NCBI GenBank assembly: GCA_001803165.1
Contig: MHAZ01000011.1
Span: 62,001 to 126,000, forward strand
Reading direction: 5' to 3'
Length of the DNA stretch: 64,000 nucleotides
Source: Stygiobacter sp. RIFOXYC2_FULL_38_25
GTDB taxonomy: Bacteria; Bacteroidota; Ignavibacteria; Ignavibacteriales; Melioribacteraceae
In this document: piece by piece, positions 1 through 64,000 of the stretch
Layout of the letters: each line of letters opens with the position of its first letter
Numbering within the stretch: position 1 is the first letter of the stretch
Made by a program: the position numbers and the translations under genes
Notes under the pieces: generated by a model
Databases searched by the model: none
Told to the model about the DNA's origin: nothing
The model's input: only the letters and a program-made list of their open reading frames with translations

Positions 1-1676
1 TGCTCTATTGGTATTTCATTAACTATCATTATTTGATCAAACAATTCGCCAACAAGTTTGTTGTTGCGCTCGTATTTTATGCAGACATCAAACCCAAGTT
101 TTCCGATGCCAATTTCAAAACATATTTCGAAGTTACCATTTGATGAAATTGAGGTTGAGCCGCCAATTGATATGCTTGCACAAAAATCTATATCTGCAAT
201 TGTAATACATGCCTTTCCTTTGAAACTGAAACTCCCTTTAAAAGTGAAAACTTTATCGTGGAGTTGAATTGTAATATTCATACCAAGAGAATAGCCGATT
301 GATAGTTTCCCGGCATCAGCATGAAAACTACTTTTGCCATAGCCTGTTAGCTTAAAATTTCCATTTCTGTCGGCGTATCCTTCAACTCCAACACGGTTGA
401 GTCCGGCTACAACTGCTTCCCCTAGAAAGTACATGTGTGATGAAGATATTTCTAATTGCGTTTTCCCCATGTCGAGTTCAATATTGCCGGGAAGGTTTTT
501 TAATTTTGATTCGGACTTGAAACCTAATTTCCAATCGGATAGCTCGGTTCCAATTGTTCCGTAAAAAGTTTCTTTAGTTTCAATCGGAGCTAAATAATCC
601 AAGAAATTCCAATCTTGTCCAATAATCTCTGCCAGAAAATCACTTGGAGTTGATGGTGGGAATTCGCGGACTCCGGCAAATTTAAGCTCGGTACTGCCGG
701 ATTCTTTTACATCGAGAATTAATGTGGCTTTGCCTAATACAACTTCTACGTTTAGCCAATCGAGCGCATCATGGTCTAAAGTAGCTTTTCCATTTAGACC
801 AAGCATAAAGGTTGATTCATTTCCAGCGAAAAATTTATCACTGTTTCCTTCGCCGGAGCCAAAAGACATACACGCTTCCCCGGTGAATGCAACCGGATAT
901 TGTCTTAGCGGTATTGTTCCGGTTAAATATAGATTGCCGAAAAAACCTTTAATGCCGCCAAATGAAACTGCGGGCACAAAAGGAATTAAACCTCGAGTTG
1001 ATATGGCAATACCAACATCAGAAATATCGCCAAGTTTAGTACCATTAAAATCGCAAGTGAAAAATGTAAACGGGTCCTTTGGATCTATGGCGATTTTTTT
1101 AATGTTTTTTATAGAAGAACTTGTGATGTTAGCTTGAATCGGGTTGTCGTTTTCATAATAAAAATAATAGCGGTCTGCATTAACTGGCCAGTTGAAAGCT
1201 CCTTGTTCAAACTCGCTTCCTTTTTTGAAACCAAGCGGCGCCGCAGCCAATGCAGCCATTTTTAGATTCTTAAGTAAACCCTCATGAGGTATTTCAATTT
1301 TTGAAAAACCGGTAATATTCTTGTATGAATTTTGTGCGCCGTTTTTTACTAATTCAAAATCTCCGGTTGATAAAGGCATATCTCCATATTTTGAATTCTC
1401 AACATATACGCTTCCTTTAATTCTAAGTCCGGTTTCCGTCTTAATTACACTGGCATGATTCGCCTTAAGCTTTAGAGCATTGTTACCTTCACCTATTGTA
1501 ATTATTTCCGGGACAGCTTCCAATTCTTGACTTTCAAAAGGGTCAATTGGTTCAACAAAATTATCTTTTCTGCATCCCAGCAAAAACGAAATAATTATGA
1601 TTAATATGAAAATGATAATTTTCTTTAGGCGGGACGCAAATATTTCATTTTGGAGGTAATAGTTTTTAATAAACAT
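1..1676 (-). CDS. Large lipoprotein, C-terminus off the left edge
   Basis: An uninterrupted minus-strand frame runs from ATG at 1676 to the window edge, so the gene is partial at its 3' end (558 codons visible). The N-terminus has a positively charged stretch, a long Ile/Leu/Phe hydrophobic segment and the lipobox FLLGC with Cys at residue 35, so it is probably an outer-membrane-facing lipoprotein. The rest is rich in short alternating beta-like segments with many Gly, Lys and Asp residues and no recognisable catalytic motif. It lies just upstream of, and on the same strand as, no other visible gene; the SH3/barrel gene ends 21 bases before it begins, so the two may be co-transcribed. Function unknown. 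The frame is certain, the lipoprotein call is good, the role is not known. Confidence 0.8.
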   Translation of the reverse strand, partial: MFIKNYYLQNEIFASRLKKIIIFILIIIISFLLGCRKDNFVEPIDPFESQELEAVPEIITIGEGNNALKLKANHASVIKTETGLRIKGSVYVENSKYGDMPLSTGDFELVKNGAQNSYKNITGFSKIEIPHEGLLKNLKMAALAAAPLGFKKGSEFEQGAFNWPVNADRYYFYYENDNPIQANITSSSIKNIKKIAIDPKDPFTFFTCDFNGTKLGDISDVGIAISTRGLIPFVPAVSFGGIKGFFGNLYLTGTIPLRQYPVAFTGEACMSFGSGEGNSDKFFAGNESTFMLGLNGKATLDHDALDWLNVEVVLGKATLILDVKESGSTELKFAGVREFPPSTPSDFLAEIIGQDWNFLDYLAPIETKETFYGTIGTELSDWKLGFKSESKLKNLPGNIELDMGKTQLEISSSHMYFLGEAVVAGLNRVGVEGYADRNGNFKLTGYGKSSFHADAGKLSIGYSLGMNITIQLHDKVFTFKGSFSFKGKACITIADIDFCASISIGGSTSISSNGNFEICFEIGIGKLGFDVCIKYERNNKLVGELFDQIMIVNEIPIE

Positions 1677-1697
1677 TTTATTCTCTCAAGTACTATC

Positions 1698-2783
1698 CTA
1701 AAAAGTAAAACTGTAACCAATCATAACATTAAACTGATTTGAACCCGGATATAATTTGTATTGATTTGAAAACTCACCTGGCAAAGGCTCTTTTCCAAAA
1801 ACCGCTTGCCTTGAACCGAAAAAGAAATACTGTATATCAATGAAAAAGCCGTATAGGTTATAAATTAAACCACCGCCAAGCATATAAGCCGGACCGGAAT
1901 CTTTTTCTAAAGGGAAATAAGAAGTTAGTGAAGGGTATTTAGTGTTTTGAAAGTTGGACATCCAATAAGCGCCGCCGATCAGCGCATAAGGATTTAGATG
2001 ATTGTTGAACAACCGGAGGAACTCATAACGTGTTAAGAAATAAAATAAATCTGTTTTTAGATGATATGTGTTGAGGTTCGTCCCGGAATGATTGTAACCA
2101 ATTCTAAAATTTATTCTCCAATTCGATTTAGTAACTTCAACAAATCCACCAATGGGAGATGTAAATTTTGTTAGATTTTTTTCATAAGGTAAATTTTCAA
2201 CTCCGTAGGCTCCTCCAATTCTAACTACAAAATTGCTGTTATCTTCAACAAAATCTTCAGCAATGATATATCCTGCAATTGGGTAGAGGCACTTTAACCA
2301 TATTTTATTTTTATATGTCTCGTCTGTTATACATAATACCTTTTCTTCTTTTTGAATTAGTCCCGAAGTTTTAGATTCAAAAGAAGACTGCTCTTTTATA
2401 TACGAATAATCTTTGGTGCAATATTTAAAGGTTGTCTGCCAGCGTTGCACATCATCATAGTATTGGCTTTTAATTAATTCAGTTTTCTTAAGCTGTGAGA
2501 TTAGGAATTTCTCTTCTACAAAACCTACTTGCGGATGGACAACCTTCTTCCAGCCGAATTTGTTTGTCATTCTCGTATCAATAATTACGAGTACCCGCTC
2601 TAAGTATGAAAAATTCCCAATCACCTCAGCTTCTGTTGTTGGTTCTTTATAAATATTTACGGAAGCATTAGAAACAAAAAATGTTTCGGCTGTCCACTCC
2701 GAATTAATCGAGGGTTGTGAAATTATTTTCTCACTTAATAAAAGTGAGAATAGGATAGCAAAAGCAAAATTGATTTTACTCAT
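1698..2783 (-). CDS. Secreted SH3-domain protein with C-terminal beta-barrel
   Basis: 361 residues. A signal peptide (hydrophobic residues about 5-20, ending IISQ) is followed by two bacterial SH3-like segments (about 30-95 and 110-175; motifs such as NIYKEPTTEAEVIGNF and the GFVEE / GYIIAEDF ends). The C-terminal half (about 185-361) alternates aromatic and glycine residues, as in small outer-membrane beta-barrels, and ends in Phe (GYSFTF), a typical barrel terminus. I infer an envelope protein with a cell-wall-sensing or binding N-terminus. The start at 2783 has no good ribosome site of its own; AAGGAG at about 2812-2817 serves a tiny leader frame whose stop overlaps this ATG. It sits upstream of the lipoprotein gene. 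Confidence 0.75.
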   Translation of the reverse strand: MSKINFAFAILFSLLLSEKIISQPSINSEWTAETFFVSNASVNIYKEPTTEAEVIGNFSYLERVLVIIDTRMTNKFGWKKVVHPQVGFVEEKFLISQLKKTELIKSQYYDDVQRWQTTFKYCTKDYSYIKEQSSFESKTSGLIQKEEKVLCITDETYKNKIWLKCLYPIAGYIIAEDFVEDNSNFVVRIGGAYGVENLPYEKNLTKFTSPIGGFVEVTKSNWRINFRIGYNHSGTNLNTYHLKTDLFYFLTRYEFLRLFNNHLNPYALIGGAYWMSNFQNTKYPSLTSYFPLEKDSGPAYMLGGGLIYNLYGFFIDIQYFFFGSRQAVFGKEPLPGEFSNQYKLYPGSNQFNVMIGYSFTF

Positions 2784-2802
2784 CGTCTTTACGATTGCTC
2801 AT
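2776..2802 (-). CDS. Possible 8-residue leader peptide MSNRKDDE
   Basis: The only strong ribosome-binding site upstream of the SH3/barrel gene (AAGGAG) is spaced for ATG at 2802, not 2783. That ATG opens an 8-codon frame whose TAA overlaps the downstream start (ATGAGTAA). This would translationally couple the two. It may be chance; no other evidence supports it. Confidence 0.3.
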   Translation of the reverse strand: MSNRKDDE

Positions 2803-2858
2803 ATCAAATCACTCCTTTGCAATGGAGAATTAATTATAACAATTAACTAAGAACTCTA

Positions 2859-3209
2859 TTACCCTTGGCTGTCATCCAAAACTTTTCTTATTTCCAACAG
2901 GTTGGTTTTCAAAAAGTAATGTTCAACGCCTATTGAATCAGCAGCACGGCGGAAATAGGGATTATCGTAACTTGTAACAAAAGCAATTTTGACATGAGGT
3001 ATAATCCCTTTGATTTTTTCGGCTGCTGTAATCCCGTTCATCGTTGGCATTTTAATGTCCATTAGTATCCAGTCCGGCATAAAATCCACACAACTTAGTA
3101 CAGCATGTTCCCCGTCATAACATTCCAAAATCGTGTCGGCTAAAAACGCAACAGACTTTGATATTTCCTTCCTCATTAATTCGTTGTCGTCAACGATCAT
3201 AATTCTCAT
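2859..3209 (-). CDS. Stand-alone response-regulator receiver domain
   Basis: 116 residues, only a CheY-like receiver. Acidic pocket D7/D8, phosphoacceptor D51 (in MDIKMP), the conserved Ser/Thr at the end of beta-4 (VTSYD) and Lys101 (YFLKTN) are all present, so it should be phosphorylatable. There is no output domain. The gene lies between the envelope protein genes and the GxxExxY cassette; a partner kinase is not adjacent, though a sensor kinase and LuxR-type regulator lie about 1.4 kb upstream on the same strand. Its output may be by protein-protein contact. Confidence 0.85.
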   Translation of the reverse strand: MRIMIVDDNELMRKEISKSVAFLADTILECYDGEHAVLSCVDFMPDWILMDIKMPTMNGITAAEKIKGIIPHVKIAFVTSYDNPYFRRAADSIGVEHYFLKTNLLEIRKVLDDSQG

Positions 3210-3339
3210 AAGATCGCGGATTTTTGTTATAAAGCTAATGGATGAGTTTTGAATTGGAATGAGTAGTACTACTCAATTTGGAAATTAGATTTTAGTGTAG
3301 ATCGAGGAAAAACAGATTATTTACTGTTATTCGGCATTC

Positions 3340-3402
3340 AATAGCACACTGTTCCGATTTCATCGGAAACGCAGATTGCGCTGATTATCGCTGATAAATA
3401 TT
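3340..3402. repeat. Left inverted repeat flanking the GxxExxY gene
   Basis: Begins AATAGCACACTGTTCC and continues CGGAAACGCAGATTGCGC..GCTGATAAATA. The reverse complement of 3885-3949 begins AATAGCACGCTGGTTCC and continues through CGGAAC..CTGATT..CTGATT..GGATAAA with the same order of blocks. This is an imperfect inverted repeat of about 60 bp. Confidence 0.6.
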
Positions 3403-3444
3403 AAGTGGAAATTACCGGAGTTATTCAAAATGATTATTAATTCT

Positions 3445-3840
3445 TTATCTCAATTTTTTGTTTTCGTTTGAAAATATTTTCCTTCGAATTTCCGGCTTCT
3501 TTCCGAAATTAAGAAGCAATCCAACTTCGACGTTGGTTGCTTTGAGATAATTAAGTAATTGATGATCGTGTTCTTCGATTAAAACCTCGACAGCTTTTAA
3601 TTCGATGATTACTAAATTGTTGACAATGAGATCTGCATAATATTCACCAACAAGTTTCGCATCGTAATAAACATTTATTTGTTTCTGTCTTTCAACAGCT
3701 AATCCATTTTTTTCGAGCTCATGCTTTAAAGAATTTTCATAAACCTTTTCAAGAAATCCGAACCCAAGAATATTATAGACTTTGTAAAAAGCTGATATAA
3801 TTTTCGATGTTAAATTCTGATGCAAATATTCTTCATTCAT
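3445..3840 (-). CDS. GxxExxY family protein
   Basis: 131 residues from ATG at 3840. The family signature is seen in GFGFLEKVYENSLKHEL (G-x-x-E-x-x-Y), followed by the PD-(D/E)xK-like core: the DLIVNNLVIIELKA strand with Asp and Glu-x-Lys, and HQLLNYLKAT. The family is common in Bacteroidota and cyanobacteria and its function is not settled; a nuclease-like fold is suggested by the E-L-K motif. Length is normal. It sits alone inside a roughly 610-bp unit bounded by imperfect inverted repeats, which suggests a small mobile cassette rather than part of an operon. Confidence 0.85.
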   Translation of the reverse strand: MNEEYLHQNLTSKIISAFYKVYNILGFGFLEKVYENSLKHELEKNGLAVERQKQINVYYDAKLVGEYYADLIVNNLVIIELKAVEVLIEEHDHQLLNYLKATNVEVGLLLNFGKKPEIRRKIFSNENKKLR

Positions 3841-3884
3841 AGTCAACTCATTTTATGTACACTTCTGAATATCAAAAAAACAGT

Positions 3885-3949
3885 AATTTTTTTATCCGCG
3901 GGAATCAGCCAAATCAGTGTGTTCCGTTTTTGGGAACCAGCGTGCTATT
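3885..3949. repeat. Right inverted repeat flanking the GxxExxY gene
   Basis: Mirror partner of 3340-3402; blocks ATCCGCG, AATCAG, AATCAG, GTTCCG, GGAACCAGCGTGCTATT occur in reverse order and complement. Imperfect, with small indels. Confidence 0.6.
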
Positions 3950-3983
3950 TTTTTAGGCTTTTTTTTAACTGATTTTCCGTCTA

Positions 3984-4637
3984 TCAAAATAACTCATGGT
4001 TCTCAATTGCAAATTGAATTAAACTGTGAACTCCTCTGAGATTCAATTTTTCGGAGATATTTGCTCTATGATTTTCGATTGTGCGGATGCTGTTGGAAAG
4101 TATATCGGCTATTTCATTATTTGTTTTCCAGTCGGCAAGTAGTTTCATTATCTGCCTCTCCGCACATGTTAAGGAATTAACCGAATCAATTAATAGTTTG
4201 TTTTGAAACTCATCCGACTTTTCCGATTCAATCATGGCTTGGAGACGCTTGCTTATGAAATTACCACCTCTGTAAACTGTTTTTACAGCTTCAACTAAAT
4301 CTTGAACAGCAGTTTCTTTAAGCAGATAACCTTTTGCACCTACAGATATTGCTTTATAAAAATAGTTTACATTCTTGTGCATAGTTAATAAAATAATCTT
4401 AGTAGCTACCCCGGTATTATATAAAAGAGATAATATCTCGAAGCCGGTTTTTCCAGGCATTCTTATATCTATGACAGCAACATCAGGTTCTATTTTACGA
4501 ATTATATCGAGCGCTTTATCACCATCTTCAGCCTCATAAATCTCAACTGATTCAAGTTTTTCCAAACTCTGCTTTACACCCGCGCGGAATAAAGGATGAT
4601 CGTCTGCAATGAGTAATGAAATTTTCTCTGTTTCCAT
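3984..4637 (-). CDS. NarL/FixJ-type response regulator
   Basis: 217 residues. Receiver domain 5-120 with acidic D11/D12, phosphoacceptor D57 (VIDIRMPG) and Lys106 of the KGYLLKE motif; C-terminal LuxR-type HTH about 150-212 (LTCAERQIMKLLADWKTNNEIADIL then TIENHRANI with the usual spacing). It is a DNA-binding transcription regulator activated by phosphorylation. The ATG follows the stop codon of the large sensor kinase with no spacer, so the two are one operon and almost certainly a cognate pair. Confidence 0.93.
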   Translation of the reverse strand: METEKISLLIADDHPLFRAGVKQSLEKLESVEIYEAEDGDKALDIIRKIEPDVAVIDIRMPGKTGFEILSLLYNTGVATKIILLTMHKNVNYFYKAISVGAKGYLLKETAVQDLVEAVKTVYRGGNFISKRLQAMIESEKSDEFQNKLLIDSVNSLTCAERQIMKLLADWKTNNEIADILSNSIRTIENHRANISEKLNLRGVHSLIQFAIENHELF

Positions 4638-7600
4638 TTAAGTTTTTATTCTATTCAGGAATTCTATTTTAATTGTTGTTCCTTTGTTCGGCAGGGAGTT
4701 GACCGAAAGAACTCCTTTCAATAATAGAGCCCGTTCTTTCATTCCCTGCAAGCCGATATGAGGGCGTATGTTATTTTCCGGATTTTGCGAATTAGTAAAA
4801 CCCATCCCGTTATCGGTAATAGAAATAGATAGATTTCTTTTCGTAACATCACTTGATAATATTACTTCTGTAGCATGTGCGTGTTTAAGAATATTATTGA
4901 GAGCTTCCTGTATAATTCTGAAAACATTAATCTTTTCTTCGGCGGCAAAATATTCATCTAATGAAAATAGATTGTTAATAATTTTTAGGTTAGAAGCGCA
5001 CTTAATTCTATATATCATAGATTCTATTGCCAGCGATAGCCCGAGCTCCTCTAATTCCGATGGATGCAATAAGTGGGAGATATCGCTAACATCTTGAATT
5101 GAATTGTCCAATATTTTCATAACGTCATTTAGATTCTCTGCAAAATTTTTATCTCTTTCAGCCATCATTAGTCTATTTTTTACAACTAAAAGATTTTGCC
5201 CAAGGTCGTCGTGTAATTCGGTTGATATGTTTTTCCTTTCATCTTCCTGACTGTTGATTAATTTATTAGTGAGATCGGCTTGAATTTCTTTTTCATGCTT
5301 TAAGCGGTTAACCCTTGATTTGTAAAGTGAGCCTGCAATTACACATAAAAAACTCACTGCCAGACATCTAAACCACCATGTATTCCATAATGCAGGTTCA
5401 ATTATAATTTTTAGTTGGGTTTCCTTGGATGACCAAATTCCATCGCTGTTGGCACCTTTTACCACCAGAGTATATTCACCGGGAGGAACAGCTGTAAATG
5501 CCGCCGTTCTTTCCCCATTAGTTAATGTTATCCATCTTTCATCTAAACCGGAGAGTTTGTATGCGAACATATGACGAAATGGATTCACGTATTCCGGCAT
5601 TACAAAGTCGAATGAGAAAAAATAATCGTTGTAAGGTAAAACAATTTTATCAACGTATGATATTAGTTTGTCGAGTTTTGCAGATTGATTAAATTTTTTA
5701 AAATTCATTATAATGACTGAAGGTGCATAAGAATTTTGAATTATCTCATCAGGGTAAAAAGAAGTAAATCCTTTTATTCCTCCAAAGAACATTTCTCCTT
5801 TGCTATCTTTATAATAAGCTGCGGTGTTGAATTCATTCGATTGAAGACCGTGGCTGTAATCATAATTTACAAAAGTAGCATCCTCCGGATTGAATTTTGA
5901 AAGCCCTTTATTTGTACTAAGCCACAAAAATCCGTTTTTGTCTTCAAGAATTCCGTAAATACAATCGTTGGGTAATCCGTTGTTCGTTCGATAAACCGTG
6001 AAATTATTTTTCTGAGAGGAGTATTTATTTAGTCCGCCGGCTGTTCCAATCCAGATGTTTTTTTTACTGTCCTCAAAAATGATATTAACTCTATTGTTGC
6101 TTAGTGAACATGAATCGTTTTTGTCATGGTGGGATTCAAATCTTATAAAAGAATTTTTATTGGGATTGTATAGGGAAATTCCCGATTGATTCGAGCCCAT
6201 CCATATATTTCCATACTGATCCTCGCAAAGCGCCATTATATCGCCCGAATTAACAGTATTGGCATCTACGGGATCGTAAATAAAATTCGTGAAAGATTTC
6301 TTTTTAGAACTGTATTTTACCGTTCCGCTGCTGGTGGCAAAGTAAATATCATCGTTTCCGCGAATGAGAATATCATAAACGGCGTTAGAGAGAAAATAAT
6401 ATTTTCCCGCATCTATATTCGCGGTATATTTTTCGTAAGCGTTGTTTTTCAAATTGTACTTAAATAGCCCGCTGCCCTCGGTTCCTACCCACAATATATT
6501 TTCGTTGATTGGATCCACTGCCATTGTATAAACATTCAACCCGTTGAATAATTTTATCTTATTCCAAACCGCCTGTTTGCCCGAACGATAATTCTTTGCT
6601 TTAAGCAATCCCGTATAGCCGCCAATAAGCAAATCATTCTTTACTTTTAGAATTGTTCTGATGCTCGAAAAGCTAAATCCGTTTCGCGAAAAATTTTCTT
6701 TTCTAACTGTATTAAATTTTTTCTTAAACGGTTCAAGCTTTACAATACCGCCGCCATCACTCCCAATCCAAATAATGCCGCTCCAATCCAAAAAGAATCT
6801 TGTGGGAGCCGGAAGAATATGATTTTGCCATAGTATGAGGTTTCCACTTTCGGTTATCTTGTACAATAGCCTGTTTGTTAACACATAACACTCGCCGGCT
6901 ATACATTTTATCTGCATAATATACCGGGAAGAATAATCATGCTCTTTTTTCAATTGATCGTATCGTGAGAACTTTTCGGTTTTTTTGTCAAATACAAAAA
7001 GTCCCTCACCGGATGTACCCACTAACATTTTTCCGTTTGTTGTTTCTACGATTGCTGTGATAAAATTTAATTTACTGCCTTTCTGTTGAAGTGTGTCAAT
7101 TGGAAATTTTGTAAACGTTTTTCCATCACGGGAAAGACAAAACAAACCGGAAGAAAGTGTTCCAACCCAAATATTCTTTTCTCTGTCTTCGTATAAGCAG
7201 AGTATTTCTTCACCATCAAGAACTTTGAATCCTTTGCTGCCGTTGTATTTTCCGATAATTCTATTATTTGCAGTTATCAATTTGTTCAAACCGTATTTAG
7301 TGCCGATCCAAATATTTTTATCACAGTCCTCGAGAATTACTTTGATGACATTACTGCAAAGCCCCGATGAATCGTCTGCCGTTTCCTTATATGCGGTAAA
7401 TTGTTCGGTAACAGGATTGAATTTATTTAGTCCGCCGTATGTGCCTATCCAGATATCCCCATTTGAATCCTCGTACAAACATTTAATATGGTTGTTGACG
7501 AGACTATTTTTATCAAGAAGGTGTCTGTAAACTTTAAAACCAATTCCGTCAAATCTATTGAGACCATCCTTAGTGCCAATCCAGATGAATCCCTTTCTAT

Positions 7601-7739
7601 CCTGAATGATTGCTAAAGCCGAGTTCTGAGATAGTCCATCGTTTATAGTTAATAGCTTTTCTATTCCAAAATTCTGAGGAGTTGATTTGGGAGGGGACAA
7701 ACCCAATAGTAATAGTGAGAGAAAAAATATTTCTTTCAT
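4638..7739 (-). CDS. Beta-propeller two-component sensor histidine kinase
   Basis: 1033 residues with a signal peptide (MKEIFFLSLLLLGLSPP). About residues 25-640 hold many two-component-propeller repeats of the form 'E/D-x-x-x-G-x-I/L-W-I/V-G-T-x-x-G-L', making two seven-bladed periplasmic propellers. A Y_Y_Y domain (about 690-780, ending PPGEYTLVVKGAN) precedes one transmembrane helix (WWFRCLAVSFLCVIAG). The cytoplasmic part has a HisKA_3 dimerisation domain with His in STELHDDLGQN and a HATPase_c domain with N-box IIQEALNNILKHA and G-box ITDNGMGF and GLQGMKERA. It senses an extracellular ligand (in Bacteroidota relatives often a polysaccharide; not determinable here) and signals to the regulator immediately downstream. 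Confidence 0.93.
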   Translation of the reverse strand: MKEIFFLSLLLLGLSPPKSTPQNFGIEKLLTINDGLSQNSALAIIQDRKGFIWIGTKDGLNRFDGIGFKVYRHLLDKNSLVNNHIKCLYEDSNGDIWIGTYGGLNKFNPVTEQFTAYKETADDSSGLCSNVIKVILEDCDKNIWIGTKYGLNKLITANNRIIGKYNGSKGFKVLDGEEILCLYEDREKNIWVGTLSSGLFCLSRDGKTFTKFPIDTLQQKGSKLNFITAIVETTNGKMLVGTSGEGLFVFDKKTEKFSRYDQLKKEHDYSSRYIMQIKCIAGECYVLTNRLLYKITESGNLILWQNHILPAPTRFFLDWSGIIWIGSDGGGIVKLEPFKKKFNTVRKENFSRNGFSFSSIRTILKVKNDLLIGGYTGLLKAKNYRSGKQAVWNKIKLFNGLNVYTMAVDPINENILWVGTEGSGLFKYNLKNNAYEKYTANIDAGKYYFLSNAVYDILIRGNDDIYFATSSGTVKYSSKKKSFTNFIYDPVDANTVNSGDIMALCEDQYGNIWMGSNQSGISLYNPNKNSFIRFESHHDKNDSCSLSNNRVNIIFEDSKKNIWIGTAGGLNKYSSQKNNFTVYRTNNGLPNDCIYGILEDKNGFLWLSTNKGLSKFNPEDATFVNYDYSHGLQSNEFNTAAYYKDSKGEMFFGGIKGFTSFYPDEIIQNSYAPSVIIMNFKKFNQSAKLDKLISYVDKIVLPYNDYFFSFDFVMPEYVNPFRHMFAYKLSGLDERWITLTNGERTAAFTAVPPGEYTLVVKGANSDGIWSSKETQLKIIIEPALWNTWWFRCLAVSFLCVIAGSLYKSRVNRLKHEKEIQADLTNKLINSQEDERKNISTELHDDLGQNLLVVKNRLMMAERDKNFAENLNDVMKILDNSIQDVSDISHLLHPSELEELGLSLAIESMIYRIKCASNLKIINNLFSLDEYFAAEEKINVFRIIQEALNNILKHAHATEVILSSDVTKRNLSISITDNGMGFTNSQNPENNIRPHIGLQGMKERALLLKGVLSVNSLPNKGTTIKIEFLNRIKT

Positions 7740-8258
7740 AATTAAATTTTATTCAGCTTGCCGCAAAACTTATCAGTACATACCAAAGAAAAGCGATATG
7801 TAATAATAAATCTTCTGCTCGTTGTTTAGAGAAACATCACTTAAGTGACCGGAACTTACTTTGAATAAATTTATATGATGAAACACTTCTTCAGCTCAAC
7901 AACAGCATTTCAATTGTAATGTACTCGATAGCCTAAAATAAAACAAGGGATTAATTGTATTTGTTGGATTGAGTTTCATCATGTATAAAAGCGATCTATA
8001 TTTTACCCCTGAAAAAGATAAAATGAAGTTCCTTGCTTGAAAACTGATTTGCGTCGTTTACGATAGACAACCCTATTCTATAGATTGAGTTCTATACTAA
8101 CGGTAAGTTGGGAGAGGGGATAAGATAGAAAAGTAATTTTGAATTAGATTCTGCTTATCGCTGCTAATATTAGCAGCGAACAAAAAGGTTATTAATACGT
8201 TTCTCTTTGCTAACATTAGTGGGACAGCAACAGTCAGAAAACTCAAATATGAAAAGAT
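7740..8258. other. Intergenic region with a 22-bp perfect palindrome
   Basis: About 585 bases separate the kinase start from the T9SS protein stop. I see no convincing gene; a 64-codon minus frame (8097-8291) lacks a ribosome site and overlaps a terminator. A perfect palindrome TCGCTGCTAATATTAGCAGCGA lies at 8158-8179, possibly a protein-binding site or decayed terminator. The upstream 7.75-7.95 kb part probably holds the kinase promoter, not identified. Confidence 0.5.
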
Positions 8259-8290
8259 TGCCCGCACTCGCCAAAATTCGAAAGCGGGCA
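8259..8290 (-). terminator. Hairpin downstream of the T9SS protein gene
   Basis: Stem TGCCCGC / GCGGGCA with an 18-nt loop, followed on the minus strand by ATCTTTTCAT. It lies about 35 bases past the stop codon of the upstream minus-strand gene. Confidence 0.5.
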
Positions 8291-8324
8291 TGTCTGTTAA
8301 ATTAATATTTACTTTTTGGTAAAA

Positions 8325-8981
8325 TTATTTCATCAACACAAACTTCCGCGTACCAATAAAATGATTAGCTTTTATTCTATAGAGATAAATTCCGCTTGAT
8401 AGACCTACAGCATTAAACTCAACAGAATGAATTCCGGATTGCATTTCGCTATCTATCAAAGTAGCAACACTTTTTCCGGTGATGTCAAAAATTTCTAAAA
8501 CTACTTTTCCAGAAACCGGTAAAGTAAAATTTATTTTGGTTGTTGGGTTAAACGGGTTCGGGTAGTTCTGTGCTAAACTGTAAGTTGTCGGCAACTCTAT
8601 GCCTTCTACATCAGTTCCAGCCGGTTTGCTGCTTCTATCACCCGGATTTGTAACTAAGCTCGCGGTACCTGGTGCTTTATCACCTGCACCCCAGGCTCCT
8701 GTTGGGTCTTGCAATTCTTGACCGTTTGTAAATCCGTCACCATCAGGGTCTTCTGCAGCCATTGCAGCGCTCCACTTAACGTTACCATTGAAATCCAAAT
8801 ACTTGCTTTCTACCATTTGCCCAAATGCGTTTCTCGCGCCTCCGCCGGCTGGAGATACATGGCAATTAGCGCAGCCAAACTTTCCTCCGTTTGGAATTTG
8901 ATTAACCCGAAAATCCATTGCTGAAATATTGATTGCTATTAGTAGCACTAACGCTGCTATATATATTATCCTATTTTTCAT
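8325..8981 (-). CDS. T9SS-exported protein with one CxxCH haem site
   Basis: 218 residues. Signal peptide 1-21 (..NISA), a single c-type haem motif CANCH at 37-41, a calcium-binding-like loop DPDGDGFTNGQE at about 78-89, a Thr/Pro/Gly-rich linker, and a C-terminal type IX secretion sorting domain (about 133-218) starting YSLAQNYPNPFNPTTKINF and ending GTRKFVLMK. The sorting domain directs export through the outer membrane and is typical of Ignavibacteria. The haem site plus Ca-type loop suggests a small surface cytochrome-like or cell-surface protein; whether haem is really attached is unproven. It is monocistronic by its own terminator; the start ATG at 8981 follows AAGGTG. Confidence 0.88.
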   Translation of the reverse strand: MKNRIIYIAALVLLIAINISAMDFRVNQIPNGGKFGCANCHVSPAGGGARNAFGQMVESKYLDFNGNVKWSAAMAAEDPDGDGFTNGQELQDPTGAWGAGDKAPGTASLVTNPGDRSSKPAGTDVEGIELPTTYSLAQNYPNPFNPTTKINFTLPVSGKVVLEIFDITGKSVATLIDSEMQSGIHSVEFNAVGLSSGIYLYRIKANHFIGTRKFVLMK

Positions 8982-9027
8982 TTAGGCACCTTTCTTACAT
9001 TTATGTGTAAATTAGTTTTACGAGTGC

Positions 9028-9477
9028 TCAACCACGCATCTTGTCGAGCAGTTCGTTAATTACTTTGGATTCATCCGGACTCAACTTTTTAAAAAAATCA
9101 TCGTACTGTTCATTGAGCTTGTCTATTTCAGCAAGAAGGTCTAATCCTTTTTGTGTGATTGAAACATTAACCCGCCTTCTATCTACCGGACATGAAACTC
9201 TTTCTACATACTTTTTTACACGCAAGCGCTCAACTAAGCGGGACGCATCCGACATTTTATCAACCATTCTTTCTTTAAGCAGATTAACGTTTGCCGGATT
9301 TGGATACTGCCCGCGTAATATTCTTAGAATGTTATACTGATTCCCTGTTATATCATACTTTATGAAAAGTTTCGCTTGAAGATTCATAAGCCAGCCGTAG
9401 GAATACATAATATTCACAGCCAGCTTATGGTATTCATTTCTAAACTTGGATTGCTTTATTTCTTCTTCTAATTTCAT
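9028..9477 (-). CDS. MarR-family transcriptional regulator
   Basis: 149 residues with a central winged helix: YDITGNQYNILRILRG, the recognition region NLLKERMVDKMSDASRLVERL and the wing VSCPVDRRRVNVSITQKGLDLL. Length is normal for the family. Its ATG overlaps the yceI stop codon by four bases (ATGA type), so it is the second gene of the yceI operon. Two GTTATAAC palindromes in the promoter of yceI are a likely operator for this repressor, giving autoregulation together with yceI. Confidence 0.9.
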   Translation of the reverse strand: MKLEEEIKQSKFRNEYHKLAVNIMYSYGWLMNLQAKLFIKYDITGNQYNILRILRGQYPNPANVNLLKERMVDKMSDASRLVERLRVKKYVERVSCPVDRRRVNVSITQKGLDLLAEIDKLNEQYDDFFKKLSPDESKVINELLDKMRG

Positions 9478-10058
9478 TTAGCTTTGCTAAGTTCCAGATT
9501 TACCGTGATAGTAACTTCTTTACCAACAACAGCGCCTCCGGCTTCCATTAAGTTATTCCACTTTAAATTGTAGTCAAATCTGTTTAGCTCACCGGTAATC
9601 TTGAAGCCGGCTTTTGTGTTTCCCCACGGATCTTTTATACTCCCGTTATAAACAACATCAAGGGTAATAGATTTAGTTACATCGCGTATAGTGAAATCGC
9701 CGACCAATTTGAATTTCTTACCAGCCACTTTCTTAATGGATTTACCAACGAAAGTGATTTTCGGAAATTTCTCTGCGTTGAAAAAATCGTCTGATCTCAA
9801 ATGTTTATCTCGACCTTCATTTTCTGTGCTGATGCTTGCCGCATCTATAGAAAAATTAATATTGGCGTCGCTCAAATCATCTTTGGAAAATTCGATGTTT
9901 CCGTCAAAGCTTTTAAATTGTCCGGTAACTTCAGAAATAATTAAGTGGGTTACTGCAAAACCAACATTACTGTGGGATTTATCTATGTTCCATTTAGTTT
10001 GTGCGTTAACAAATGTAAAGCCAAGAACTAGTAGAACTACAAATACTGCATTTTTCAT
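9474..10058 (-). CDS. yceI: YceI-family periplasmic lipid-binding protein
   Basis: 194 residues. Signal peptide MKNAVFVVLLVLGFTFVNAQ, then the YceI lipocalin-like barrel: start WNIDKSHSNVGFAVTHL, middle FDGNIEF and GRDKHLRSDDFFNAEKFPKITF, then GDFTIRDVTKSITLDV. Family members bind isoprenoid-type lipids or amphiphiles in the periplasm; the exact ligand cannot be read from sequence. First gene of a two-gene operon with a MarR regulator; AAAGGAG lies a few bases before the ATG. The pairing yceI-marR recurs in other bacteria and implies response to a small aromatic or lipophilic compound (inference). Confidence 0.92.
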   Translation of the reverse strand: MKNAVFVVLLVLGFTFVNAQTKWNIDKSHSNVGFAVTHLIISEVTGQFKSFDGNIEFSKDDLSDANINFSIDAASISTENEGRDKHLRSDDFFNAEKFPKITFVGKSIKKVAGKKFKLVGDFTIRDVTKSITLDVVYNGSIKDPWGNTKAGFKITGELNRFDYNLKWNNLMEAGGAVVGKEVTITVNLELSKAK

Positions 10059-10106
10059 CAGTTTTTACTCCTTTTATGAGATTTTATGTTATTAATTAAA
10101 ATATAT

Positions 10107-10135
10107 GTTATAACGTTTAATGTTATAACGTACAA
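10107..10135 (-). promoter_or_regulatory. Promoter with two MarR-type palindromes
   Basis: On the minus strand: -35 TTGTAC (10135-10130), 17-base spacer, -10 TATAAC (10112-10107), about 50 bases before the yceI start. Two copies of the perfect palindrome GTTATAAC lie at 10107-10114 and 10122-10129; one covers the -10 box and the other the spacer. Binding of the MarR product would block RNA polymerase. Boxes and palindromes are seen directly; the repressor assignment is inference. Confidence 0.7.
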
Positions 10136-10170
10136 AAAGGAGTGAAAAGTTCCCGGGGCTTGAAATTTTT

Positions 10171-10536
10171 CTATAGCATCAAATGAGGAAACATGAATGG
10201 CTGGATTTTTTGCTCATCTTCCGTTGTGCCTTTGCATTGTTTGCACCGCTCAACATAAAACACATTCGGTACTTCAATATCTTCAATTTCAAAAAAGCCC
10301 AAAATAGACTCGCAGTTGCGGCATTGAATAATGTGGCTGATTTGCGAGTGAGCTACGCAAGATGGACAAAGCTGCGCATTAAGAATTTCGCCAGCGGAAT
10401 TTATCGGAAAGACAGAATTACATTGTGAATTACTGCATTTATTAAATCTTGGAAAACCCGTATCAATTGGTTCGATTTTAACCTCCTTAGAAAAGCGAGC
10501 GAAAGATACAAGTCGGTTGAAAGTAAATAAATGCAA
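10171..10536 (-). CDS. Small protein with paired CxxC zinc-ribbon motifs
   Basis: The open frame holds KCSNSQC, LCPSCV, QCRNCESI and RCKQCK, i.e. four Cys pairs fit for two zinc ribbons. The start is uncertain. The frame given begins at a TTG (10536) with no ribosome site. A strong AAGGAGGT (10488-10481) lies inside the frame and is spaced for an ATC codon at 10476, followed by GAACCAATTGAT. No ATG or GTG is suitably placed. Either an unusual start codon is used or the TTG is right. The first Cys pair lies after both. Function unknown; it is divergent from the phosphomannomutase gene. Confidence 0.6.
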   Translation of the reverse strand: MHLFTFNRLVSFARFSKEVKIEPIDTGFPRFNKCSNSQCNSVFPINSAGEILNAQLCPSCVAHSQISHIIQCRNCESILGFFEIEDIEVPNVFYVERCKQCKGTTEDEQKIQPFMFPHLML

Positions 10537-10607
10537 AAAATAATCCGGGTAGCTAAAGTTTTATTCTTTCAAATCATTATTTTTAGTGAGTTCATTTAGG
10601 AGAAATC

Positions 10608-11954
10608 ATGGAAAGAATTCCTTCTTTCAAAGCTTACGATATTCGCGGTAAAGTGCCGGGGGACTTGAATCCGGAATTAGCATATAAAGTTGGTAGAGCA
10701 GTAGCCAAATATTTGAATGCAAAATCTATTGTTATCGGCAGGGATGTTAGAAAATCTTCGCCGGAGCTTGCTAATGCATTATCAAACGGTCTAAATGATG
10801 CCGGATGCGACGTGCTTGATCTCGGACTTTGCGGAACTGAAATGATTTATTTCGGAACACCGTTTCTAAATGCTGATGGTGGCGTTATGATAACTGCAAG
10901 CCACAATCCGCCGGAGTATAACGGACTAAAATTTGTGAAGCGCAGCTCGGTTCCACTCGGCTATGATTCCGGTTTGAATGTTATTGAACAAATGATTTTG
11001 AAGAATGAGCTCGGCGAGATTGCTGCCGAAAAGGGTAAAGTAATTCAAAAAAATATTCTAACTGAGTTCATTTCCAATCTTCAAAAATTTTATGATGCGA
11101 AAAAAATTAAGCCGTACAAAGTTGTGGTTAATGCCGGAAACGGATGCGTAGGACCTGCATTGGATGTTTTGGAAAAATACCTTCCGGTGAAGATGATAAA
11201 AGTATTTCACGAACCGGATTCAAATTTTCCGAATGGTGTTCCAAATCCGTTATTACCGGAAAACCGCCAGCCTTCGATTGATGCGATCAAAAAACATAAT
11301 GCAGATCTCGGCGTTGCCTGGGATGGCGATTACGACCGATGTTTCTTCTTTGATGAAAATGCTAATTTCATTGAAGGTTATTATATAGTTGGCATCTTGG
11401 CTAAATCAATTCTAAAGACAAATCCCGGTGAGAAAATTGTTCACGATCCGCGCTTAACTTGGAATACTGTAGATGTAGTAGAGAAAGCCGGCGGCGAAGC
11501 TGTTGTTTCCAAGAGCGGTCACGCATTCATAAAGCAAAAAATGAGGGAAGTAAACTCGATTTATGGCGGCGAAATGTCTGCTCATCATTATTTCCGAGAT
11601 AATTTTTACTCAGATAGCGGTTTGATTCCGTTCCTTCTCATTTTGCAATTGATGGCTGAAGAAAATAAAACGCTATCGCAGCTCGTTGAGGAAATGGTGA
11701 AAGCTTACCCATGTTCCGGTGAAATCAATTCTACGGTAGCAAACCCGCTTGCAAAAATTGATTTGATCCAGAAAAAATACAGCGAGGGAACTTTAAATGA
11801 ACTGGATGGTGTTAGTATTGAGTATCCGGAATGGAGGTTTAACGTTAGAATGAGTAACACAGAACCATTATTACGCTTGAATGTAGAAACCCGAAGAGAC
11901 AAAAAATTATTAGAAGTGAAAACAAAAGAATTATTAGACTTGATTCGAGCCTAA
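10608..11954 (+). CDS. manB: Phosphomannomutase / phosphoglucomutase
   Basis: 448 residues, normal length for the alpha-D-phosphohexomutase family. Catalytic phosphoserine loop TASHNPPEYNGLKF with Ser98, metal loop DGDYDRCFFFD near residue 230 (a variant of the usual DGDGDR), sugar-binding GGEMSAHHYFRD, and phosphate-binding SNTEPLLRLNVE at the C-terminus. It interconverts mannose-6-P/mannose-1-P or glucose-6-P/glucose-1-P for nucleotide-sugar supply; the GEMSAHHY loop favours the bifunctional mannomutase type. AGGAGAA precedes the ATG by a suitable distance. It may form a short operon with the small gene at 12012. Confidence 0.9.
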   Translation: MERIPSFKAYDIRGKVPGDLNPELAYKVGRAVAKYLNAKSIVIGRDVRKSSPELANALSNGLNDAGCDVLDLGLCGTEMIYFGTPFLNADGGVMITASHNPPEYNGLKFVKRSSVPLGYDSGLNVIEQMILKNELGEIAAEKGKVIQKNILTEFISNLQKFYDAKKIKPYKVVVNAGNGCVGPALDVLEKYLPVKMIKVFHEPDSNFPNGVPNPLLPENRQPSIDAIKKHNADLGVAWDGDYDRCFFFDENANFIEGYYIVGILAKSILKTNPGEKIVHDPRLTWNTVDVVEKAGGEAVVSKSGHAFIKQKMREVNSIYGGEMSAHHYFRDNFYSDSGLIPFLLILQLMAEENKTLSQLVEEMVKAYPCSGEINSTVANPLAKIDLIQKKYSEGTLNELDGVSIEYPEWRFNVRMSNTEPLLRLNVETRRDKKLLEVKTKELLDLIRA

Positions 11955-12011
11955 AACCAATTTATATTTCGGACGTCAAATGACTTGAGAATAATTCAGG
12001 TCGGAGAAAAG

Positions 12012-12230
12012 ATGCCAAACGGACAAGAAAAAGCGATAGATGTTGATAAACTGCTAAAGAATAAACTAAAGGCTGTAAGCGTAGGTTCTTTGGAAAATGC
12101 CATTTCAAAAGTAGTAAGCGAGATGGTTGGTGAAGATTATAAATGCTCAATTGGAGAAGTAAAATACACATTGTTCAGCGGTGCAGATTTTCACGTAAAG
12201 ATTGAATTAAGTTACTCTCCCGAAAAATAA
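12012..12230 (+). CDS. Conserved-type small protein of unknown function
   Basis: 72 residues from ATG at 12012, which has GGAG six bases upstream; an upstream in-frame TTG at 11985 lacks this. Sequence starts MPNGQEKAIDVDKLLKNKL and has alternating charged helix and beta segments (KYTLFSGADFHVKIELSYS). No catalytic motif, signal peptide or membrane segment. Located 57 bases after manB on the same strand. Function not recognised. Confidence 0.7.
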   Translation: MPNGQEKAIDVDKLLKNKLKAVSVGSLENAISKVVSEMVGEDYKCSIGEVKYTLFSGADFHVKIELSYSPEK

Positions 12231-12301
12231 AGTTTGGTGGAGACTTCAGATTGGGTCATACGTCCCCCCCATCGTATGATTTGATTTGTTTCTCCACCTT
12301 T

Positions 12302-13435
12302 TCATTTTAAATATCCACTCAATTCCTTAATCACCAAATCAATTTCTTCTTTAGTGTTATAAAAATGTGGTGAGAAACGAATCATTCCTTGTCTAACCGC
12401 ACCGTAAATTCTTTTACCTTGTAGAAACTCAAAAATCTCGTTCGATCTTTCGTGTTTGAAACTAACTATTCCAGCCCGGTTTTTCGTATCAACATTTTTA
12501 AGAATCGGCTCAATTCCTATTTCTACAAGCTGATAAATAAAATGCTCTGTGTTCTTTAGAATTCTATTTTCTACATTGTTCATTCCAAAACCAAGAAATA
12601 GATCCAGCGAAGCATCAAAAAGACAAACTCCTAAAACATTTATAGTTCCGTTCTGAAACCGCTCGGCTGTAGACTTTAGTGATAAATTGTAGTCGAGTAA
12701 GTTCCATGCATCGTTAACTGAAGCCCAGCCTACGTTCTTCTGCGTTATTCGACTTTGCAGTTCTTCAGTTAGATAAATATAAGATAGTCCTTGCGAGCTC
12801 ATCAGCCACTTTTGTGTACCGCCGCAAAGAAAATCTATTTGAGATTTGGCAACATCAATTTCTACAACTCCGGTAGCTTGAATTGCATCAACGCAAAAAA
12901 TGATTCCTTTCTCTTTACATAAACTTCCAATCGCATCAATATCGGCACGGTATCCGGAGAGAAACTGCACCAAACTAATTGAGACTAATTTTGTCTTAGG
13001 TGTTATGGCGTTTTCAATATCCCCAACATCAACAACTCCGTTTCGGGATTTCACCATGTCAATTTCAACACCGAGCCGTTGCAAATTTAGAAATGGATAA
13101 ACATTTGAGGGAAACTCAATATCATTCAGAATTATTCTGTCTCCGGTTTGCCAATCAATTCCATTAGCTAAAATGTTAAGACCGTTGGAAACATTATCTA
13201 TCCAAGCAAGACGGCTAGTTTCAGCGCCGAGTAGTTTAGCTAATTTAGTTCTGGCACTTGCATTCTTCTGCAAGAAAAAGGGAAAGTTTTCAACCATTCC
13301 GCCGCTTCTCTGGGTAGAATACTCGGCGATTCTATCTAAAACCGGTTTACTCCAGGGTCCTATCGCCGCATGATTAAAATAAACTTGATCTGTATCAAGA
13401 TGAGGAAAAAGAGAACGGATTTGCTCTATCGTCAT
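12302..13435 (-). CDS. Class V aminotransferase (cysteine desulfurase-like)
   Basis: 377 residues from ATG at 13435 (AAAGG five bases upstream; an earlier ATG at 13459 lacks a site). PLP-enzyme class V fold: N-terminal YFNHAAIGPWSKPV, the cofactor aspartate in FCVDAIQATGVVEIDV, and the PLP lysine in GGTQKWLMSSQG. Loop GTINVLG and C-terminal KNRAGIVSF are typical of isopenicillin-N-epimerase/cysteine-desulfurase relatives. I see no obvious catalytic Cys loop of SufS, and no Fe-S genes nearby, so substrate is open; this subgroup includes enzymes acting on cysteine, kynurenine or other amino acids. Confidence 0.85.
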   Translation of the reverse strand: MTIEQIRSLFPHLDTDQVYFNHAAIGPWSKPVLDRIAEYSTQRSGGMVENFPFFLQKNASARTKLAKLLGAETSRLAWIDNVSNGLNILANGIDWQTGDRIILNDIEFPSNVYPFLNLQRLGVEIDMVKSRNGVVDVGDIENAITPKTKLVSISLVQFLSGYRADIDAIGSLCKEKGIIFCVDAIQATGVVEIDVAKSQIDFLCGGTQKWLMSSQGLSYIYLTEELQSRITQKNVGWASVNDAWNLLDYNLSLKSTAERFQNGTINVLGVCLFDASLDLFLGFGMNNVENRILKNTEHFIYQLVEIGIEPILKNVDTKNRAGIVSFKHERSNEIFEFLQGKRIYGAVRQGMIRFSPHFYNTKEEIDLVIKELSGYLK

Positions 13436-13513
13436 ATTAACCTTTTCTATAATTTGCATTCAAAAATTAATTAAACTTTCCGATAATAGAGACAGAACAA
13501 CAAGATTTGAGTC

Positions 13514-13672
13514 ATGGAAAAAGTATTAGAGTTATCCCGTGCGTTTTATGGAGTATTGGTTCCAAGAAGATTCCGCAAAAACTTTATTAATAAAGTTGCA
13601 GAACATTTGAACGAAAGGTATTCGATAGAAACTGCTATTGGACTTGCAATAAAAGAACTAAAGCTTCGGTAA
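13514..13672 (+). CDS. Possible 52-residue protein
   Basis: An open frame MEKVLELSRAFYGVLVPRRF..AIGLAIKELKLR runs between two minus-strand genes. It is amphipathic, basic and protein-like, but its ribosome site is weak (TTGAG) and no family is recognised. It ends just before an inverted repeat that could terminate it. Confidence 0.45.
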   Translation: MEKVLELSRAFYGVLVPRRFRKNFINKVAEHLNERYSIETAIGLAIKELKLR

Positions 13673-13678
13673 AACTGG

Positions 13679-13717
13679 GACGAGGTGCCTTGCCCTAGGC
13701 CGAACAAGCACCTCGTC
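13679..13717. terminator. Long-stem hairpin between convergent genes
   Basis: Perfect 10-bp arms GACGAGGTGC / GCACCTCGTC around a 19-nt centre that holds CCTAGG. It lies between the small plus-strand frame and the oligopeptidase stop. It has no T-run, so it may instead be an interspersed palindromic repeat. Confidence 0.45.
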
Positions 13718-13726
13718 TCGACGAAC

Positions 13727-15613
13727 TTATTTTTTCTTCTTCTTTATGATCTCTTCCATCTGATCCATTACTTTATTCATTTTTGCCATAGTAAGATCAA
13801 ATGCTTCCGATGAAAGCGGGTCTAATCCGGCTTTCTTTATCAAATCTATTGGGTAAGCAGAGCTCCCACCTTTTAGAATGTTATAGAACTTATCAACCGC
13901 AGGTTGTCCTTCGTTAACAATCTTTTCGGCAAGTGCCGTAGCGTAGATAAGTGAAGTTGAATACTGATAAACATAGTAAGTATAATTTACAAAATGAGGA
14001 ATGTGTGCCCATTCGTAAGCAATGTAATCATCAACAATGCATGCGCCATTGTCATTTCCATAATAAGTCTTTACAATGTCGTAATATATTTTGCTCATAT
14101 CTTCGCCGGTAAGTGGTTCACCCTTTTCAATTTTCTTATGAATTTCCCACTCAAATTCTGCAAAAGAAGTTTGCCGGAAAATTGTTGTACGGAGTAAATC
14201 CAGATAAGAACCAAGTAAGTAAAGCTTCTCTTCATCTGTTTTAACTTTATTTACCATGTAATTATTCAAAAGAGTTTCGTTTATGGTTGATGCAATTTCC
14301 GCTACAAAGGTTGCGTATTGTGCATCAACAAAAGACTGACTTTTATTGGAATAATAGCTGTGCATCGTATGTCCAAGTTCGTGCGCCAATGTTGAAACCG
14401 ATTCAAAATCATCCGTCCAGTTCATCAAAATGTATGGATGCAAATCATATTGAGCGCCTGAAGAATAAGCCCCGCTTCTTTTTCCGTTAGATGGAATGTA
14501 GTCAATCCATTTTTCATCGAATGATTTCTTTACAGTGGAAACATATTCTTGTCCCATCGGTTTGAAAACATCCAGCAAAAGTTTTTGTCCCTCTTCAACA
14601 TTGTATTTGAAATCTACTGATTTTACAAGAGGCACATACAAATCGTAATAATGAAGTTTATCAATACCGAGCATTTTGGCTTTTAGTTTTAAGAAGCGGT
14701 GAAGCGTTGGAAGATTTTTATGAATCTGGCTAATTAGATTTTCATAAACAGAAACCGGAATGTTATTGGAGTTAAGAGAGCTTTCGAGAACGGTTTCGTA
14801 CTTTCTATTTTTAGCGTAGAAATAATCTCCGCGGACTTTACCAGCGAGATTAGCGCCAAAAGTATTTTGATATTTCTTATAATTCTCGAACATAGAACGC
14901 ATAACAAGCTCGCGGTCTTTGCGGTTCTGAACTGTTCTATATTTGTTAAACGCTGCCGAGTTTAATTCTACTTGCTCGCCTTTAGATAGTTTTATTTTGG
15001 GATTGGGTTTTTCCGCGTTATAAAAGATGCTATGGAGCTCGCTCGGTGTAGATGTAATCAATCCGGCACTCGCTAATATTTCCTCTTCGCGGGCTGATAA
15101 AGTATGGGCGCGAAGACGTAAAATATCGCTTATATAAAACTTGAACTCGCTTAATTCTTTTTTCTCATCGAAGAATTTCTTGATACGCTCTGCATCCATG
15201 CTAAGTATTTCGGGATTGATGAATGAAGCTGCTTCGCCAAGCTTTGTGCCGATTGTTGTAGAAATTTGATTGAGCGATTGGTTCGCACTTATGCGTAAAT
15301 CTTCATCTGCAGTACGGAAGGCGTAATCGGAAAGTTTATAGTACAATTTATAGATATCAAAATAAATACGCAGCGTTGTGTAGAAAAGCTCCGAGTTCTT
15401 ACCCATTTTCCCTTGAAACGATTTCAGCGATTCTATCTGCGCTTGGATTGCTTCTTTGTCTTTGTTCCATTCATCTACACTTTTATAGATAATGGAGTTA
15501 TCCCATTTATATTTTTCCGGAACATCTTTGCGTTCTTTATTCTGAGCAAAGGAAATTTGTGTTGCCATTATAATCACCAAAAAATATGAACAAATATTGT
15601 AAAACACTTTCAT
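13727..15613 (-). CDS. pepF: Secreted oligoendopeptidase F (peptidase M3)
   Basis: 628 residues from ATG at 15613, preceded by GGAG. A signal peptide (MKVFYNICSYFLVIIMATQISFAQ) precedes the M3 fold. The zinc motif is TLAHELGHTMHSYY (HExGH), with the downstream Glu in FVAEIASTINETLL and substrate loop YQYSTSLIYATALA. M3B enzymes cleave short peptides; the signal peptide implies a periplasmic or exported form, unlike cytosolic PepF. The C-terminus ends in Lys residues. Monocistronic by appearance, upstream hairpin separates it from the OPT transporter gene, which would supply uptake of its products (inference). Confidence 0.93.
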   Translation of the reverse strand: MKVFYNICSYFLVIIMATQISFAQNKERKDVPEKYKWDNSIIYKSVDEWNKDKEAIQAQIESLKSFQGKMGKNSELFYTTLRIYFDIYKLYYKLSDYAFRTADEDLRISANQSLNQISTTIGTKLGEAASFINPEILSMDAERIKKFFDEKKELSEFKFYISDILRLRAHTLSAREEEILASAGLITSTPSELHSIFYNAEKPNPKIKLSKGEQVELNSAAFNKYRTVQNRKDRELVMRSMFENYKKYQNTFGANLAGKVRGDYFYAKNRKYETVLESSLNSNNIPVSVYENLISQIHKNLPTLHRFLKLKAKMLGIDKLHYYDLYVPLVKSVDFKYNVEEGQKLLLDVFKPMGQEYVSTVKKSFDEKWIDYIPSNGKRSGAYSSGAQYDLHPYILMNWTDDFESVSTLAHELGHTMHSYYSNKSQSFVDAQYATFVAEIASTINETLLNNYMVNKVKTDEEKLYLLGSYLDLLRTTIFRQTSFAEFEWEIHKKIEKGEPLTGEDMSKIYYDIVKTYYGNDNGACIVDDYIAYEWAHIPHFVNYTYYVYQYSTSLIYATALAEKIVNEGQPAVDKFYNILKGGSSAYPIDLIKKAGLDPLSSEAFDLTMAKMNKVMDQMEEIIKKKKK

Positions 15614-15716
15614 TGTGGTCTCCACAAAGTTAATTATTAACGGGTGAAAAATTATGAAATAAGTTCGGATAAATTGAATGGATTTGAAGAGAAAAATTTT
15701 TGACCAGAATTATGCA

Positions 15717-15754
15717 CAAAAAAAATCCCGATCCGTAAATTGACGAACCGGGAT
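15717..15754 (-). terminator. Rho-independent terminator of the OPT gene
   Basis: On the minus strand ATCCCGGTTCG..CGGATCGGGAT is followed by at least seven T residues, about 28 bases after the transporter stop codon. A clear intrinsic terminator. Confidence 0.85.
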
Positions 15755-15781
15755 ATCTAAGTAACACTTTATACTATTGGT

Positions 15782-17764
15782 CTAATCTTCTTTCTTAGCG
15801 CGCAAAGAATCCCAAATCGTGTACAAGCAAAGCAAACAGAACATAACAAAGGAAAGGATTTCTGCCGAGTGAGATTCCGCCCATTCAGCCATAACCCAAT
15901 TTGCTCCTGTAGAGCGAATGATAACGCTAACAACTCCCATCAATGCGCCGCCGGCTATAAATCCGGAAGCTATTAATGTTCCTCTTTCTCTGCGAGCGTT
16001 GTTTAACTCTTCATCTTTACTTCTTGTGGAGACATAATGAGAAATTAATCCACCAACCAAAAGTGGAGTGTTAATTTCTTGCGGTAAATACATACCAAGT
16101 GCAAACGCAAGAACCGGAACTTTAATCATTGCTAAAATTAGCGCGATGCATGCGCCGGCAATGTAAAGCATCCAAGGCGCCGGTTGATTTGACATTAGCG
16201 GCTGAATAATTGCAGCCATCGCGTTAGCTTGCGGGGCAGGCAATCCGCCTCCAGCAAAACCGTAAATTTTATCTAACAAAGAAATAATCCAAACTACAGT
16301 TGCTGCGGAAACAAAAGCACCAACAAATTTCCACTTCTCTTGTTTTTGTGGAGTTGAACCAAGCCAGTAACCGATTTTTAAATCCGTAACAAAAGAACCG
16401 GCAACCGACAAAGCAGTACAAACTACACCGCCTATGATTAACGCTGAAACCATTCCGGTTGGTCCGGAAAGCCCAACAGAAACTAAAATTATTGATGAAA
16501 GAACAAGTGTCATCAATGTCATTCCGGAAACCGGATTGTTGCCGGTAATAGCAATTGCATTAGCAGCAACTGTGGTGAATAAGAAAGACATAATCATTAC
16601 AATTAATAAGCCGACGATTGCATGAAGAACATTAAATACAACTCCAAACAAGAAGAACACAAACAAGATTATTGCTGTAACAATTATTCCAATCACAATA
16701 ATCTTCATTGATAAATCTTTTTGTGTTCGTACTTCTTCCGATGTTGTTGATTCTTTCTTTCCGGCAATTTCGTTGAAAGCTAAGGAGATTGCAGATTTAA
16801 TAACACCTGATGAGCGGACGATTCCAATGAAACCGGCCATGGCAATTGCACCAATACCAATGTGGCGTACATAATTTCTAAAGATTAATTCTGCCGACAT
16901 ATCTTTAACAAGCAGTGTAACACCGGAGCCAATTGTTACTGTTAAACTATCACCGAAGTAAGCTATTAGCGGCACGAATACAAAGTAGGAGAGAAATGAG
17001 CCGGCAACAATTATCACAGAATACTTAAGACCGATTACATAACCAAGACCAACTACAGCAGCACTTGTGTTCAATCTGAAAACAATTTTGAATTTATCAG
17101 CGAGAACTTCGCCAACTCCAATAACACGTGAAGTAAAAATTTCTGCCCATGTTCCGAATGTTGCAACCAAGAAATCATAAACACCGCCAATCAAGCCGCT
17201 AATAACTAAAATTAGCGCGTGATTTCCACCTTTTTCTCCAGCGACTAAAATTTCTGTTGTAGCTGTTCCTTCCGGGAATGGGAGCTTGCCGTGCATTTCA
17301 CTAACAAAATATTTGCGGAAGGGGATTAAGAATAAGATTCCTAAAAATCCGCCAAGCAGCGAAGCAAAAAACATCTGGAAGAAAGTGGCTTGTAAGTTCA
17401 AAATATAAATTCCGGGAAGAGTAAAAATTGCGCCGGCTACAACAGCGCCGGATGATGAACCTATTGATTGAATAATTACATTCTGCCCCAAACCATCTTT
17501 CTTTTTAAGTAAGTTGGTTAAACCAACTGCAAGAATCGCGATTGGAATAGCGGCTTCAAAAACTTGTCCTACTTTTAAACCCAAGTAGGCGGCTGCGGCG
17601 GAAAAAACAACCGCCATTAAAATTCCGGTTACTACAGAATAAGTATTTACTTCGGGATAAATTTTTGCCGGCGACATTATAGGGACATATTGTTCGCCCG
17701 GTTTTAATTCGGTATAAGCGTTGGATGGTAATCCGCTTGAAGCTGGAGTTTCGTGTGAACTCAT
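15782..17764 (-). CDS. OPT-family oligopeptide transporter
   Basis: 660 residues with about 14-16 hydrophobic segments. N-terminal hydrophilic region (1-40), then VNTYSVVTGILMAVVFSAAAAYLGLKVGQVFEA, the family hallmark with the NPG/VG-type motif, GNNPVSGMT in the middle and PFRKYFVSEMHGKLPFPEGTATTEIL, which is the classic OPT 'K-x-P-x-R-x-x-F' type loop. Proton-coupled uptake of peptides (or metal complexes) across the inner membrane. Monocistronic with its own terminator; lies next to a secreted peptidase gene, consistent with peptide use. Confidence 0.93.
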   Translation of the reverse strand: MSSHETPASSGLPSNAYTELKPGEQYVPIMSPAKIYPEVNTYSVVTGILMAVVFSAAAAYLGLKVGQVFEAAIPIAILAVGLTNLLKKKDGLGQNVIIQSIGSSSGAVVAGAIFTLPGIYILNLQATFFQMFFASLLGGFLGILFLIPFRKYFVSEMHGKLPFPEGTATTEILVAGEKGGNHALILVISGLIGGVYDFLVATFGTWAEIFTSRVIGVGEVLADKFKIVFRLNTSAAVVGLGYVIGLKYSVIIVAGSFLSYFVFVPLIAYFGDSLTVTIGSGVTLLVKDMSAELIFRNYVRHIGIGAIAMAGFIGIVRSSGVIKSAISLAFNEIAGKKESTTSEEVRTQKDLSMKIIVIGIIVTAIILFVFFLFGVVFNVLHAIVGLLIVMIMSFLFTTVAANAIAITGNNPVSGMTLMTLVLSSIILVSVGLSGPTGMVSALIIGGVVCTALSVAGSFVTDLKIGYWLGSTPQKQEKWKFVGAFVSAATVVWIISLLDKIYGFAGGGLPAPQANAMAAIIQPLMSNQPAPWMLYIAGACIALILAMIKVPVLAFALGMYLPQEINTPLLVGGLISHYVSTRSKDEELNNARRERGTLIASGFIAGGALMGVVSVIIRSTGANWVMAEWAESHSAEILSFVMFCLLCLYTIWDSLRAKKED

Positions 17765-17798
17765 TTGTTTTCTCCGTTACTATGCTTTGTAAATAAAT

Positions 17799-17909
17799 GG
17801 CACGCAGATTAAACTGATCGAACTGATTATAACTGATTAATCCGTTTTTATCCCCGTCTTGTACGACGGAGTCGGGCGGGCGTTTAATCAGTTCAATCCG
17901 CGTTCTATT
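17799..17909. repeat. CGCAGATT-type intergenic repeat
   Basis: Contains GCACGCAGATTAAACTGATCG and, inverted, AATCAGTTCAATCCGCGTTC, around an internal hairpin CCGTC..GACGG and GGGCGGGC. It shares the CGCAGATT/CTGATT blocks with the inverted repeats around the GxxExxY gene. Confidence 0.5.
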
Positions 17910-17915
17910 TTTTAG

Positions 17916-18680
17916 TTATACACTATGAGGAATCATGTAAACAATTAACATCAAGATTGCGGCAAGTACCGCAAAAAGTTTAGGCATAAGATTTTTCTTG
18001 ATCATGTAAAAAGCGACTAACCAGCCTACAAACGCGATCAAAGTTTTATTATCCGTTATATCATTGCCATAAGGAAATCCGCCCCACATTTCTCCAAATG
18101 CGTAGCCGTTCATTGCGAAGCCTAATGGAAATCCTCCTATGAATAGAACAATCAAAGTCCAAACTGTTAGCTTATATAAGTTAGCTGTTTTGTTGAATGC
18201 TTCGATAGCCGTTCTTGTAGAAAGAAGCATGGCACCAAACATTGCAATTATATGAGGAATCAAAACCCAACCAGGAACATCATCTTTAAAACGAATGACT
18301 ATAACTCTTTCACCCGGGATAGTAACTTCTTCACTTCCTTTTTGGAGTTTTACAAAGTATTCCCACTTCTGAAGTTTTTGACGAGCCGGTAATTCACCTT
18401 TCAGAACTTTGTCTCCCGTCATCTTCAAGAAAGAAAAATCTCCTTTGTTGAGATACGGACGCCAGAATAACTCGCCGGAGATTTCGGAATCGTTAGTTTC
18501 TATCTCTACAGAATAATTGGAAGAAGAAACGTGGCTACGTTCCAATTTATACTTAATCTCTTTTCCCGCGAGAGTAACTTTACCGCTTTTCGGGTACGAT
18601 GGTCCGGTCACTCTTTGGTAAATAGCAGAGCCCGCTGTAATAAGAAATGCTAACACCCAGAATAAAATAGTTCTTTTCAT
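17916..18680 (-). CDS. Membrane protein of unknown function
   Basis: 254 residues. One N-terminal hydrophobic segment, a periplasmic beta-rich domain (about 25-135, GKVTLAGKEIKYKLERSH..), then four C-terminal membrane helices (about 140-250) with the loop GEMWGGFPYGNDITDNKTLIAF between them. The last part may be a heme- or quinone-protein-like bundle, but no His ligands pair convincingly. Upstream of the OPT gene on the same strand, separated by a repeat. Not recognised. Confidence 0.75.
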   Translation of the reverse strand: MKRTILFWVLAFLITAGSAIYQRVTGPSYPKSGKVTLAGKEIKYKLERSHVSSSNYSVEIETNDSEISGELFWRPYLNKGDFSFLKMTGDKVLKGELPARQKLQKWEYFVKLQKGSEEVTIPGERVIVIRFKDDVPGWVLIPHIIAMFGAMLLSTRTAIEAFNKTANLYKLTVWTLIVLFIGGFPLGFAMNGYAFGEMWGGFPYGNDITDNKTLIAFVGWLVAFYMIKKNLMPKLFAVLAAILMLIVYMIPHSV

Positions 18681-18847
18681 ATCTCGTTCATTTTTGTTTG
18701 AAATATTGGCTCAAACTTAAGGAATGAAATCGTATCCAACAATCCTTTTTTCTTGCCGGCTGGCTTGAAAATGTAACCGAAACTCCCGCGATTGAGAACA
18801 ACAGATGGAAATCTTTTTTATTTTGCAGTTAGTTAAATGAGGATTAA

Positions 18848-19432
18848 ATGATAGATAAAGAAAAATTTATTGTAGAATCTCTTAAAGAGAGCTCGGAAGT
18901 AAAATTAAAAATTGAAAATGCGTGCAAAGCTGAAATTCTTGTTGCTGTACAAAGTTTAGTAGATTCATTCCGAAACGGTAAAAAGTTGTTGCTATGCGGA
19001 AATGGGGGCAGCGCTGCCGATTGCCAGCACATCGCAGCAGAGTTTGTGATTAGATTGAGCCATCACATTCAGCGCCCTTCGCTTCCGGCAATTGCGTTAA
19101 CAACTGATACTTCAAATCTAACCGCCGGCGGAAATGACATAGGCTGGGAAAATGTATTTGCCCGCAGCATAGAAGGATTGGGCAACGCAGGCGATGTTTT
19201 GATTGCAATTTCTACAAGCGGAAATTCACCGAACATTATCAAAGCTGTTGAACAAGCTAAATCAAAAAATATTTTTGTAGTTGGATTCTTAGGCGGAACC
19301 GGCGGTAAACTGAAAGACAAAGTTGATCTGCCGATTGTTATTCCATCAGCTAATACACAAAGAATTCAAGAAGGACATATTACCGTTGCGCATATTATAT
19401 GCGAGCTGGTTGAGACAGAATTGTTTACTTGA
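18848..19432 (+). CDS. gmhA: Sedoheptulose-7-phosphate isomerase
   Basis: 194 residues, normal GmhA length. SIS domain: LLCGNGGSAADCQHIAAEFVIRL, then DTSNLTAGGNDIGWENVFARSI, the ISTSGNSPNIIKAVEQAK phosphate loop and the C-terminal QRIQEGHITVAHIICELVE with the catalytic His/Glu. It converts sedoheptulose-7-P to D-glycero-D-manno-heptose-7-P, first step of ADP-heptose synthesis for LPS core. No other heptose gene is adjacent; the phosphomannomutase at 10.6 kb is another sugar-phosphate gene. Confidence 0.95.
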   Translation: MIDKEKFIVESLKESSEVKLKIENACKAEILVAVQSLVDSFRNGKKLLLCGNGGSAADCQHIAAEFVIRLSHHIQRPSLPAIALTTDTSNLTAGGNDIGWENVFARSIEGLGNAGDVLIAISTSGNSPNIIKAVEQAKSKNIFVVGFLGGTGGKLKDKVDLPIVIPSANTQRIQEGHITVAHIICELVETELFT

Positions 19433-19489
19433 GTTTTAGTGAAAAGTTTTTGTATTTCCAATAGGTTAAAACACGTACAGGTGGGATTT

Positions 19490-20242
19490 TTATTTGGTAA
19501 GCTCTGATAGAATAATTGCTGAGGCAATAGCTACATTAAGTGATTCAGCATTCCCTTTTCTTGGTATTGTAATTTTGTTATCGCAAAGACTAAGCAGCTC
19601 ATCAGTTGGACCGTTAGCTTCATTAGCCATTACTAAAACCAATTTTGAATGCTTGGTGAAATTGTAAATGTTTTCTCCAGTAAGATCAGCACAGCAGATT
19701 TGATATTCCTTGGCTTTCTGCTCCTCTAACTGCTGATAAAAATTCTTGCTCTCAAAAACGTTTAGATGAAATACTGAGCCGGCAGATGCCCGAATAACTT
19801 TTGGGTTATAAATTTCAGCACAGTTTTCGCTTAGCAAAATTGATGAAACACCAAACCAGTCGCTGCTTCTTATAATCGTTCCCAGGTTTCCCGGATCGTT
19901 TATGTTTTCAAGAGCTACAATCAACTCTCCTTTGGGCTCTTTGTCCTTATCATCATCGTTATAAAAAACAGCTATTACTTCTTGGGGTGTCTTTACATCT
20001 GCTAATCGGCAAAGATCTTCCCTTCTCACTTCTTCAATACGAAAAACTTTCTTCCTAAGAGATTCAACGAATTCTTCTTCTTTTTCACTAACAGCGTTTG
20101 TATAAAAAATTGCTTCGCAGTAATAACCGGATGATATAGCTTCTCCAATTAACTTTATTCCTTCAACCAAGAATTTAGCTTCTTCCATGCGGCTCTTTTT
20201 CAAAGTTAAGGAGGTGTAATATTTTAGTTCAGCTCTGGTCAT
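19490..20242 (-). CDS. TrmH/SpoU-family RNA methyltransferase
   Basis: 250 residues. N-terminal substrate-binding domain (about 1-90, KYYTSLTLKKSRMEEAKFLVEGIKL) and C-terminal knotted SPOUT domain: motif I ALENINDPGNLGTIIRSSDWFG, motif II VLVMANEANGPTDELL, motif III ITIPRKGNAESLNVAIASAIIL. It 2'-O-methylates rRNA or tRNA ribose using SAM; target cannot be told. Length matches 23S rRNA Gm-type members. Convergent with gmhA, upstream of tRNA-Thr on the other strand. Confidence 0.93.
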   Translation of the reverse strand: MTRAELKYYTSLTLKKSRMEEAKFLVEGIKLIGEAISSGYYCEAIFYTNAVSEKEEEFVESLRKKVFRIEEVRREDLCRLADVKTPQEVIAVFYNDDDKDKEPKGELIVALENINDPGNLGTIIRSSDWFGVSSILLSENCAEIYNPKVIRASAGSVFHLNVFESKNFYQQLEEQKAKEYQICCADLTGENIYNFTKHSKLVLVMANEANGPTDELLSLCDNKITIPRKGNAESLNVAIASAIILSELTK

Positions 20243-20375
20243 TGTTCCAAAAGGTTTTGAACAAATATAGAAATTTTGAAAGACTAAATTTTCTTGCCGC
20301 TGCTCTGTAGAATTATTGCGCAGTATTGGGATTTTATATTAGATTTGCCACGCAATTTTGAAAGCATTGTTTAAT

Positions 20376-20448
20376 GCTGGCGTAGCTCAACTGGTAGAGC
20401 AGCTGACTTGTAATCAGCAGGTTGCGGGTTCGAGTCCCATCGCCAGCT
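20376..20448 (+). tRNA. tRNA-Thr(TGT)
   Basis: Full cloverleaf: acceptor GCTGGCG/CGCCAGC, D arm with GCTCAACTGGTAGAGC, anticodon stem CTGA/TCAG around loop CTTGTAA (anticodon TGT), T arm GCGGGTTCGAGTCCCATC. CCA is not encoded. Often an integration site, but no second copy of its 3' end is seen here. Confidence 0.97.
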
Positions 20449-20452
20449 CACT

Positions 20453-20487
20453 AAAAGCCTCAAAACACTTCGTTTTGGGGCTTTTTT
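20453..20487 (+). terminator. Terminator after tRNA-Thr
   Basis: AAAGCCTCAAAAC, ACTTC loop, GTTTTGGGGCTTTTTTG: a strong GC/A-rich stem followed by six T. It ends the tRNA transcript. Confidence 0.85.
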
Positions 20488-20760
20488 GTTTCTGTAAGTT
20501 TGAAATGTCACTCTGATTTCACAGATAAAGTAGGGACTTTAGTAGGGACTTTTCGAGTCCATATCCTTTATTCTACCAAACATTATTTTTATAAGAACAC
20601 CTTCAAGTAAGCTCATGGATACCGCACCAATTAACCTATCCGATGTTCAAAAGAACAAATATTAATCTCTTTACGGCTTCGAACTTTTTTCATTTCCAAT
20701 ATAGTGAAATAGCAAAATATGAGAAAGAACCGGAAGCCCCCCACTAAACGCGGGATAAAC

Positions 20761-21171
20761 CTAAGCAGCTTCCGATTTTGCGATTGCTTCTGTTTGGGAA
20801 ATATCAAATACAACCGCTGTAAAAAAGAATGGTGTTTCATCATCGGCAGATACTTCCGCTGAGTTTTCAGATTCTTCTTTGGTTTTGGAAGGAACGAAGA
20901 TGTAAAAACCATGTTCCCCCTTACGAACCGAACGACCAGCCTTTTGCCATTGTTTATATCCACCAACAATTGAAAAGTTTAACTCTGATTGAGCAACTAA
21001 AAAACACTGATTGTGAGCAGTAAGCGAATGCCCTTCAACAGTAACTATTCCAAATTTGTCTGCTATTGCTTGACGTTGTTTTTCTGTCATTTCCGAAAGT
21101 GTTTTACGAATCCGGATTATCTTTTCTTTTTTCTCTTTGCGGTACTGTTCTTTTCGTTCTTGTGTAAGCAT
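20761..21171 (-). CDS. ArdC-like antirestriction N-terminal domain protein
   Basis: 136 residues. The C-terminal two thirds match the ssDNA-binding N-terminal domain of ArdC: HNQCFLVAQSELN, the conserved QWQKAGRSVRKGEHGFYIFVP and FFFTAVVFDISQTEA. The metallopeptidase half of ArdC is absent, so this is a short form. ArdC proteins protect incoming plasmid DNA from restriction; a short form probably binds ssDNA only (inference). First of three small minus-strand genes next to tRNA-Thr. AGAGG precedes the ATG. Confidence 0.8.
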   Translation of the reverse strand: MLTQERKEQYRKEKKEKIIRIRKTLSEMTEKQRQAIADKFGIVTVEGHSLTAHNQCFLVAQSELNFSIVGGYKQWQKAGRSVRKGEHGFYIFVPSKTKEESENSAEVSADDETPFFFTAVVFDISQTEAIAKSEAA

Positions 21172-21182
21172 GACTAACCTCT

Positions 21183-21419
21183 TTAGTTTTTGAAAAATGA
21201 AAGCTCTTTTGATTTTGTTGATTTTGGTGAACGGAGAAAAGCTGAGAGTTTGGAACAGAAGAAGTTGAAAAACTCTGTTGCTTCTTTTTGTGTTGAAAAT
21301 TGGAAAGGATATAACTTGCCGTTTGGAGCCATTACTTTGACAAGGAAACTGTTTTGAAACTCTGCTAAAACAACCAACCAGCCACCAATGCGCTTTTTAG
21401 CGATGAAAGGAAGCGGCAT
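21183..21419 (-). CDS. Small protein of unknown function
   Basis: 78 residues, MPLPFIAKKRIGGWLVVLAEFQ with an aromatic core and a basic C-terminus. Stop is 11 bases before the ArdC-like start, so co-transcribed. Not recognised; the beta-strand pattern (GGWLVVLAEFQNSFLVKVMAPNGKLYPFQF) looks like a small OB- or SH3-like fold. Confidence 0.65.
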   Translation of the reverse strand: MPLPFIAKKRIGGWLVVLAEFQNSFLVKVMAPNGKLYPFQFSTQKEATEFFNFFCSKLSAFLRSPKSTKSKELSFFKN

Positions 21420-21421
21420 AA

Positions 21422-21619
21422 CTACACCCTAAAAGAATTAACTGTTTGATTAAAAGCTTGAAGCAAAACCGAAGGAGTAGAAGCAAGAGGAAGAGTTTTT
21501 AAGATTTTAGAAACATTATTTACCCGATTACGTACTTGAACGAGATGACACGAAGGAGTAGAAACAAGATAAAAAGTGTAACTGCACTTAGTAACTATGT
21601 GTAAGGTTTTGTTTTGCAT
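21422..21619 (-). CDS. Possible small protein upstream of the ArdC-like operon
   Basis: 65 codons, start ATG with AAAGG nine bases upstream, stop 2 bases before the next gene. Sequence is Ser/Thr/Val-rich without a clear fold, and it may be a non-coding leader. Low confidence. Confidence 0.35.
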   Translation of the reverse strand: MQNKTLHIVTKCSYTFYLVSTPSCHLVQVRNRVNNVSKILKTLPLASTPSVLLQAFNQTVNSFRV

Positions 21620-21629
21620 TGGCAGTGCC

Positions 21630-22527
21630 TTTTATGCTGTGTAAAAAAAATGTTTTTGCCAGACGCAAAGGATTACCAATGGCGACCCCGCTTGCGGGGG
21701 AGTTAAAAGCCGTAAAGGTGGCAGTACAAGGGCGAAGGCTTGTGCGCTTTTTAATGAGCGTAAGCGAATGAAAAAAGCAAGCACAAACGAGCTTGTATAA
21801 CCCTTGACGGCCGGATTCCTTTACCGGCTTAAATTGTAAAGCGGTATGGCAAAAACAATGCTTTTAGATAACAGCCAAGCCAAGCCGAAGGCTGGCAAGC
21901 TGTGAACCAAAAAGCTTCACAAGTGAAAAGGTTTGGATGAAAGAACGAAGAGAATGAAGACAAACTTTTTTGCTCAGATGTATGAGTAAATAGTTTAAGC
22001 GGTGGAAGAATCAAAACAATTACGCACAAATTATTTACGAATGCCTTTATGATTTTTGTAAACGTGCTTTTATGTCTTTAATGGAAGTGCGGAGTGTGAG
22101 TTGAATGAAATGAAGCGAATCATTACGCGGCTTAGATTTGTGAGCGCATATTTTAAGTGTTGATGAACGACTTATGAAATGCGAGTGAAGAGACACGCAA
22201 ATTATGCGGGAATATTTTCTGGTTGCACGAAAATATTAGAATAATTACTTTCATAGTGAGTTTAATAACAGCAATGTTATTAACACTTCAGACCCAGACG
22301 TTCCCCCCAGCCTTTGGGTTTTTTATTTCCTAAAATCGAACGACGAATGAAGTGAACGAGTATTAGAATTATAAATTGGCTCTGAACGAAATGAGGAGTT
22401 TATAATATTGACGAATGCCAAAGGAGGAAATCCCGACTGAAAACATCGGGATAAATTCCGAAGATCAAAAAGACAATTCTACCAAACTGAAAATTTAACA
22501 ACAATATGTATTATATAAGAAAAGAAT
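21630..22527. other. Gene-free stretch rich in GAA-type repeats and hairpins
   Basis: About 900 bases without a convincing gene. It has hairpins (CCCCGCTTGCGGGG; the perfect 9-bp inverted repeat TTAATAACA/TGTTATTAA at 22262-22283 with a 4-base loop), a CCCAGCCTTTGGGTTTTTTATT terminator-like hairpin near 22310, and repeated GAAYGAARTGA-like motifs. The 66-codon minus frame at 21829-22029 is probably not real. Could be decayed element DNA. Confidence 0.5.
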
Positions 22528-23136
22528 TTATTTCGTACCCGAAGATGAATAATTCATATCTGTTACAATGCCGCTTTTATTAAAAGTAATAACTAAACGT
22601 TTAGAAGTGAACAAGAGGTTAAGCATTGCTTCTTTATTTTTAGAACATGAGTACCTAATCTCTCTGCTGTTGACATCACTAGAAAGCGGGTACTGATACA
22701 TTTCGTTAGGATCACCCATTATCTTTAATACATAATCATAAGTTGTTTCACCTTGTTTGATCTGACTAATCTTTGATTCGTCAAAATCAAGTGCATCTTC
22801 ATCGTAGGTACTCATGAATTTATAACCTACCAATACATTATTGAAGTAGCAAAATGCCATTGCACGAAATGAAATGGCTCCCCCATATACAGCTGGCAAA
22901 GCTGAGCCGTAAACATAATATGACAATGTTTCTACAGTTTCTGAATTTTTAATAACAACACCAATTCTTTTGTCCATTGGATCACCGAACTTTTGAATAG
23001 TTTCCGAAGGAGTGGTTTTACCTAGAAATAGTGAATTGAGAGTAGGTCTTTCGAAATTGCTGCCTGTGGAGCAACTGATTATTAGTGGTGTAGAAAGGAG
23101 AATAAACAGATAACTTATTTTATGTTTTTTCTCCAT
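22528..23136 (-). CDS. Lipoprotein with two BamE/SmpA-like units
   Basis: 202 residues. N-terminal signal and lipobox (..LIISC, Cys22). Two segments resemble the BamE-like signature of a Gly-x-T-x-x-x-[VT]-[LI]-x-x-[FM]-G-x-P pattern: GKTTPSETIQKFGDPMDKR and GETTYDYVLKIMGDPNEMY. Proteins of this fold are periplasmic or outer-membrane scaffolds; the exact role is unknown. A second lipoprotein gene follows upstream on the same strand, separated by about 90 bases. Confidence 0.75.
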   Translation of the reverse strand: MEKKHKISYLFILLSTPLIISCSTGSNFERPTLNSLFLGKTTPSETIQKFGDPMDKRIGVVIKNSETVETLSYYVYGSALPAVYGGAISFRAMAFCYFNNVLVGYKFMSTYDEDALDFDESKISQIKQGETTYDYVLKIMGDPNEMYQYPLSSDVNSREIRYSCSKNKEAMLNLLFTSKRLVITFNKSGIVTDMNYSSSGTK

Positions 23137-23227
23137 AATATTTTCTCCTTGAAAACTAATTATCCATTTCGATTAAATTATTTCAGTGATAATGCAACCA
23201 AGAAATATGTCACAACATTAATTGATT

Positions 23228-23863
23228 TTAATTACTTAGCAGCTCCAAATTCTCAAATGTTTCAAACAGATGATCGTAGAATAAATCCGCTAAAGAGTTT
23301 CGCTGACTATCTATGCTACGAAACCAATGAAACCCACTAATTTGGTCATTAATAACAAAGGGAAAACTAACATTGTCAAAAACAACACCCATAGGAGGAT
23401 ATGCTGATGACTGACGAGTGTTGAGATCAATATCATATGATAAAAAAGAATCCACAGTTAATGAATATCTAGGGAACCACCACCAAATAATTGTAAACCC
23501 AAGTTCTGGTTTTGAAAGAGTATAAATCGTTGCAGTTGGACCTAGTAAAGTAACAAAGGTTGAAAGCACTTGTTTCCCGACACTAACATACTCCAAATTC
23601 TTGATCGAGATTGACATGTAATGGTCTTTGGCGCCATTATTAAGAAAAACGCGGAACAAATGTTTTCCAACGTTAAAATCTTTAATAAATCCATCTACTC
23701 TTTCAGTTATTGCTTTAATAGTTTCTTTATCTACTGATTCATCAAACGTAATCTTTAGTTCAATTTTATCAGTTATTTTCTTATGATCAACAGCTAAACG
23801 AGGTGCAGTACAACCGATTAATAAACAAGCGAGAAATACAGCACATAGAATATTTTTGCGCAT
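23228..23863 (-). CDS. Lipoprotein of unknown function
   Basis: 211 residues from ATG at 23863, which has AGGAG seven bases upstream; an earlier ATG at 23887 lacks a site. Lipobox LLIGC. The body has an alpha/beta segment (KITFDESVDKETIKAITERVDGFIKDF) then a long beta-like region. Two hydrophobic stretches near residues 110-145 may be membrane-associated. Neighbour of the BamE-like lipoprotein. Not recognised. Confidence 0.75.
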   Translation of the reverse strand: MRKNILCAVFLACLLIGCTAPRLAVDHKKITDKIELKITFDESVDKETIKAITERVDGFIKDFNVGKHLFRVFLNNGAKDHYMSISIKNLEYVSVGKQVLSTFVTLLGPTATIYTLSKPELGFTIIWWWFPRYSLTVDSFLSYDIDLNTRQSSAYPPMGVVFDNVSFPFVINDQISGFHWFRSIDSQRNSLADLFYDHLFETFENLELLSN

Positions 23864-23887
23864 ATTAGCTCCTAACGATTGATACAC

Positions 23888-24387
23888 CTTTCTTTAGATC
23901 TATCTAAGCCTAGCCAAAATAGTTCTAAAAATTTACCGCTTGTTATCTTAAGTGGACGCTTCCCAGTCCATTTATCTTTTGAAAACCAATAAGAATGATT
24001 TATTAAATAAAAGCAAAATCGAAAAATTAGTTAGTTAGCTTAACTTTTAATTTACCCACAACTAGATACAAATCTTAAGAGTGGGATCTATCGGCTTTTA
24101 TATAGTTGACTTAAGATTCCAAAAAATCTGGCGGATATTTAATACAGTATATTTTTCTGTAAGAATCTATTTGGAAAAGGAATTTCGCAGTTAGAGGATT
24201 CTCGGAAGTTGAATTAATGGGAACCCCGTGAAAGTGTTATAAAGTTAATTTATTAGGATGTTTATGTCAAGGGGAAGAAAATAAAGCAGGGAGAATTGTA
24301 GAGACAAATAAACTGAGGAGCCTCGAAGGATGAATAGCTCAGATTATTTTGTAGAAGCCGGACCAGATTAAGATTGTGGAGTAAAAG
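23888..24387. other. Gene-free region between lipoprotein and DUF6266 genes
   Basis: About 500 bases, no frame with a ribosome site. Scattered short inverted repeats. I see nothing further supported. Confidence 0.4.
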
Positions 24388-24410
24388 AAGAGCGGCGAAG
24401 AGCCGCTCTT
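24388..24410 (-). terminator. Hairpin terminator of the DUF6266-like gene
   Basis: AAGAGCGGC/GCCGCTCTT stem with a 5-nt loop; on the minus strand it is followed by CTTTTACTC. Confidence 0.6.
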
Positions 24411-24413
24411 AAA

Positions 24414-24446
24414 CCTCACCCTTCCCTCTACTTAGTAAGGAGAGGG
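24414..24446. repeat. CCTCACCC..AGGAGAGGG palindromic repeat
   Basis: CCTCACCCTTCCCTCTACTTA followed by AGTAAGGAGAGGG. A related copy, CCTCACCCTAAATCCCTCTCC..AAGGAGAGGG, lies at 58697-58734. A widespread REP-like type. Confidence 0.5.
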
Positions 24447-24453
24447 TTAAAGG

Positions 24454-25140
24454 TTAAACTGAAGTTTTGGAATATGTGGAAGAGTTCTGAACAACTTTAC
24501 CCGCAGCATCCTTGGATGCTACCGCAAGTAGCAAAACTGAATCTTGGTACTTTGCAGCAGTGTTTACTTGAACGATGTTGAAATCAATCTGCAAGTTGTA
24601 GTTCTGCGCAAAGTTGAATCCGCTTACCTCTTTGTTCAATGCAACAATCTGGAAATCCGGATCTGTTGGATTAACCGGATTGGAATAAACTACCAGAGCA
24701 TTTGCAGAAAGAGCGGTCTCTTCTGCACCAAAGATTGCAGTTGTGTTTAATGCACTGATTGATGCCGTGATCTTATCAGCTGCTACTTCTGCTGCTGTTA
24801 CCGGCAACGCAAAGCCTTCCGGAGTGAGAATGTTCTGCTCGGTTGGTTTTGTTGTTGTGGAAAATGAGAAGTTAGCTTTGAAGATGGCATTGAAGACAGA
24901 AATACCAGATGCCTTTGCTTTCTTCCAAATCTCTTCCAGAGAAGGAAGTGAAAGAACATTCTTTGCAAAGTTTGCTGTTACTGCAAACTTAGAACGGACA
25001 GTTAAGGCTGCCGGGTCTTGACTAGCGTTAAAGCTAGATGGACGAGCAGCCAAGATTGTTTGACCGTTTACGGTTCGTGCGGAAAGATTACCCAATCTTC
25101 CGCTCAGGTTGCCGATTACGTTACCAGATACTAAAGCCAT
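24454..25140 (-). CDS. DUF6266-like protein
   Basis: 228 residues from ATG at 25140, preceded by AAGGAGG; the longer frame is non-coding leader. The N-terminus GNVIGNLSGRLGNLSARTVNGQTILAARPSSF..DPAALTVRSKFAVTANFAK matches the style of DUF6266 (GxxGxxxGKxGxxVG..xKG..V...P....NPRT..Q...R.KF). The rest is beta-rich with alternating Ala/Ser/Thr and no signal peptide. Family function is unknown; members occur near phage-like genes in Bacteroidota. It lies outside the Mu-type prophage end. Confidence 0.7.
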   Translation of the reverse strand: MALVSGNVIGNLSGRLGNLSARTVNGQTILAARPSSFNASQDPAALTVRSKFAVTANFAKNVLSLPSLEEIWKKAKASGISVFNAIFKANFSFSTTTKPTEQNILTPEGFALPVTAAEVAADKITASISALNTTAIFGAEETALSANALVVYSNPVNPTDPDFQIVALNKEVSGFNFAQNYNLQIDFNIVQVNTAAKYQDSVLLLAVASKDAAGKVVQNSSTYSKTSV

Positions 25141-25351
25141 TTGATACCTCCTTGATGAATTGATAATTGCAAATTGAGAATTGAGAATTAATCTCGGATG
25201 CAATCATATAAGTTGAGAGTAAGGAGATCACTGTAATAATGGGAAAGCAAAAATGAATGAAAAGTCCATCGGGTCACAAGGCTTGGCAGAGGCTAGTTAG
25301 AGGCTGGATAGAGGCTTGGTATGTGCTGAGTTTTGATTTAAAGACATAGAA

Positions 25352-25609
25352 CTACTTTATGTAACCGTAAATTGGTTTGTTGGTTCGTTTGCGGAATAAA
25401 ATATTGTTAATAGCATAATAGGAAAGGTGATGTCTTTCGGAGAGTATGAAGATGGATTCAATTTGGTGATATGTTTTCCGCAATTCTAGGTATTCGGATT
25501 GGATTACTAGGTTCCGGAGAACCAATTCGTTTATTAAGCCATAGGAATGCATTTCCTTGAACAAACGGTTGGATTGAATTTTGTCGATATCTAAAGGACA
25601 TTTATTCAT
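25352..25609 (-). CDS. Small alpha-helical protein of unknown function
   Basis: 85 residues, MNKCPLDIDKIQSNRLFKEMHSYGLINELVLRNL. Mostly helical and basic at the C-terminus; possibly DNA-binding (inference). The ATG overlaps the end of the thermonuclease gene by 8 bases, so translation is coupled. Not recognised. Confidence 0.6.
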   Translation of the reverse strand: MNKCPLDIDKIQSNRLFKEMHSYGLINELVLRNLVIQSEYLELRKTYHQIESIFILSERHHLSYYAINNILFRKRTNKPIYGYIK

Positions 25610-26096
25610 TACTCCAAATGCCTAATTTCTTTTTCATTGCTGTATTTCTGAGATTGTAGAATAAAGCATAGTAACGTTTTTCTTTTGTGTAATAACTGAT
25701 TCGCGCTAATCCATTCTTGAGTAATTCTGTTTGAACGAAAACTGAATCCTTCCCTTTTGAATCTACCAACCAAACGTAAGCGAGTATTCTTCCGAACATA
25801 TCGAATGCTTTTCCATCGAAAACTAGCTTCACTGTTTTGTGTTCGATTAGTGATCTGGTTTTTTCTAATGCCTCATTGGAAAATGATTCGGCCGGTTTGT
25901 TGTATCTGGATATTTCCGGGCAATCAACACCAAGCATTCTTACACGTTGCGAGTCAGAAAGAACGAATGTATCTCCATCAATAACACGAGAGACGTAAAC
26001 CATTCTTGAGTAGTTGTAGGGAAAGGAGAAGTAGGGATTTTGACCAATCAACTGCGTTGAGATTAAGAATAAGAGTAAGATGATTTTTGAACACAT
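25602..26096 (-). CDS. Secreted thermonuclease (SNase family)
   Basis: 164 residues from ATG at 26096, giving a signal peptide MCSKIILLLFLISTQLIGQ. SNase core: VIDGDTFVL with catalytic Asp, RVRMLGVDCPE with Arg and Glu, AFDMFGRILAYVW with the second Arg, and LLKNGLARISYY. A Ca-dependent extracellular/periplasmic nuclease that degrades DNA and RNA. Two-gene unit with the small protein downstream. Lies just outside the left prophage end, opposite a secreted NUC1-type nuclease at 59.2 kb on the other side. Confidence 0.92.
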   Translation of the reverse strand: MCSKIILLLFLISTQLIGQNPYFSFPYNYSRMVYVSRVIDGDTFVLSDSQRVRMLGVDCPEISRYNKPAESFSNEALEKTRSLIEHKTVKLVFDGKAFDMFGRILAYVWLVDSKGKDSVFVQTELLKNGLARISYYTKEKRYYALFYNLRNTAMKKKLGIWSNE

Positions 26097-26832
26097 AGTT
26101 GTAATTCCTTTTTGGGAAAACATAATTGATATTGTGAAAGTGTGCAACGCTCGATGTTTATGATTTGTTTTCTTTTGTTTGTGAAGAAGCAGATAAATGA
26201 AGCGAGTTTGTTTTTAAGCGTGCTCTATGTTCTTTTAGCTTGTCCATCGGACTCCTTCGGAGATACAAAAGAAACAGCACTTGCAATAAAATGAAGTGTC
26301 AACTTTTCTTTTCAAAGAAAAGGTTGCAAAAGAAAGTTGCACTTAAAAAGAATTACTAAATCTTCACTTCGTTCCGGGAAGAAAAACAAACTCTTCCCGA
26401 TATGGATTATATATATCGGGACTCAAACATGTTTTTCTTCTTTTCCTTCACTCCGTTCAGATTTTTAACGCAATTCTTTTAATGTGCGTGGAAACGCATA
26501 AACTCTATTTTGTTATGTACTAACGAAAAATGATTGGTTATGAAAGCCAAGGACAAAGAAGTGGAGCGAAGTGTGGGCGTGAGGCATAGCCGCCGCCCTA
26601 AACGAGCGACATAAAAGCATGTAAGCGAATGAAGGTGTGCGAGGAACGAGCCACTGGAATGAGCGATGATGAGGCGTTTAGTATTTCTTTGTGCCGAGTT
26701 TATATAATGCAACATTATGTTGCTGGTTTGGAATTGATATAATAAGCAAAGTAGTTTGATAAAGCCGGACAAAGTATCATTCCGAGTAAATGATTAAAAA
26801 ACAAACAGTTACGAAAAAAAGCGAAATTTTGA
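26097..26832. other. Gene-free stretch with hairpins, left of the prophage
   Basis: Several inverted repeats: CTTTTCTTTTCAAAGAAAAG, TCCCGATAT..ATATCGGGA, and GCAACATTATGTTGC (26709-26723, 7-bp arms). The 97-codon minus frame (26479-26772) has no ribosome site and I do not accept it. The composition resembles 21.6-22.5 kb. Confidence 0.5.
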
Positions 26833-26885
26833 GGTTTGAGACAACATGCCGAAAAAAACAAGATTTTGCATTTAGTTTGAGACAA
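26833..26885. repeat. Left end: paired transposase-binding-like sites
   Basis: TTTGAGACAA at 26835-26844 and again at 26876-26885, 41 bp apart. They match the right-end motif AATGTGACAG in inverse orientation (common core TG-x-GACA). Confidence 0.6.
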
Positions 26886-26920
26886 ACAAAAAACGCAAAT
26901 TTTTACCTTTTAACAAGTAT

Positions 26921-27376
26921 TTAAGCACTGGTTGCACGCTCTTTATGTCTTTCTTCATTTTGTGTTTCTGGATTTTGCATTTTTAGCTTATTTAGCTCAC
27001 TTTGCAAGCGTTCATTTTCTTCAATAAGTGTTTGGTAGTTTGCGATTACCCCCCCTAGTAGCCCAATTTCTTTGTAATGCCCTTCTTTTGCTAGCCTTTG
27101 AAATAGTTCTGTGAATGAGTCAAGATAACTTTGAGGCAAATATGGAGCCTGTGCGTCTTTAACATGGAAGGGTTCGCCGTTTATCAGATATTCATAAGGT
27201 ACATCGCACAATTGAGCGATTTTCTTAACATTGTCAATGCTGATTTCCCTTCTTCCTTTTATGTAGTTCACCATTGAATCTTCTGATATACCAATTTTCT
27301 CTGCTACAAATTTCTGCTTAAAGCCTTTTTTCTTTATAGCTTCTCTAATTCTTGCCCCGATCTCGGTATAATTCAT
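26921..27376 (-). CDS. Prophage repressor, XRE-type HTH
   Basis: 151 residues from ATG at 27376 (AAGGAG seven bases upstream). HTH domain 5-65: EIGARIREAIKKKGFKQKFVAEKIGIS, EDSMVNYIKGRREISIDNVKKIAQ. The C-terminal part (about 85-150) is helical, with a Leu/Asn/Glu coiled-coil for dimerisation (LIEENERLQSELNKLKMQN); there is no S24 peptidase domain, so release would not use RecA autocleavage. Transcribed leftward from the divergent early control region, like Mu c. It probably maintains lysogeny. Confidence 0.88.
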   Translation of the reverse strand: MNYTEIGARIREAIKKKGFKQKFVAEKIGISEDSMVNYIKGRREISIDNVKKIAQLCDVPYEYLINGEPFHVKDAQAPYLPQSYLDSFTELFQRLAKEGHYKEIGLLGGVIANYQTLIEENERLQSELNKLKMQNPETQNEERHKERATSA

Positions 27377-27403
27377 CAATACTCCTTGACGCACTTTTTG
27401 AAT

Positions 27404-27524
27404 AAAAGTCCGACGCTAAGAACGACACTTATTGTTAGAAAACAGCCTAAAAACGTAATTCAATAAAAAAAAGTCCGACACAAATAAGATTTTTCTTGCA
27501 TTCATCCGACAATCGTCGTATTAT
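27404..27524 (+). promoter_or_regulatory. Early control region: promoter and TCCGAC operators
   Basis: A sigma70-type promoter TTGCAT (27496-27501), 17 bases, TATTAT (27519-27524) drives the Ner-like gene. Inside the spacer is the dyad CGACaatcGTCG (27507-27518). AAAAGTCCGAC occurs at 27404-27414 and 27469-27479, and TCCGAC again at 27505-27510. These are likely operators for the repressor and the Ner-like protein (inference). Confidence 0.65.
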
Positions 27525-27563
27525 TGCGATAGAAATAACGCTAATATTTAAAAGGAAATCATC

Positions 27564-27743
27564 ATGTCTAAAGCTCTCGATAAAAAACTTATTAAAATCT
27601 CGGTACTAGCCGAAAGAATTGGAATATCTCAGTCCTATGCTTCGGAAATAGTTAACGGTATCAAAACCGGACCGAAAGCACAGAAGTGGTTGAAAAAAAT
27701 GATTGAAGAATCTAAAAGAACTACCAGCCACTTGGCTGCTTAA
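27564..27743 (+). CDS. Ner/Cro-like small HTH protein
   Basis: 59 residues, starting MSKALDKKLIKISVLAERIG, then ISQSYASEIVNGIKTGP, a clear HTH (Ala-Glu-Arg-Ile-Gly-Ile-Ser-Gln..Val-Asn-Gly). The start has AAAGGAA seven bases upstream and follows the strong promoter. Position and size match Ner of Mu, which shuts down early transcription. It is the first gene of the rightward early operon. Confidence 0.75.
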   Translation: MSKALDKKLIKISVLAERIGISQSYASEIVNGIKTGPKAQKWLKKMIEESKRTTSHLAA

Positions 27744-27806
27744 TTATAGTGCAAAGATAAGTACCATAAGCAAACAATGGAAGTAAAACATTAAGGAATA
27801 ATTTTA

Positions 27807-28283
27807 ATGTATGCCAGGACATCGCTTAAAAATGCAATTCAGCAAACCATCCTTAGAAACCAAAAAACAGTGGATCATATTGCTGATGAAATTGGGAGGA
27901 GTTCGAACAGCGTATATAAGTACGGCATTGAAGGAGAAGCCGGAAGTGATATGCCAATTTCTCTATTAATACCAATTATGAAGGCTGCTGATAATTATTC
28001 AATACTTAAGTACATAGCTCACATTTGCGGATATATTCTTATAAAGACACCAACAGCAAAGAAAACAAAAAAAGACGAGATAGAACTTGTTGATGAATAT
28101 CAGACGGCAACTGTTAACTCATTAAAAATCTTAAAGGATTTTTTAATGAAGCCAACGCTTGAGAGATATACAATGCTTAACGCAAGCTTGCTAAACGTAA
28201 TGGAGCTTTGTTCTTCAAATCAAAAGTATGCTAATAAGAAGTTAAGCGGTCAATTGGAGATGGATTATGCCGACCAACGTTAA
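27807..28283 (+). CDS. Phage CII-like regulatory protein
   Basis: 158 residues. N-terminal HTH-like region (TSLKNAIQQTILRNQKTVDHIADEIGRSSNSVYKYG) then ISLLIPIMKAADNYSILKYIAHICGYIL, the pattern of the phage regulatory CII (CP76) family. C-terminal helical part about 95-158. Overlaps the transposase start by 17 bases, so the two are translationally coupled. Likely controls early expression or lysogeny (inference). Confidence 0.7.
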   Translation: MYARTSLKNAIQQTILRNQKTVDHIADEIGRSSNSVYKYGIEGEAGSDMPISLLIPIMKAADNYSILKYIAHICGYILIKTPTAKKTKKDEIELVDEYQTATVNSLKILKDFLMKPTLERYTMLNASLLNVMELCSSNQKYANKKLSGQLEMDYADQR

Positions 28284-30351
28284 GGATTGGTTTACTGCAA
28301 AAGAAATAGCTGGATTATTAAATGTTTCTGAGCGCACTATTCAACGAAGGACTAAACAGTTTGAAACAAAGATTGAGAAAGGACTAGGAGGGAAAAAATA
28401 TTTGTATTCATTCAATTCGCTACCTCCAATAGCAAAATCCACCCTTCTAAAACAACACAGCACAGAACAACAATTAACTCTTACAAATGCTGAAGATGAT
28501 TTGAATTTGTATTCGAACTTGAAGCCGTGGGAACGGAAATACATTGACTTTATTATTCCAATTTTGAAAGCAAGTGAGGGATTAAAGGGCAAAGAACTTG
28601 ATGCTTTTCTTGTTCAACAAAAAAATAGTTGCAGCGGAAAAAACAGAAGCGGATTGAGTATAGGAAACTTCTACAAAATCCGGAACAGATATGAGCGTGA
28701 AGGATTGAGAGGTGTTATTCCCGGGTATGGAAAAAATGAAGGTGCGACGATTATTGAGGAAGAGAGTTATTTGTTCTTCCGGGACATATACTTAAAAGAA
28801 AAAGGTACAAGCGCGGAGAATTGCTGGATAGCTACTAAAGGTGAATGGATTAGAACTCATGCCGGTGAAATACCGGAAAACTTTCCCTCACCGAATTCCT
28901 TTTTGAGGCTATTGCAACAGCGCGAGCCGGAATCTGTAATTGCTTACGCACGCAAAGGTGAAGCATACTGGAACCGGTACTACGGCAATTTTGATGAAAG
29001 AATATATGATGGAATTGCACCGGGAAGTGTTTGGGTTGGCGACCACATGCAAATTAACACAGCCGTGTTTAATATGCTTCCGGACAGCATTAGAGCGGAT
29101 GTTGAGAAGCTTATAAGATTTGATAAAACAAACAAGCCGGTGTTCCCGTGGATTACTGTATGGTGCGATTTTGTTACCGGCAAATGGATGGGTTGGAATT
29201 TACATGCGGAAGCCCCCAACAGCGACCACATATTTGCCGCTTTTCTTGATGGAGTAGAGAGAAATGATAATGAAATACCAAACGAGATCTACATTGATAA
29301 CGGTAAGGATTACAGAAGCAAGGATTTCTCTTCCGGCAGGCAGAAAAAAATAAAAGTACAAATAGATGAACAAAGAACAACATCACTAATGTCCATTCTT
29401 GGAATTATTGTTCACTTCGCTCTTCCGTACAATCCCCAAACAAAAATAATTGAAAGAACATTTGATACAGTGCAAGAATGGTTAGACCAAGGACTGCCCG
29501 GCTACCGTGGAAGAAACACGAGCGACAGACCGGAAGCTTTAGCAGAACAAATTAAGCGTGGTGAAATTCTTGATTACGCTGAGTACAGCAACTTGATAGA
29601 TTACTTTATTGAAAATGTTTTTAACGAAGCAATTAGCAACGGGAAAAATATGTTAGGCAAAAGCAGAAATGAAGCTTTTGCGGAAGGTTACAAGCCTCTA
29701 CGACAAGTAAGTGATGAAGCTTTGAAAATGATGTGCATGCGAGTGAGTGATGTTTACACGATTGGAAGAAATGGAGTAACTGTAAACCAACTGTTTAGAA
29801 TTTATTACTACTCGGCATGGATGATACCTCTGAAGGGAAAGAAAGTTTATTTAAGAAGACACCCGAAGAAATACCAGATTGCCTACGTTTTTGAATATGC
29901 CGGGAAGGATATTGAAGGACGTTACTTGGGTAAAGCTCTCCTAAATATTATGGATACAGCCGCACTTGCCAAAACAGACCTTGAGAAACACCAATTAAGA
30001 GTAGTTGAAAAAGCAAAACGATTTGAAAAGAAATATGTAAAGGAAGCGGCAAAAACTAATCCGGTGGACCCGCGGAGATATGTTGAAAATCTTGCTGCCG
30101 GTAGAGCTGCCGAAGCGAATAACTACAACAGAAGTATGAAGCGAGGCAATGTAGTTGTAAAAACAAGTTATGATGAATTAGTGCAGCAAGATAATGAAAT
30201 GAAGAAGACCGGTACTTATGGTTTTGATGTAAGTAAAGTAGAGAACAACGGTAAGAAGGAAACAAAAATATTCACCTTCTTTAGTGAGAAGGAAGAGTTT
30301 GAAAAGAGAAATAAAAAAGGCGATGCCTCAGACACATCGCCAAATTCTTAA
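28267..30351 (+). CDS. DDE transposase, MuA type
   Basis: 694 residues. N-terminal winged-helix domain (DWFTAKEIAGLLNVSERTIQRRT), linker and helical DNA-binding region (about 80-230), then the RNase H-like core with D259 (WVGDHMQ), D344 (IYIDNGKDYR) and E396 (IIERTFDTVQ): a normal DDE set with spacing close to MuA. C-terminal domain about 480-694 with a beta-barrel-like part and a highly charged tail that should contact the ATPase partner. It cuts the phage ends and joins them to target DNA for integration and replicative transposition. Confidence 0.95.
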   Translation: MPTNVKDWFTAKEIAGLLNVSERTIQRRTKQFETKIEKGLGGKKYLYSFNSLPPIAKSTLLKQHSTEQQLTLTNAEDDLNLYSNLKPWERKYIDFIIPILKASEGLKGKELDAFLVQQKNSCSGKNRSGLSIGNFYKIRNRYEREGLRGVIPGYGKNEGATIIEEESYLFFRDIYLKEKGTSAENCWIATKGEWIRTHAGEIPENFPSPNSFLRLLQQREPESVIAYARKGEAYWNRYYGNFDERIYDGIAPGSVWVGDHMQINTAVFNMLPDSIRADVEKLIRFDKTNKPVFPWITVWCDFVTGKWMGWNLHAEAPNSDHIFAAFLDGVERNDNEIPNEIYIDNGKDYRSKDFSSGRQKKIKVQIDEQRTTSLMSILGIIVHFALPYNPQTKIIERTFDTVQEWLDQGLPGYRGRNTSDRPEALAEQIKRGEILDYAEYSNLIDYFIENVFNEAISNGKNMLGKSRNEAFAEGYKPLRQVSDEALKMMCMRVSDVYTIGRNGVTVNQLFRIYYYSAWMIPLKGKKVYLRRHPKKYQIAYVFEYAGKDIEGRYLGKALLNIMDTAALAKTDLEKHQLRVVEKAKRFEKKYVKEAAKTNPVDPRRYVENLAAGRAAEANNYNRSMKRGNVVVKTSYDELVQQDNEMKKTGTYGFDVSKVENNGKKETKIFTFFSEKEEFEKRNKKGDASDTSPNS

Positions 30352-30369
30352 AACACAACAGGAGTGATC

Positions 30370-31371
30370 ATGGAAACAACACAACAGCAAAGTGTGATTG
30401 AAGAACTAGAGCAATTTATTAAGCGGACGGGAATAAGTCAAACTAAGGTGATGAAGAGTTTTTCATTTTCTACCGCGACTTACATCTCTTTGCGCGACGG
30501 TACTTGGGCTGGCAAAGACTTGAAGATAAAAGAAAAATATCTGAAAGAGATTAGAGTATTCCTGGACTCTGAAAAAGAACGGCTTGAAGATGAAATAGGA
30601 AGAGCCCGCATTCCGTTTCATCCAACTTATAACTACAAAGTGTTTAGAGAGACGGCTGCAATATGCGAGAAGTATATGGAAATTGGAGTTGTAACCGGAG
30701 CTCCTCGTTTTGGTAAAACCCGCGCTGCAAAAAAGTACAAAGAGGATCATCCTTCTACAATTTACATTGAGCTTAGAAGAACATTTACAACAAACATTTT
30801 AATAAGAAAACTGTTTGAAGCTGTTGGTGGAAACGGCAGAGTTACAAAATCCGGAAGCCAGAAAGTGTACCCGGTATTGGATGATATGGTTTCTTTTATT
30901 GTAGAAAAACTGAAAGGAAGTAAGCGGCTTTTAATCTTTGACCAAATGGAGTACGCAAGCTACAAGGGTATTGATACGATAAGATCAATTTGGGATGAAT
31001 GTTTGGATGCAAACGGTAACGGAACAATTGGAGTATTATTTACCGGACTGGAAGATTTAATCTATCAATTGAAAAACTTTCCGCAACTGCACGGGCGCAT
31101 AAGCTGGTATAGAAAGCTTGGTGTTTATCAAGATGAAAACGATGACGAAATACCACGCGGAATGACAGATGAAGATGTTGAGATGTTTGTTCTTTCCGTA
31201 TTTCCTAAAGCGACGAGTAAAATAATAAATGATTTTGCCGAAGCCGGAGAGTACAACCCGGGTTACCTAAAGAAAATTCTTGATAGAGGTTTACGCTTGA
31301 GCGAAGTGAACAAACTTCCGTTAAGTAAAGAACTGATTTTGAAAGCTTGTAAATCAGCAAAACTACCTTGA
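30370..31371 (+). CDS. Transposition ATPase, MuB type
   Basis: 333 residues from ATG at 30370 (AGGAG at 30360-30364). N-terminal HTH (about 12-45, GISQTKVMKSFSFSTATYISLRDG), AAA+ domain with Walker A GAPRFGKT at about 110-117 and Walker B LLIFDQ at about 187-192 (the second acidic residue is replaced by Gln), sensor-like GVLFTGLE. It binds DNA in an ATP-dependent way, picks the target and stimulates the transposase. Immediately downstream of the transposase gene, as in Mu. Confidence 0.92.
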   Translation: METTQQQSVIEELEQFIKRTGISQTKVMKSFSFSTATYISLRDGTWAGKDLKIKEKYLKEIRVFLDSEKERLEDEIGRARIPFHPTYNYKVFRETAAICEKYMEIGVVTGAPRFGKTRAAKKYKEDHPSTIYIELRRTFTTNILIRKLFEAVGGNGRVTKSGSQKVYPVLDDMVSFIVEKLKGSKRLLIFDQMEYASYKGIDTIRSIWDECLDANGNGTIGVLFTGLEDLIYQLKNFPQLHGRISWYRKLGVYQDENDDEIPRGMTDEDVEMFVLSVFPKATSKIINDFAEAGEYNPGYLKKILDRGLRLSEVNKLPLSKELILKACKSAKLP

Positions 31372-31376
31372 GGTGA

Positions 31377-31562
31377 ATGATGACATTAACTGAATGGAAA
31401 GATGCAACTAGGCAAGCAATACTCAGCACAGCTTCATGTTTTAAACCAAAAGAAATTGATGTGTTGTTTGATTTTCTTGAAACTGTAACTGAAGATGATT
31501 TGAATAAAACTCCTCATGTAAAAAAAGAAAATGATAGTGAGGTTGCCAATGAGAATAATTAG
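31377..31562 (+). CDS. Small early protein
   Basis: 61 codons; two adjacent ATGs (31377, 31380), of which the second is better spaced from GAGG. Acidic and helical. Starts 5 bases after the ATPase stop. Not recognised. Confidence 0.6.
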   Translation: MMTLTEWKDATRQAILSTASCFKPKEIDVLFDFLETVTEDDLNKTPHVKKENDSEVANENN

Positions 31563-31782
31563 TGCTTTCGGAAAGAAGCAAGGTAATGTTTACGTACAGC
31601 TTGAAGCAACTCCGGCTGAATGGAATTTAATACTTATCCAGACGGGTGGAAAAAATCTTATTGAAGATATAGTTGAATTGAAGCAGAGCAATACTTTCTT
31701 AACTCAACAGAATCACGATTTAGACGCTAGATGTTCTGAGTTCCAAAAAGAAATTATGCGACTGAGGAAACACAATGGCTAA
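31549..31782 (+). CDS. Small early protein with C-terminal coiled coil
   Basis: 77 residues from ATG at 31549 (GAGG upstream). N-terminal beta part MRIISAFGKKQGNVYVQLEA, C-terminal helix VELKQSNTFLTQQNHDLDARCSEF. Overlaps the previous gene by 14 bases and the next by 8. Not recognised. Confidence 0.6.
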   Translation: MRIISAFGKKQGNVYVQLEATPAEWNLILIQTGGKNLIEDIVELKQSNTFLTQQNHDLDARCSEFQKEIMRLRKHNG

Positions 31783-31978
31783 GAAGAAAAAGAAAATCGT
31801 TCACTTAAATTATGCTGATTGCATAGGGACTCTCTGCGGGACTAAGAAATGGAGTTATGCAATTATTACAATTATGCCGGAAATGATTTTGAAATTTATC
31901 GGTCAATGTCCGGTGAATGAAAGATACTGCCACAAATGCAAACACATTCACAAACTAAATCTTGTAAAGGTGAAGTGA
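31775..31978 (+). CDS. Small basic Cys-containing early protein
   Basis: 67 residues; basic start MAKKKKKIVHL and Cys clusters ADCIGTLCG and CPVNERYCHKCKHIH, possibly one zinc site. Overlaps the preceding gene by 8 bases and touches the next by one base. Not recognised. Confidence 0.6.
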   Translation: MAKKKKKIVHLNYADCIGTLCGTKKWSYAIITIMPEMILKFIGQCPVNERYCHKCKHIHKLNLVKVK

Positions 31979-32319
31979 TGGCAGATAGAAAACTAAAACT
32001 GAAAAAGATCACGATAGAAATTAACCATGCAGAGATCTTCGAAGTAATGTTCTCATTCTCTTTTTTAATCTCTCCTCATTGCATGTACAAAAAGGAAGCA
32101 AAGGATAAGCTGAAAGCATTTGCAGTAAAGCTGTTTAGAAAATCCTTCACCAAATATGAAAAGCTGTATCTGCTTTACATGAGTGATAACAGAGAGCTGC
32201 ATCAAATAGCTAAAGCCGCCAGTTCCAAATTGTACAGAGATTTTGAGAAAATTAAAGCTAAGGGAATTCCGCAATGGGATGCAGCAAAGAAGAAACAGTT
32301 AGAGGCTAAAGATGAGTAA
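31978..32319 (+). CDS. Small early helical protein
   Basis: 113 residues from ATG at 31978, which overlaps the preceding stop (TGATG); AAGGTG upstream. Basic, helical, with KDKLKAFAVKLFRKSFTKYEKLYLLYM. Not recognised. Confidence 0.6.
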   Translation: MADRKLKLKKITIEINHAEIFEVMFSFSFLISPHCMYKKEAKDKLKAFAVKLFRKSFTKYEKLYLLYMSDNRELHQIAKAASSKLYRDFEKIKAKGIPQWDAAKKKQLEAKDE

Positions 32320-32548
32320 CATAATTAATGAATTGAGAATACCAGATGTAACCTTTGCAGATGTGATGAGACAGATGCGGCAAAATTGTCCGGCAAGAAG
32401 TTTGTACCAAAGCGCGGTTGATTTTATTGATCTGATGGCAATTACAAGTGTTCACTGCAAAACACAAAAGCATAAAGAAGAAGTTGTAGTAAAGATTCGG
32501 CTGGCAGCATTGTTAACCGGCGACCACACAAGATTTAGAAGGAATTAA
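32312..32548 (+). CDS. Small early protein
   Basis: 78 residues, helical start MSNIINELRIPDVTFADVMRQM; overlaps the preceding gene by 8 bases. Not recognised. Confidence 0.6.
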   Translation: MSNIINELRIPDVTFADVMRQMRQNCPARSLYQSAVDFIDLMAITSVHCKTQKHKEEVVVKIRLAALLTGDHTRFRRN

Positions 32549-32553
32549 CAGCT

Positions 32554-32739
32554 ATGGCAAACGCACCGGTTGAAGAATTTACACAAGAAGAGAAACAGCA
32601 TCTGCAAAAGATTGAACCGCTACTAAACAAACTTACTTACAGCGAGTTAGTAGCAGTTGCCGGAATGTTCATTGTTAAGAAGCAGCTGCATAATGCAAAA
32701 CAAATGATTACTGCAATCATAAACGGAAGAGGCAAATGA
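32554..32739 (+). CDS. Small early helical protein
   Basis: 61 residues, MANAPVEEFTQEEKQHLQKIEPLL, helical, acidic then basic. ATGA overlap with the next gene. Not recognised. Confidence 0.6.
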   Translation: MANAPVEEFTQEEKQHLQKIEPLLNKLTYSELVAVAGMFIVKKQLHNAKQMITAIINGRGK

Positions 32740-32945
32740 TGCATCAATACATGATCTCCGTAACTACCATGAAATGCGTTTCAACAGTTCAGATTAAATA
32801 CAACGATGAGTATGTAGTAACAAACAGCAACTGGAAAGAAGGAAGAGAAATCTTTCCGGTTGGAGCAATTATAAAAGGTGTTTACCGGATAATTAAAAAG
32901 CGATTAATAAAAAGATTCCCTGTACTGAAACTAAAAACCAATTAA
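32736..32945 (+). CDS. Small basic early protein
   Basis: 69 residues; N-terminal beta-hairpin-like region (QIKYNDEYVVTNSNWKEG) and Lys/Arg-rich C-terminus. Coupled by ATGA overlap. Not recognised. Confidence 0.55.
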   Translation: MMHQYMISVTTMKCVSTVQIKYNDEYVVTNSNWKEGREIFPVGAIIKGVYRIIKKRLIKRFPVLKLKTN

Positions 32946-32961
32946 ACCAAAAGGAGTATTT

Positions 32962-33276
32962 ATGACAAACGAAGCTGCTACACAAAATTATGAATCTCAG
33001 ATGCGGTTCTTAAAAACTTACGCCGATTCATTCGAGCAGAAAAAAGATATGGCTGCAAAGCTTGAAGTTGAACTGGATCAAGTTAAACCGGCTGCTGAAC
33101 GCGCGCAAAAAATCATGAAGGAACTAGGCGAGTTGAAAAAATCTATCCGCTTGGATGAAAGCTTCCTTATCAGCATGACGCAAATGGTAGAACGCAACAC
33201 CGGCGAACCGATTACAAACGGACCGTTGTTTGAGAAGCAGAAATCAGAAGTAAGTAATCAGCAAACAGTTAATTAA
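32962..33276 (+). CDS. Early coiled-coil protein
   Basis: 104 residues, AAAGGAG before the ATG. A long heptad-like helix (QMRFLKTYADSFEQ, KKDMAAKLEVELDQVKPA) with a short acidic-Gln tail. No match to Mu Gam by eye. Its role is unknown. Confidence 0.65.
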   Translation: MTNEAATQNYESQMRFLKTYADSFEQKKDMAAKLEVELDQVKPAAERAQKIMKELGELKKSIRLDESFLISMTQMVERNTGEPITNGPLFEKQKSEVSNQQTVN

Positions 33277-33293
33277 TAGAAACCCATAATAAC

Positions 33294-33413
33294 ATGAATA
33301 GATCGAAATCAAATCCAAGTGCGCCGCCAAACGAAACTGGCATAAGTTCGTTGACATTCTGGAAAGACGGAAACACGGGTATAAAGTGCGCTGGTAACGG
33401 AAGAGATTTCTGA
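33294..33413 (+). CDS. Possible 39-residue frame
   Basis: MNRSKSNPSAPPNETGISS..CAGNGRDF between two real genes; no ribosome site, low complexity. Listed only because it fills the 180-base gap. Confidence 0.2.
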   Translation: MNRSKSNPSAPPNETGISSLTFWKDGNTGIKCAGNGRDF

Positions 33414-33458
33414 CAGCCGGGAAAGACCGGCAAAATTTTAACTAACAAAGGAGCAACA

Positions 33459-34064
33459 ATGAAAAAGAAAAAATGGATTGATGAAGCGGGAAATGAAATA
33501 CCGGCGCATCGGATTACTGTAGCAGAAAAGATAGCAGAGAAACATTCGTTTTATCTTTTCGGTTTAGCAATAAATGTGAATGAACAACTCCGGCTTATTA
33601 AGGAAGCTGTTCTCAGTTGCAGCAACGAAGTATATGATGCTGTAATGACTGAAAACGGCATTGACGTAAGCAAGCGGAAGGGAAATTTTACTTGGTTCAG
33701 TTTTGACAGAAGCATCAAAATTGAAGTTGCAATCAACGAATTAGTAGTGTTTGATGATGTTACAATAACCGCTTGCAGAGAAAAACTGATGCAGTTCTTA
33801 AAGAAGTCTTTGAATTCTACGCAAGAATTTATTAAGGACTTGATACTCGACGCATTCCAAACACGCGCCGGTAAGTTAGACACGAAGAAAATAATGTATC
33901 TGTTGAAGTATGAAGATAAAATAAAAGACCAGCTTTACAGCGATGCGATGGAACTCTTGAAAAAGAGCATCCGCAAACCTTCTAAAAAAACATACTACCG
34001 GATATGGAAAAGGAATAGTTCCGGCGAGTATGACAACATCGAATTAAACTTTTCTTCCATTTGA
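33459..34064 (+). CDS. DUF3164 family protein
   Basis: 201 residues, family-typical start KKWIDEAGNEIPAHRIT and core YDAVMTENG..GNFTWFSFDRSIKIEVAIN, ending KTYYRIWKR. DUF3164 proteins occur in Mu-like phages beside GemA. Possibly a nucleic-acid-binding early protein. AAAGGAG precedes the ATG. Confidence 0.8.
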   Translation: MKKKKWIDEAGNEIPAHRITVAEKIAEKHSFYLFGLAINVNEQLRLIKEAVLSCSNEVYDAVMTENGIDVSKRKGNFTWFSFDRSIKIEVAINELVVFDDVTITACREKLMQFLKKSLNSTQEFIKDLILDAFQTRAGKLDTKKIMYLLKYEDKIKDQLYSDAMELLKKSIRKPSKKTYYRIWKRNSSGEYDNIELNFSSI

Positions 34065-34071
34065 GGAAGTG

Positions 34072-34341
34072 ATGAAAGAACAACTAACAGCAATCCGTGA
34101 TGAAATACGGGCACTGCACATGAAGGTTGCCAAGATAAAACAGAATGAATACTCTACAATTTACAACAATGGCGATGTTAAGTATTTCGAAGAGATTCAA
34201 GGACACTTGGCAATGTCCTCTGCCGCAATTTCAACATTTGTAGAACACTTGGACGCGGAAACAGAAAGTAAAAAACGCTTTGCCACAATTGATAAGGCAG
34301 ATGAAAATGAAAGCCAACTACAAACAGATTCAGTTAATTAA
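34072..34341 (+). CDS. Small early protein
   Basis: 89 residues from ATG at 34072 with GAGGAAG upstream. Helical, with acidic C-terminus. Overlaps the GemA-like gene by about 40 bases, in a different frame. Confidence 0.6.
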   Translation: MKEQLTAIRDEIRALHMKVAKIKQNEYSTIYNNGDVKYFEEIQGHLAMSSAAISTFVEHLDAETESKKRFATIDKADENESQLQTDSVN

Positions 34342-34801
34342 AATTGCTCAGAAGAAGCTTGGTATTGATAACGATACCAAGCTTGAGCAATACGGCTTCT
34401 ATGGTGTTACAACCAGCAAAGATTTAACACCGGAACAAGCAGATGATTTAATTGCTTCTTACGAGCGTGCCGGTTTTGTTGTTTACACGCAGCCTAAAAC
34501 CGATGCGGAATTAAAAAACATTGAAATGTACGGCGTTGGAAAAGACAAATATAGAACTCTTGATTCACGTTCCAGAGATTTTGCGCGCTCCAGCAAACTT
34601 AGAAAAATTGAAGCGTTGTGGCGGGAAGCTTCCGAATCAAAAACAGATGATTCTTTGAGAATTTTTATTCAGAACAAAACCGGAGTCTCTCACATTACAA
34701 TGTTGTTCAACGAGCAAGCGGACTCCATTATTACCGCGCTTGAAGCGATGAGGGATAGAAAGCGTGAGCGCAGTAAAATAAAAATGAGAGCCGCAAGATG
34801 A
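34301..34801 (+). CDS. GemA-like / Mu gp16 (DUF1018) protein
   Basis: 166 residues (ATG at 34301, or 34307 which fits AAGG better). Core KQIQLIKIAQKKLGIDNDTK, later SSKLRKIEALWREASESKTD and SLRIFIQNKTGVSHITML match the DUF1018 pattern with a conserved Trp. Mu GemA modulates host gene expression and supercoiling; the exact role here is inference. Confidence 0.75.
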   Translation: MKMKANYKQIQLIKIAQKKLGIDNDTKLEQYGFYGVTTSKDLTPEQADDLIASYERAGFVVYTQPKTDAELKNIEMYGVGKDKYRTLDSRSRDFARSSKLRKIEALWREASESKTDDSLRIFIQNKTGVSHITMLFNEQADSIITALEAMRDRKRERSKIKMRAAR

Positions 34802-35112
34802 AAGTGAGACCGGGTGTAACCAGCGAGAAGTACAGAAACATGTCTTTTGAAGAGGTGATGAATAATCTAAGCAATAGACAAGCTGCTGTATACAATATGA
34901 TTCTTGAATTCGGGCCAGTGACGTTAGAAGATACTGCGAAACTGATGAATGTAGAAAAGAATTGTATCTCCGGAAGATTTACTGAATTAAATGATATTGG
35001 CTTAATTGAGGTTGTTGGTGAAGACTTTAACGAAGCACGAAATAGAAAAATTGGTTTATACAAAGTAAAAAAGTGGGACCCGCAATTTTCTTTTCAGTTT
35101 GGAAGAGCTTAA
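34798..35112 (+). CDS. Winged-helix regulator in the Mor position
   Basis: 104 residues. HTH: LSNRQAAVYNMILEFGPVTLEDTAKLMNVEKNCISGRFTELNDIGLIEV, a typical MarR-like winged helix. It sits where Mu has its middle activator Mor, so it may switch on middle/late genes; it is not a Mor homologue by eye. ATGA overlap with GemA-like. Confidence 0.75.
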   Translation: MKVRPGVTSEKYRNMSFEEVMNNLSNRQAAVYNMILEFGPVTLEDTAKLMNVEKNCISGRFTELNDIGLIEVVGEDFNEARNRKIGLYKVKKWDPQFSFQFGRA

Positions 35113-35115
35113 CTA

Positions 35116-35409
35116 ATGCAATGTGCCAACTGCAAAATGGATTTGAATGAAGATAAAAACATAAAGGGTTTTTATACTCAGCAGAATCCTCACTTCGGCA
35201 GAGCGTACCGGCAGTCCGGCTATGTTTGCGGAAACTGCGGATACCACAATACTCTATTTCACATTCCAATTAGAATTCCATTCATTAGAACAATGGCAGA
35301 GTATGAAAAGCTTGATTCGCTTGTAAAAGAGTTTAGTGAAAAAGCAATTGAGTTCTTAAAGAGCCATCAGAAAAATAAAAACCAGCAAGAATTGTTTGAG
35401 GAAACATGA
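35116..35409 (+). CDS. Zinc-ribbon protein
   Basis: 97 residues with CANCKMDL and CGNCGYHN pairs, one zinc-ribbon. C-terminal helix. Overlaps the MuF-like gene by four bases (ATGA). Not recognised further. Confidence 0.65.
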   Translation: MQCANCKMDLNEDKNIKGFYTQQNPHFGRAYRQSGYVCGNCGYHNTLFHIPIRIPFIRTMAEYEKLDSLVKEFSEKAIEFLKSHQKNKNQQELFEET

Positions 35410-36134
35410 ACGAGTTTGTTAGCATGATAGAGCGGATTAAGGAAGATGCAAGAACGCTTTTGCAAAATGATTCATTGAAGTTAAAGCGTGCAATAATACG
35501 CGAAATAGATTATCTGTGGCATGCTTACAGCAAGCAATATGATTTTGGTAACATTGAAAAGTTCGCAGATTATATTTTTAATTTCTTAAAGATACCCGCC
35601 GTAAACCGGAATGAAATACTGAAAGATTTAAGAGAAGCGCAGTTGCAAATTGGAACTGTATGGGATGAGTACTTTAAGGCAAGTGTTGGCGAAAAATACA
35701 AAGCAATCGATTATGAAAAAATTCTTGCCGTGCATAGTGTGGATTTTCCCGCCATCCAAAAAAATACACGCGATTTGGTGGTAAAAACATTTAGGGAGTC
35801 CGTAAGAAAGAATTACAGCTTTGAGACCATACGTGCAGAGTTGCAAAAAGGCAATGTTGGAACACATGAAGCATTTACTCTATCCAGTACCGGGATGGCG
35901 CAATATGCGAACGCAACTATGTTTGAATACGCTAGGCAAGCTGGATTAAATAAGTTCTTATATAACAGAATTGGAAGCCTTACAGAAAACAGCCGCCCAT
36001 TTTGTGTAGTTCACCACAAAAAAATATTTACTTATGAGCAAATATTAACATTAGATAACGGTCAGGGCTTGAGTGTTCTTACTTCTTGCGGCGGATACCT
36101 CTGCAAGGATTTTTGGTCTGTTATAGTTGATTAG
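35406..36134 (+). CDS. MuF-like minor head protein
   Basis: 242 residues. The C-terminal part has TENSRPFCVVHHKKIFTYEQI, DNGQG and TSCGGYLCKDFWSV, the pattern of the MuF/SPP1 gp7-type head morphogenesis family (C..R..F/H with a C-terminal Cys-H/D). N-terminus is helical. Acts in the portal/capsid vertex. Its place is unusual: on the plus strand, 3 kb from the other head genes, which lie on the minus strand. Confidence 0.75.
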   Translation: MNEFVSMIERIKEDARTLLQNDSLKLKRAIIREIDYLWHAYSKQYDFGNIEKFADYIFNFLKIPAVNRNEILKDLREAQLQIGTVWDEYFKASVGEKYKAIDYEKILAVHSVDFPAIQKNTRDLVVKTFRESVRKNYSFETIRAELQKGNVGTHEAFTLSSTGMAQYANATMFEYARQAGLNKFLYNRIGSLTENSRPFCVVHHKKIFTYEQILTLDNGQGLSVLTSCGGYLCKDFWSVIVD

Positions 36135-36142
36135 GAGAAAAC

Positions 36143-37093
36143 ATGGAAAAGAGACTACAGTTTATTTGGATATTTATGTTGTTGTTGATTAGACAATATA
36201 CTATTCAGAAAACATCTAAGTATGCTGGTGTATCTTACCGCAAGGCACGTAAAAAGTGGTGCGCAAATATTTACTATGATGGCAAACAACAATGGGTAGG
36301 ATATTTTGAAAAAGAAATAGACGCTGCGAAAGCTTACGATAAAGTTATGGCATATTACAACGCGGATGTACACAAAATGAATTTTGCAATCGATTTAGCA
36401 GAGGCACCTAATAATATAAGACGAAGAATTCGAGTAGCCGGTAAAATAAAAAGAAAAGCTTCCTCTATATATCTGGGAGTGCATTATTCGGATAGACTTC
36501 ATAAATGGAAAGCCGAAATCAGTCACAATAAACAATGCATTCATATCGGGTTTTTTAATTCAGAAACTGAAGCTGCCTCTGCATACGATAAAGTTGCTCG
36601 ATATTATCATGGGGAAAATGCTGTTACTAACTTTGAAGGACATCATAGCGCACCAGCGAGCTTTATAAAGTTAGAAAGGCACCCGGTTACATCACATTAC
36701 AGAGGTGTGTGCAGACATAAAAATATATGGCTGGCTCAAATTAAAGTGCATCGCAAAAGAGTGTGGAGCAGAGAATACAAAACTGAAGTTGAAGCAGCTG
36801 AAGGCTATGACAGAGCGGCTCGCTACTATCATGGTGAAAAAGCCCAGACAAATTTTAGTGGAACAGCAATACTCTCTCACGTAGAAATCCGGAAAGAAAA
36901 GTGTCCTTCAACTTCTTCATACAAGGGTGTTAGTTATTGTAAAAGGGACAAACGCTGGATCGCCCAAATAAAATTAAATGGTAAAACGAAATATTTGGGT
37001 TACTACAAGATGGAACTTGAAGCCGCGCTTGCATACAATGCTGAAGCCGCAAAACTTGGGAGACCGTTGAATATTATTAAAGGAGTTGCGTGA
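36143..37093 (+). CDS. Four-AP2-domain protein
   Basis: 316 residues with four tandem AP2/ERF-type DNA-binding domains at about 25-82, 107-165, 184-239 and 258-305. Each has the pattern SxYxGV..K..W.A.I...K...GxF..E.EAA.AYD..A..YHG..A..NF. The usual HNH nuclease of phage AP2 proteins is absent. A short hydrophobic N-terminus (FIWIFMLLLI) precedes domain 1; GGAG before the ATG supports this start. It probably binds DNA; whether it regulates, or is the remnant of a homing protein, is open. Confidence 0.85.
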   Translation: MEKRLQFIWIFMLLLIRQYTIQKTSKYAGVSYRKARKKWCANIYYDGKQQWVGYFEKEIDAAKAYDKVMAYYNADVHKMNFAIDLAEAPNNIRRRIRVAGKIKRKASSIYLGVHYSDRLHKWKAEISHNKQCIHIGFFNSETEAASAYDKVARYYHGENAVTNFEGHHSAPASFIKLERHPVTSHYRGVCRHKNIWLAQIKVHRKRVWSREYKTEVEAAEGYDRAARYYHGEKAQTNFSGTAILSHVEIRKEKCPSTSSYKGVSYCKRDKRWIAQIKLNGKTKYLGYYKMELEAALAYNAEAAKLGRPLNIIKGVA

Positions 37094-37284
37094 TGGTACT
37101 AAGTGATAACGATACAAAAGAGTTCTACGAAAAATTCGAATGGCTTAGAGATATACTAGCACTTATGCAAACCGCTTTCAAGGAAGGCGATAAGCAAGCT
37201 TTAATTTCAGTTGAGTCGGTTACAGAATGCAATAAGACAATTGCTGAAATTACCCAAATTATTTATGACGATAACGAGTTGTAA
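37093..37284 (+). CDS. Small phage protein
   Basis: 63 residues; ATG overlaps the AP2 stop (TGATG). Helical: NDTKEFYEKFEWLRDILALM. Not recognised. Confidence 0.6.
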   Translation: MVLSDNDTKEFYEKFEWLRDILALMQTAFKEGDKQALISVESVTECNKTIAEITQIIYDDNEL

Positions 37285-37285
37285 A

Positions 37286-37576
37286 ATGGTAGCGGACAGC
37301 CAATTAAAAACCGGAAGGCTTTATTTTTGCGAAGTGATAAAAGCATCCCGTCCATGTTTTGGGAAAGAATTTGTTGTAAAGTTCACGGGCATTGCTTTCC
37401 GGAATATCAATTATGATACTGAAAGAGTGTTTGATTTTATTGATGATGACAGAGAAGCGGTTAGAAAAAGATTGAAGGAAAGAAACGGGAGCAACAAACC
37501 GGATGCAATATTTATGCTGGACGAGATTAAGATATACAGAGAAGCACAGCCGGAATTATTTAACGCTAATAATTAG
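37286..37576 (+). CDS. Small phage protein
   Basis: 96 residues from ATG at 37286, right after the previous stop. Beta-rich start MVADSQLKTGRLYFCEVI, helical end. Not recognised. Confidence 0.6.
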   Translation: MVADSQLKTGRLYFCEVIKASRPCFGKEFVVKFTGIAFRNINYDTERVFDFIDDDREAVRKRLKERNGSNKPDAIFMLDEIKIYREAQPELFNANN

Positions 37577-37584
37577 GAGAATAA

Positions 37585-37788
37585 ATGAAAATTCTATTTG
37601 GAACATCGGCACCGAGTTTGGAAGTGCAACTGAAGGGAAAGAACATTGATAGTCTAATGCTGGGAATTCTTGAAAAAGATAACTCTGCAATTGATAGGCT
37701 GTCTGAAAGAAAATATATAACAGACCGGCAGATGAAAGCTGCGAGGAAGTTGTTACTAAAAAGAATTCAAATACAGTTAGAACCATAA
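37585..37788 (+). CDS. Small phage protein
   Basis: 67 residues, AGGAG upstream. Basic C-terminus. Not recognised. Confidence 0.55.
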   Translation: MKILFGTSAPSLEVQLKGKNIDSLMLGILEKDNSAIDRLSERKYITDRQMKAARKLLLKRIQIQLEP

Positions 37789-37800
37789 AAGGAGAAGGAA

Positions 37801-38271
37801 ATGAAAAAGCTATTTATTCTGTTGGTATTGCTGTCGGTTAATATGACTGCACAAAAATTAAGCGCAAATATTTCTTTGCACTTTGAAGGAATTACCGGAG
37901 ATGAAGCTTACAAACACATGTGGTTTCTTCTCGATAAATTTCCGGATGCTTCAGTTGGGCTGGGTTTGCATGAACCAATTACCGAAGAAGAAACTGAATA
38001 TCAAGAAGACTGTATCGAAGAACGAGTTAATCTACACAAAGGAGATTTGTTCAAAGCGGTTGATCCGTACAATAAAAATTACGGGAAAATATATAAGGTA
38101 TGGTCAGACTACTTACTGCCGGACAGGTGGAACTTGCGTGTTTATGTTTTAGGCACCAACAAAAATGAAGGCGGAACAACTTTGTTTCATGTAAGTGATA
38201 TTGCTAAGTGCGACAAGTACGGAAAAATAATTGACGGATGTTCTGAAGAAGCTTACTACAGTAAATATTAG
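37801..38271 (+). CDS. Secreted phage-encoded protein
   Basis: 156 residues with a Sec signal peptide (MKKLFILLVLLSVNMTAQ). The body is acidic, with Cys pairs (one CDKYGKIIDGC). No family recognised. AAAGGAG before the ATG. A secreted protein in the prophage middle region could act on the host envelope, superinfection or population (inference). Confidence 0.65.
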   Translation: MKKLFILLVLLSVNMTAQKLSANISLHFEGITGDEAYKHMWFLLDKFPDASVGLGLHEPITEEETEYQEDCIEERVNLHKGDLFKAVDPYNKNYGKIYKVWSDYLLPDRWNLRVYVLGTNKNEGGTTLFHVSDIAKCDKYGKIIDGCSEEAYYSKY

Positions 38272-38320
38272 TTCTAAAACATACTGAAGTTTTGTAAATT
38301 AGAGCAAAGAAGGTGGCAAT

Positions 38321-38533
38321 ATGAGTAAAATTAATAATCACGAAGTTGTAACTAGAAATAAGGATGGACTACTACCATGTCCTTTCTGCGGCAAATATCC
38401 AAAGATAGTTGAGTCTGATGACGCTGGTTGGCATTGGTTTGGAATTGATGGTTGTTGTATAATGGTAACGACAAACTTTTGTGTTAGTATTAAGAAAAAC
38501 ACTGTCGTTAAAAAGTGGAATAGAAGAGCTTAA
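38321..38533 (+). CDS. Lar-like zinc-finger protein
   Basis: 70 residues. LLPCPFCGKYPKIVESDD.., CCIMVT and a C-terminal VKKWNRR match the restriction-alleviation protein Lar pattern (C-P-F-C..W-N-x-R). Lar-type proteins modulate host type I restriction in the Rac prophage. Function here is by similarity of motif only. Confidence 0.7.
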   Translation: MSKINNHEVVTRNKDGLLPCPFCGKYPKIVESDDAGWHWFGIDGCCIMVTTNFCVSIKKNTVVKKWNRRA

Positions 38534-38549
38534 GCAAAGGGAAATTGAG

Positions 38550-38828
38550 ATGAAAGTTCTGAAGGATGAAAACATGTTAAACGCAAATTTAATAAGTGAA
38601 GAACACAGATACCGTAGCGATACAACCATCCAATATTATAATAATAGAATTGCCGAGATTTACGGACAAGCAGCGCCGGTCAGTATCATTCGTAAAGATA
38701 CCGGAGATACTGAATTTGTTTTCAGCGCGGAAGTTGAAAAATTGGTAGAAGAACTCCGGCAACTAAAGCAAGATTATATCTCTAAAAATTATTCACAAAT
38801 AATGTTGTCTTATTCCCCGGGAGATTAA
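38550..38828 (+). CDS. Small phage protein with coiled coils
   Basis: 92 residues from ATG at 38550 (AAAGG upstream). Helix-rich with LVEELRQLKQDYISKNYS. Ends 38 bases before a terminator. Not recognised. Confidence 0.6.
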   Translation: MKVLKDENMLNANLISEEHRYRSDTTIQYYNNRIAEIYGQAAPVSIIRKDTGDTEFVFSAEVEKLVEELRQLKQDYISKNYSQIMLSYSPGD

Positions 38829-38866
38829 CTTTGCTTGAAACAAGCGGCGTAAAAATGTAACTTAAG

Positions 38867-38894
38867 GGCAGTTTAATAACTGCCTTTTTATTTT
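38867..38894 (+). terminator. Terminator after the early/middle operon
   Basis: GGCAGTT, loop TAAT, AACTGCC then TTTTTATTTT: a strong intrinsic terminator. Confidence 0.88.
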
Positions 38895-38903
38895 GGAGGA
38901 AAT

Positions 38904-39317
38904 ATGAAAAAGCTTTTATCACTCATCTCACTAACAATTCTACTTTACGCATGTTCTGCCGTACAAACTCAAAAGGACATTCGTTACTATGCTGTAGACT
39001 TTCGTCCATACACCGAGAAAGGATTTCTCTTTACGCCGGAAATGTATGAAGGACAGTATGAAAGTATTGGTATGCTTTCAACAGTCATCTTCCCGGGAGT
39101 AAAAGAAGTGCCGACAAAAAAATCATTCAGTGGAATAACTATGGGTTATGACCGTATCTATGCCAATGAAGTTATTGATAGTATGTATGTGAAAGCTGTT
39201 AGCATGGGAGCCGATGCATTCGTTCGTTTTGAAATTAAACCGGCTGAAAAATGGAATGGTGATTTGTTGGTACAAGGAATTGAAGTTGTAGGATTTGCAA
39301 TTAAGCGGAAGAAATAA
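38904..39317 (+). CDS. Prophage lipoprotein
   Basis: 137 residues. Lipobox LLYAC, GGAGG before ATG. Core GITMGYDRIYANEVIDSMYVKAVSMGADAFVRFEI resembles small YbjQ/DUF-type lipoprotein folds. Placed after the terminator, so it may be a lysogenic-conversion or superinfection-exclusion-type gene expressed from its own promoter (inference). It runs convergently to the inverted packaging cassette. Confidence 0.7.
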   Translation: MKKLLSLISLTILLYACSAVQTQKDIRYYAVDFRPYTEKGFLFTPEMYEGQYESIGMLSTVIFPGVKEVPTKKSFSGITMGYDRIYANEVIDSMYVKAVSMGADAFVRFEIKPAEKWNGDLLVQGIEVVGFAIKRKK

Positions 39318-39321
39318 CAGC

Positions 39322-39341
39322 AGACGCGGCATGCCGCGTCT
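39322..39341. terminator. Palindrome between convergent operons
   Basis: Perfect AGACGCGGC AT GCCGCGTCT, 20 bp, between the lipoprotein and gpG-like stops. T-runs are weak but it can serve both strands. Confidence 0.65.
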
Positions 39342-39346
39342 CTACA

Positions 39347-39937
39347 TTATCCCAATTTCTGGAAGATGAGATTTAACGCGAGCTCGCCAAGTTCATCAAG
39401 CTCTTTTTCTGTTACATCCATAAACTTATGTGTAACTTTATTTTTACCGGCGCCGGCATGTTGGTAATAAGCTCTTTCCCTTTCATCTGTCGCTTGCCAG
39501 CCAAGAGCTATCTGTCCATCGTTTGCCGGTTCTTTAATGATGCCTAAGTGGTTCATCATATTGTGCGTCCAAGTTAATCTGACGCTGTCGGTTGCCTTTT
39601 TGTTCTTCTCTCGCCACTGTTTATAACCGCCGGGAAGTAAAACCATTACAAAGCCGTTGCTTGCCCGGAAAACTTTATACTCACTCGCGTCCGGAAACGA
39701 ACCGCGTTTTTTAATCTTACTATTTTTCTTTAGAAAAGTTTTACCAAATACTTTTAAGAATAAACCATAAGGTAGAAACATAGGCGTTGTAGAGTAAGCG
39801 GATGTTCCGGTACTGCCCTCCAAGAATTCCGAGCTATCCACACGGTTGCCGATATACATTCGGACTTTGCCCCCAAGAGTTATCATCACCGCATTATCAA
39901 CAATATTGCCCTCAATCTTTTTGAAAAGCTCACTCAC
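39347..39937 (-). CDS. Virion morphogenesis protein, Mu gpG type
   Basis: 196 residues. Pattern MMNHLGI..QIALGWQATDERERAYYQHAGAGKNKVTHKFMDVTE is typical of the Mu gpG / phage virion morphogenesis family (tail-completion-type). Overlaps the portal gene by four bases (ATGA). Last gene of the inverted cassette. Confidence 0.8.
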   Translation of the reverse strand: MSELFKKIEGNIVDNAVMITLGGKVRMYIGNRVDSSEFLEGSTGTSAYSTTPMFLPYGLFLKVFGKTFLKKNSKIKKRGSFPDASEYKVFRASNGFVMVLLPGGYKQWREKNKKATDSVRLTWTHNMMNHLGIIKEPANDGQIALGWQATDERERAYYQHAGAGKNKVTHKFMDVTEKELDELGELALNLIFQKLG

Positions 39938-41160
39938 AGTACTTCGTCTCCTTCAGCCGGTTGTGTGTAACCAATTTTATCATACACTTCACTTTTCTTA
40001 ATAGGAACAATTGGTTTGTTTGTTGTTGGGTCCATTAAGTTTAGCAACGCGCGTGAGTTACTTTCGTAATCGTACTGCTCTTCGTGTATGTGATAGAACT
40101 CGAAATAATCGTTTCTCGGTTCACCGTAATTAAGCTGATAATCTTTGCGGAGATACTGAGCTGTATAAGTATCTTCAATGATTGAGAGATCTGAAACAAT
40201 TATTAAATCGTCAATTCCATCATGCACGGTTGCTGCGGCTCTGCTTCCCTCTTTAACTTCGGTTGTTAAGTTTTGTCCGTGCAGCGTAACAGACATTTCT
40301 GTATTCGCGGCTTCAACAAAGAGCTTGAAGGAATTTGTATGATCTGCTTTGAGAGCAGTATCGAAAATAACTTTTACCCACTCCGGGAAAACTGCTGCGG
40401 CATCGTTCTTAAGTTTTTCAACCATTTCGGCAACTGCATCAATTTGTTTTTTATCCTCAGCATTATTTGCGTCAAGATGTTCCGGATAAGTTGCGTAAGT
40501 AGATGGATTGCCGTGCCGTGTGTTTAAGTTGCGCCAATCCCACTTTGTGTAATACTTGAGATAAGAAAGAAGCATTATAGTCCGCATAAACGAACCGATG
40601 AAGTTCTTTCTATTTGTTAAAGGATTGTAGCGTGTAATAATATGTGTTTCCGGATCTAGCAGAGTTCTTGTAAAATTTCCGTTCGGAAGAGTTTCAACAT
40701 GCATTAACCCTTCCGGCTCATCTGCAAAATCAAGCTCGGTTAAGTCATAAAAGTTTTTTTGTATAACCATTGTTCCGAGCGGAGTGTTTTTCCAAACAAG
40801 ATTAACCGCATCCATGCTGAATAGAATTCCATCATGAATATTATCGCGCAGTTTTAACATCCGTGAGCGCATGAATCTTGTTTTTGTTTCCGCGAGCTGT
40901 TTCTCCTCAACCGGTGTTATTTTATACTGAAGCGGCAACCGGATATTCCACTTGTAACTTTTACAAGCAAGTTTGCGCGTTTGCACTAATCCCATTAAGT
41001 AAGGATCAGCTTCGAGCAATCTTTGCAAGAAGGACATCAGGTAACGGACATCTCTCTTAATATTGTTTGTGTTATCTCTGTTAGCCATTTCCAAGTAGCG
41101 GATAACCTGGTCAACAGTTGGCAGTAAACTTCTTCTCAAATCCGGATTTGTAAAGGGCAT
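39934..41160 (-). CDS. Portal protein, Mu gp29 type (DUF935)
   Basis: 408 residues. DUF935 pattern: LLEADPYLMGLVQTRKLACKSYKW near the start, KLFVEAANTEMSVTLHGQNLTTE in the middle, then EDTYTAQYLRKDYQLNYG. Portal proteins form the dodecameric DNA channel at the head vertex. Directly downstream of the terminase on the minus strand. Confidence 0.88.
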   Translation of the reverse strand: MPFTNPDLRRSLLPTVDQVIRYLEMANRDNTNNIKRDVRYLMSFLQRLLEADPYLMGLVQTRKLACKSYKWNIRLPLQYKITPVEEKQLAETKTRFMRSRMLKLRDNIHDGILFSMDAVNLVWKNTPLGTMVIQKNFYDLTELDFADEPEGLMHVETLPNGNFTRTLLDPETHIITRYNPLTNRKNFIGSFMRTIMLLSYLKYYTKWDWRNLNTRHGNPSTYATYPEHLDANNAEDKKQIDAVAEMVEKLKNDAAAVFPEWVKVIFDTALKADHTNSFKLFVEAANTEMSVTLHGQNLTTEVKEGSRAAATVHDGIDDLIIVSDLSIIEDTYTAQYLRKDYQLNYGEPRNDYFEFYHIHEEQYDYESNSRALLNLMDPTTNKPIVPIKKSEVYDKIGYTQPAEGDEVL

Positions 41161-41172
41161 ATTAAACCTCTG

Positions 41173-42825
41173 TTAAATTTTGTTTGTATCTCTTTTGCTG
41201 ATTGAAACATACATGTTGGTTGGATTGAACGAGCGACCGTAATTAACAAGATGCAGCTCGTGTAAAAATTCTATCATACAAATTATCCAGTCGGCGGCAT
41301 CATCTTTCTTGCCGCGCTTCTTGCTGATGAACGCAAAGAAATCTCTTGTAAACCGTTCTCCAATTTCTGTTTGCTTAAAGCCGGGTGGAAATAGTATATC
41401 ACCATTTTTGTAAAGTGTTTCAGCGTTCTTAGCAAGCGCGTCAACATCGTAGTGCATATACATTATTGAAGGAACCGGAACGTTATTAATCTTGGAATAA
41501 TTTTTAACGTGCATAGTCCAGTGAGATTCTTGATTAACATTTCCATCGAAGCCGAGCGCGCGCAAGTAAATGTTATTCTTTTTCAACTTGCTTCTGTGAT
41601 TTATTAAATCAGCAAGCAGTTTGTTAGAATCGCTGTAAGATTCATACATGATTTCCGGGAGGATATAAAACTTTAATGTGCCGGAAGAAAAACCCATTGA
41701 GCCGCAAGCGGTGTTATCACCTTTTTGTTTCTTTGCTAAGTTAGGATCTGTGTATGCTGCGGCTTTAAGATCATGCGGAATATCTGTCCACTCTTTATAA
41801 TATTCCGGAGGAAACATATCGGCACCGCGTACAATTGGTGACTGCTGGAAGTTACCAGCCCAATCGTATTTGTTTTCCGGCTTCATCATATCCTTTAATT
41901 CTTTTTCGGAATTAGCCGGGTACTTTGAATACCAAATAGATTTTGCTTTTCCCGGGCGTGATGGATTCCAAGCCGGATGGATATGCAGTTTGAAATACTC
42001 CGAGAGTAAACCATTCTCCATTTCTTTCTTAAGAGTATTCATTGCAGTATCAACTTTGAAGTTGTTACCCTCTGCAAGCATGGTTCCCCAATCTTCAAGA
42101 GATGTACGCATTTCGTTTATTCTATCTATCCTTTTGCGTACTGCTTCTTTTGTTAATGAGGAAGTATCGTTCTCCATATCTGTAACAACAATCAAATCAT
42201 ATCTATCAAGTAAGTTTACTTGACCGCCTTTTGTTGACTTCTCTTCCGAGAGCGGTTGTATAAAACTTCCTTCCGGATTAACCGAATGATTTGAGATCAA
42301 CTGAAAACCAAAATCAATTGATGCCATTCCCCACTTGAGAACATAATCATGCTGTATGCGTCTGTTCTTTGTAAGAAAAGTATATAATGACGCGAGAAAT
42401 AATTTTGGTGCAGTTAATGTACCGGAACCGAAGCCGATAAATTTTCTATGAGCATGAAGAAAGTCGAATATAATTTTTCTTTTAAGGAATGAAGTTTTTG
42501 CGATGTTACGCGGACCGTAAAAAACATGCGCGCATTTATCTTGCAAGTCTGTAATGCCTATTAATTCTTTGTGCACAAATCCGGGCGCCGCGTAATCCGG
42601 ATAAACTTCCGGCGGGAAATAAGTTTTATCCCACAACCAAAAATTTCCAGTAACTTTTTCAAGACGCTTTTTGGTTGCTTCCGGTGTTAATTCTTTCTCC
42701 GAAAACGGTGGAACGCGGGAAGCCGCATTAAGAATTAATTCCTTAGCTTTTTTAGATTGTCTGGAAGATAATTCTTCCTCAATCTGCTTCAGAAGTATAT
42801 CGTCTGTTAAAAATATCTCGCTCAT
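41173..42825 (-). CDS. Terminase large subunit, Mu gp28 type
   Basis: 550 residues. Motor: Walker A-like [13 protein letters not shown], Walker [11 protein letters not shown]; nuclease acidic residues in [20 protein letters not shown] and [10 protein letters not shown]. Packages DNA into the prohead with ATP. Ends 12 bases before the portal ATG. Its start is 4 bases after a 33-codon frame. Confidence 0.88.
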
Positions 42826-42828
42826 GCT

Positions 42829-42930
42829 CTATAACCCGTTCAAAAACCGCTTAAAACCGTTCAAATTGAGTCCGGTCACCAGTTCGCGGAGTTCGGGACT
42901 AATTTGCCGGTGGTCGCCAACACGGCTCAT
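42829..42930 (-). CDS. Possible 33-residue linker gene
   Basis: MSRVGDHRQISPELRELVTG.. starts at 42930 in an ATGA overlap with the stop of the upstream gene and ends (TAG) three bases before the terminase ATG. The tight packing suggests translation coupling. Function unknown. Confidence 0.5.
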   Translation of the reverse strand: MSRVGDHRQISPELRELVTGLNLNGFKRFLNGL

Positions 42931-43475
42931 TTATTTAATAGTTTCACTTTTTCGCTTACCCGCTTAAAAGTGAGAATAATTTCTTCGTCTGTTATCTCCG
43001 GTTTCAGCTCTTGCATAATTGCAATTGTTAAGTTTGCGTTTCCGGATTTTAGGTAAGATTCCATCAACAGTTTTTTGTTCTTGAAGTTGATGTCTGAAAG
43101 CTGTTTTACCAAACGTGTTCTATCATTAAGCCGGAGATTCTTACTGTTCAACTGTTGATAGATAACCGCAAGCTGATGTTCAATTGCTTTTTCGAACGAA
43201 CTGAAATCGCCAAGATCAACATCCGGCATCTCTGTAACTATTTTATCAGCTTTTATTTTACGCGGAACAACTTTACCATCTTTGTCAACAGCGGCGTCTG
43301 AAACCGGACGCGGATTAATTGTGTTGTACACTTGAAAGTAAGTGTACTTGCCTCTGAAAAATTTTTCTATTTGAGCGGGCTTTAATCCCTCATCATGTTT
43401 AGCAAGAATGTTTTGTTTATCATTCTCGGAAAGATGAAGCGCGCGGGGTTTGCGTTCTTTTTTATTTTCATCCAT
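42927..43475 (-). CDS. Small-terminase-like protein (Mu gp27/DUF3486 type)
   Basis: 182 residues. N-terminal HTH (LSENDKQNILAKHDEGLKPAQIEKFF) then a helical part (EKAIEHQLAVIYQQLNSKNLRL). Position before the large terminase supports the small subunit. Exact family is by position and HTH, not certain. Confidence 0.7.
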   Translation of the reverse strand: MDENKKERKPRALHLSENDKQNILAKHDEGLKPAQIEKFFRGKYTYFQVYNTINPRPVSDAAVDKDGKVVPRKIKADKIVTEMPDVDLGDFSSFEKAIEHQLAVIYQQLNSKNLRLNDRTRLVKQLSDINFKNKKLLMESYLKSGNANLTIAIMQELKPEITDEEIILTFKRVSEKVKLLNK

Positions 43476-43483
43476 AGTTACAC

Positions 43484-43930
43484 CTAAATTGAAATATCGT
43501 ATGTGAGCTGCAATGTTACTGTTGAACCGTTTGCGGATTTGCGGACAATTACAATCGGCATCTCTTGTAACTTAATGTTCACACGTTCCGGAACGCCAGC
43601 AGTATTGTTGATCATAAAATTATTTGCTTCGGAAATTATTTTAAGAATTGTAACCGCCATTAAAAATGCTTGATTGAATGCCTCAGCAGCAGTTTGAAAA
43701 GCAGATGATGTACATGCTGCATAAAGCGAACATGGAAGCCTTGTAGGAAAAGCCTTCTTTGAATCGAGCGAAGCGTTCTCATCAAAATCGGCATAGACCA
43801 CAATATTTTTTTTAGGCTGCCGCGAAGTGTCTTCGGAACCTTCAATTGGTTTAACAAGAATAGGATAGCTTGTAACAGCATCTTTAATTGTATCAATAAG
43901 TTTTTGTATTACACTTGTTGGTATCACCAT
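43484..43930 (-). CDS. Mu gp37-like (DUF1834) protein, tentative
   Basis: 148 residues. Position next to gp36-type protein and a beta/alpha pattern (PIVIVRKSANGSTVTLQL at the C-terminus) fit tail-terminator-type proteins. Family assignment is weak. Touches the gp36-like stop at 43930. Confidence 0.5.
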   Translation of the reverse strand: MVIPTSVIQKLIDTIKDAVTSYPILVKPIEGSEDTSRQPKKNIVVYADFDENASLDSKKAFPTRLPCSLYAACTSSAFQTAAEAFNQAFLMAVTILKIISEANNFMINNTAGVPERVNIKLQEMPIVIVRKSANGSTVTLQLTYDISI

Positions 43931-44319
43931 TATACTACCTCGTTTCTATTAGAAACATAAAAGCCCGGAGTTGATGTAGTTGTACTCTCTTCGATTGGTG
44001 TTGAAACTTTGAACTTGCCGAGCGCAATATCATCGAGAAGTTTATCAGCGCGGTCAACTAATTTTTCACGCTGAGAAATTTCTTCCTTAGATAAATTCTG
44101 CTGTGTTGAAGTGATGTAAACAAAATAAGCGCACGCGCAAAAAACAACAAGGGGTTTTACTTGTGCATTTAATTCTACTTCTGTCATTCCAATCTTAGCA
44201 AGCGCTATTGCATCGGCTTGACTAACAGCGTCTCCATATCCTTCCGGTTCGGGGGTAGCAGTTAGAAAACTATTGTTGCCTAAAAAAGCTTTAAGCGAGC
44301 TTGGTGTAACGAGTGCCAT
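43930..44319 (-). CDS. Mu gp36-like (DUF1320) head-tail protein
   Basis: 129 residues from ATG at 44319 (GAGGT upstream); the longer frame is leader. Pattern VTPSSLKAFLGNN..SQADAIALAKIGMTEVELNAQVKPLVVFCACAYFVYI and LVDRADKLLDDIALGKF fits DUF1320 adaptor proteins. First gene of the inverted cassette. Confidence 0.7.
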   Translation of the reverse strand: MALVTPSSLKAFLGNNSFLTATPEPEGYGDAVSQADAIALAKIGMTEVELNAQVKPLVVFCACAYFVYITSTQQNLSKEEISQREKLVDRADKLLDDIALGKFKVSTPIEESTTTSTPGFYVSNRNEVV

Positions 44320-44462
44320 AACTACCTCACGCAATTGATGATGTAAATATCAGACAGTGAATAAAAAAATAAATGATGTACACGGTACACGTCATTTTTA
44401 TGTCTATTGCGCTGAATAGTTTTCGAACAGCATTTATTAAAATAATTTTAACCGAGGAACAT
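44320..44462. promoter_or_regulatory. Divergent promoter region for head genes
   Basis: Separates the inverted cassette from the scaffold/capsid operon. A dyad TGTAC-ACG-GTACA (44377-44389) sits in the middle, a candidate late activator site. Promoter boxes are not clear. Confidence 0.5.
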
Positions 44463-45059
44463 ATGAATAAGTGGGAGCAATTCAAAGAAGCGTTAAAAAA
44501 GATTTTCAATTTTAGCGCCGAGCAAGAAACGCAAATTAAAGAAGCCTTTGAGGAAACAGAAAAAAGTGATAAAAAGAATGACCTCACCGAATTGATTGAA
44601 ACTTTCAAAGCGCAGAGCAAAGGTAAAGAGAACGATGCAGTAACAAAGTTACTTGACGGCTTAGGCAGTCAACTTGCTGTTGCTTTGGAGGCTAATAAAA
44701 ATCTTGCATCTCTTCTAGCAGAAGAAAAAACCAACCGTGAAAAATCAGTTGTAGCACAACAAACTGCCGACAAAGCAGCGCGTGATAAAAAAATTACTGA
44801 TACGTTAGACAAACACGAGAAGGAAGGAAAGTTTCCAAAAGCCGACCGCGCGAAATGGGAAAAAAGATTGAATGAAAATTTTGAAGAATGGAATGGCGAG
44901 CTGGAAGCTAAACCGGTTTCAAAAGAATTTCAGAACCAGAAGCAGCAATCAAGTCAACAGCAGCAATCGGCTTCCGGCGGTAGTGAGAAGAAAGAAAATC
45001 CGCGCGAAGTACTGCGGAACGAAATTGCATCTCAAATGAATTTGAAAACTACAGTTTAA
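44463..45059 (+). CDS. Putative scaffold protein
   Basis: 198 residues from ATG at 44463 (CGAGGA upstream). Almost wholly helical and charged, with Gln/Ser-rich C-terminal linker (KQQSSQQQQSASGG). Corresponds in position and style to the C-terminal scaffold part of Mu gpI, just before the capsid gene. No protease motif is seen. Confidence 0.65.
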   Translation: MNKWEQFKEALKKIFNFSAEQETQIKEAFEETEKSDKKNDLTELIETFKAQSKGKENDAVTKLLDGLGSQLAVALEANKNLASLLAEEKTNREKSVVAQQTADKAARDKKITDTLDKHEKEGKFPKADRAKWEKRLNENFEEWNGELEAKPVSKEFQNQKQQSSQQQQSASGGSEKKENPREVLRNEIASQMNLKTTV

Positions 45060-45081
45060 TTAAACCGTAAGGAGAAGAAGA

Positions 45082-46008
45082 ATGAGAATAACAGAATTTG
45101 GCGGTGATGTAATAACCACCACAGTAATCAACGCAATGCTTGAGAACAGCAATGTTCTCAGTAAAGCAGAATTTTATAAAATGGTTGGCAACGCGGATTA
45201 TAAACGCAAAGCCGCAACAGCAAGCGGTGGAAAGTTTAGACCGCTGAACACGGATTATGACAACAATATTGTAAATCCGGATTTTGCTAATCCAGTGCTG
45301 GTAATTTTTGGAGATAAGGTTCAAGTTGACCGCGCACATGAAAGAAGAGGAAGCGATATTCCGTCTGTTCGCGCTGCTCAATTACTTGAGTTTGCAAAGA
45401 ACTTGGGCAAGAACTTTCAAAACAAATTCTTTAACGGTGATAAAGATGCTGATGTTAAAGAATTCAACGGATTGAAAAAAATAATTCCGGCTGGTCAGAT
45501 ATTAACACCTGAAGCTGATGGTTTAGCAGTTCCTCTCGGAAACAGTGATACGAACAAAACCTTGCAGCAAGCATTTCTTGAAGCACTTGATATTTTGATT
45601 GGTTCCGTTGATGGAGGCGCTCAAGCTCTTTCGATGGATTCCGATATGATAAGCCGCTTAACAAGAATTGCAGAAGGTCAAGTTCAGTGGGCTGTTGATG
45701 AATTTGGAGTTCCGCTTGCAAGATATAACGGCATTCCTCTTTTACCCGCCGGTTATGACAGCGCAGGCAACAAAATTATCGGTCATGCCGAAACATGCGG
45801 CACAGCTCTCGATACAACTTCTATTTACGCTTACCGCTTTGGTGAAGAGTCTGATCTTTCTATTGCAACCAACGTTGGTGTTGAAGTAAAAGACCTTGGC
45901 ATTGTTGGCGTGCATTATACCCACTCTGTTGATTTTGATTTAGACCTAACATTGTTAAAGAATAAATCAGTCGCTAGACTGAAAGGATTAAGAATTAAAA
46001 ACCTATAG
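45082..46008 (+). CDS. Major capsid protein (Mu gpT-like position)
   Basis: 308 residues, GGAG upstream. Typical capsid layout: helical N-arm MRITEFGGDVITTTVINAM, then NPVLVIFGDKVQVDRAHERRG..., and C-terminal ..GIVGVHYTHSVDFDL. Follows the scaffold gene directly. HK97-fold assignment is by position and composition. Confidence 0.72.
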   Translation: MRITEFGGDVITTTVINAMLENSNVLSKAEFYKMVGNADYKRKAATASGGKFRPLNTDYDNNIVNPDFANPVLVIFGDKVQVDRAHERRGSDIPSVRAAQLLEFAKNLGKNFQNKFFNGDKDADVKEFNGLKKIIPAGQILTPEADGLAVPLGNSDTNKTLQQAFLEALDILIGSVDGGAQALSMDSDMISRLTRIAEGQVQWAVDEFGVPLARYNGIPLLPAGYDSAGNKIIGHAETCGTALDTTSIYAYRFGEESDLSIATNVGVEVKDLGIVGVHYTHSVDFDLDLTLLKNKSVARLKGLRIKNL

Positions 46009-46037
46009 TCCGGTGTAGCAGCTGGTTCCTTGCCATG

Positions 46038-46063
46038 TACGTGGTGGAGAAATCTGCCACGTA
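46038..46063 (+). terminator. Hairpin after the capsid gene
   Basis: TACGTGG..CCACGTA with a 12-base loop then TTTATAAAAAAG; weak, perhaps an attenuator between capsid and later genes. Confidence 0.45.
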
Positions 46064-46088
46064 TTTATAAAAAAGTTGGAGTAACAAG

Positions 46089-46280
46089 ATGATAAAAATA
46101 CTTAAACCGGTAGTTGAAAGTTACTTAACACCATCCGGTGTTTTGTGCTTACCAAAAAAAGAAGTTGAGTTCACCGAAAAGCAATGGAATGAAATTCCGG
46201 AGAATGAAAAAGTTTTGTTTGAAGACAAGCCGGAAGTAAATGAAGTTGAAGCTAAAATAGCTGAGGATACAAATGGCTAA
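46089..46280 (+). CDS. Small protein, DUF2635-like
   Basis: 63 residues: VVESYLTPSGVLCLPKKEVEFTEKQWNEIPENEKVLF resembles DUF2635 (Mu gp38 type). Overlaps the tail gene by 8 bases. Weak family call. Confidence 0.55.
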   Translation: MIKILKPVVESYLTPSGVLCLPKKEVEFTEKQWNEIPENEKVLFEDKPEVNEVEAKIAEDTNG

Positions 46281-47220
46281 TACAAGTGGAGTTGCTCAAA
46301 TAGGAGTAATGGCAGCCGGAACATTAAACGCCGCACCTACCGGAGTTGTTTTAATGGGTTTGGCTAGCAACCAAAGTTTTACGACAGAAGATGCAATGGT
46401 AACTAAGATTGAGCGTGATGATTATGAAATCGCTCATCAAAAGTTGTTGACTTTTTCCGCAGATACATTACAGCCAAGTCTGTATGCGTTTATGACATTG
46501 CTTTCTTACAGAGGCGGCAATTGTGATGTACAGGCTATTCTTGAAAACGGAATGGTTTATAAATTTTTAGCCGCAACAAACCCGATTGGTATTACGCCTG
46601 TACTTTATCTTGATGATGAATCACGCACAATTAAAGTGAAGTTGAAGGCATCGTTTCCGGTTGCAGTATGGCAAGCAATGGAGTTGGCGGCAGCTTCCGC
46701 TGCGGCAATTAATTTAGGGACACCTCAGAGCGGAAGAGACTCTGCGAAAATTAGAAAATCTTCTCCGTTGTTTACGCAATCTCCAAGTACTGCTGAAATG
46801 TTTTCCAATTACTCTAAGCGTACAGTGGAAATTTCGCCGGCTGTAAAAGGAACATGTCATCCGGGTGCTAAACAGAGCTGGAACATTGACCTCTACGACC
46901 GCATGCAAGTGAACGGTGTATTCCAAACGGAAGATGCAACAAAGCAGTTATTGTACAATCAAGAAGCGAAGGGAATGTTTCCTGAGCTCTGGTTGAAAGA
47001 TGCAAATGCCGGAAGTTACTTTGACTTGCTGAAGTTTGAAGCCGGTTGTTTGCAACAAAAAGTTAAGCTGGATAACAACGATACCAAAGCCGTATTAACC
47101 GCAACTTATAAAGCAAGAGTACCAATTGAAAAAATTACTCTTGGTGTAGGCGCGGCAAACGGAGATTCTGTTGATGGAACCGGTGTTGACGGCGGCACAT
47201 TAACTTTTGCAGCATTATAA
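46273..47220 (+). CDS. Putative major tail tube protein
   Basis: 315 residues, beta-rich with Ala/Gly/Thr N-terminus (MANTSGVAQIGVMAAGTLNAAP). Position between capsid and tape measure fits a tail tube. No family motif recognised. Confidence 0.55.
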   Translation: MANTSGVAQIGVMAAGTLNAAPTGVVLMGLASNQSFTTEDAMVTKIERDDYEIAHQKLLTFSADTLQPSLYAFMTLLSYRGGNCDVQAILENGMVYKFLAATNPIGITPVLYLDDESRTIKVKLKASFPVAVWQAMELAAASAAAINLGTPQSGRDSAKIRKSSPLFTQSPSTAEMFSNYSKRTVEISPAVKGTCHPGAKQSWNIDLYDRMQVNGVFQTEDATKQLLYNQEAKGMFPELWLKDANAGSYFDLLKFEAGCLQQKVKLDNNDTKAVLTATYKARVPIEKITLGVGAANGDSVDGTGVDGGTLTFAAL

Positions 47221-47231
47221 AATTTACGGAC

Positions 47232-47441
47232 ATGAAAACAATGAGAGACATAGAGTTTGTTGCACTTCCATCATTCAATATCTCTGCTGTGTTCGCCTTA
47301 GGACAAGTTCCACCGATTGATGCATTGGAAGCAATTTTGAAAGTAGCAGTATTGGCGGCAACTCTAATCTATACAATTGTTCGAACTGTTCAGATTACCA
47401 GAAATAAAAAACAAAATAAAAAGGAGAAAGAGAATGTTTAA
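47232..47441 (+). CDS. Small membrane protein
   Basis: 69 residues with one helix (LEAILKVAVLAATLIYTIVRTV) and Lys-rich tail; overlaps the next gene by 8 bases. Lysis-type candidate. Confidence 0.55.
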   Translation: MKTMRDIEFVALPSFNISAVFALGQVPPIDALEAILKVAVLAATLIYTIVRTVQITRNKKQNKKEKENV

Positions 47442-47601
47442 GAATTGGAAAACAACTCTTGCCGGGGTTGCTGCTATTGTTGCCGGTGTTTCGCTGATTG
47501 TAAATGGTCAAATGGAAGCCGGTGTGGCATCTATTGTAACCGGTCTCGGTTTACTATTTGCAAAAGATAACAACGTTACCGGCGGAACAGTAACGCAATG
47601 A
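47434..47601 (+). CDS. Holin-like protein
   Basis: 55 residues from ATG at 47434 (AAGGAG upstream). NWKTTLAGVAAIVAGVSLIV, then GVASIVTGLGLLFAKD: two short membrane helices, as in small holins. ATGA overlap with next gene. Confidence 0.6.
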   Translation: MFKNWKTTLAGVAAIVAGVSLIVNGQMEAGVASIVTGLGLLFAKDNNVTGGTVTQ

Positions 47602-48053
47602 GTATCAAAACTTTGCTAATCACGTTGTCTGTTGTGTTGATAATCGGGAGTGTCTTAGGATGGTTTGCACGAGGGTGTTCCATTCCTAAAACACTTCCGG
47701 CTATTAAAAAGGATTCAACTTATGTCGAGCGAACTGAATTACAGCCAGTTAAAAAAGATTCAACAGTTTCCACGCCGCTTGAAAAAATTAAAACACAAAA
47801 AAGAGTGGACAAAATTTCCGTTAAAGATTCGTTGGGACAGACTGTTAATCTTACTGCTGTTAGTGTTGTGGTTAATGACTCTCTGTTTACAACATATTCT
47901 CTGGAACTAATACCGGTACGTTTTATAATGAAGCAAATAACAGAAATAATAAAACCAACACTTGAATATGTAGAAGCGCCCTGGTATGCAAATAATTGGT
48001 TTTACGGAACATTAGCTTTTGCCGCGCTGCTGATTTTATCACTTCTTAATTAA
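47598..48053 (+). CDS. Two-helix membrane protein, spanin-like position
   Basis: 151 residues: N-terminal TM (LLITLSVVLIIGSVLGWF), periplasmic charged middle and C-terminal TM (FYGTLAFAALLILSLL). Between holin-like and DUF5675 genes. Spanin role is inference. Confidence 0.55.
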   Translation: MSIKTLLITLSVVLIIGSVLGWFARGCSIPKTLPAIKKDSTYVERTELQPVKKDSTVSTPLEKIKTQKRVDKISVKDSLGQTVNLTAVSVVVNDSLFTTYSLELIPVRFIMKQITEIIKPTLEYVEAPWYANNWFYGTLAFAALLILSLLN

Positions 48054-48064
48054 GAGGAACACAC

Positions 48065-48532
48065 ATGGACTTAATAATCAGACGTTTCAAATCAAACAAC
48101 GAAGCTACACTCGGTAGATTATTTATCAACAACGTTTTTGAATGCTACACTCTTGAGGATCAGTTTCAAGAAGTTAAAGTAAAGCATGAGACAAGAATTC
48201 CGGACGGAATTTACAATGTTAAAATCAGAACGCACGGCAGATGGCATGAATCCTTCAAAAGAAAATTCCCGATGAGCCACAAAGGTATGCTTGAGATTGC
48301 CGATGTGCCCGGGTTCACCGACATTCTTATTCATACCGGCAATACGGATGATGATTCTAGCGGATGCATTCTTGTAGGTGTAAATGTTGACGAAAAAGAT
48401 TTTACAATTCTTCCCGGTACTTCAACACCCGCTTACTTGAATATGTACAAGAAAGTGATCGCGGCTATCGCTAGAAAAGAAGAAGTACTGCTGATTGTAG
48501 AAAGTAAAGAAGAAGAAACGACCGAACAATAA
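48065..48532 (+). CDS. DUF5675 protein, possible lysis enzyme
   Basis: 155 residues. Motifs FECYTLEDQ, RIPDGIYNVKIRTH, and ILIHTGNTDDDSSGCILVG (His..Gly-Cys) fit DUF5675, often found in phages; the H..GC motif resembles L,D-transpeptidases, so cell-wall activity is inferred. RAGGAAC site upstream. Confidence 0.75.
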   Translation: MDLIIRRFKSNNEATLGRLFINNVFECYTLEDQFQEVKVKHETRIPDGIYNVKIRTHGRWHESFKRKFPMSHKGMLEIADVPGFTDILIHTGNTDDDSSGCILVGVNVDEKDFTILPGTSTPAYLNMYKKVIAAIARKEEVLLIVESKEEETTEQ

Positions 48533-48547
48533 TAATAAGGCTGCTAC

Positions 48548-48916
48548 ATGGAACTGAAGGAAGTAACTATAAAAGTTGATGGAAAAGAAGTTGCGTTAAA
48601 AGTACAACTAAGAAGCGAAATAACCGGCGCGGATTGGGAGCGCTGGCATAGAATATCAGCTTTCTATTCAAGGTTAAGTAAGGATGCTGAAAAGAACACT
48701 GAAATAATTCTTGGGCAGAGAAACGATTTTTACAACCAACTATGCAACGACATCATTGTTGATGAAAATGGTAATCCTTTGCCATTTGATTATACATTAA
48801 GAATTAGTGTAAAAGATTCGCTGACAATGGTGAGCGCTTTTTTTTTAGAGTATCTGAGATTGAACAACGAAATAGCGCAGAACTTAGAGACATTGGGAAC
48901 AAGTGCGAAACAATAA
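48548..48916 (+). CDS. Tail assembly chaperone (G), short product
   Basis: 122 residues. Acidic, helical: SEITGADWERWHRISAFYSRL. Directly upstream of the tape measure with a -1 extension frame. Such G/GT pairs guide tape-measure assembly. Confidence 0.75.
   Translation: MELKEVTIKVDGKEVALKVQLRSEITGADWERWHRISAFYSRLSKDAEKNTEIILGQRNDFYNQLCNDIIVDENGNPLPFDYTLRISVKDSLTMVSAFFLEYLRLNNEIAQNLETLGTSAKQ
48841..48847 (+). promoter_or_regulatory. -1 ribosomal slippery site T TTT TTA
   Basis: Zero-frame codons are TTT TTT TTA (Phe Phe Leu in VSAFFLEY); X XXY YYZ holds with T, T, A. This is the heptamer used by HIV-1. The -1 frame is open from 48808 to 49152. Confidence 0.75.
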
Positions 48917-49152
48917 GTAAAGACATTGATAGGCTTAGAAACCAAAAATACCCCGGTTCTTTAGTGCACGAAAAGTGCAAACTGATTATTGAAGATTACA
49001 AACAAATTGTTTTCGAATTCTGCGACAGCAAAATACACGGAAGAAAAGAAATGTTAGCCTTACCTCTAGATGATTTTTTCCAATACCTATACTTAATGCG
49101 TCTCCAAAGATTTAATTCTCTAATAGATATTTACAACGGTTTGAAAAGCTGA
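48847..49152 (+). CDS. GT extension of the tail chaperone (-1 frame)
   Basis: After slippage, translation continues RVSEIEQRNSAELRDIGNKC.. to LIDIYNGLKS (about 102 residues), fusing to the first product to give about 200 residues. The frame has no ribosome site of its own and is protein-like across its length; it ends 3 bases before the tape-measure ATG. Confidence 0.7.
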   Translation, partial: RVSEIEQRNSAELRDIGNKCETISKDIDRLRNQKYPGSLVHEKCKLIIEDYKQIVFEFCDSKIHGRKEMLALPLDDFFQYLYLMRLQRFNSLIDIYNGLKS

Positions 49153-49155
49153 TAA

Positions 49156-50958
49156 ATGGAAAAAGAAATTAAAATAATATTAACTCTTGAGAACGGTGAA
49201 CAAGTTAGTTCTGTTTTGAAAGTTGTAAATGAAGATTATGAAGATATACTAAGAACTTCCGAAGCATTAAAAACAAACCCGGTATTAAAACAATTCAAAA
49301 ACGATCTGTTGGAAATAGGCGCTGTAAGCAGCGAAGCTTCTGAAGGGATTGCAGAGTTTATAAAGTACAATAATGTTTCCGAACAGCAGTTGAATAAAGT
49401 TACAGCTGCTTTGAAAGCAGAGCAGGCTTCTGTTGGTCTTCTCTCTTCTGATTATGTGAAGTATGAAAATGCTCTCGTTAATATCAATAATGCGATTGCT
49501 AAAACTCCTCCGCATGTAAGGCAAGCCGGTCAGAGCTTTACCGGCATGAATCAAGTAATTGGACAGACCGGTTTCTTGCTTTCCGATATGGATATGTTTT
49601 TCCGTTCCAATGACTGGGTAACAAATGTAAGAATGGGCGCAATGTCTGTCTCGAATAACTTTAGCATGGTTGGTCAGACGGTAGCAAATGCAATGAGGAA
49701 TGCTGAAGCGCAAGGTATGAGTTGGAAAGATATGCTTAAGAGCTCCTTAACCGGCATTAATGCATGGACTTTAGGATTGAATGGCGGTCTTTTGGCGGTT
49801 CAGTTTGTAACTAGGTTTCTATCAAGTAATACAGAGGAACTGAAAAAAAATACTGAAGAGATTGAAAAGAACAAAAAATCATTGGCAGAGAAAAGCCGGG
49901 TTGCACTTAATACAACTATTACTGAATTGAAAAAGGAATACGATTTACTTAAGAAAAAAAGAGATATTGAAAAAGCATCCTTCGATGCTCGTCTTGAAAT
50001 GAGTAACAAAGCAAAACTTGCCAGAGGTGAAGCAACATCTTCACCAACATTTACTTTCAGTCAAAAAGATGAATTAGAAAAAGCCGGGCAAAGACTTGGT
50101 GAAGCACAAACCGCATTGGCTGTCTTAGGACACGAACAAAATATTCTCAATAGAATAAATGAACTGGAGAAGGAAAGAAATTCCCTTCAGGATAATGGTG
50201 CAAGTGTTAGAAGAACTTTCTTAAATGAAGAATTAGAAAAACTTCGCGACCAACTCACTATTGCACAGGGCAAAGAAAAAACTGAAAAGACATTAGCCCA
50301 GCAACTCAAGATTAGAACTACTGAAGAAATTGATGCAGAGCTTAAAAAACTGAATGTTCTTTTATCACAAACAAAAGTTGTTGCCGACCGGTTAAGAATA
50401 CTTGAGCAAATTAAAAAACTTGAGGCAGAGAAAGCAGAGCCGCTTTCAATCAGATCCGAAGATGTACTTTCAAAGGGTGCTAGTGATAAAGCGCCAACCG
50501 ATGAAAACAAATTACGTGAAGCTATTTATGGCAAGCTTGAACCTATTAAAAAAGAAGATATGCCGGATAAACCTTTTGTTGATACAAAAGATAAAGTTAG
50601 TTCACTAAAGAGTGCAGTTCAATCGCTAGGCAGCTCGATGGCTACTGTATTTGCAAACAGTATTACACAAGTAAAAAACCTTAAAGATGTGTTGAATGAT
50701 GTACTTAGTATCATTTTACAAATTGGACTCAAACTGGCTATAAAGAGTGGTTTGAGTTTAATACCGGGTTTGGGACCGCTAGTGAGCGAATTATTCTCGA
50801 TAAGAACTTCTCCAGTTACGCCGTTAAGTCCAACCAGCGAGCAAGGCACAACGGTTCAAACGCTAGTAGTTAGAGTAGAGGGCAACAGCTTAACACGCGG
50901 GCGGGATATTTATACAGCATTCAACAATGAACAGAAATTAAGAGCAGCTTACGGATGA
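49156..50958 (+). CDS. Tape measure protein
   Basis: 600 residues. Helical, with hydrophobic segments (LLSDMDMFFR; the C-terminal GLSLIPGLGPLVSELF) and a coiled-coil middle. Sets tail length; by the usual rule of about 0.15 nm per residue this is about 90 nm. Follows the chaperone pair. Confidence 0.82.
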   Translation: MEKEIKIILTLENGEQVSSVLKVVNEDYEDILRTSEALKTNPVLKQFKNDLLEIGAVSSEASEGIAEFIKYNNVSEQQLNKVTAALKAEQASVGLLSSDYVKYENALVNINNAIAKTPPHVRQAGQSFTGMNQVIGQTGFLLSDMDMFFRSNDWVTNVRMGAMSVSNNFSMVGQTVANAMRNAEAQGMSWKDMLKSSLTGINAWTLGLNGGLLAVQFVTRFLSSNTEELKKNTEEIEKNKKSLAEKSRVALNTTITELKKEYDLLKKKRDIEKASFDARLEMSNKAKLARGEATSSPTFTFSQKDELEKAGQRLGEAQTALAVLGHEQNILNRINELEKERNSLQDNGASVRRTFLNEELEKLRDQLTIAQGKEKTEKTLAQQLKIRTTEEIDAELKKLNVLLSQTKVVADRLRILEQIKKLEAEKAEPLSIRSEDVLSKGASDKAPTDENKLREAIYGKLEPIKKEDMPDKPFVDTKDKVSSLKSAVQSLGSSMATVFANSITQVKNLKDVLNDVLSIILQIGLKLAIKSGLSLIPGLGPLVSELFSIRTSPVTPLSPTSEQGTTVQTLVVRVEGNSLTRGRDIYTAFNNEQKLRAAYG

Positions 50959-52952
50959 GTTATACCAGGACATATATTTTCGGCGCTGATTTGAACAATG
51001 GAATTGTATTAGGTGACGGCGAACGCGCAAAACTTTCCCTTGTATTTACAATCAATGGAACAAGTGCAAACGAAGTAGTACTTGCTTCCAGTCAAGGTAT
51101 GAAAGTTGTCCGTTTCGGAAAAGTAGGTATGCGTGTTGATATTGAAGAAAATTTGTTAATGCCAAGTGAATATGAATTTGTTATTTACGATGGAAACCAG
51201 CAGCTGCAAAATATGTTATTTGTCCAGGGAGCTTTGAGGGATGCTGTAGAAAAAAATTTCTATGTGAAGTTGGAATTGCTCTACAAGAACAAACAAAGTT
51301 ACGAAGCAAGATTTTCCGGTTACAACATTGTTAAATATACAAACCAGCCTCACTTATACAAGGATGAAATTGTTTTTAACGCAATGCCCAATACAAAGAT
51401 TCTAAACCAAAAATATATGTTCGATGATAATTGGAATGGAGCTTTGTTTGACGCACGTGTTGAAAGAAAAAGTTCGTGGCCGCTTAATCCACTCGGGCTA
51501 GTATTTAATAAAGTTGGCAATGCTGCTAAGTGGGACTGGATGTATTTGTATAACCCATCTTTACCAGCCTCTAGTTTACTACACAAAATTTTCCAATTAA
51601 TTAACCCGGATATTTCTTTGCAAGTCTACCAGAACTGGAAATATTGGGGTTGTGTTGGCTATCCATACGCACCAGATCATCAAAAGGATGACATACTTTA
51701 CACTGATTTAATTCTTGATGGTAATTGGATTGGTTCAGTTTTTGGCGGTTCCAACCAAGCTGATAAATTCAAAACCGTTGGCGATGTATTAAGAAGCATT
51801 GCATTTGAAAGCGGAAGTGTAGCCGGTATAGAGACTCAAGAGAAGGCTTTTCTAAAAGAAATATTTTCTTTCGATGCAAATCAAATACAAACGCTTGGCA
51901 AAGAATTAGATGACGAAAGCAGCCGAGGATACGAATATGAATCTATTGATTTTGCTGAAGTAAGAAGCACATTGTTTGAACAAGACTTAGGGAATCAAAA
52001 TAGATACATTGCACGCAATCCATCTCCTAAAGGCTACAGATCCGGATACTCGATTGTAAACAATGAAGTTGTTTGGGATATACGCGGCGGCTTAAACGGA
52101 TTGAAAAGAGATATTATTAGCTGCGCCGATACAATTCAAGGTTTGTTGTACGCTCAGTTTGCGAGCAACTTAAAAGCATTTCGTGTTGAAGGATCATTCT
52201 ATGATGTTTTTGCAGTAAAAAATCCTTCGATTGATATTTCAGTAATTAGTCCCTTTGGAGTTCCCGGACCAGCCGGTTATTATCCGCTTACAACTTATTT
52301 AGCAGAACACCACTACTTGCTTCGCAATAAATTATACAAATCATATGTAAGAAAAAGAAAAGTTGAAGGAAGAGATTATTCCTTTTTGAAGGGCTTTGTT
52401 GACGGTGATGGAAATCATTCCGTTGTGGGTTTAGAGACCGATATAGATACCGGGCTTACAACAATTAAAAGTTTAATAGTAAGCACACATCAAGTAGAAA
52501 CCGGCGGCGGTGGATCTGGCACACACACACCGCTTGCAAGAATATTACCAACCGGATATTACAATGTAGAAACATTTGTTTTAGAATTAACAGCTAACGA
52601 GCTCAATACCGGCGCGGTTGCCGTAATGTATATAGAGGGGATGCAAAGAATTAGCCAATTGAAAGTAATTATTCCGCGTTTGTATGATAGCCAGGGCAAC
52701 TTAACAAATCTAACCGGCTTCGAAAGTGTAACCAAGATAGAATTTATTGATTTAGCCGGACTGATTTGGGATAGAATAAAGTACAAGTATAATGTTTATG
52801 AAAAGCCGGACGAAGATGGTCTCCGCAATGTGAAAATTTTAGAGAGAAGTTATTTAGAGGGGCAGTATTTGCAGATGAATATTTATGGCAGTGTACATGC
52901 AGATGCAAAATTAAATGTTGAAGTAACCTATTTATCAAAGGTGATATTATGA
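50955..52952 (+). CDS. Large tail-tip protein
   Basis: 665 residues, beta-rich, start in ATGA overlap with the tape measure. No motif recognised; position fits distal tail/baseplate hub. Confidence 0.65.
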   Translation: MSYTRTYIFGADLNNGIVLGDGERAKLSLVFTINGTSANEVVLASSQGMKVVRFGKVGMRVDIEENLLMPSEYEFVIYDGNQQLQNMLFVQGALRDAVEKNFYVKLELLYKNKQSYEARFSGYNIVKYTNQPHLYKDEIVFNAMPNTKILNQKYMFDDNWNGALFDARVERKSSWPLNPLGLVFNKVGNAAKWDWMYLYNPSLPASSLLHKIFQLINPDISLQVYQNWKYWGCVGYPYAPDHQKDDILYTDLILDGNWIGSVFGGSNQADKFKTVGDVLRSIAFESGSVAGIETQEKAFLKEIFSFDANQIQTLGKELDDESSRGYEYESIDFAEVRSTLFEQDLGNQNRYIARNPSPKGYRSGYSIVNNEVVWDIRGGLNGLKRDIISCADTIQGLLYAQFASNLKAFRVEGSFYDVFAVKNPSIDISVISPFGVPGPAGYYPLTTYLAEHHYLLRNKLYKSYVRKRKVEGRDYSFLKGFVDGDGNHSVVGLETDIDTGLTTIKSLIVSTHQVETGGGGSGTHTPLARILPTGYYNVETFVLELTANELNTGAVAVMYIEGMQRISQLKVIIPRLYDSQGNLTNLTGFESVTKIEFIDLAGLIWDRIKYKYNVYEKPDEDGLRNVKILERSYLEGQYLQMNIYGSVHADAKLNVEVTYLSKVIL

Positions 52953-55432
52953 AAAAAATTCTGTTGTTATTGTTGCTGTTAACATCAACAGCATGCGCGC
53001 AAGTCTGGTTAGACTATGATGGCTTTTCTAAGAAGAGAATCTATCTTGGCATTGATGCCGGTGGAATTGAGTACGATAAAGATTCAAGCGCATATAAATT
53101 ATTCTTTCAAACGAAGAATGGTAATCTCGATTCAGCATGGATAGTTATTTCTTCGCGGCTTTCTACCCCGTGGGCAATAAACTTAGAAGCCCGGCAGCGC
53201 GAAGATGCAGATGGAAATTTGTTAGCGCAAATACTACTCAAAGCAAATGTTGTTTCGGTTGATTCACTGCGAAGCAGAATGACCAGCGCTGAGAGTTCTT
53301 TACTACTAAAAGCCAGCCGTCTTGAAGTTGACGGACTGCGGGATTCTGTGTGGGCGGAGCTAGCATTAAAAGCTACAGTTGCAAGTATAAGCGAACTATC
53401 CGGAAGAGTAACAAATGCCGAATCAGCTATTTTACTGAAAGCAAGTAAAGTGTATGTAGATTCACTCGGCTTAGTTTACATTTCTCAGATTAACCAAAAA
53501 GCAAACGTTACAACAACCGATTCTCTGCGGAACAGAATAAGCAGCGCGGAGAGCTCTCTGCTATTGAAAGCAAGCCAGGCCTATGTTGAAGAACTAGGAA
53601 TAGCGCTTAACGCATCTATTGCGTTGAAAGCAAATGTAACTGTTGTTGATACATTAAAAAACAGAATGGGAACAGCTGAAGCCGGTATATCTGCAAACGC
53701 TTCGGCAATTACCGGTTTAGATGGTGAGGTTTCAAATCTTGCCTCATCATTATTGCTATATGCTAAAAAAGATTCTGTTATTTCTTACATAAATATTTCT
53801 CCGGGTACAATTAAAATCTCCGCATCTAAGATTGAACTAGATGGAACTGCTATTGCTGATTCATTATTCGGTCAAGTAATAATTGCACCAATTATCAAAA
53901 CAAGTGCAAGCGGCGCTGGAGTTGTTTTGAATGGTACTACAAACCGGTTGGAGTTTCTAAAAACAGATGGAACTGTAGGCTCCTACATAGATGCGAGTGG
54001 TGGAACAACCGGCAATATAGTTGTAAATGGAATTATGACTGGAGGAAGCTATGAAGGTGAATTTTCAACGAACGGAAGCAATCATATAGTAATGGGTGTT
54101 GACGCGACCGGCGACTATTTGAAATTTAAACACGGAGTATCTGATGTAGGTAGTTTTAGAATAACTACTGATGCTAATAATCTTGATTGGGTATATGTAA
54201 CAGCGCCAATGGATTTTGGTTCAATAAAATTTTCTTCAATTGACAAATGGGGAAATAAAATTGTTGATCCGCCATCGGCTGGTTATCTTCATTATAACGG
54301 TGCTCAATTCGTTTGGGATACACCTGGAACCGGTAACTGGACAGCCCCTTCTGTTAATACAATTGGAACCGGGTTAGAAGTAGTTAACGGTGTTATTGCA
54401 ATAAATTTTGTACCAATTACTTCTGAAAATGATCCTACAATTTACGCGTGGGCAAAAGCTGCAACCAAACCAAGTTATACTTATAGTGAAGTTGGCGCTG
54501 AGGCGGCTTTTTCTACATTAGGAATTTCTAAGGGTGGAACAGGGAGAAGTAGTTATTCTCCTTTAGAAGACGATCACTTTTTAATTTACAATCATTCGCT
54601 CGGAATATTAGAACCAAGTCCCTACACTTATCTGAGTTTCTTATCTAGTGAAACTGATCCAACTGTTTACGCATGGGCGAAAGCTGCGACGAAACCTAGT
54701 TATACTTACAGCGAAGTAGGCGCGGCTTCTTCAACTCACAATCATGATGTTAGTTATGCTACACCAGGTTATGTAGCTGCCAATTATTCAGTGCTTGGGC
54801 ACGGACATGATGGAACAACAATAGGCGATTTAACTGTAGCAGATTTTACTAGTTCAAACATTTCACAATGGACAAATAACGCTGGCTATATAACAAGCGA
54901 ATCAGATCCTTCAGTTTACGCTTGGGCAAAAGCTGCAACCAAACCAAGTTATACAGCTTCAGAGATTGGAGCGGAATCTGCTTTTTCTACTCTGGGAGTT
55001 ACAAAAGGTGGAACTGGAAAAAATAGTTATTCTCCTTTAGATGACAATCACTTTTTAATTTACAATCATTCGCTCGGAATATTAGAACCAAGTCCCTACA
55101 CTTATCTGAGTTTCTTATCTAATGAAACAGACCCGACTGTTTACGCATGGGCAAAAGCAGCAACAAAACCTTCATACACTTACAGCGAAGTTGGTGCTGA
55201 AGCATACATAACAAGGTCAACTGGATTCTTAAAGTGGGGCGGAAGCTCTTGGACATGGGATGGGAATAGTTATTCTCTTAGTTCGCATAACCATGACAGT
55301 GCTTATCATCCTTTAGTGTCCGGCGGTAAAACTATTACATATTCTGTAGAAGATGGGAACTTAGATGTCTGGACTTCGCAATATTCAAACGGTGTACTAA
55401 TTAGTCTAAAGAAAAATGGTGTTGAACAATAA
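52949..55432 (+). CDS. Tail fibre protein with signal peptide and repeats
   Basis: 827 residues. N-terminal Sec signal (MKKILLLLLLLTSTACAQ), then heptad-like triple-helix repeats (SLRSRMTSAESSLLLKAS etc., about 95-260), beta domains, and four copies of YAWAKAATKPSYT within two 60-residue units. ATGA overlap with the preceding gene. Receptor-binding fibre; the signal peptide is odd. Confidence 0.78.
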   Translation: MKKILLLLLLLTSTACAQVWLDYDGFSKKRIYLGIDAGGIEYDKDSSAYKLFFQTKNGNLDSAWIVISSRLSTPWAINLEARQREDADGNLLAQILLKANVVSVDSLRSRMTSAESSLLLKASRLEVDGLRDSVWAELALKATVASISELSGRVTNAESAILLKASKVYVDSLGLVYISQINQKANVTTTDSLRNRISSAESSLLLKASQAYVEELGIALNASIALKANVTVVDTLKNRMGTAEAGISANASAITGLDGEVSNLASSLLLYAKKDSVISYINISPGTIKISASKIELDGTAIADSLFGQVIIAPIIKTSASGAGVVLNGTTNRLEFLKTDGTVGSYIDASGGTTGNIVVNGIMTGGSYEGEFSTNGSNHIVMGVDATGDYLKFKHGVSDVGSFRITTDANNLDWVYVTAPMDFGSIKFSSIDKWGNKIVDPPSAGYLHYNGAQFVWDTPGTGNWTAPSVNTIGTGLEVVNGVIAINFVPITSENDPTIYAWAKAATKPSYTYSEVGAEAAFSTLGISKGGTGRSSYSPLEDDHFLIYNHSLGILEPSPYTYLSFLSSETDPTVYAWAKAATKPSYTYSEVGAASSTHNHDVSYATPGYVAANYSVLGHGHDGTTIGDLTVADFTSSNISQWTNNAGYITSESDPSVYAWAKAATKPSYTASEIGAESAFSTLGVTKGGTGKNSYSPLDDNHFLIYNHSLGILEPSPYTYLSFLSNETDPTVYAWAKAATKPSYTYSEVGAEAYITRSTGFLKWGGSSWTWDGNSYSLSSHNHDSAYHPLVSGGKTITYSVEDGNLDVWTSQYSNGVLISLKKNGVEQ
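54573..55121 (+). repeat. 75-bp perfect direct repeats in the fibre gene
   Basis: 54573-54647 and 55047-55121 are identical, 474 bp apart, within the two YAWAKAATKPSYT-flanked units. In-frame recombination would remove 158 residues. Confidence 0.85.
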
Positions 55433-55443
55433 AAGGAGTAACA

Positions 55444-55728
55444 ATGAAACACAGACTCATATTCACAATCATAGTAGCAATCATACTCTCTTCAATTTCA
55501 GTTTTCGCGCAAGAGAAGCCGGTTGTTCCGGATTCTACTGTTGTAAAAACAGAACTGATAAAAAAGTATGAAACAGAAAGACAATCTATACAAGGGTTGA
55601 TGAATAAACGGCTAAACGAACTTGCCACAGCCGATGCACTTTACAACCAATTAGTGGGAATGAAAAGTAATTACGATAAACTATTAAGTGAATTGAAACC
55701 AACCAAAAAACAAGAGGTGAAGAAATGA
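55444..55728 (+). CDS. Secreted coiled-coil protein
   Basis: 94 residues: signal peptide (..SISVFAQ), then heptad coiled-coil (VKTELIKKYETERQSIQGLMN). AAAAGGAG upstream. ATGA overlap with the next gene. Possibly fibre chaperone or spanin-like (inference). Confidence 0.65.
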   Translation: MKHRLIFTIIVAIILSSISVFAQEKPVVPDSTVVKTELIKKYETERQSIQGLMNKRLNELATADALYNQLVGMKSNYDKLLSELKPTKKQEVKK

Positions 55729-57251
55729 AGAAAACGTTTTTAGCAGTACTTGCAATACTAATGTGCTTTACAGTGTTAGTAAATGCACAGGGCGGATTAA
55801 ATCCTAAAAAGTACCGAAGTACCGAGGATATATTGCGCCAAATTGTTGATGATTCAACGCGAGCGCTCCGGGTAGAAGTTGTTCCAACTCCGGACAGAGC
55901 TTTACAAAGTTTGAAGAAAGATAAAAATAGAAGTAATGAACAAATCCTAAATTCTTTAGTGGACCCGGGTTCAAACCGGCTTAAAATCGAGTTCACAAAT
56001 TTTCAGTTGTTTCCGTATGATAAGCTAGTTACAAAGTGGGATAATGCTACCGAAAAAGTATTCCGTTTCATGTTCAAGCCGGATGGTGCAGATTCCAATG
56101 ATGGCTTAACTTGGGCTACAGCAAAGAAGGATGTAAACCTATTACTTTCACAGTTACCCAGTGATCTGCAAGGGAAAAAAATATACTTATTATTACACCC
56201 GGGAACATATACTAAAGTATCAACAAGTAAATTTAACGGTGCTTTGTATTTTACATGGCTCGGCACGTTTGTAAATGGAGCCTCAACTGCTTGGGCGACA
56301 TGGGTCAAGAACGGAGCTACTAATCCAATTGCGAGTGATGACGACGTTGAATTTCTAACTACAACAACCGACGCCGCACTTGAAGTAAGCGCAACAATGC
56401 CTAATTCCTTAACTGTAGATATTAACAGCGTGAACTGGGGAACGTTCCTTGCCTCAGGCTGCCTTTATTATTCTAAAATAAAATTTACAGCTTCAACTGC
56501 CGCGCCAAACTTTCTAGTGAAATTTAACAGTGTGCATATTTCTACTGAAAGCGGTTTTTGTTTGAACTTAGGAACAACAGCTGCGAGAGGTATGCAGATT
56601 AGCGGAAGTACAACATCATATTTGCCATTCTTAAAAATTATTGGTGGAACCGGAGATGCCTCTGTTGGAACATCAACCTCAAAAGCAGCGATTGGTGTTG
56701 AAACAAGTAGCGGAAACTTTTCAATCTCACCAGGTTGGACAACCGGGTATTTTGCAAGTGGGTTCGGCTTAACAAATTCAAAAAATTATAGTGTTACTGG
56801 AATTAGAAATTTAATTCGGGATGAAGTTAATCCGGCAGCGTACTACAAATTTACAAGTGTTGACTATGCCCAAGGCAGTCTGCCCGATGCGAATTTACCA
56901 TACATACAATTAGTTGGCTTCAAAGGTTATTGTGAATATACTCCAGCTATGGTACAATTAAACGATGCATCCACTTATCCACACTCAGTAAAAAATGCAA
57001 CTTCAGGAGCGATCACAACATATATTGCAGAAAAGATTATTGATGATGGAACAAATATAATCTTAAAAACGCCGGCTATACTCACTGAAACTACAACAGA
57101 TCCCACTGTGGTGCAAGATACGCAAGGGGCTATGTACGTAAAAGCAGATAAGTTGGTTCTCAAATTCAACAGCGGCGGAACAATTAAGTATCGCGTAATG
57201 AATTTAGTAGATACAACCGCTACTTGGTCTTACACAACCATTGCGCCGTAA
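55725..57251 (+). CDS. Putative secreted tail spike / beta-helix protein
   Basis: 508 residues: signal peptide MKKTFLAVLAILMCFTVLVNAQ, short linker (STEDILRQIVDDSTRALRVE repeated as SNEQILNSLVDPGSNRLKIE), then a beta-helix-like middle (DGADSNDGLTWATAKKDVN, LHPGTY) and Thr/Ser-rich C-terminus. Last tail gene of the prophage. Confidence 0.65.
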   Translation: MKKTFLAVLAILMCFTVLVNAQGGLNPKKYRSTEDILRQIVDDSTRALRVEVVPTPDRALQSLKKDKNRSNEQILNSLVDPGSNRLKIEFTNFQLFPYDKLVTKWDNATEKVFRFMFKPDGADSNDGLTWATAKKDVNLLLSQLPSDLQGKKIYLLLHPGTYTKVSTSKFNGALYFTWLGTFVNGASTAWATWVKNGATNPIASDDDVEFLTTTTDAALEVSATMPNSLTVDINSVNWGTFLASGCLYYSKIKFTASTAAPNFLVKFNSVHISTESGFCLNLGTTAARGMQISGSTTSYLPFLKIIGGTGDASVGTSTSKAAIGVETSSGNFSISPGWTTGYFASGFGLTNSKNYSVTGIRNLIRDEVNPAAYYKFTSVDYAQGSLPDANLPYIQLVGFKGYCEYTPAMVQLNDASTYPHSVKNATSGAITTYIAEKIIDDGTNIILKTPAILTETTTDPTVVQDTQGAMYVKADKLVLKFNSGGTIKYRVMNLVDTTATWSYTTIAP

Positions 57252-57278
57252 TGAAAAAGTTCTTTGCAAAACATGAGA

Positions 57279-57316
57279 AGGCAGTAGTAGTGTTTTTGCT
57301 ACTGCTGCCTTTTATA
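57279..57316 (+). terminator. Terminator of the tail operon
   Basis: AGGCAGTAGTAG..CTACTGCTGCCT with one wobble, then TTTTAT, about 30 bases after the spike stop. Confidence 0.75.
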
Positions 57317-57498
57317 CTAGCTATCTTGAAGGTAATTATTAGTAGGTTATTACTGGATTAAACGCCATTTAAGCGCCAATTAAAACCCCCAAAACAAGCC
57401 AAAAACGCAATTGCAAACCGCGCCAAAAATTATCAAATTAGATGGGAGAAATCCTCAAACTAGGCGCGCGGTTATAATTGAGATGTGCTTTTGTTGGG

Positions 57499-57550
57499 AC
57501 TGTCACATTAAAAACATAATGTTTTATTATGTAAGCTGGCTGTCACATTT
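57499..57550. repeat. Right end: paired transposase-binding-like sites
   Basis: CTGTCACATT at 57500-57509 and 57540-57549, 40 bp apart, mirror oriented to the left end. Confidence 0.6.
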
Positions 57551-57705
57551 ATTTTGAAGAGCTGAGACCCACCCATAAAAGGTTATCCCTTCTTACAAAC
57601 ATTTCTTGTTTTACTTTCCGGGAAATACAGTGAAAATCGAGTGTAGAGTTAAGAATGTAGAGTGTAGAAATTATAAAGAAAAGAAGAACATCAGTGAGGT
57701 TAGTT

Positions 57706-58140
57706 ATGAGGCTTACAGCAAATTTTTATTTGAGTGAGTTTACAACTTCTCAAGTGGCGGAGAGGAATGGTTTTAGGAATGAACCGAATGAAAAGCAGAT
57801 TGAGAATTTGAGATTGCTTTGTGTGAACGTACTCCAACCTTTGAGAGAAATTATCAGTGTACCGATTATTATCAGTTCGGGATTTCGTTCGTTTGTTGTT
57901 AATGCTGCTGTTGGTGGAAGATTTAATTCTCAACATCTTGAAGGTAAAGCTGTTGATTTTACATTACCGGGAATGAATTTGAAAGAAGTATTTGAATTAA
58001 TTCCGAAACATTTCTCGTTTGATCAACTCATTTATGAATTTGAGAAATGGATTCATGTTTCGTGGAATGGAGAGAAAAATAGAAATGAGTTACTCATTGC
58101 TAAGAAAGTCTATGGAGTTACGAAGTATGAGAGAGTTTGA
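57706..58140 (+). CDS. M15-type peptidoglycan peptidase
   Basis: 144 residues from ATG at 57706 (GAGG six bases upstream). Peptidase M15_3: SGFRSFVVNAAVGGRFNSQH with zinc His77, Asp84 (GKAVDF) and His117 (EKWIHVSW). Cuts peptide cross-links; a phage-type endolysin lacking a signal peptide. Outside the right prophage end. Confidence 0.9.
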   Translation: MRLTANFYLSEFTTSQVAERNGFRNEPNEKQIENLRLLCVNVLQPLREIISVPIIISSGFRSFVVNAAVGGRFNSQHLEGKAVDFTLPGMNLKEVFELIPKHFSFDQLIYEFEKWIHVSWNGEKNRNELLIAKKVYGVTKYERV

Positions 58141-58142
58141 TA

Positions 58143-58447
58143 TTTGTTCTTTTCTCTTGACAGAAAAGAACGAAAAGATCAAGGCTGCAAATCCTTGGCT
58201 AAGCATTTCATTCGAAATGCTATGGAAATTAAACTTCTCTCCCGAAATAATTATAGCGTTTTGGTATCGGGATACTTCGAACAGAAATTTCCATTTAACG
58301 CATTTCTCATTCATTCTTTTAACGCCAAGTATTTGAGGCCAATTAAACAAAAACTTATGAATGAAAAGATTTACATATGGTTCCTCGACGGTTCGACAAT
58401 ACTCACCGCAGGCTCCGCTCGGAGTGACCTTTCGATAAACTCAAGGT
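58143..58447. repeat. Interspersed repeats between lysis genes
   Basis: First part: TTCTTTTCTCTTGACAGAAA and AAGATCAAGGCTGC, a repeat type seen widely in Bacteroidota. Second part: TTCGACAATACTCACCGCAGG and TCCGCTCGGAGTGACC. A 30-bp near-duplicate of the next gene's start lies at 58351-58380. Confidence 0.5.
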
Positions 58448-58453
58448 AAACTT

Positions 58454-58696
58454 ATGAACGAAAGAATATACATCTGGATAATTGGTGGATTGTTGAGTTT
58501 AGTCAACTTTCTATTCTGGTCCAGGATTAAACGGATTGAAAAGGATTTGGAAGATGAGAAGAAGAAGTCTTCTTCGATTGAGAAGAATTACATTTCTCGG
58601 TTTGAGGAATTGCATTCGAAGTTGAATGAAGTTGAGAAGAATATTATAAAAGAGATTTACAGCGTGAAGCTGAATGCTACAGGTAATAAAGAATGA
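58454..58696 (+). CDS. Membrane coiled-coil protein
   Basis: 80 residues: TM (IYIWIIGGLLSLVNFLFW) then a charged coiled coil to the end. Resembles an i-spanin or holin partner by layout. Its start is partly duplicated upstream (58351). Confidence 0.65.
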   Translation: MNERIYIWIIGGLLSLVNFLFWSRIKRIEKDLEDEKKKSSSIEKNYISRFEELHSKLNEVEKNIIKEIYSVKLNATGNKE

Positions 58697-58709
58697 CCTC
58701 ACCCTAAAT

Positions 58710-58740
58710 CCCTCTCCTTATGAAAAGGAGAGGGACTTTT
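58710..58740 (+). terminator. REP-type hairpin before the holin gene
   Basis: CCCTCTCCTT, loop, AAGGAGAGGG, then ACTTTT. Related to the copy at 24414. Confidence 0.6.
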
Positions 58741-58753
58741 AAAGGAGAATGAT

Positions 58754-59143
58754 ATGGGAGTGTTGGATTTTTTAGGTGGTATCGTTAAACCGATAACTGA
58801 TTTGATTGATAGTCTTACAACTACGGAAAAAGAAAAGAAGGAATTAAGTAATGAGCTTGTAAGAATTGAAAATCAGTTTTTGGGAAAAGCTTTGGAGTAT
58901 GAAGCGAAGCTGCTTGATTCTCAAGGGAGGATCGTTGAAGCGGAAGCGAAGGGACAAAGTTGGCTTCAGAGAAATTGGCGCCCAATTACGATGCTAACTT
59001 TTCTAATTCTTGTCGTGTGCGATTCGTTCGGTTGGCTTGCTTTCCGTCTAAGCAATGAGGCGTGGACTTTGTTACAGATTGGGTTGGGCGGATATGTTGT
59101 GGGACGTACCGGTGAAAAGATTGTTGAGAAAGTCCGGAAATAG
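58754..59143 (+). CDS. GTA-type holin
   Basis: 129 residues, AAAGGAG upstream. N-terminal helical part then QSWLQRNWRPITMLTFLILVV and a second TM (LLQIGLGGYVVGRTGEKI): the 3TM phage/GTA holin pattern. Pairs with the M15 peptidase. Confidence 0.85.
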   Translation: MGVLDFLGGIVKPITDLIDSLTTTEKEKKELSNELVRIENQFLGKALEYEAKLLDSQGRIVEAEAKGQSWLQRNWRPITMLTFLILVVCDSFGWLAFRLSNEAWTLLQIGLGGYVVGRTGEKIVEKVRK

Positions 59144-59145
59144 TA

Positions 59146-59169
59146 CAGTCACAGAATAATCTGTGACTG
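59146..59169. terminator. Bidirectional hairpin
   Basis: CAGTCACAGA, loop, TCTGTGACTG between convergent holin and nuclease genes. Confidence 0.7.
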
Positions 59170-59183
59170 CTTTAGTACTTTGA

Positions 59184-59798
59184 TTACTTACAAAGTATAA
59201 TTTTACTCTTAAGTTTTTCTTCGAGCTGCTTAATGGTAAGTTCTTCTAAAACTGCTTTTTTAGTATTGCTAAACCAACCACAAAAAAGAACTTTTTTGGT
59301 GGCTACCGATTGAACAATTTTCCAGCAATATGAAGGGACAGATATTTTACCAACTTTTTTACTTCCGAAAAACCCGCCACATATTATATAAAGCTTTTCG
59401 GATTGGGACCATTTTCTAACTTTTGTCTCAACCGTTTTCCAAATGCCTCTGTTAAGATTTGCTGTTTGAGGCAGGCAATTATAATAACGAAAAGTAAGTT
59501 CGTCTTTAACACAATCAAAGGCAAAATCTTCAGCATTTGCCAAATGTCCTTTATCGTAAATACTTCCGGCATAATCTTCATCTTCGGCACAAAGAAGAGA
59601 TGGTTCATCATTTATGAATTTAAATTTGTCACGGTTGCAGTCGCCTCCTCCTTTGTATAAAAAGTAACTAACATAAGTAGGTTCGCGAAATGTATTATTG
59701 AAATTAGCTTTATAAATTCCTTTATCTACTTTTATTTGAGGGAATAGAGTTGCGGTAATGAAAAGAATGAAAAATAAAACCGTGATGATTTTTTTCAT
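59184..59798 (-). CDS. Secreted NUC1-type DNA/RNA endonuclease
   Basis: 204 residues with a signal peptide (..FITATLFPQ). Motif DKGHLANAEDF (His85; canonical DRGH) and LPQTANLNRGIWKTVE, with C-terminal GGFFGSKK. A Mg-dependent nuclease of the beta-beta-alpha-metal type. The Arg-to-Lys change in DRGH is minor. Opposite side of the prophage from the secreted thermonuclease. Confidence 0.85.
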   Translation of the reverse strand: MKKIITVLFFILFITATLFPQIKVDKGIYKANFNNTFREPTYVSYFLYKGGGDCNRDKFKFINDEPSLLCAEDEDYAGSIYDKGHLANAEDFAFDCVKDELTFRYYNCLPQTANLNRGIWKTVETKVRKWSQSEKLYIICGGFFGSKKVGKISVPSYCWKIVQSVATKKVLFCGWFSNTKKAVLEELTIKQLEEKLKSKIILCK

Positions 59799-60098
59799 AT
59801 AAGCCTCACATATAAATTACTACACTAATTCTACTGCGGATTACTTTTTGTTTTCCGTTTGAACTTAAGGAATGGACATCTTCTTTACAAATCAATTCTT
59901 TTATCTCTAAGATGCAATTATGATGCAAGCCATGATGATAATAACATACCCGCCATTTAACCGCCAAAACCGCCAACTGAACGCCAATTAATTACCAAGC
60001 TATCTAAGTATTTGATGGGCACTTCTTCCAATACCCTTGGAAACACGGATATGCAATTATTGTGCAACCGTTGTGCAATATGTGCAATTCTTGTGCAA
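59799..60098. other. Repeat-rich intergenic region
   Basis: About 300 bases: CGCCATTTAACCGCCAAAACC and ACGCCAATT near 59950-59990, and four TGTGCAA-type units at 60050-60100. The first set echoes 57363-57385 (CGCCATTTAAGCGCCAATT). Perhaps remains of a variable linker of an AlbA-type gene. Confidence 0.4.
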
Positions 60099-61415
60099 TT
60101 ACTTTAGAGTGTAATATGAACCCGCCCCTTGAATATTACTTGTTGATATAAGACCTTTTTCTAACAAATTTGCAAGGTCGTTGGTAGCAGTATTTCTTGA
60201 ACAATTATTTAATTGTTGATAATCTTTATTCGTAATTCGATTTTTTTCTTTTAGGAAACGAACAGCTTTTATTTGGCGTTTGTTTAATCCCAATTTGTGC
60301 AACTGATCTTCTGTAAAAATATCTTTGAACAATGTGACAGAAAAACCACCATGCATTTCTTTCAATTCGGGTTCGGGAAGATTTGCTTCTTTACAAGCGC
60401 TAATGATTTTTAATGTTCCTCTTCCCCAAGAGTCAATGTAGCCACCCTTGAAGCAAACATCTGCAATTATAGGATTACGGGGTACCGAAGGATGCTGATG
60501 TTTTAAGATTTCGTTGGTTAATCCTTCTGGAAGAGTTCCCTCGTTCCAAATACTAAATTTATCATCATACATTCTAATTTGAATTGGGGCACCGGAATAA
60601 CTTCTATGAACGAGTGCATTGAGTAACATTTCTCGTAAAGCTGCAGCAGGGTATTCTCCTTTTTCAATTCGGAGAAGTCCTTCAAAATCAATTGGCTTTG
60701 TAAAGAATTTTCTATCTAATTGATGAAGAACTTCTAGGAGATTATGGAATAGATTTCCTTCTTCAACCTCTTGGAATTTTAGATCGTCATCACTTTTGCC
60801 AAAGCGGCCAATCTTAACGAAAATATTAGGATAGAATTTACCGGGGTCTTTACCAAAAAGAATAATTGCAGCACGCTTGATTTGTGAACCGTTGGCAAGT
60901 CGAAGTTTTTCTAGAAGCTCATTTGTATTTAATCCATCAGTATCCGGAAGACGCCCACTTTTTTTAGCATCTTTTAGATATTCCACAATACTATTTTCAT
61001 CAATGTCATTAATTGTAGCTCTATCTTCAACAACATCGTCCCAAGTTCTGCCGGATTTTCTTAATAGGAATTCATTTAATACAGAACCGGTCAATTCCGC
61101 AGTTGTACTTCCGGTTCTAAAATAATATCTGCCTCTGAGAGAAATTGCAACCGAATAAGGAGGCGTGATTATTTCGATAAAGTATTTAGACTTCTCCGTT
61201 CTAAGATTTACTTCTGCTGTTATGCCAAGATGATTTTTAATTTTGTTTGGGAGATCATCCATTAACTTTTTGTATTCCGGAACACCAATAGTTTCGCCTT
61301 TATCATCTTTACCGATAAGAAGCAGACCACCTTGAGAATTAGCAAAACCACAGATGGTTTTGAGATAATCATCGTGCCAGCTTTGTTTGTATTCTATGTT
61401 TTGGTGTTCGGGCAT
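60099..61415 (-). CDS. AlbA_2/Schlafen-type putative regulator
   Basis: 438 residues. N-terminal AlbA_2: EYKQSWHDDYLKTICGFANSQGG, LLLIGKDDKGE; a middle HATPase_c_4-type domain (ALREMLLNALVHRSY, GTLPEGL) with FKGGYIDSWGRGTLKII; C-terminal winged helix (LGLNKRQIKAVRFLKEKNRI). Widespread regulator/defence-linked family. Monocistronic. Confidence 0.85.
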   Translation of the reverse strand: MPEHQNIEYKQSWHDDYLKTICGFANSQGGLLLIGKDDKGETIGVPEYKKLMDDLPNKIKNHLGITAEVNLRTEKSKYFIEIITPPYSVAISLRGRYYFRTGSTTAELTGSVLNEFLLRKSGRTWDDVVEDRATINDIDENSIVEYLKDAKKSGRLPDTDGLNTNELLEKLRLANGSQIKRAAIILFGKDPGKFYPNIFVKIGRFGKSDDDLKFQEVEEGNLFHNLLEVLHQLDRKFFTKPIDFEGLLRIEKGEYPAAALREMLLNALVHRSYSGAPIQIRMYDDKFSIWNEGTLPEGLTNEILKHQHPSVPRNPIIADVCFKGGYIDSWGRGTLKIISACKEANLPEPELKEMHGGFSVTLFKDIFTEDQLHKLGLNKRQIKAVRFLKEKNRITNKDYQQLNNCSRNTATNDLANLLEKGLISTSNIQGAGSYYTLK

Positions 61416-61643
61416 TTAGTTACATCCATATCAATTACAAATTATTTATTAATTCATTTGCAATCTGCTTGTATTTTTCTTTCACTTTTTCACCGTTGCA
61501 AATATCGAGTAAGTCCTATTTCGTTAGTTTTACTTTATATATTAGTAGCATATTTCTTCTTTTAACTATGCTAAGTAAAGAGAAATTATTTTATAATCGA
61601 GATGGTAAAGAAATAATAACAGCTAAATATCATGATTACTCTA

Positions 61644-64000
61644 TTATTTATAAATTTCATCAAGTCTCCACACCAAATCTAAAGCTTCCGGCCAGCCTGT
61701 ATCAGCGAAAATGTCGAGCAAGCCGACTAAGTCCTTCAAATTATTTTCATCTTGAAATTGATCACGATAGTCTGCAATTACTTTCTCAACCAATTTAGTC
61801 ACCTCTCTGATAGCCATAGAATCAATATTATAATTATAATTCTTACTAGCATAGGCAACGGAATAAGCCATATGAAGTACATTTTGTGGATCATATTTTA
61901 GGACCCCATTCAAATATGCCATGAAATAGTGTGCGGTTGGGGCAAACAATATTTCTCTTTCCTTTTGAGTGATCACTTTAAGAACATCTTCTAAAAGAAT
62001 TAAAGTTTCTTTATAATATTCATTTCTAAATTTGTCATCAATTACCTCTTTTTGCTTCTTAAATTCTTTATCAGGTATTTCAGCATGATAATATATTCTA
62101 GTAACTACCTCATGAATTACTCCATAAATATTATGAAATATTTCTTTATCAAAAGGTTTTGTTTCAGAAGAAGTTTTCAGAAGTTCAGTTAGACCAGAAT
62201 TAGCGGAAGTGATTAAACTTCTTAATAATTTAACAGAGTTTTGAAATACCTTTTTATCTGTTATTAAGGTTTTAATATCAACGGCTGTCAAGGCACTAAA
62301 AGTAACTTTCTCTAATATTTTAGAGTTGTCAATTGGTTTCATTAAGTAAATATTTAATAATGCACTTGCTGAGTCAATTTCATACTGGATAATCATTCTA
62401 ACTAATAAAGTAGAAGATGAGGTAAAATACTCAGAATCTGCTTTGGAAGTAAAACCATTAGGAATAATTTGCAGCAATCTTTTTGTAGTATTTTCTCTAT
62501 CCTTATGTAAGGTGTAACTTAGGCTATCTAGAAGCGCTGAATTAACAACTAGATTAGTCTCACTCATTATTAATTTATCTAACAAATCCCAATAAGTTAT
62601 TGATGCATCTTCTGATATTCTCCAAAGATTTCTAACCACCAAATATCTAACCGAAGGAACTTGATCCGATACAAGATTTATAATTGCATTTAAAATCTCT
62701 AATTCCTTTTTATGTGCGAACAACCAAGGTAATATTATTGCTGCTTCGGTTCTTGGAGCGGGAGACCATGAAGGGAAATTATATTCCTTTTCATCATTAG
62801 GATATTTTTTAGGTGACTTTTCATGCGAACAATGTAAAATCATATCTTTCAATGAACTATATTGATTATCAGTAAGTATTGATAATGAATTGAGAATAAT
62901 TTTAGTGCTCTCTGCAACTTTAGACCAAACCGAATCTAGTATAGGTTCATCAGCATCCTTAATATTCTTCAACAATTCAAAATCTTTCACTAAAACCGGT
63001 AATAAAATGTCAATTGCATTTTTGTCGGGATTTCCATTTTGCCACTTAGATACGAATTCAATTAGTGGATTATTTATTTCCTTTAATTCTTGATTAGGTA
63101 TTTTAGACATATCGGCTCCGTAATCTTTCCATATGTCTACTTCTTGTTCCTCCGACCTACCTGAAGATATTGTTACCAATGGAGTATTATCTAAGGATTT
63201 TTTTTGTTCCTTGAATGATTTTATTAATTCTTTAGAATCATTTGATAAACTATCATGAGGTAAACATGACAGTAATTTCGCTTTACGTTGTCTTAACATA
63301 TCATTATCATATGTTTCACTAGGATTATATTCTAGAATAATTTTTTCTAATTGAATAATTTGTTCTGGTTTTATAAAAATCGATGAACTCTTTATGTATT
63401 CTCCTGCTTGATAAGTTGTCTCACTACTAAAAAGAATTTCGGTGTTTTTCAGTATTTCAAAAAGATTCTCGAATAATAATTGAGGATGTTCACAACTGAT
63501 TATTAGTAATTTAGCCCAAACGTAAGCTACTTCGGCATGTTTGATAAATAAGTTAAATATAGTCTCCAGGGATTGACCACTTTCAATTATTGCTGGGAGG
63601 GCTCTTAAAAACTTATTTAACATTCTTAATTCTTCATTATATTCTTCTTCATATTTCGAAGCTGACCATATATAGCTCATATCATTAATAAATAAACATT
63701 CTTTGTCTAGATAAAGTATTTTTTTCTTTAATGATTTTAAATCAACTCCCGTTTTCATGTATGGAAGAATATGCTCGTTAATAGCAAAATCATTAGCAGC
63801 CTTAATGGCAACATATCCGGATTTTATTGGATCAACTTTGATAAAACTATTAAATTTATTTTCAAGTGTATAATGGCATAAATGAAAATCTTGTCTTCGG
63901 TTTGAGATTAAGGGTAATACTGGAGACCCCATGTTTGTTGGTGATTCATCATTAACCACAGTACCAAATACAATTTCATAAAAAGCCATAGCTAGTTCAG
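61644..64000 (-). CDS. C-terminal part of a very large helical protein
   Basis: Open from beyond the right edge to TAA at 61644 (781 residues from the ATG at 63989, which is probably internal since the frame stays open). Helical HEAT-like repeats with segments SPVLPLISNRRQDFHLCHY and WSPAPRTEAAIILPWLF. By style it resembles the C-terminal halves of STAND-type NTPases used in phage defence, but no NTPase part is visible here. Confidence 0.6.
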   Translation of the reverse strand, partial: ELAMAFYEIVFGTVVNDESPTNMGSPVLPLISNRRQDFHLCHYTLENKFNSFIKVDPIKSGYVAIKAANDFAINEHILPYMKTGVDLKSLKKKILYLDKECLFINDMSYIWSASKYEEEYNEELRMLNKFLRALPAIIESGQSLETIFNLFIKHAEVAYVWAKLLIISCEHPQLLFENLFEILKNTEILFSSETTYQAGEYIKSSSIFIKPEQIIQLEKIILEYNPSETYDNDMLRQRKAKLLSCLPHDSLSNDSKELIKSFKEQKKSLDNTPLVTISSGRSEEQEVDIWKDYGADMSKIPNQELKEINNPLIEFVSKWQNGNPDKNAIDILLPVLVKDFELLKNIKDADEPILDSVWSKVAESTKIILNSLSILTDNQYSSLKDMILHCSHEKSPKKYPNDEKEYNFPSWSPAPRTEAAIILPWLFAHKKELEILNAIINLVSDQVPSVRYLVVRNLWRISEDASITYWDLLDKLIMSETNLVVNSALLDSLSYTLHKDRENTTKRLLQIIPNGFTSKADSEYFTSSSTLLVRMIIQYEIDSASALLNIYLMKPIDNSKILEKVTFSALTAVDIKTLITDKKVFQNSVKLLRSLITSANSGLTELLKTSSETKPFDKEIFHNIYGVIHEVVTRIYYHAEIPDKEFKKQKEVIDDKFRNEYYKETLILLEDVLKVITQKEREILFAPTAHYFMAYLNGVLKYDPQNVLHMAYSVAYASKNYNYNIDSMAIREVTKLVEKVIADYRDQFQDENNLKDLVGLLDIFADTGWPEALDLVWRLDEIYK

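Follow-up and report, generated by a model that had tools for sequence, protein, structure and literature searches.

We found that a Mu-like prophage carries an intact gene for a protein of four tandem AP2 domains in which a nuclease domain is not detectable. The observation is confirmed and, within the loci examined, unusual. The reading we favour, at a probability of about one half, is that the protein is a domesticated DNA-binding array from homing enzymes, carried as a cargo gene, that would act by binding DNA and likely as a regulator. The window (the whole stretch of 64,000 nucleotides analysed here) is part of contig C11 of a 4.4-Mb genome, and the gene and its parts lie in it as follows.

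36143 to 37093, plus strand: four-AP2 gene, protein P0001, 316 aa (ORF; four Pfam AP2 matches).
36133 to 36137, plus strand: AGGAG, a likely ribosome-binding site that overlaps the upstream gene's stop codon (read in the sequence).
36143 to 36205, plus strand: leader, residues 1–21, a short hydrophobic helix (predicted at 2–19) where HNH-AP2 proteins have their nuclease (AlphaFold, sequence).
36206 to 36391, plus strand: AP2 domain 1, residues about 22–83 (Pfam, genome search, AlphaFold).
36452 to 36640, plus strand: AP2 domain 2, residues about 104–166, nearest to ordinary AP2 (profile score, AlphaFold, structure match).
36686 to 36862, plus strand: AP2 domain 3, residues about 182–240, LG turn lost (profile search, alignment, AlphaFold).
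36905 to 37069, plus strand: AP2 domain 4, residues about 255–309, C-terminal end shortened (profile search, alignment, AlphaFold).

The open reading frame at 36143–37093, first described in a sequence-only reading of this DNA, proved to be a single intact gene on the plus strand. When the bases of the region were shuffled 1000 times, no open frame of such length arose in the forward frames, and no trace of truncation from a longer gene was seen. The AGGAG stands 5 bases 5′ of the ATG and the TGA shares one base with the ATG of the following gene (37093..37284), the stop and start signals interlocking with both neighbours in a tightly spaced operon. GC at the three codon positions is 0.45, 0.38 and 0.31, and the overall value of 0.38 equals that of the part of the operon preceding the gene. 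The encoded protein is basic (pI 9.8).

Four stretches of the protein matched Pfam AP2 (PF00847; E 1.3e-25, 89.9 bits; cut-off 33.3), in agreement with the sequence-only reading of four tandem AP2 domains and no nuclease; the check it had proposed, an HMM search for AP2 and HNH, returned four AP2 domains and zero HNH in this protein. Up to E 10, the sole other Pfam line was Tox-GHH (E 0.12), under its own cut-off and taken as chance; no HNH family and no Mor/C domain was found in the protein at that threshold, nor any Mor/C domain among the region's 43 ORFs at E 0.001. Scored singly in a search of the own genome, the domains reached 35.6, 30.6, 30.6 and 23.0 bits, one of the four above the cut-off, and no other AP2 was found in that genome at E ≤ 1.

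The predicted structure agrees with this architecture. AlphaFold, with an input alignment of 24 rows, produced four beta-beta-beta-helix modules (strands and helix at residues 30–55 and 58–73, 113–138 and 141–159, 189–212 and 215–233, 263–288 and 291–304), with a mean pLDDT of 81.3 and cores of about 84–97 in ten-residue blocks. Structure prediction had also been proposed as a check, and in the model each of the four domains is a canonical AP2 module. Linkers fell below a pLDDT of 50 and the global pTM was 0.33, as expected for a beads-on-a-string build. Compared with Foldseek and VIA-align, domain 2 superposed on TEM1 (Z 11.2, 60 residues, 1.4 Å) and on DNA-bound AtERF1 (1gcc; Z 9.6, 60 residues, 2.0 Å). 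Domains 1–2 matched the tandem AP2 of WRINKLED1 over 131 residues (Z 11.0) with an rmsd of 16.7 Å, so this protein superposes domain by domain only. The top predicted-structure matches for the protein were giant-virus AP2/HNH proteins (Klosneuvirus KNV1, Fadolivirus, Barrevirus), whose 340–408 alignment columns probably reflect several AP2 domains, at low TM-scores (about 0.2 of query); these belong to protist viruses, and two of the three are named HNH.

Judged by profile and alignment, the four domains appear to be genuine but divergent AP2 domains. With an AP2 model that excluded the four-AP2 protein, domains 1–4 scored 63, 82, 65 and 70 bits. Among 180 one-AP2 domains, the set on which the model had been trained, these scores lie at the 3rd, 23rd, 3rd and 7th percentile. 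The claim that conserved positions are intact thus stands in part. In an alignment with AtERF1, the core positions G-V, A-x-I, A-A and Tyr agree in all four domains; the low scores, the lost LG turn of domain 3 and the shortened C-terminus of domain 4 speak against it. Residues R147, E160, R162, R170 and W172 of AtERF1, which we take to be base contacts, correspond in domains 1/2/3/4 to A/L/R/K, N/E/Q/Q, Y/S/K/K, Q/C/R/T and W/H/W/Y, respectively. These differences suggest four AP2 modules with different readout.

Such divergence might also mark a functionless homing remnant that lost its nuclease and whose AP2 part is drifting. The HNN-AP2 genes of Xanthomonas phages degenerate after spread, some to AP2 pieces (PMC2248197, in excerpt), and the low AP2 scores and altered domains 3 and 4 fit such a fate. 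Yet the frame is open over 316 aa, all four domains are predicted to be well folded, a ribosome-binding site and interlocked stop and start are present, and decay alone would not yield four domains. We regard a decaying remnant as quite unlikely.

The closest AP2 domains point to the ancestry of our favoured DNA-binding array. HNH-AP2 homing endonucleases (also HNN-AP2 or "IPA-HNH") have the same AP2 domain, and the nearest foreign domains, from HNH-AP2-type ORFs, are 50–57% identical to those described here, which argues for descent from a homing enzyme. As a rule, however, these enzymes combine one AP2 with HNH, against four and zero here. The PHROGs families named "HNH endonuclease" match the protein via their AP2 part. 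The four domains are mutually 34–49% identical (local alignments, 43–59 columns), which is not above the values for some foreign AP2 domains, and a recent internal duplication is unsupported. In a largely unresolved domain tree of 95 rows and 61 columns, the four fell into two groups, and the AU test for one clade gave p = 0.246, a result compatible with one origin or with several.

To place the architecture among other AP2 proteins, we collected loci with patterns taken from AP2 domains, both of the four-AP2 protein and of a few others, the locus scans using the best 80 of 163, the best 80 of 99 and the best 80 of 94 relatives. Among 220 distinct AP2 ORFs in the fetched loci (excluding loci L007–L017, and with an AP2 model seeded partly with the four-AP2 protein's domains), 192 had one AP2 domain, 27 had two and a single one, the protein described here, had four. 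Arrays hidden by recoded stops, an idea prompted by TAG codons in a locus with one AP2 (L276), were rejected by reading through all stops: the 286 loci, which overlap in part, gave 213 single, 65 double, no triple and eight fourfold runs, and all eight fourfold runs were overlapping copies of the four-AP2 gene itself rather than distinct proteins. Planctomycetota made up most of the best 80 of 99 loci from the genome-contig scan; in the loci L097–L175, Phycisphaerae and Sedimentisphaerales were rich in HNH-AP2-type genes, with several per genome.

The statement that AP2 normally travels with HNH held in this sample. HNH_3 was found in 141 of 149 one-AP2 ORFs, these being drawn from 180 non-redundant ones of at least 80 aa (the longest and the 30 shortest omitted, two shorter ORFs having been dropped earlier). 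By contrast, all 13 non-redundant two-AP2 ORFs comprised four with HNH_3, one with GIY-YIG and eight with neither, the eight forming one broad family by alignment and therefore being non-independent. In these loci, having more than one AP2 domain is thus associated with nuclease loss.

The search for relatives of the whole gene was negative at every level. None was found in 79 family genomes, two of which carry single HNH-AP2-type genes (HNH read by eye), and 395 phylum genomes gave no match beyond the own genome at E 1e-8. Neither plasmids nor IMG/VR, in a single-protein search, yielded a relative of the whole gene; phages gave partial matches only, in 11 phage records, and among 30 genomes from other phyla, to which the loci had led, 4 had a match at E 1e-15, in no case longer than two domains. 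In the two family relatives, the HNH-AP2 gene (L002:1222-1686, L003:1228-1692) lies directly 3′ of a long ATPase-like gene, of the same kind in both, with overlapping stop and start.

HNH-fused relatives, with a frameshift in the present gene, had been named as the finding that would overturn the sequence-only reading; no fused relative turned up in the genomes, plasmids, phages and IMG/VR searched. Read by eye, the three frames of 36100–36340 held no HNH, and the upstream gene ends nine bases 5′ of the ATG, which also counts against a truncated HNH-AP2 gene. With no HNH in the upstream frames and no fused relative found, we rejected a frameshifted or truncated gene of this kind.

By gene content, about 27–59 kb of the window looks like a Mu-like prophage, these ends being approximate. 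Pfam matches in the region's 43 ORFs include DDE_2, rve and Mu-transpos_C (transposase), an AAA domain, DUF3164, GemA and the Mu portal. The description of the surroundings as a middle-gene operon is fair by position alone: the gene is 3′ of transposase, ATPase and GemA and 5′ of convergent head genes. We compared its immediate neighbourhood with related elements, including L013 (G000:C4), a diverged second Mu-like prophage of the own genome that is syntenic with that of the window.

35406 to 36134, plus strand: upstream flanking gene, 242 aa (relatives in L013, L285, L286, L011, L012).
37093 to 37284, plus strand: downstream gene, its ATG overlapping the AP2-gene TGA, with a counterpart in L013 (42% over 60 aa; ORF, comparison).
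37286 to 37576, plus strand: 96-aa gene flanking the place downstream, conserved and used as its marker (relatives in L013, G017, L285, L286).
Copies of the upstream-flank gene by sequence comparison: window 35406-36134; L013:9509-10282; L011:9656-10396; L012:3345-4292.

The upstream flank (35406–36134) had zero PHROGs matches and no Pfam match above cut-off. Its C-terminal end is, we presume, like phage MuF/SPP1 gp7-type head proteins, and a C-terminal FCxxH ... NGQGLxV ... GGYxC recurs in the upstream-flank gene of several Mu-like elements.

The relatives that could be compared were three loci from two lineages in which both flanks are present (L013, L285, L286) and a fourth, L282, that has the downstream flank. 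In L013, the upstream flank is 32% and the downstream flank 61% identical; in the two IMG/VR phages L285 and L286, the downstream flank is about 60% identical, and the gene set of L286 is nearly that of L013. G017 (L282) has the downstream flank only, at 44–46% identity. L011 and L012 share only the upstream flank, followed by host cell-division genes (L011) or a head gene (L012), and are uninformative on the place.

Between the flanks, L013, L285 and L286 each have three small ORFs, and L282 has four 5′ of the downstream flank. The ten small ORFs at the place in L013, L285 and L282 gave zero AP2 and zero HNH matches; among them, L013 and L285 each have an HTH_39 winged helix, whereas the HTH matches of L282 are weak. 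DNA of L285 and L286 is 93% and 98% identical on the two sides, and identity breaks across the first ORF 3′ of the upstream flank, where the two phages carry different genes (L285:4261-4534; L286:4255-4531). This single-gene swap marks the place, on these comparisons, as a hot spot of gene exchange. L013 also has the two small downstream genes in another order than the window. Since relatives carry other genes at the place, the four-AP2 gene is accessory cargo of the Mu-like prophage, and since syntenic relatives lack it, it is not a needed regulator of this phage type. A conserved middle/late activator of the phage type was rejected because L013, L285, L286 and L282 have no AP2 at the place.

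A cargo gene might also serve in counter-defence or against competitors, with the array covering restriction or defence sites or repressing a rival mobile element. The swap of single genes between near-identical phages is cargo-like, and the 43 ORFs of the region match, among other families, Lar (restriction alleviation) and the ArdC N-terminus (ORF assignment by reading). The repressor CapR, which is related to the T5orf172-type DNA-binding domain and represses ICP1 capsid genes, is a printed precedent (PMC10448857, in excerpt). The operon itself provided no such target: its repeats were short two-copy ones only, among which no repeated target site stood out. We consider this function unlikely.

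Alternatively, the array could be a DNA-binding partner in trans that directs a separate nuclease or the phage transposition machinery. Mu transposase families are present in the phage, and ICP1 has split HNH and AP2 genes (gp115/gp116), although the authors read them as a frameshifted, inactive gene (PMC10448857, same excerpts). Against such a partnership, there are zero HNH families among the region's 43 ORFs at E 0.001, and related phages manage without the four-AP2 gene. It seems very improbable to us.

We therefore return to the homing-derived array. Its ancestor would be an HNH-AP2 homing endonuclease that lost the nuclease. The four independently folded AP2 modules, joined by flexible linkers and presumably differing in specificity, would jointly read an extended DNA site, and the bound protein could repress or activate transcription in the early/middle phase of the phage. 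That it acts by occupying DNA is suggested by its being basic and nuclease-free, by its early operon and by the predicted DNA-binding genes at the place in relatives. Counting against a regulator array, three of the four domains lie at the 3rd–7th percentile, no repeated target site stood out in the operon, and promoter-like sites, in a promoter/terminator scan, were no commoner than in shuffles. The sequence-only reading had offered an array-type regulator or a derived homing protein; the two would be compatible, and the best reading is a protein regulator-like in action and homing-derived in ancestry.

AP2 domains of homing enzymes reused without a nuclease are already known, and the four-AP2 protein would be a variant of these. 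The excerpts covered by our literature search contained no such AP2 array in a bacterial phage. Like this protein, ApiAP2 and plant AP2 factors (PfSIP2, WRINKLED1) have AP2 without a nuclease, and in ApiAP2 factors the number of AP2 domains ranges from one to four (PMC6631176, in excerpt). However, these factors are eukaryotic, have further functional regions and have demonstrated regulation, whereas that by the phage protein is proposed. T5orf172 homing enzymes have repeated DNA-binding domains arranged as beads on a string, and excerpts of PMC10448857 draw a parallel from CapR to AP2 factors. The likeness to our protein lies in bead-like DNA-binding modules and in a binding part reused as a repressor; the T5orf172/CapR domains are zinc-finger domains unrelated to AP2, and the enzymes retain the T5orf172 nuclease.

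Plant AP2 factors are thought to descend from bacterial or phage homing enzymes (as cited in PMC10448857, in excerpt). It is possible, and we put it forward tentatively, that a phage independently made a multi-AP2 regulator from a homing enzyme minus its nuclease, by multiplying or collecting the DNA-binding domain into four non-redundant readers. If true, a phage would show here the step that has been put forward to explain how plant and apicomplexan AP2 factors arose. Nuclease-free intermediates between homing enzymes and AP2 factors are scarce, and this is a compact bacterial case with four modules that may offer a natural modular DNA reader. Together with nuclease-degenerate two-AP2 phage proteins, it allows the path from a selfish nuclease to a regulator to be tested.

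Such two-AP2 proteins form a family in staphylococcal phages, whose members have a degenerate HNH-like N-terminus followed by the AP2 pair (L004:2746-3519, L005:2752-3537, L021, L038, L081 and L180–L254). They resemble the four-AP2 protein (about 36% identity over 142 aa) in their tandem AP2, the absence of HNH by Pfam and their early/replication region. They differ in adjoining XRE and DnaD-type genes, in having two AP2 domains and in the degenerate N-terminus, in place of which the four-AP2 protein has just the 21-aa leader before domain 1. One member, gp48_45 of Staphylococcus epidermidis phage vB_SepS_48, is annotated "putative transcription factor". It has matches in 39 phage records, and in 24 of these the match spans at least 80% of its length. 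Annotations within the family are inconsistent, with "AP2 domain-containing protein", "HNH endonuclease" and hypothetical also in use.

Across 52 pairs from 16 distinct sequences of this family, dN/dS had a median of 0.37 (range 0.08–0.51), pairs with dS outside 0.03–1.2 or with fewer than 15 differences being dropped. By these ratios the family is under purifying selection, which indicates that such AP2 proteins can persist without a nuclease. It is widespread and a tractable model in laboratory phages. One of the records, OR842880.1 (L005), is named "Xanthomonas phage SU1" and tagged "XccPhieta", genus Rockefellervirus; its genes and proteins are staphylococcal-like, a possible mislabelling.
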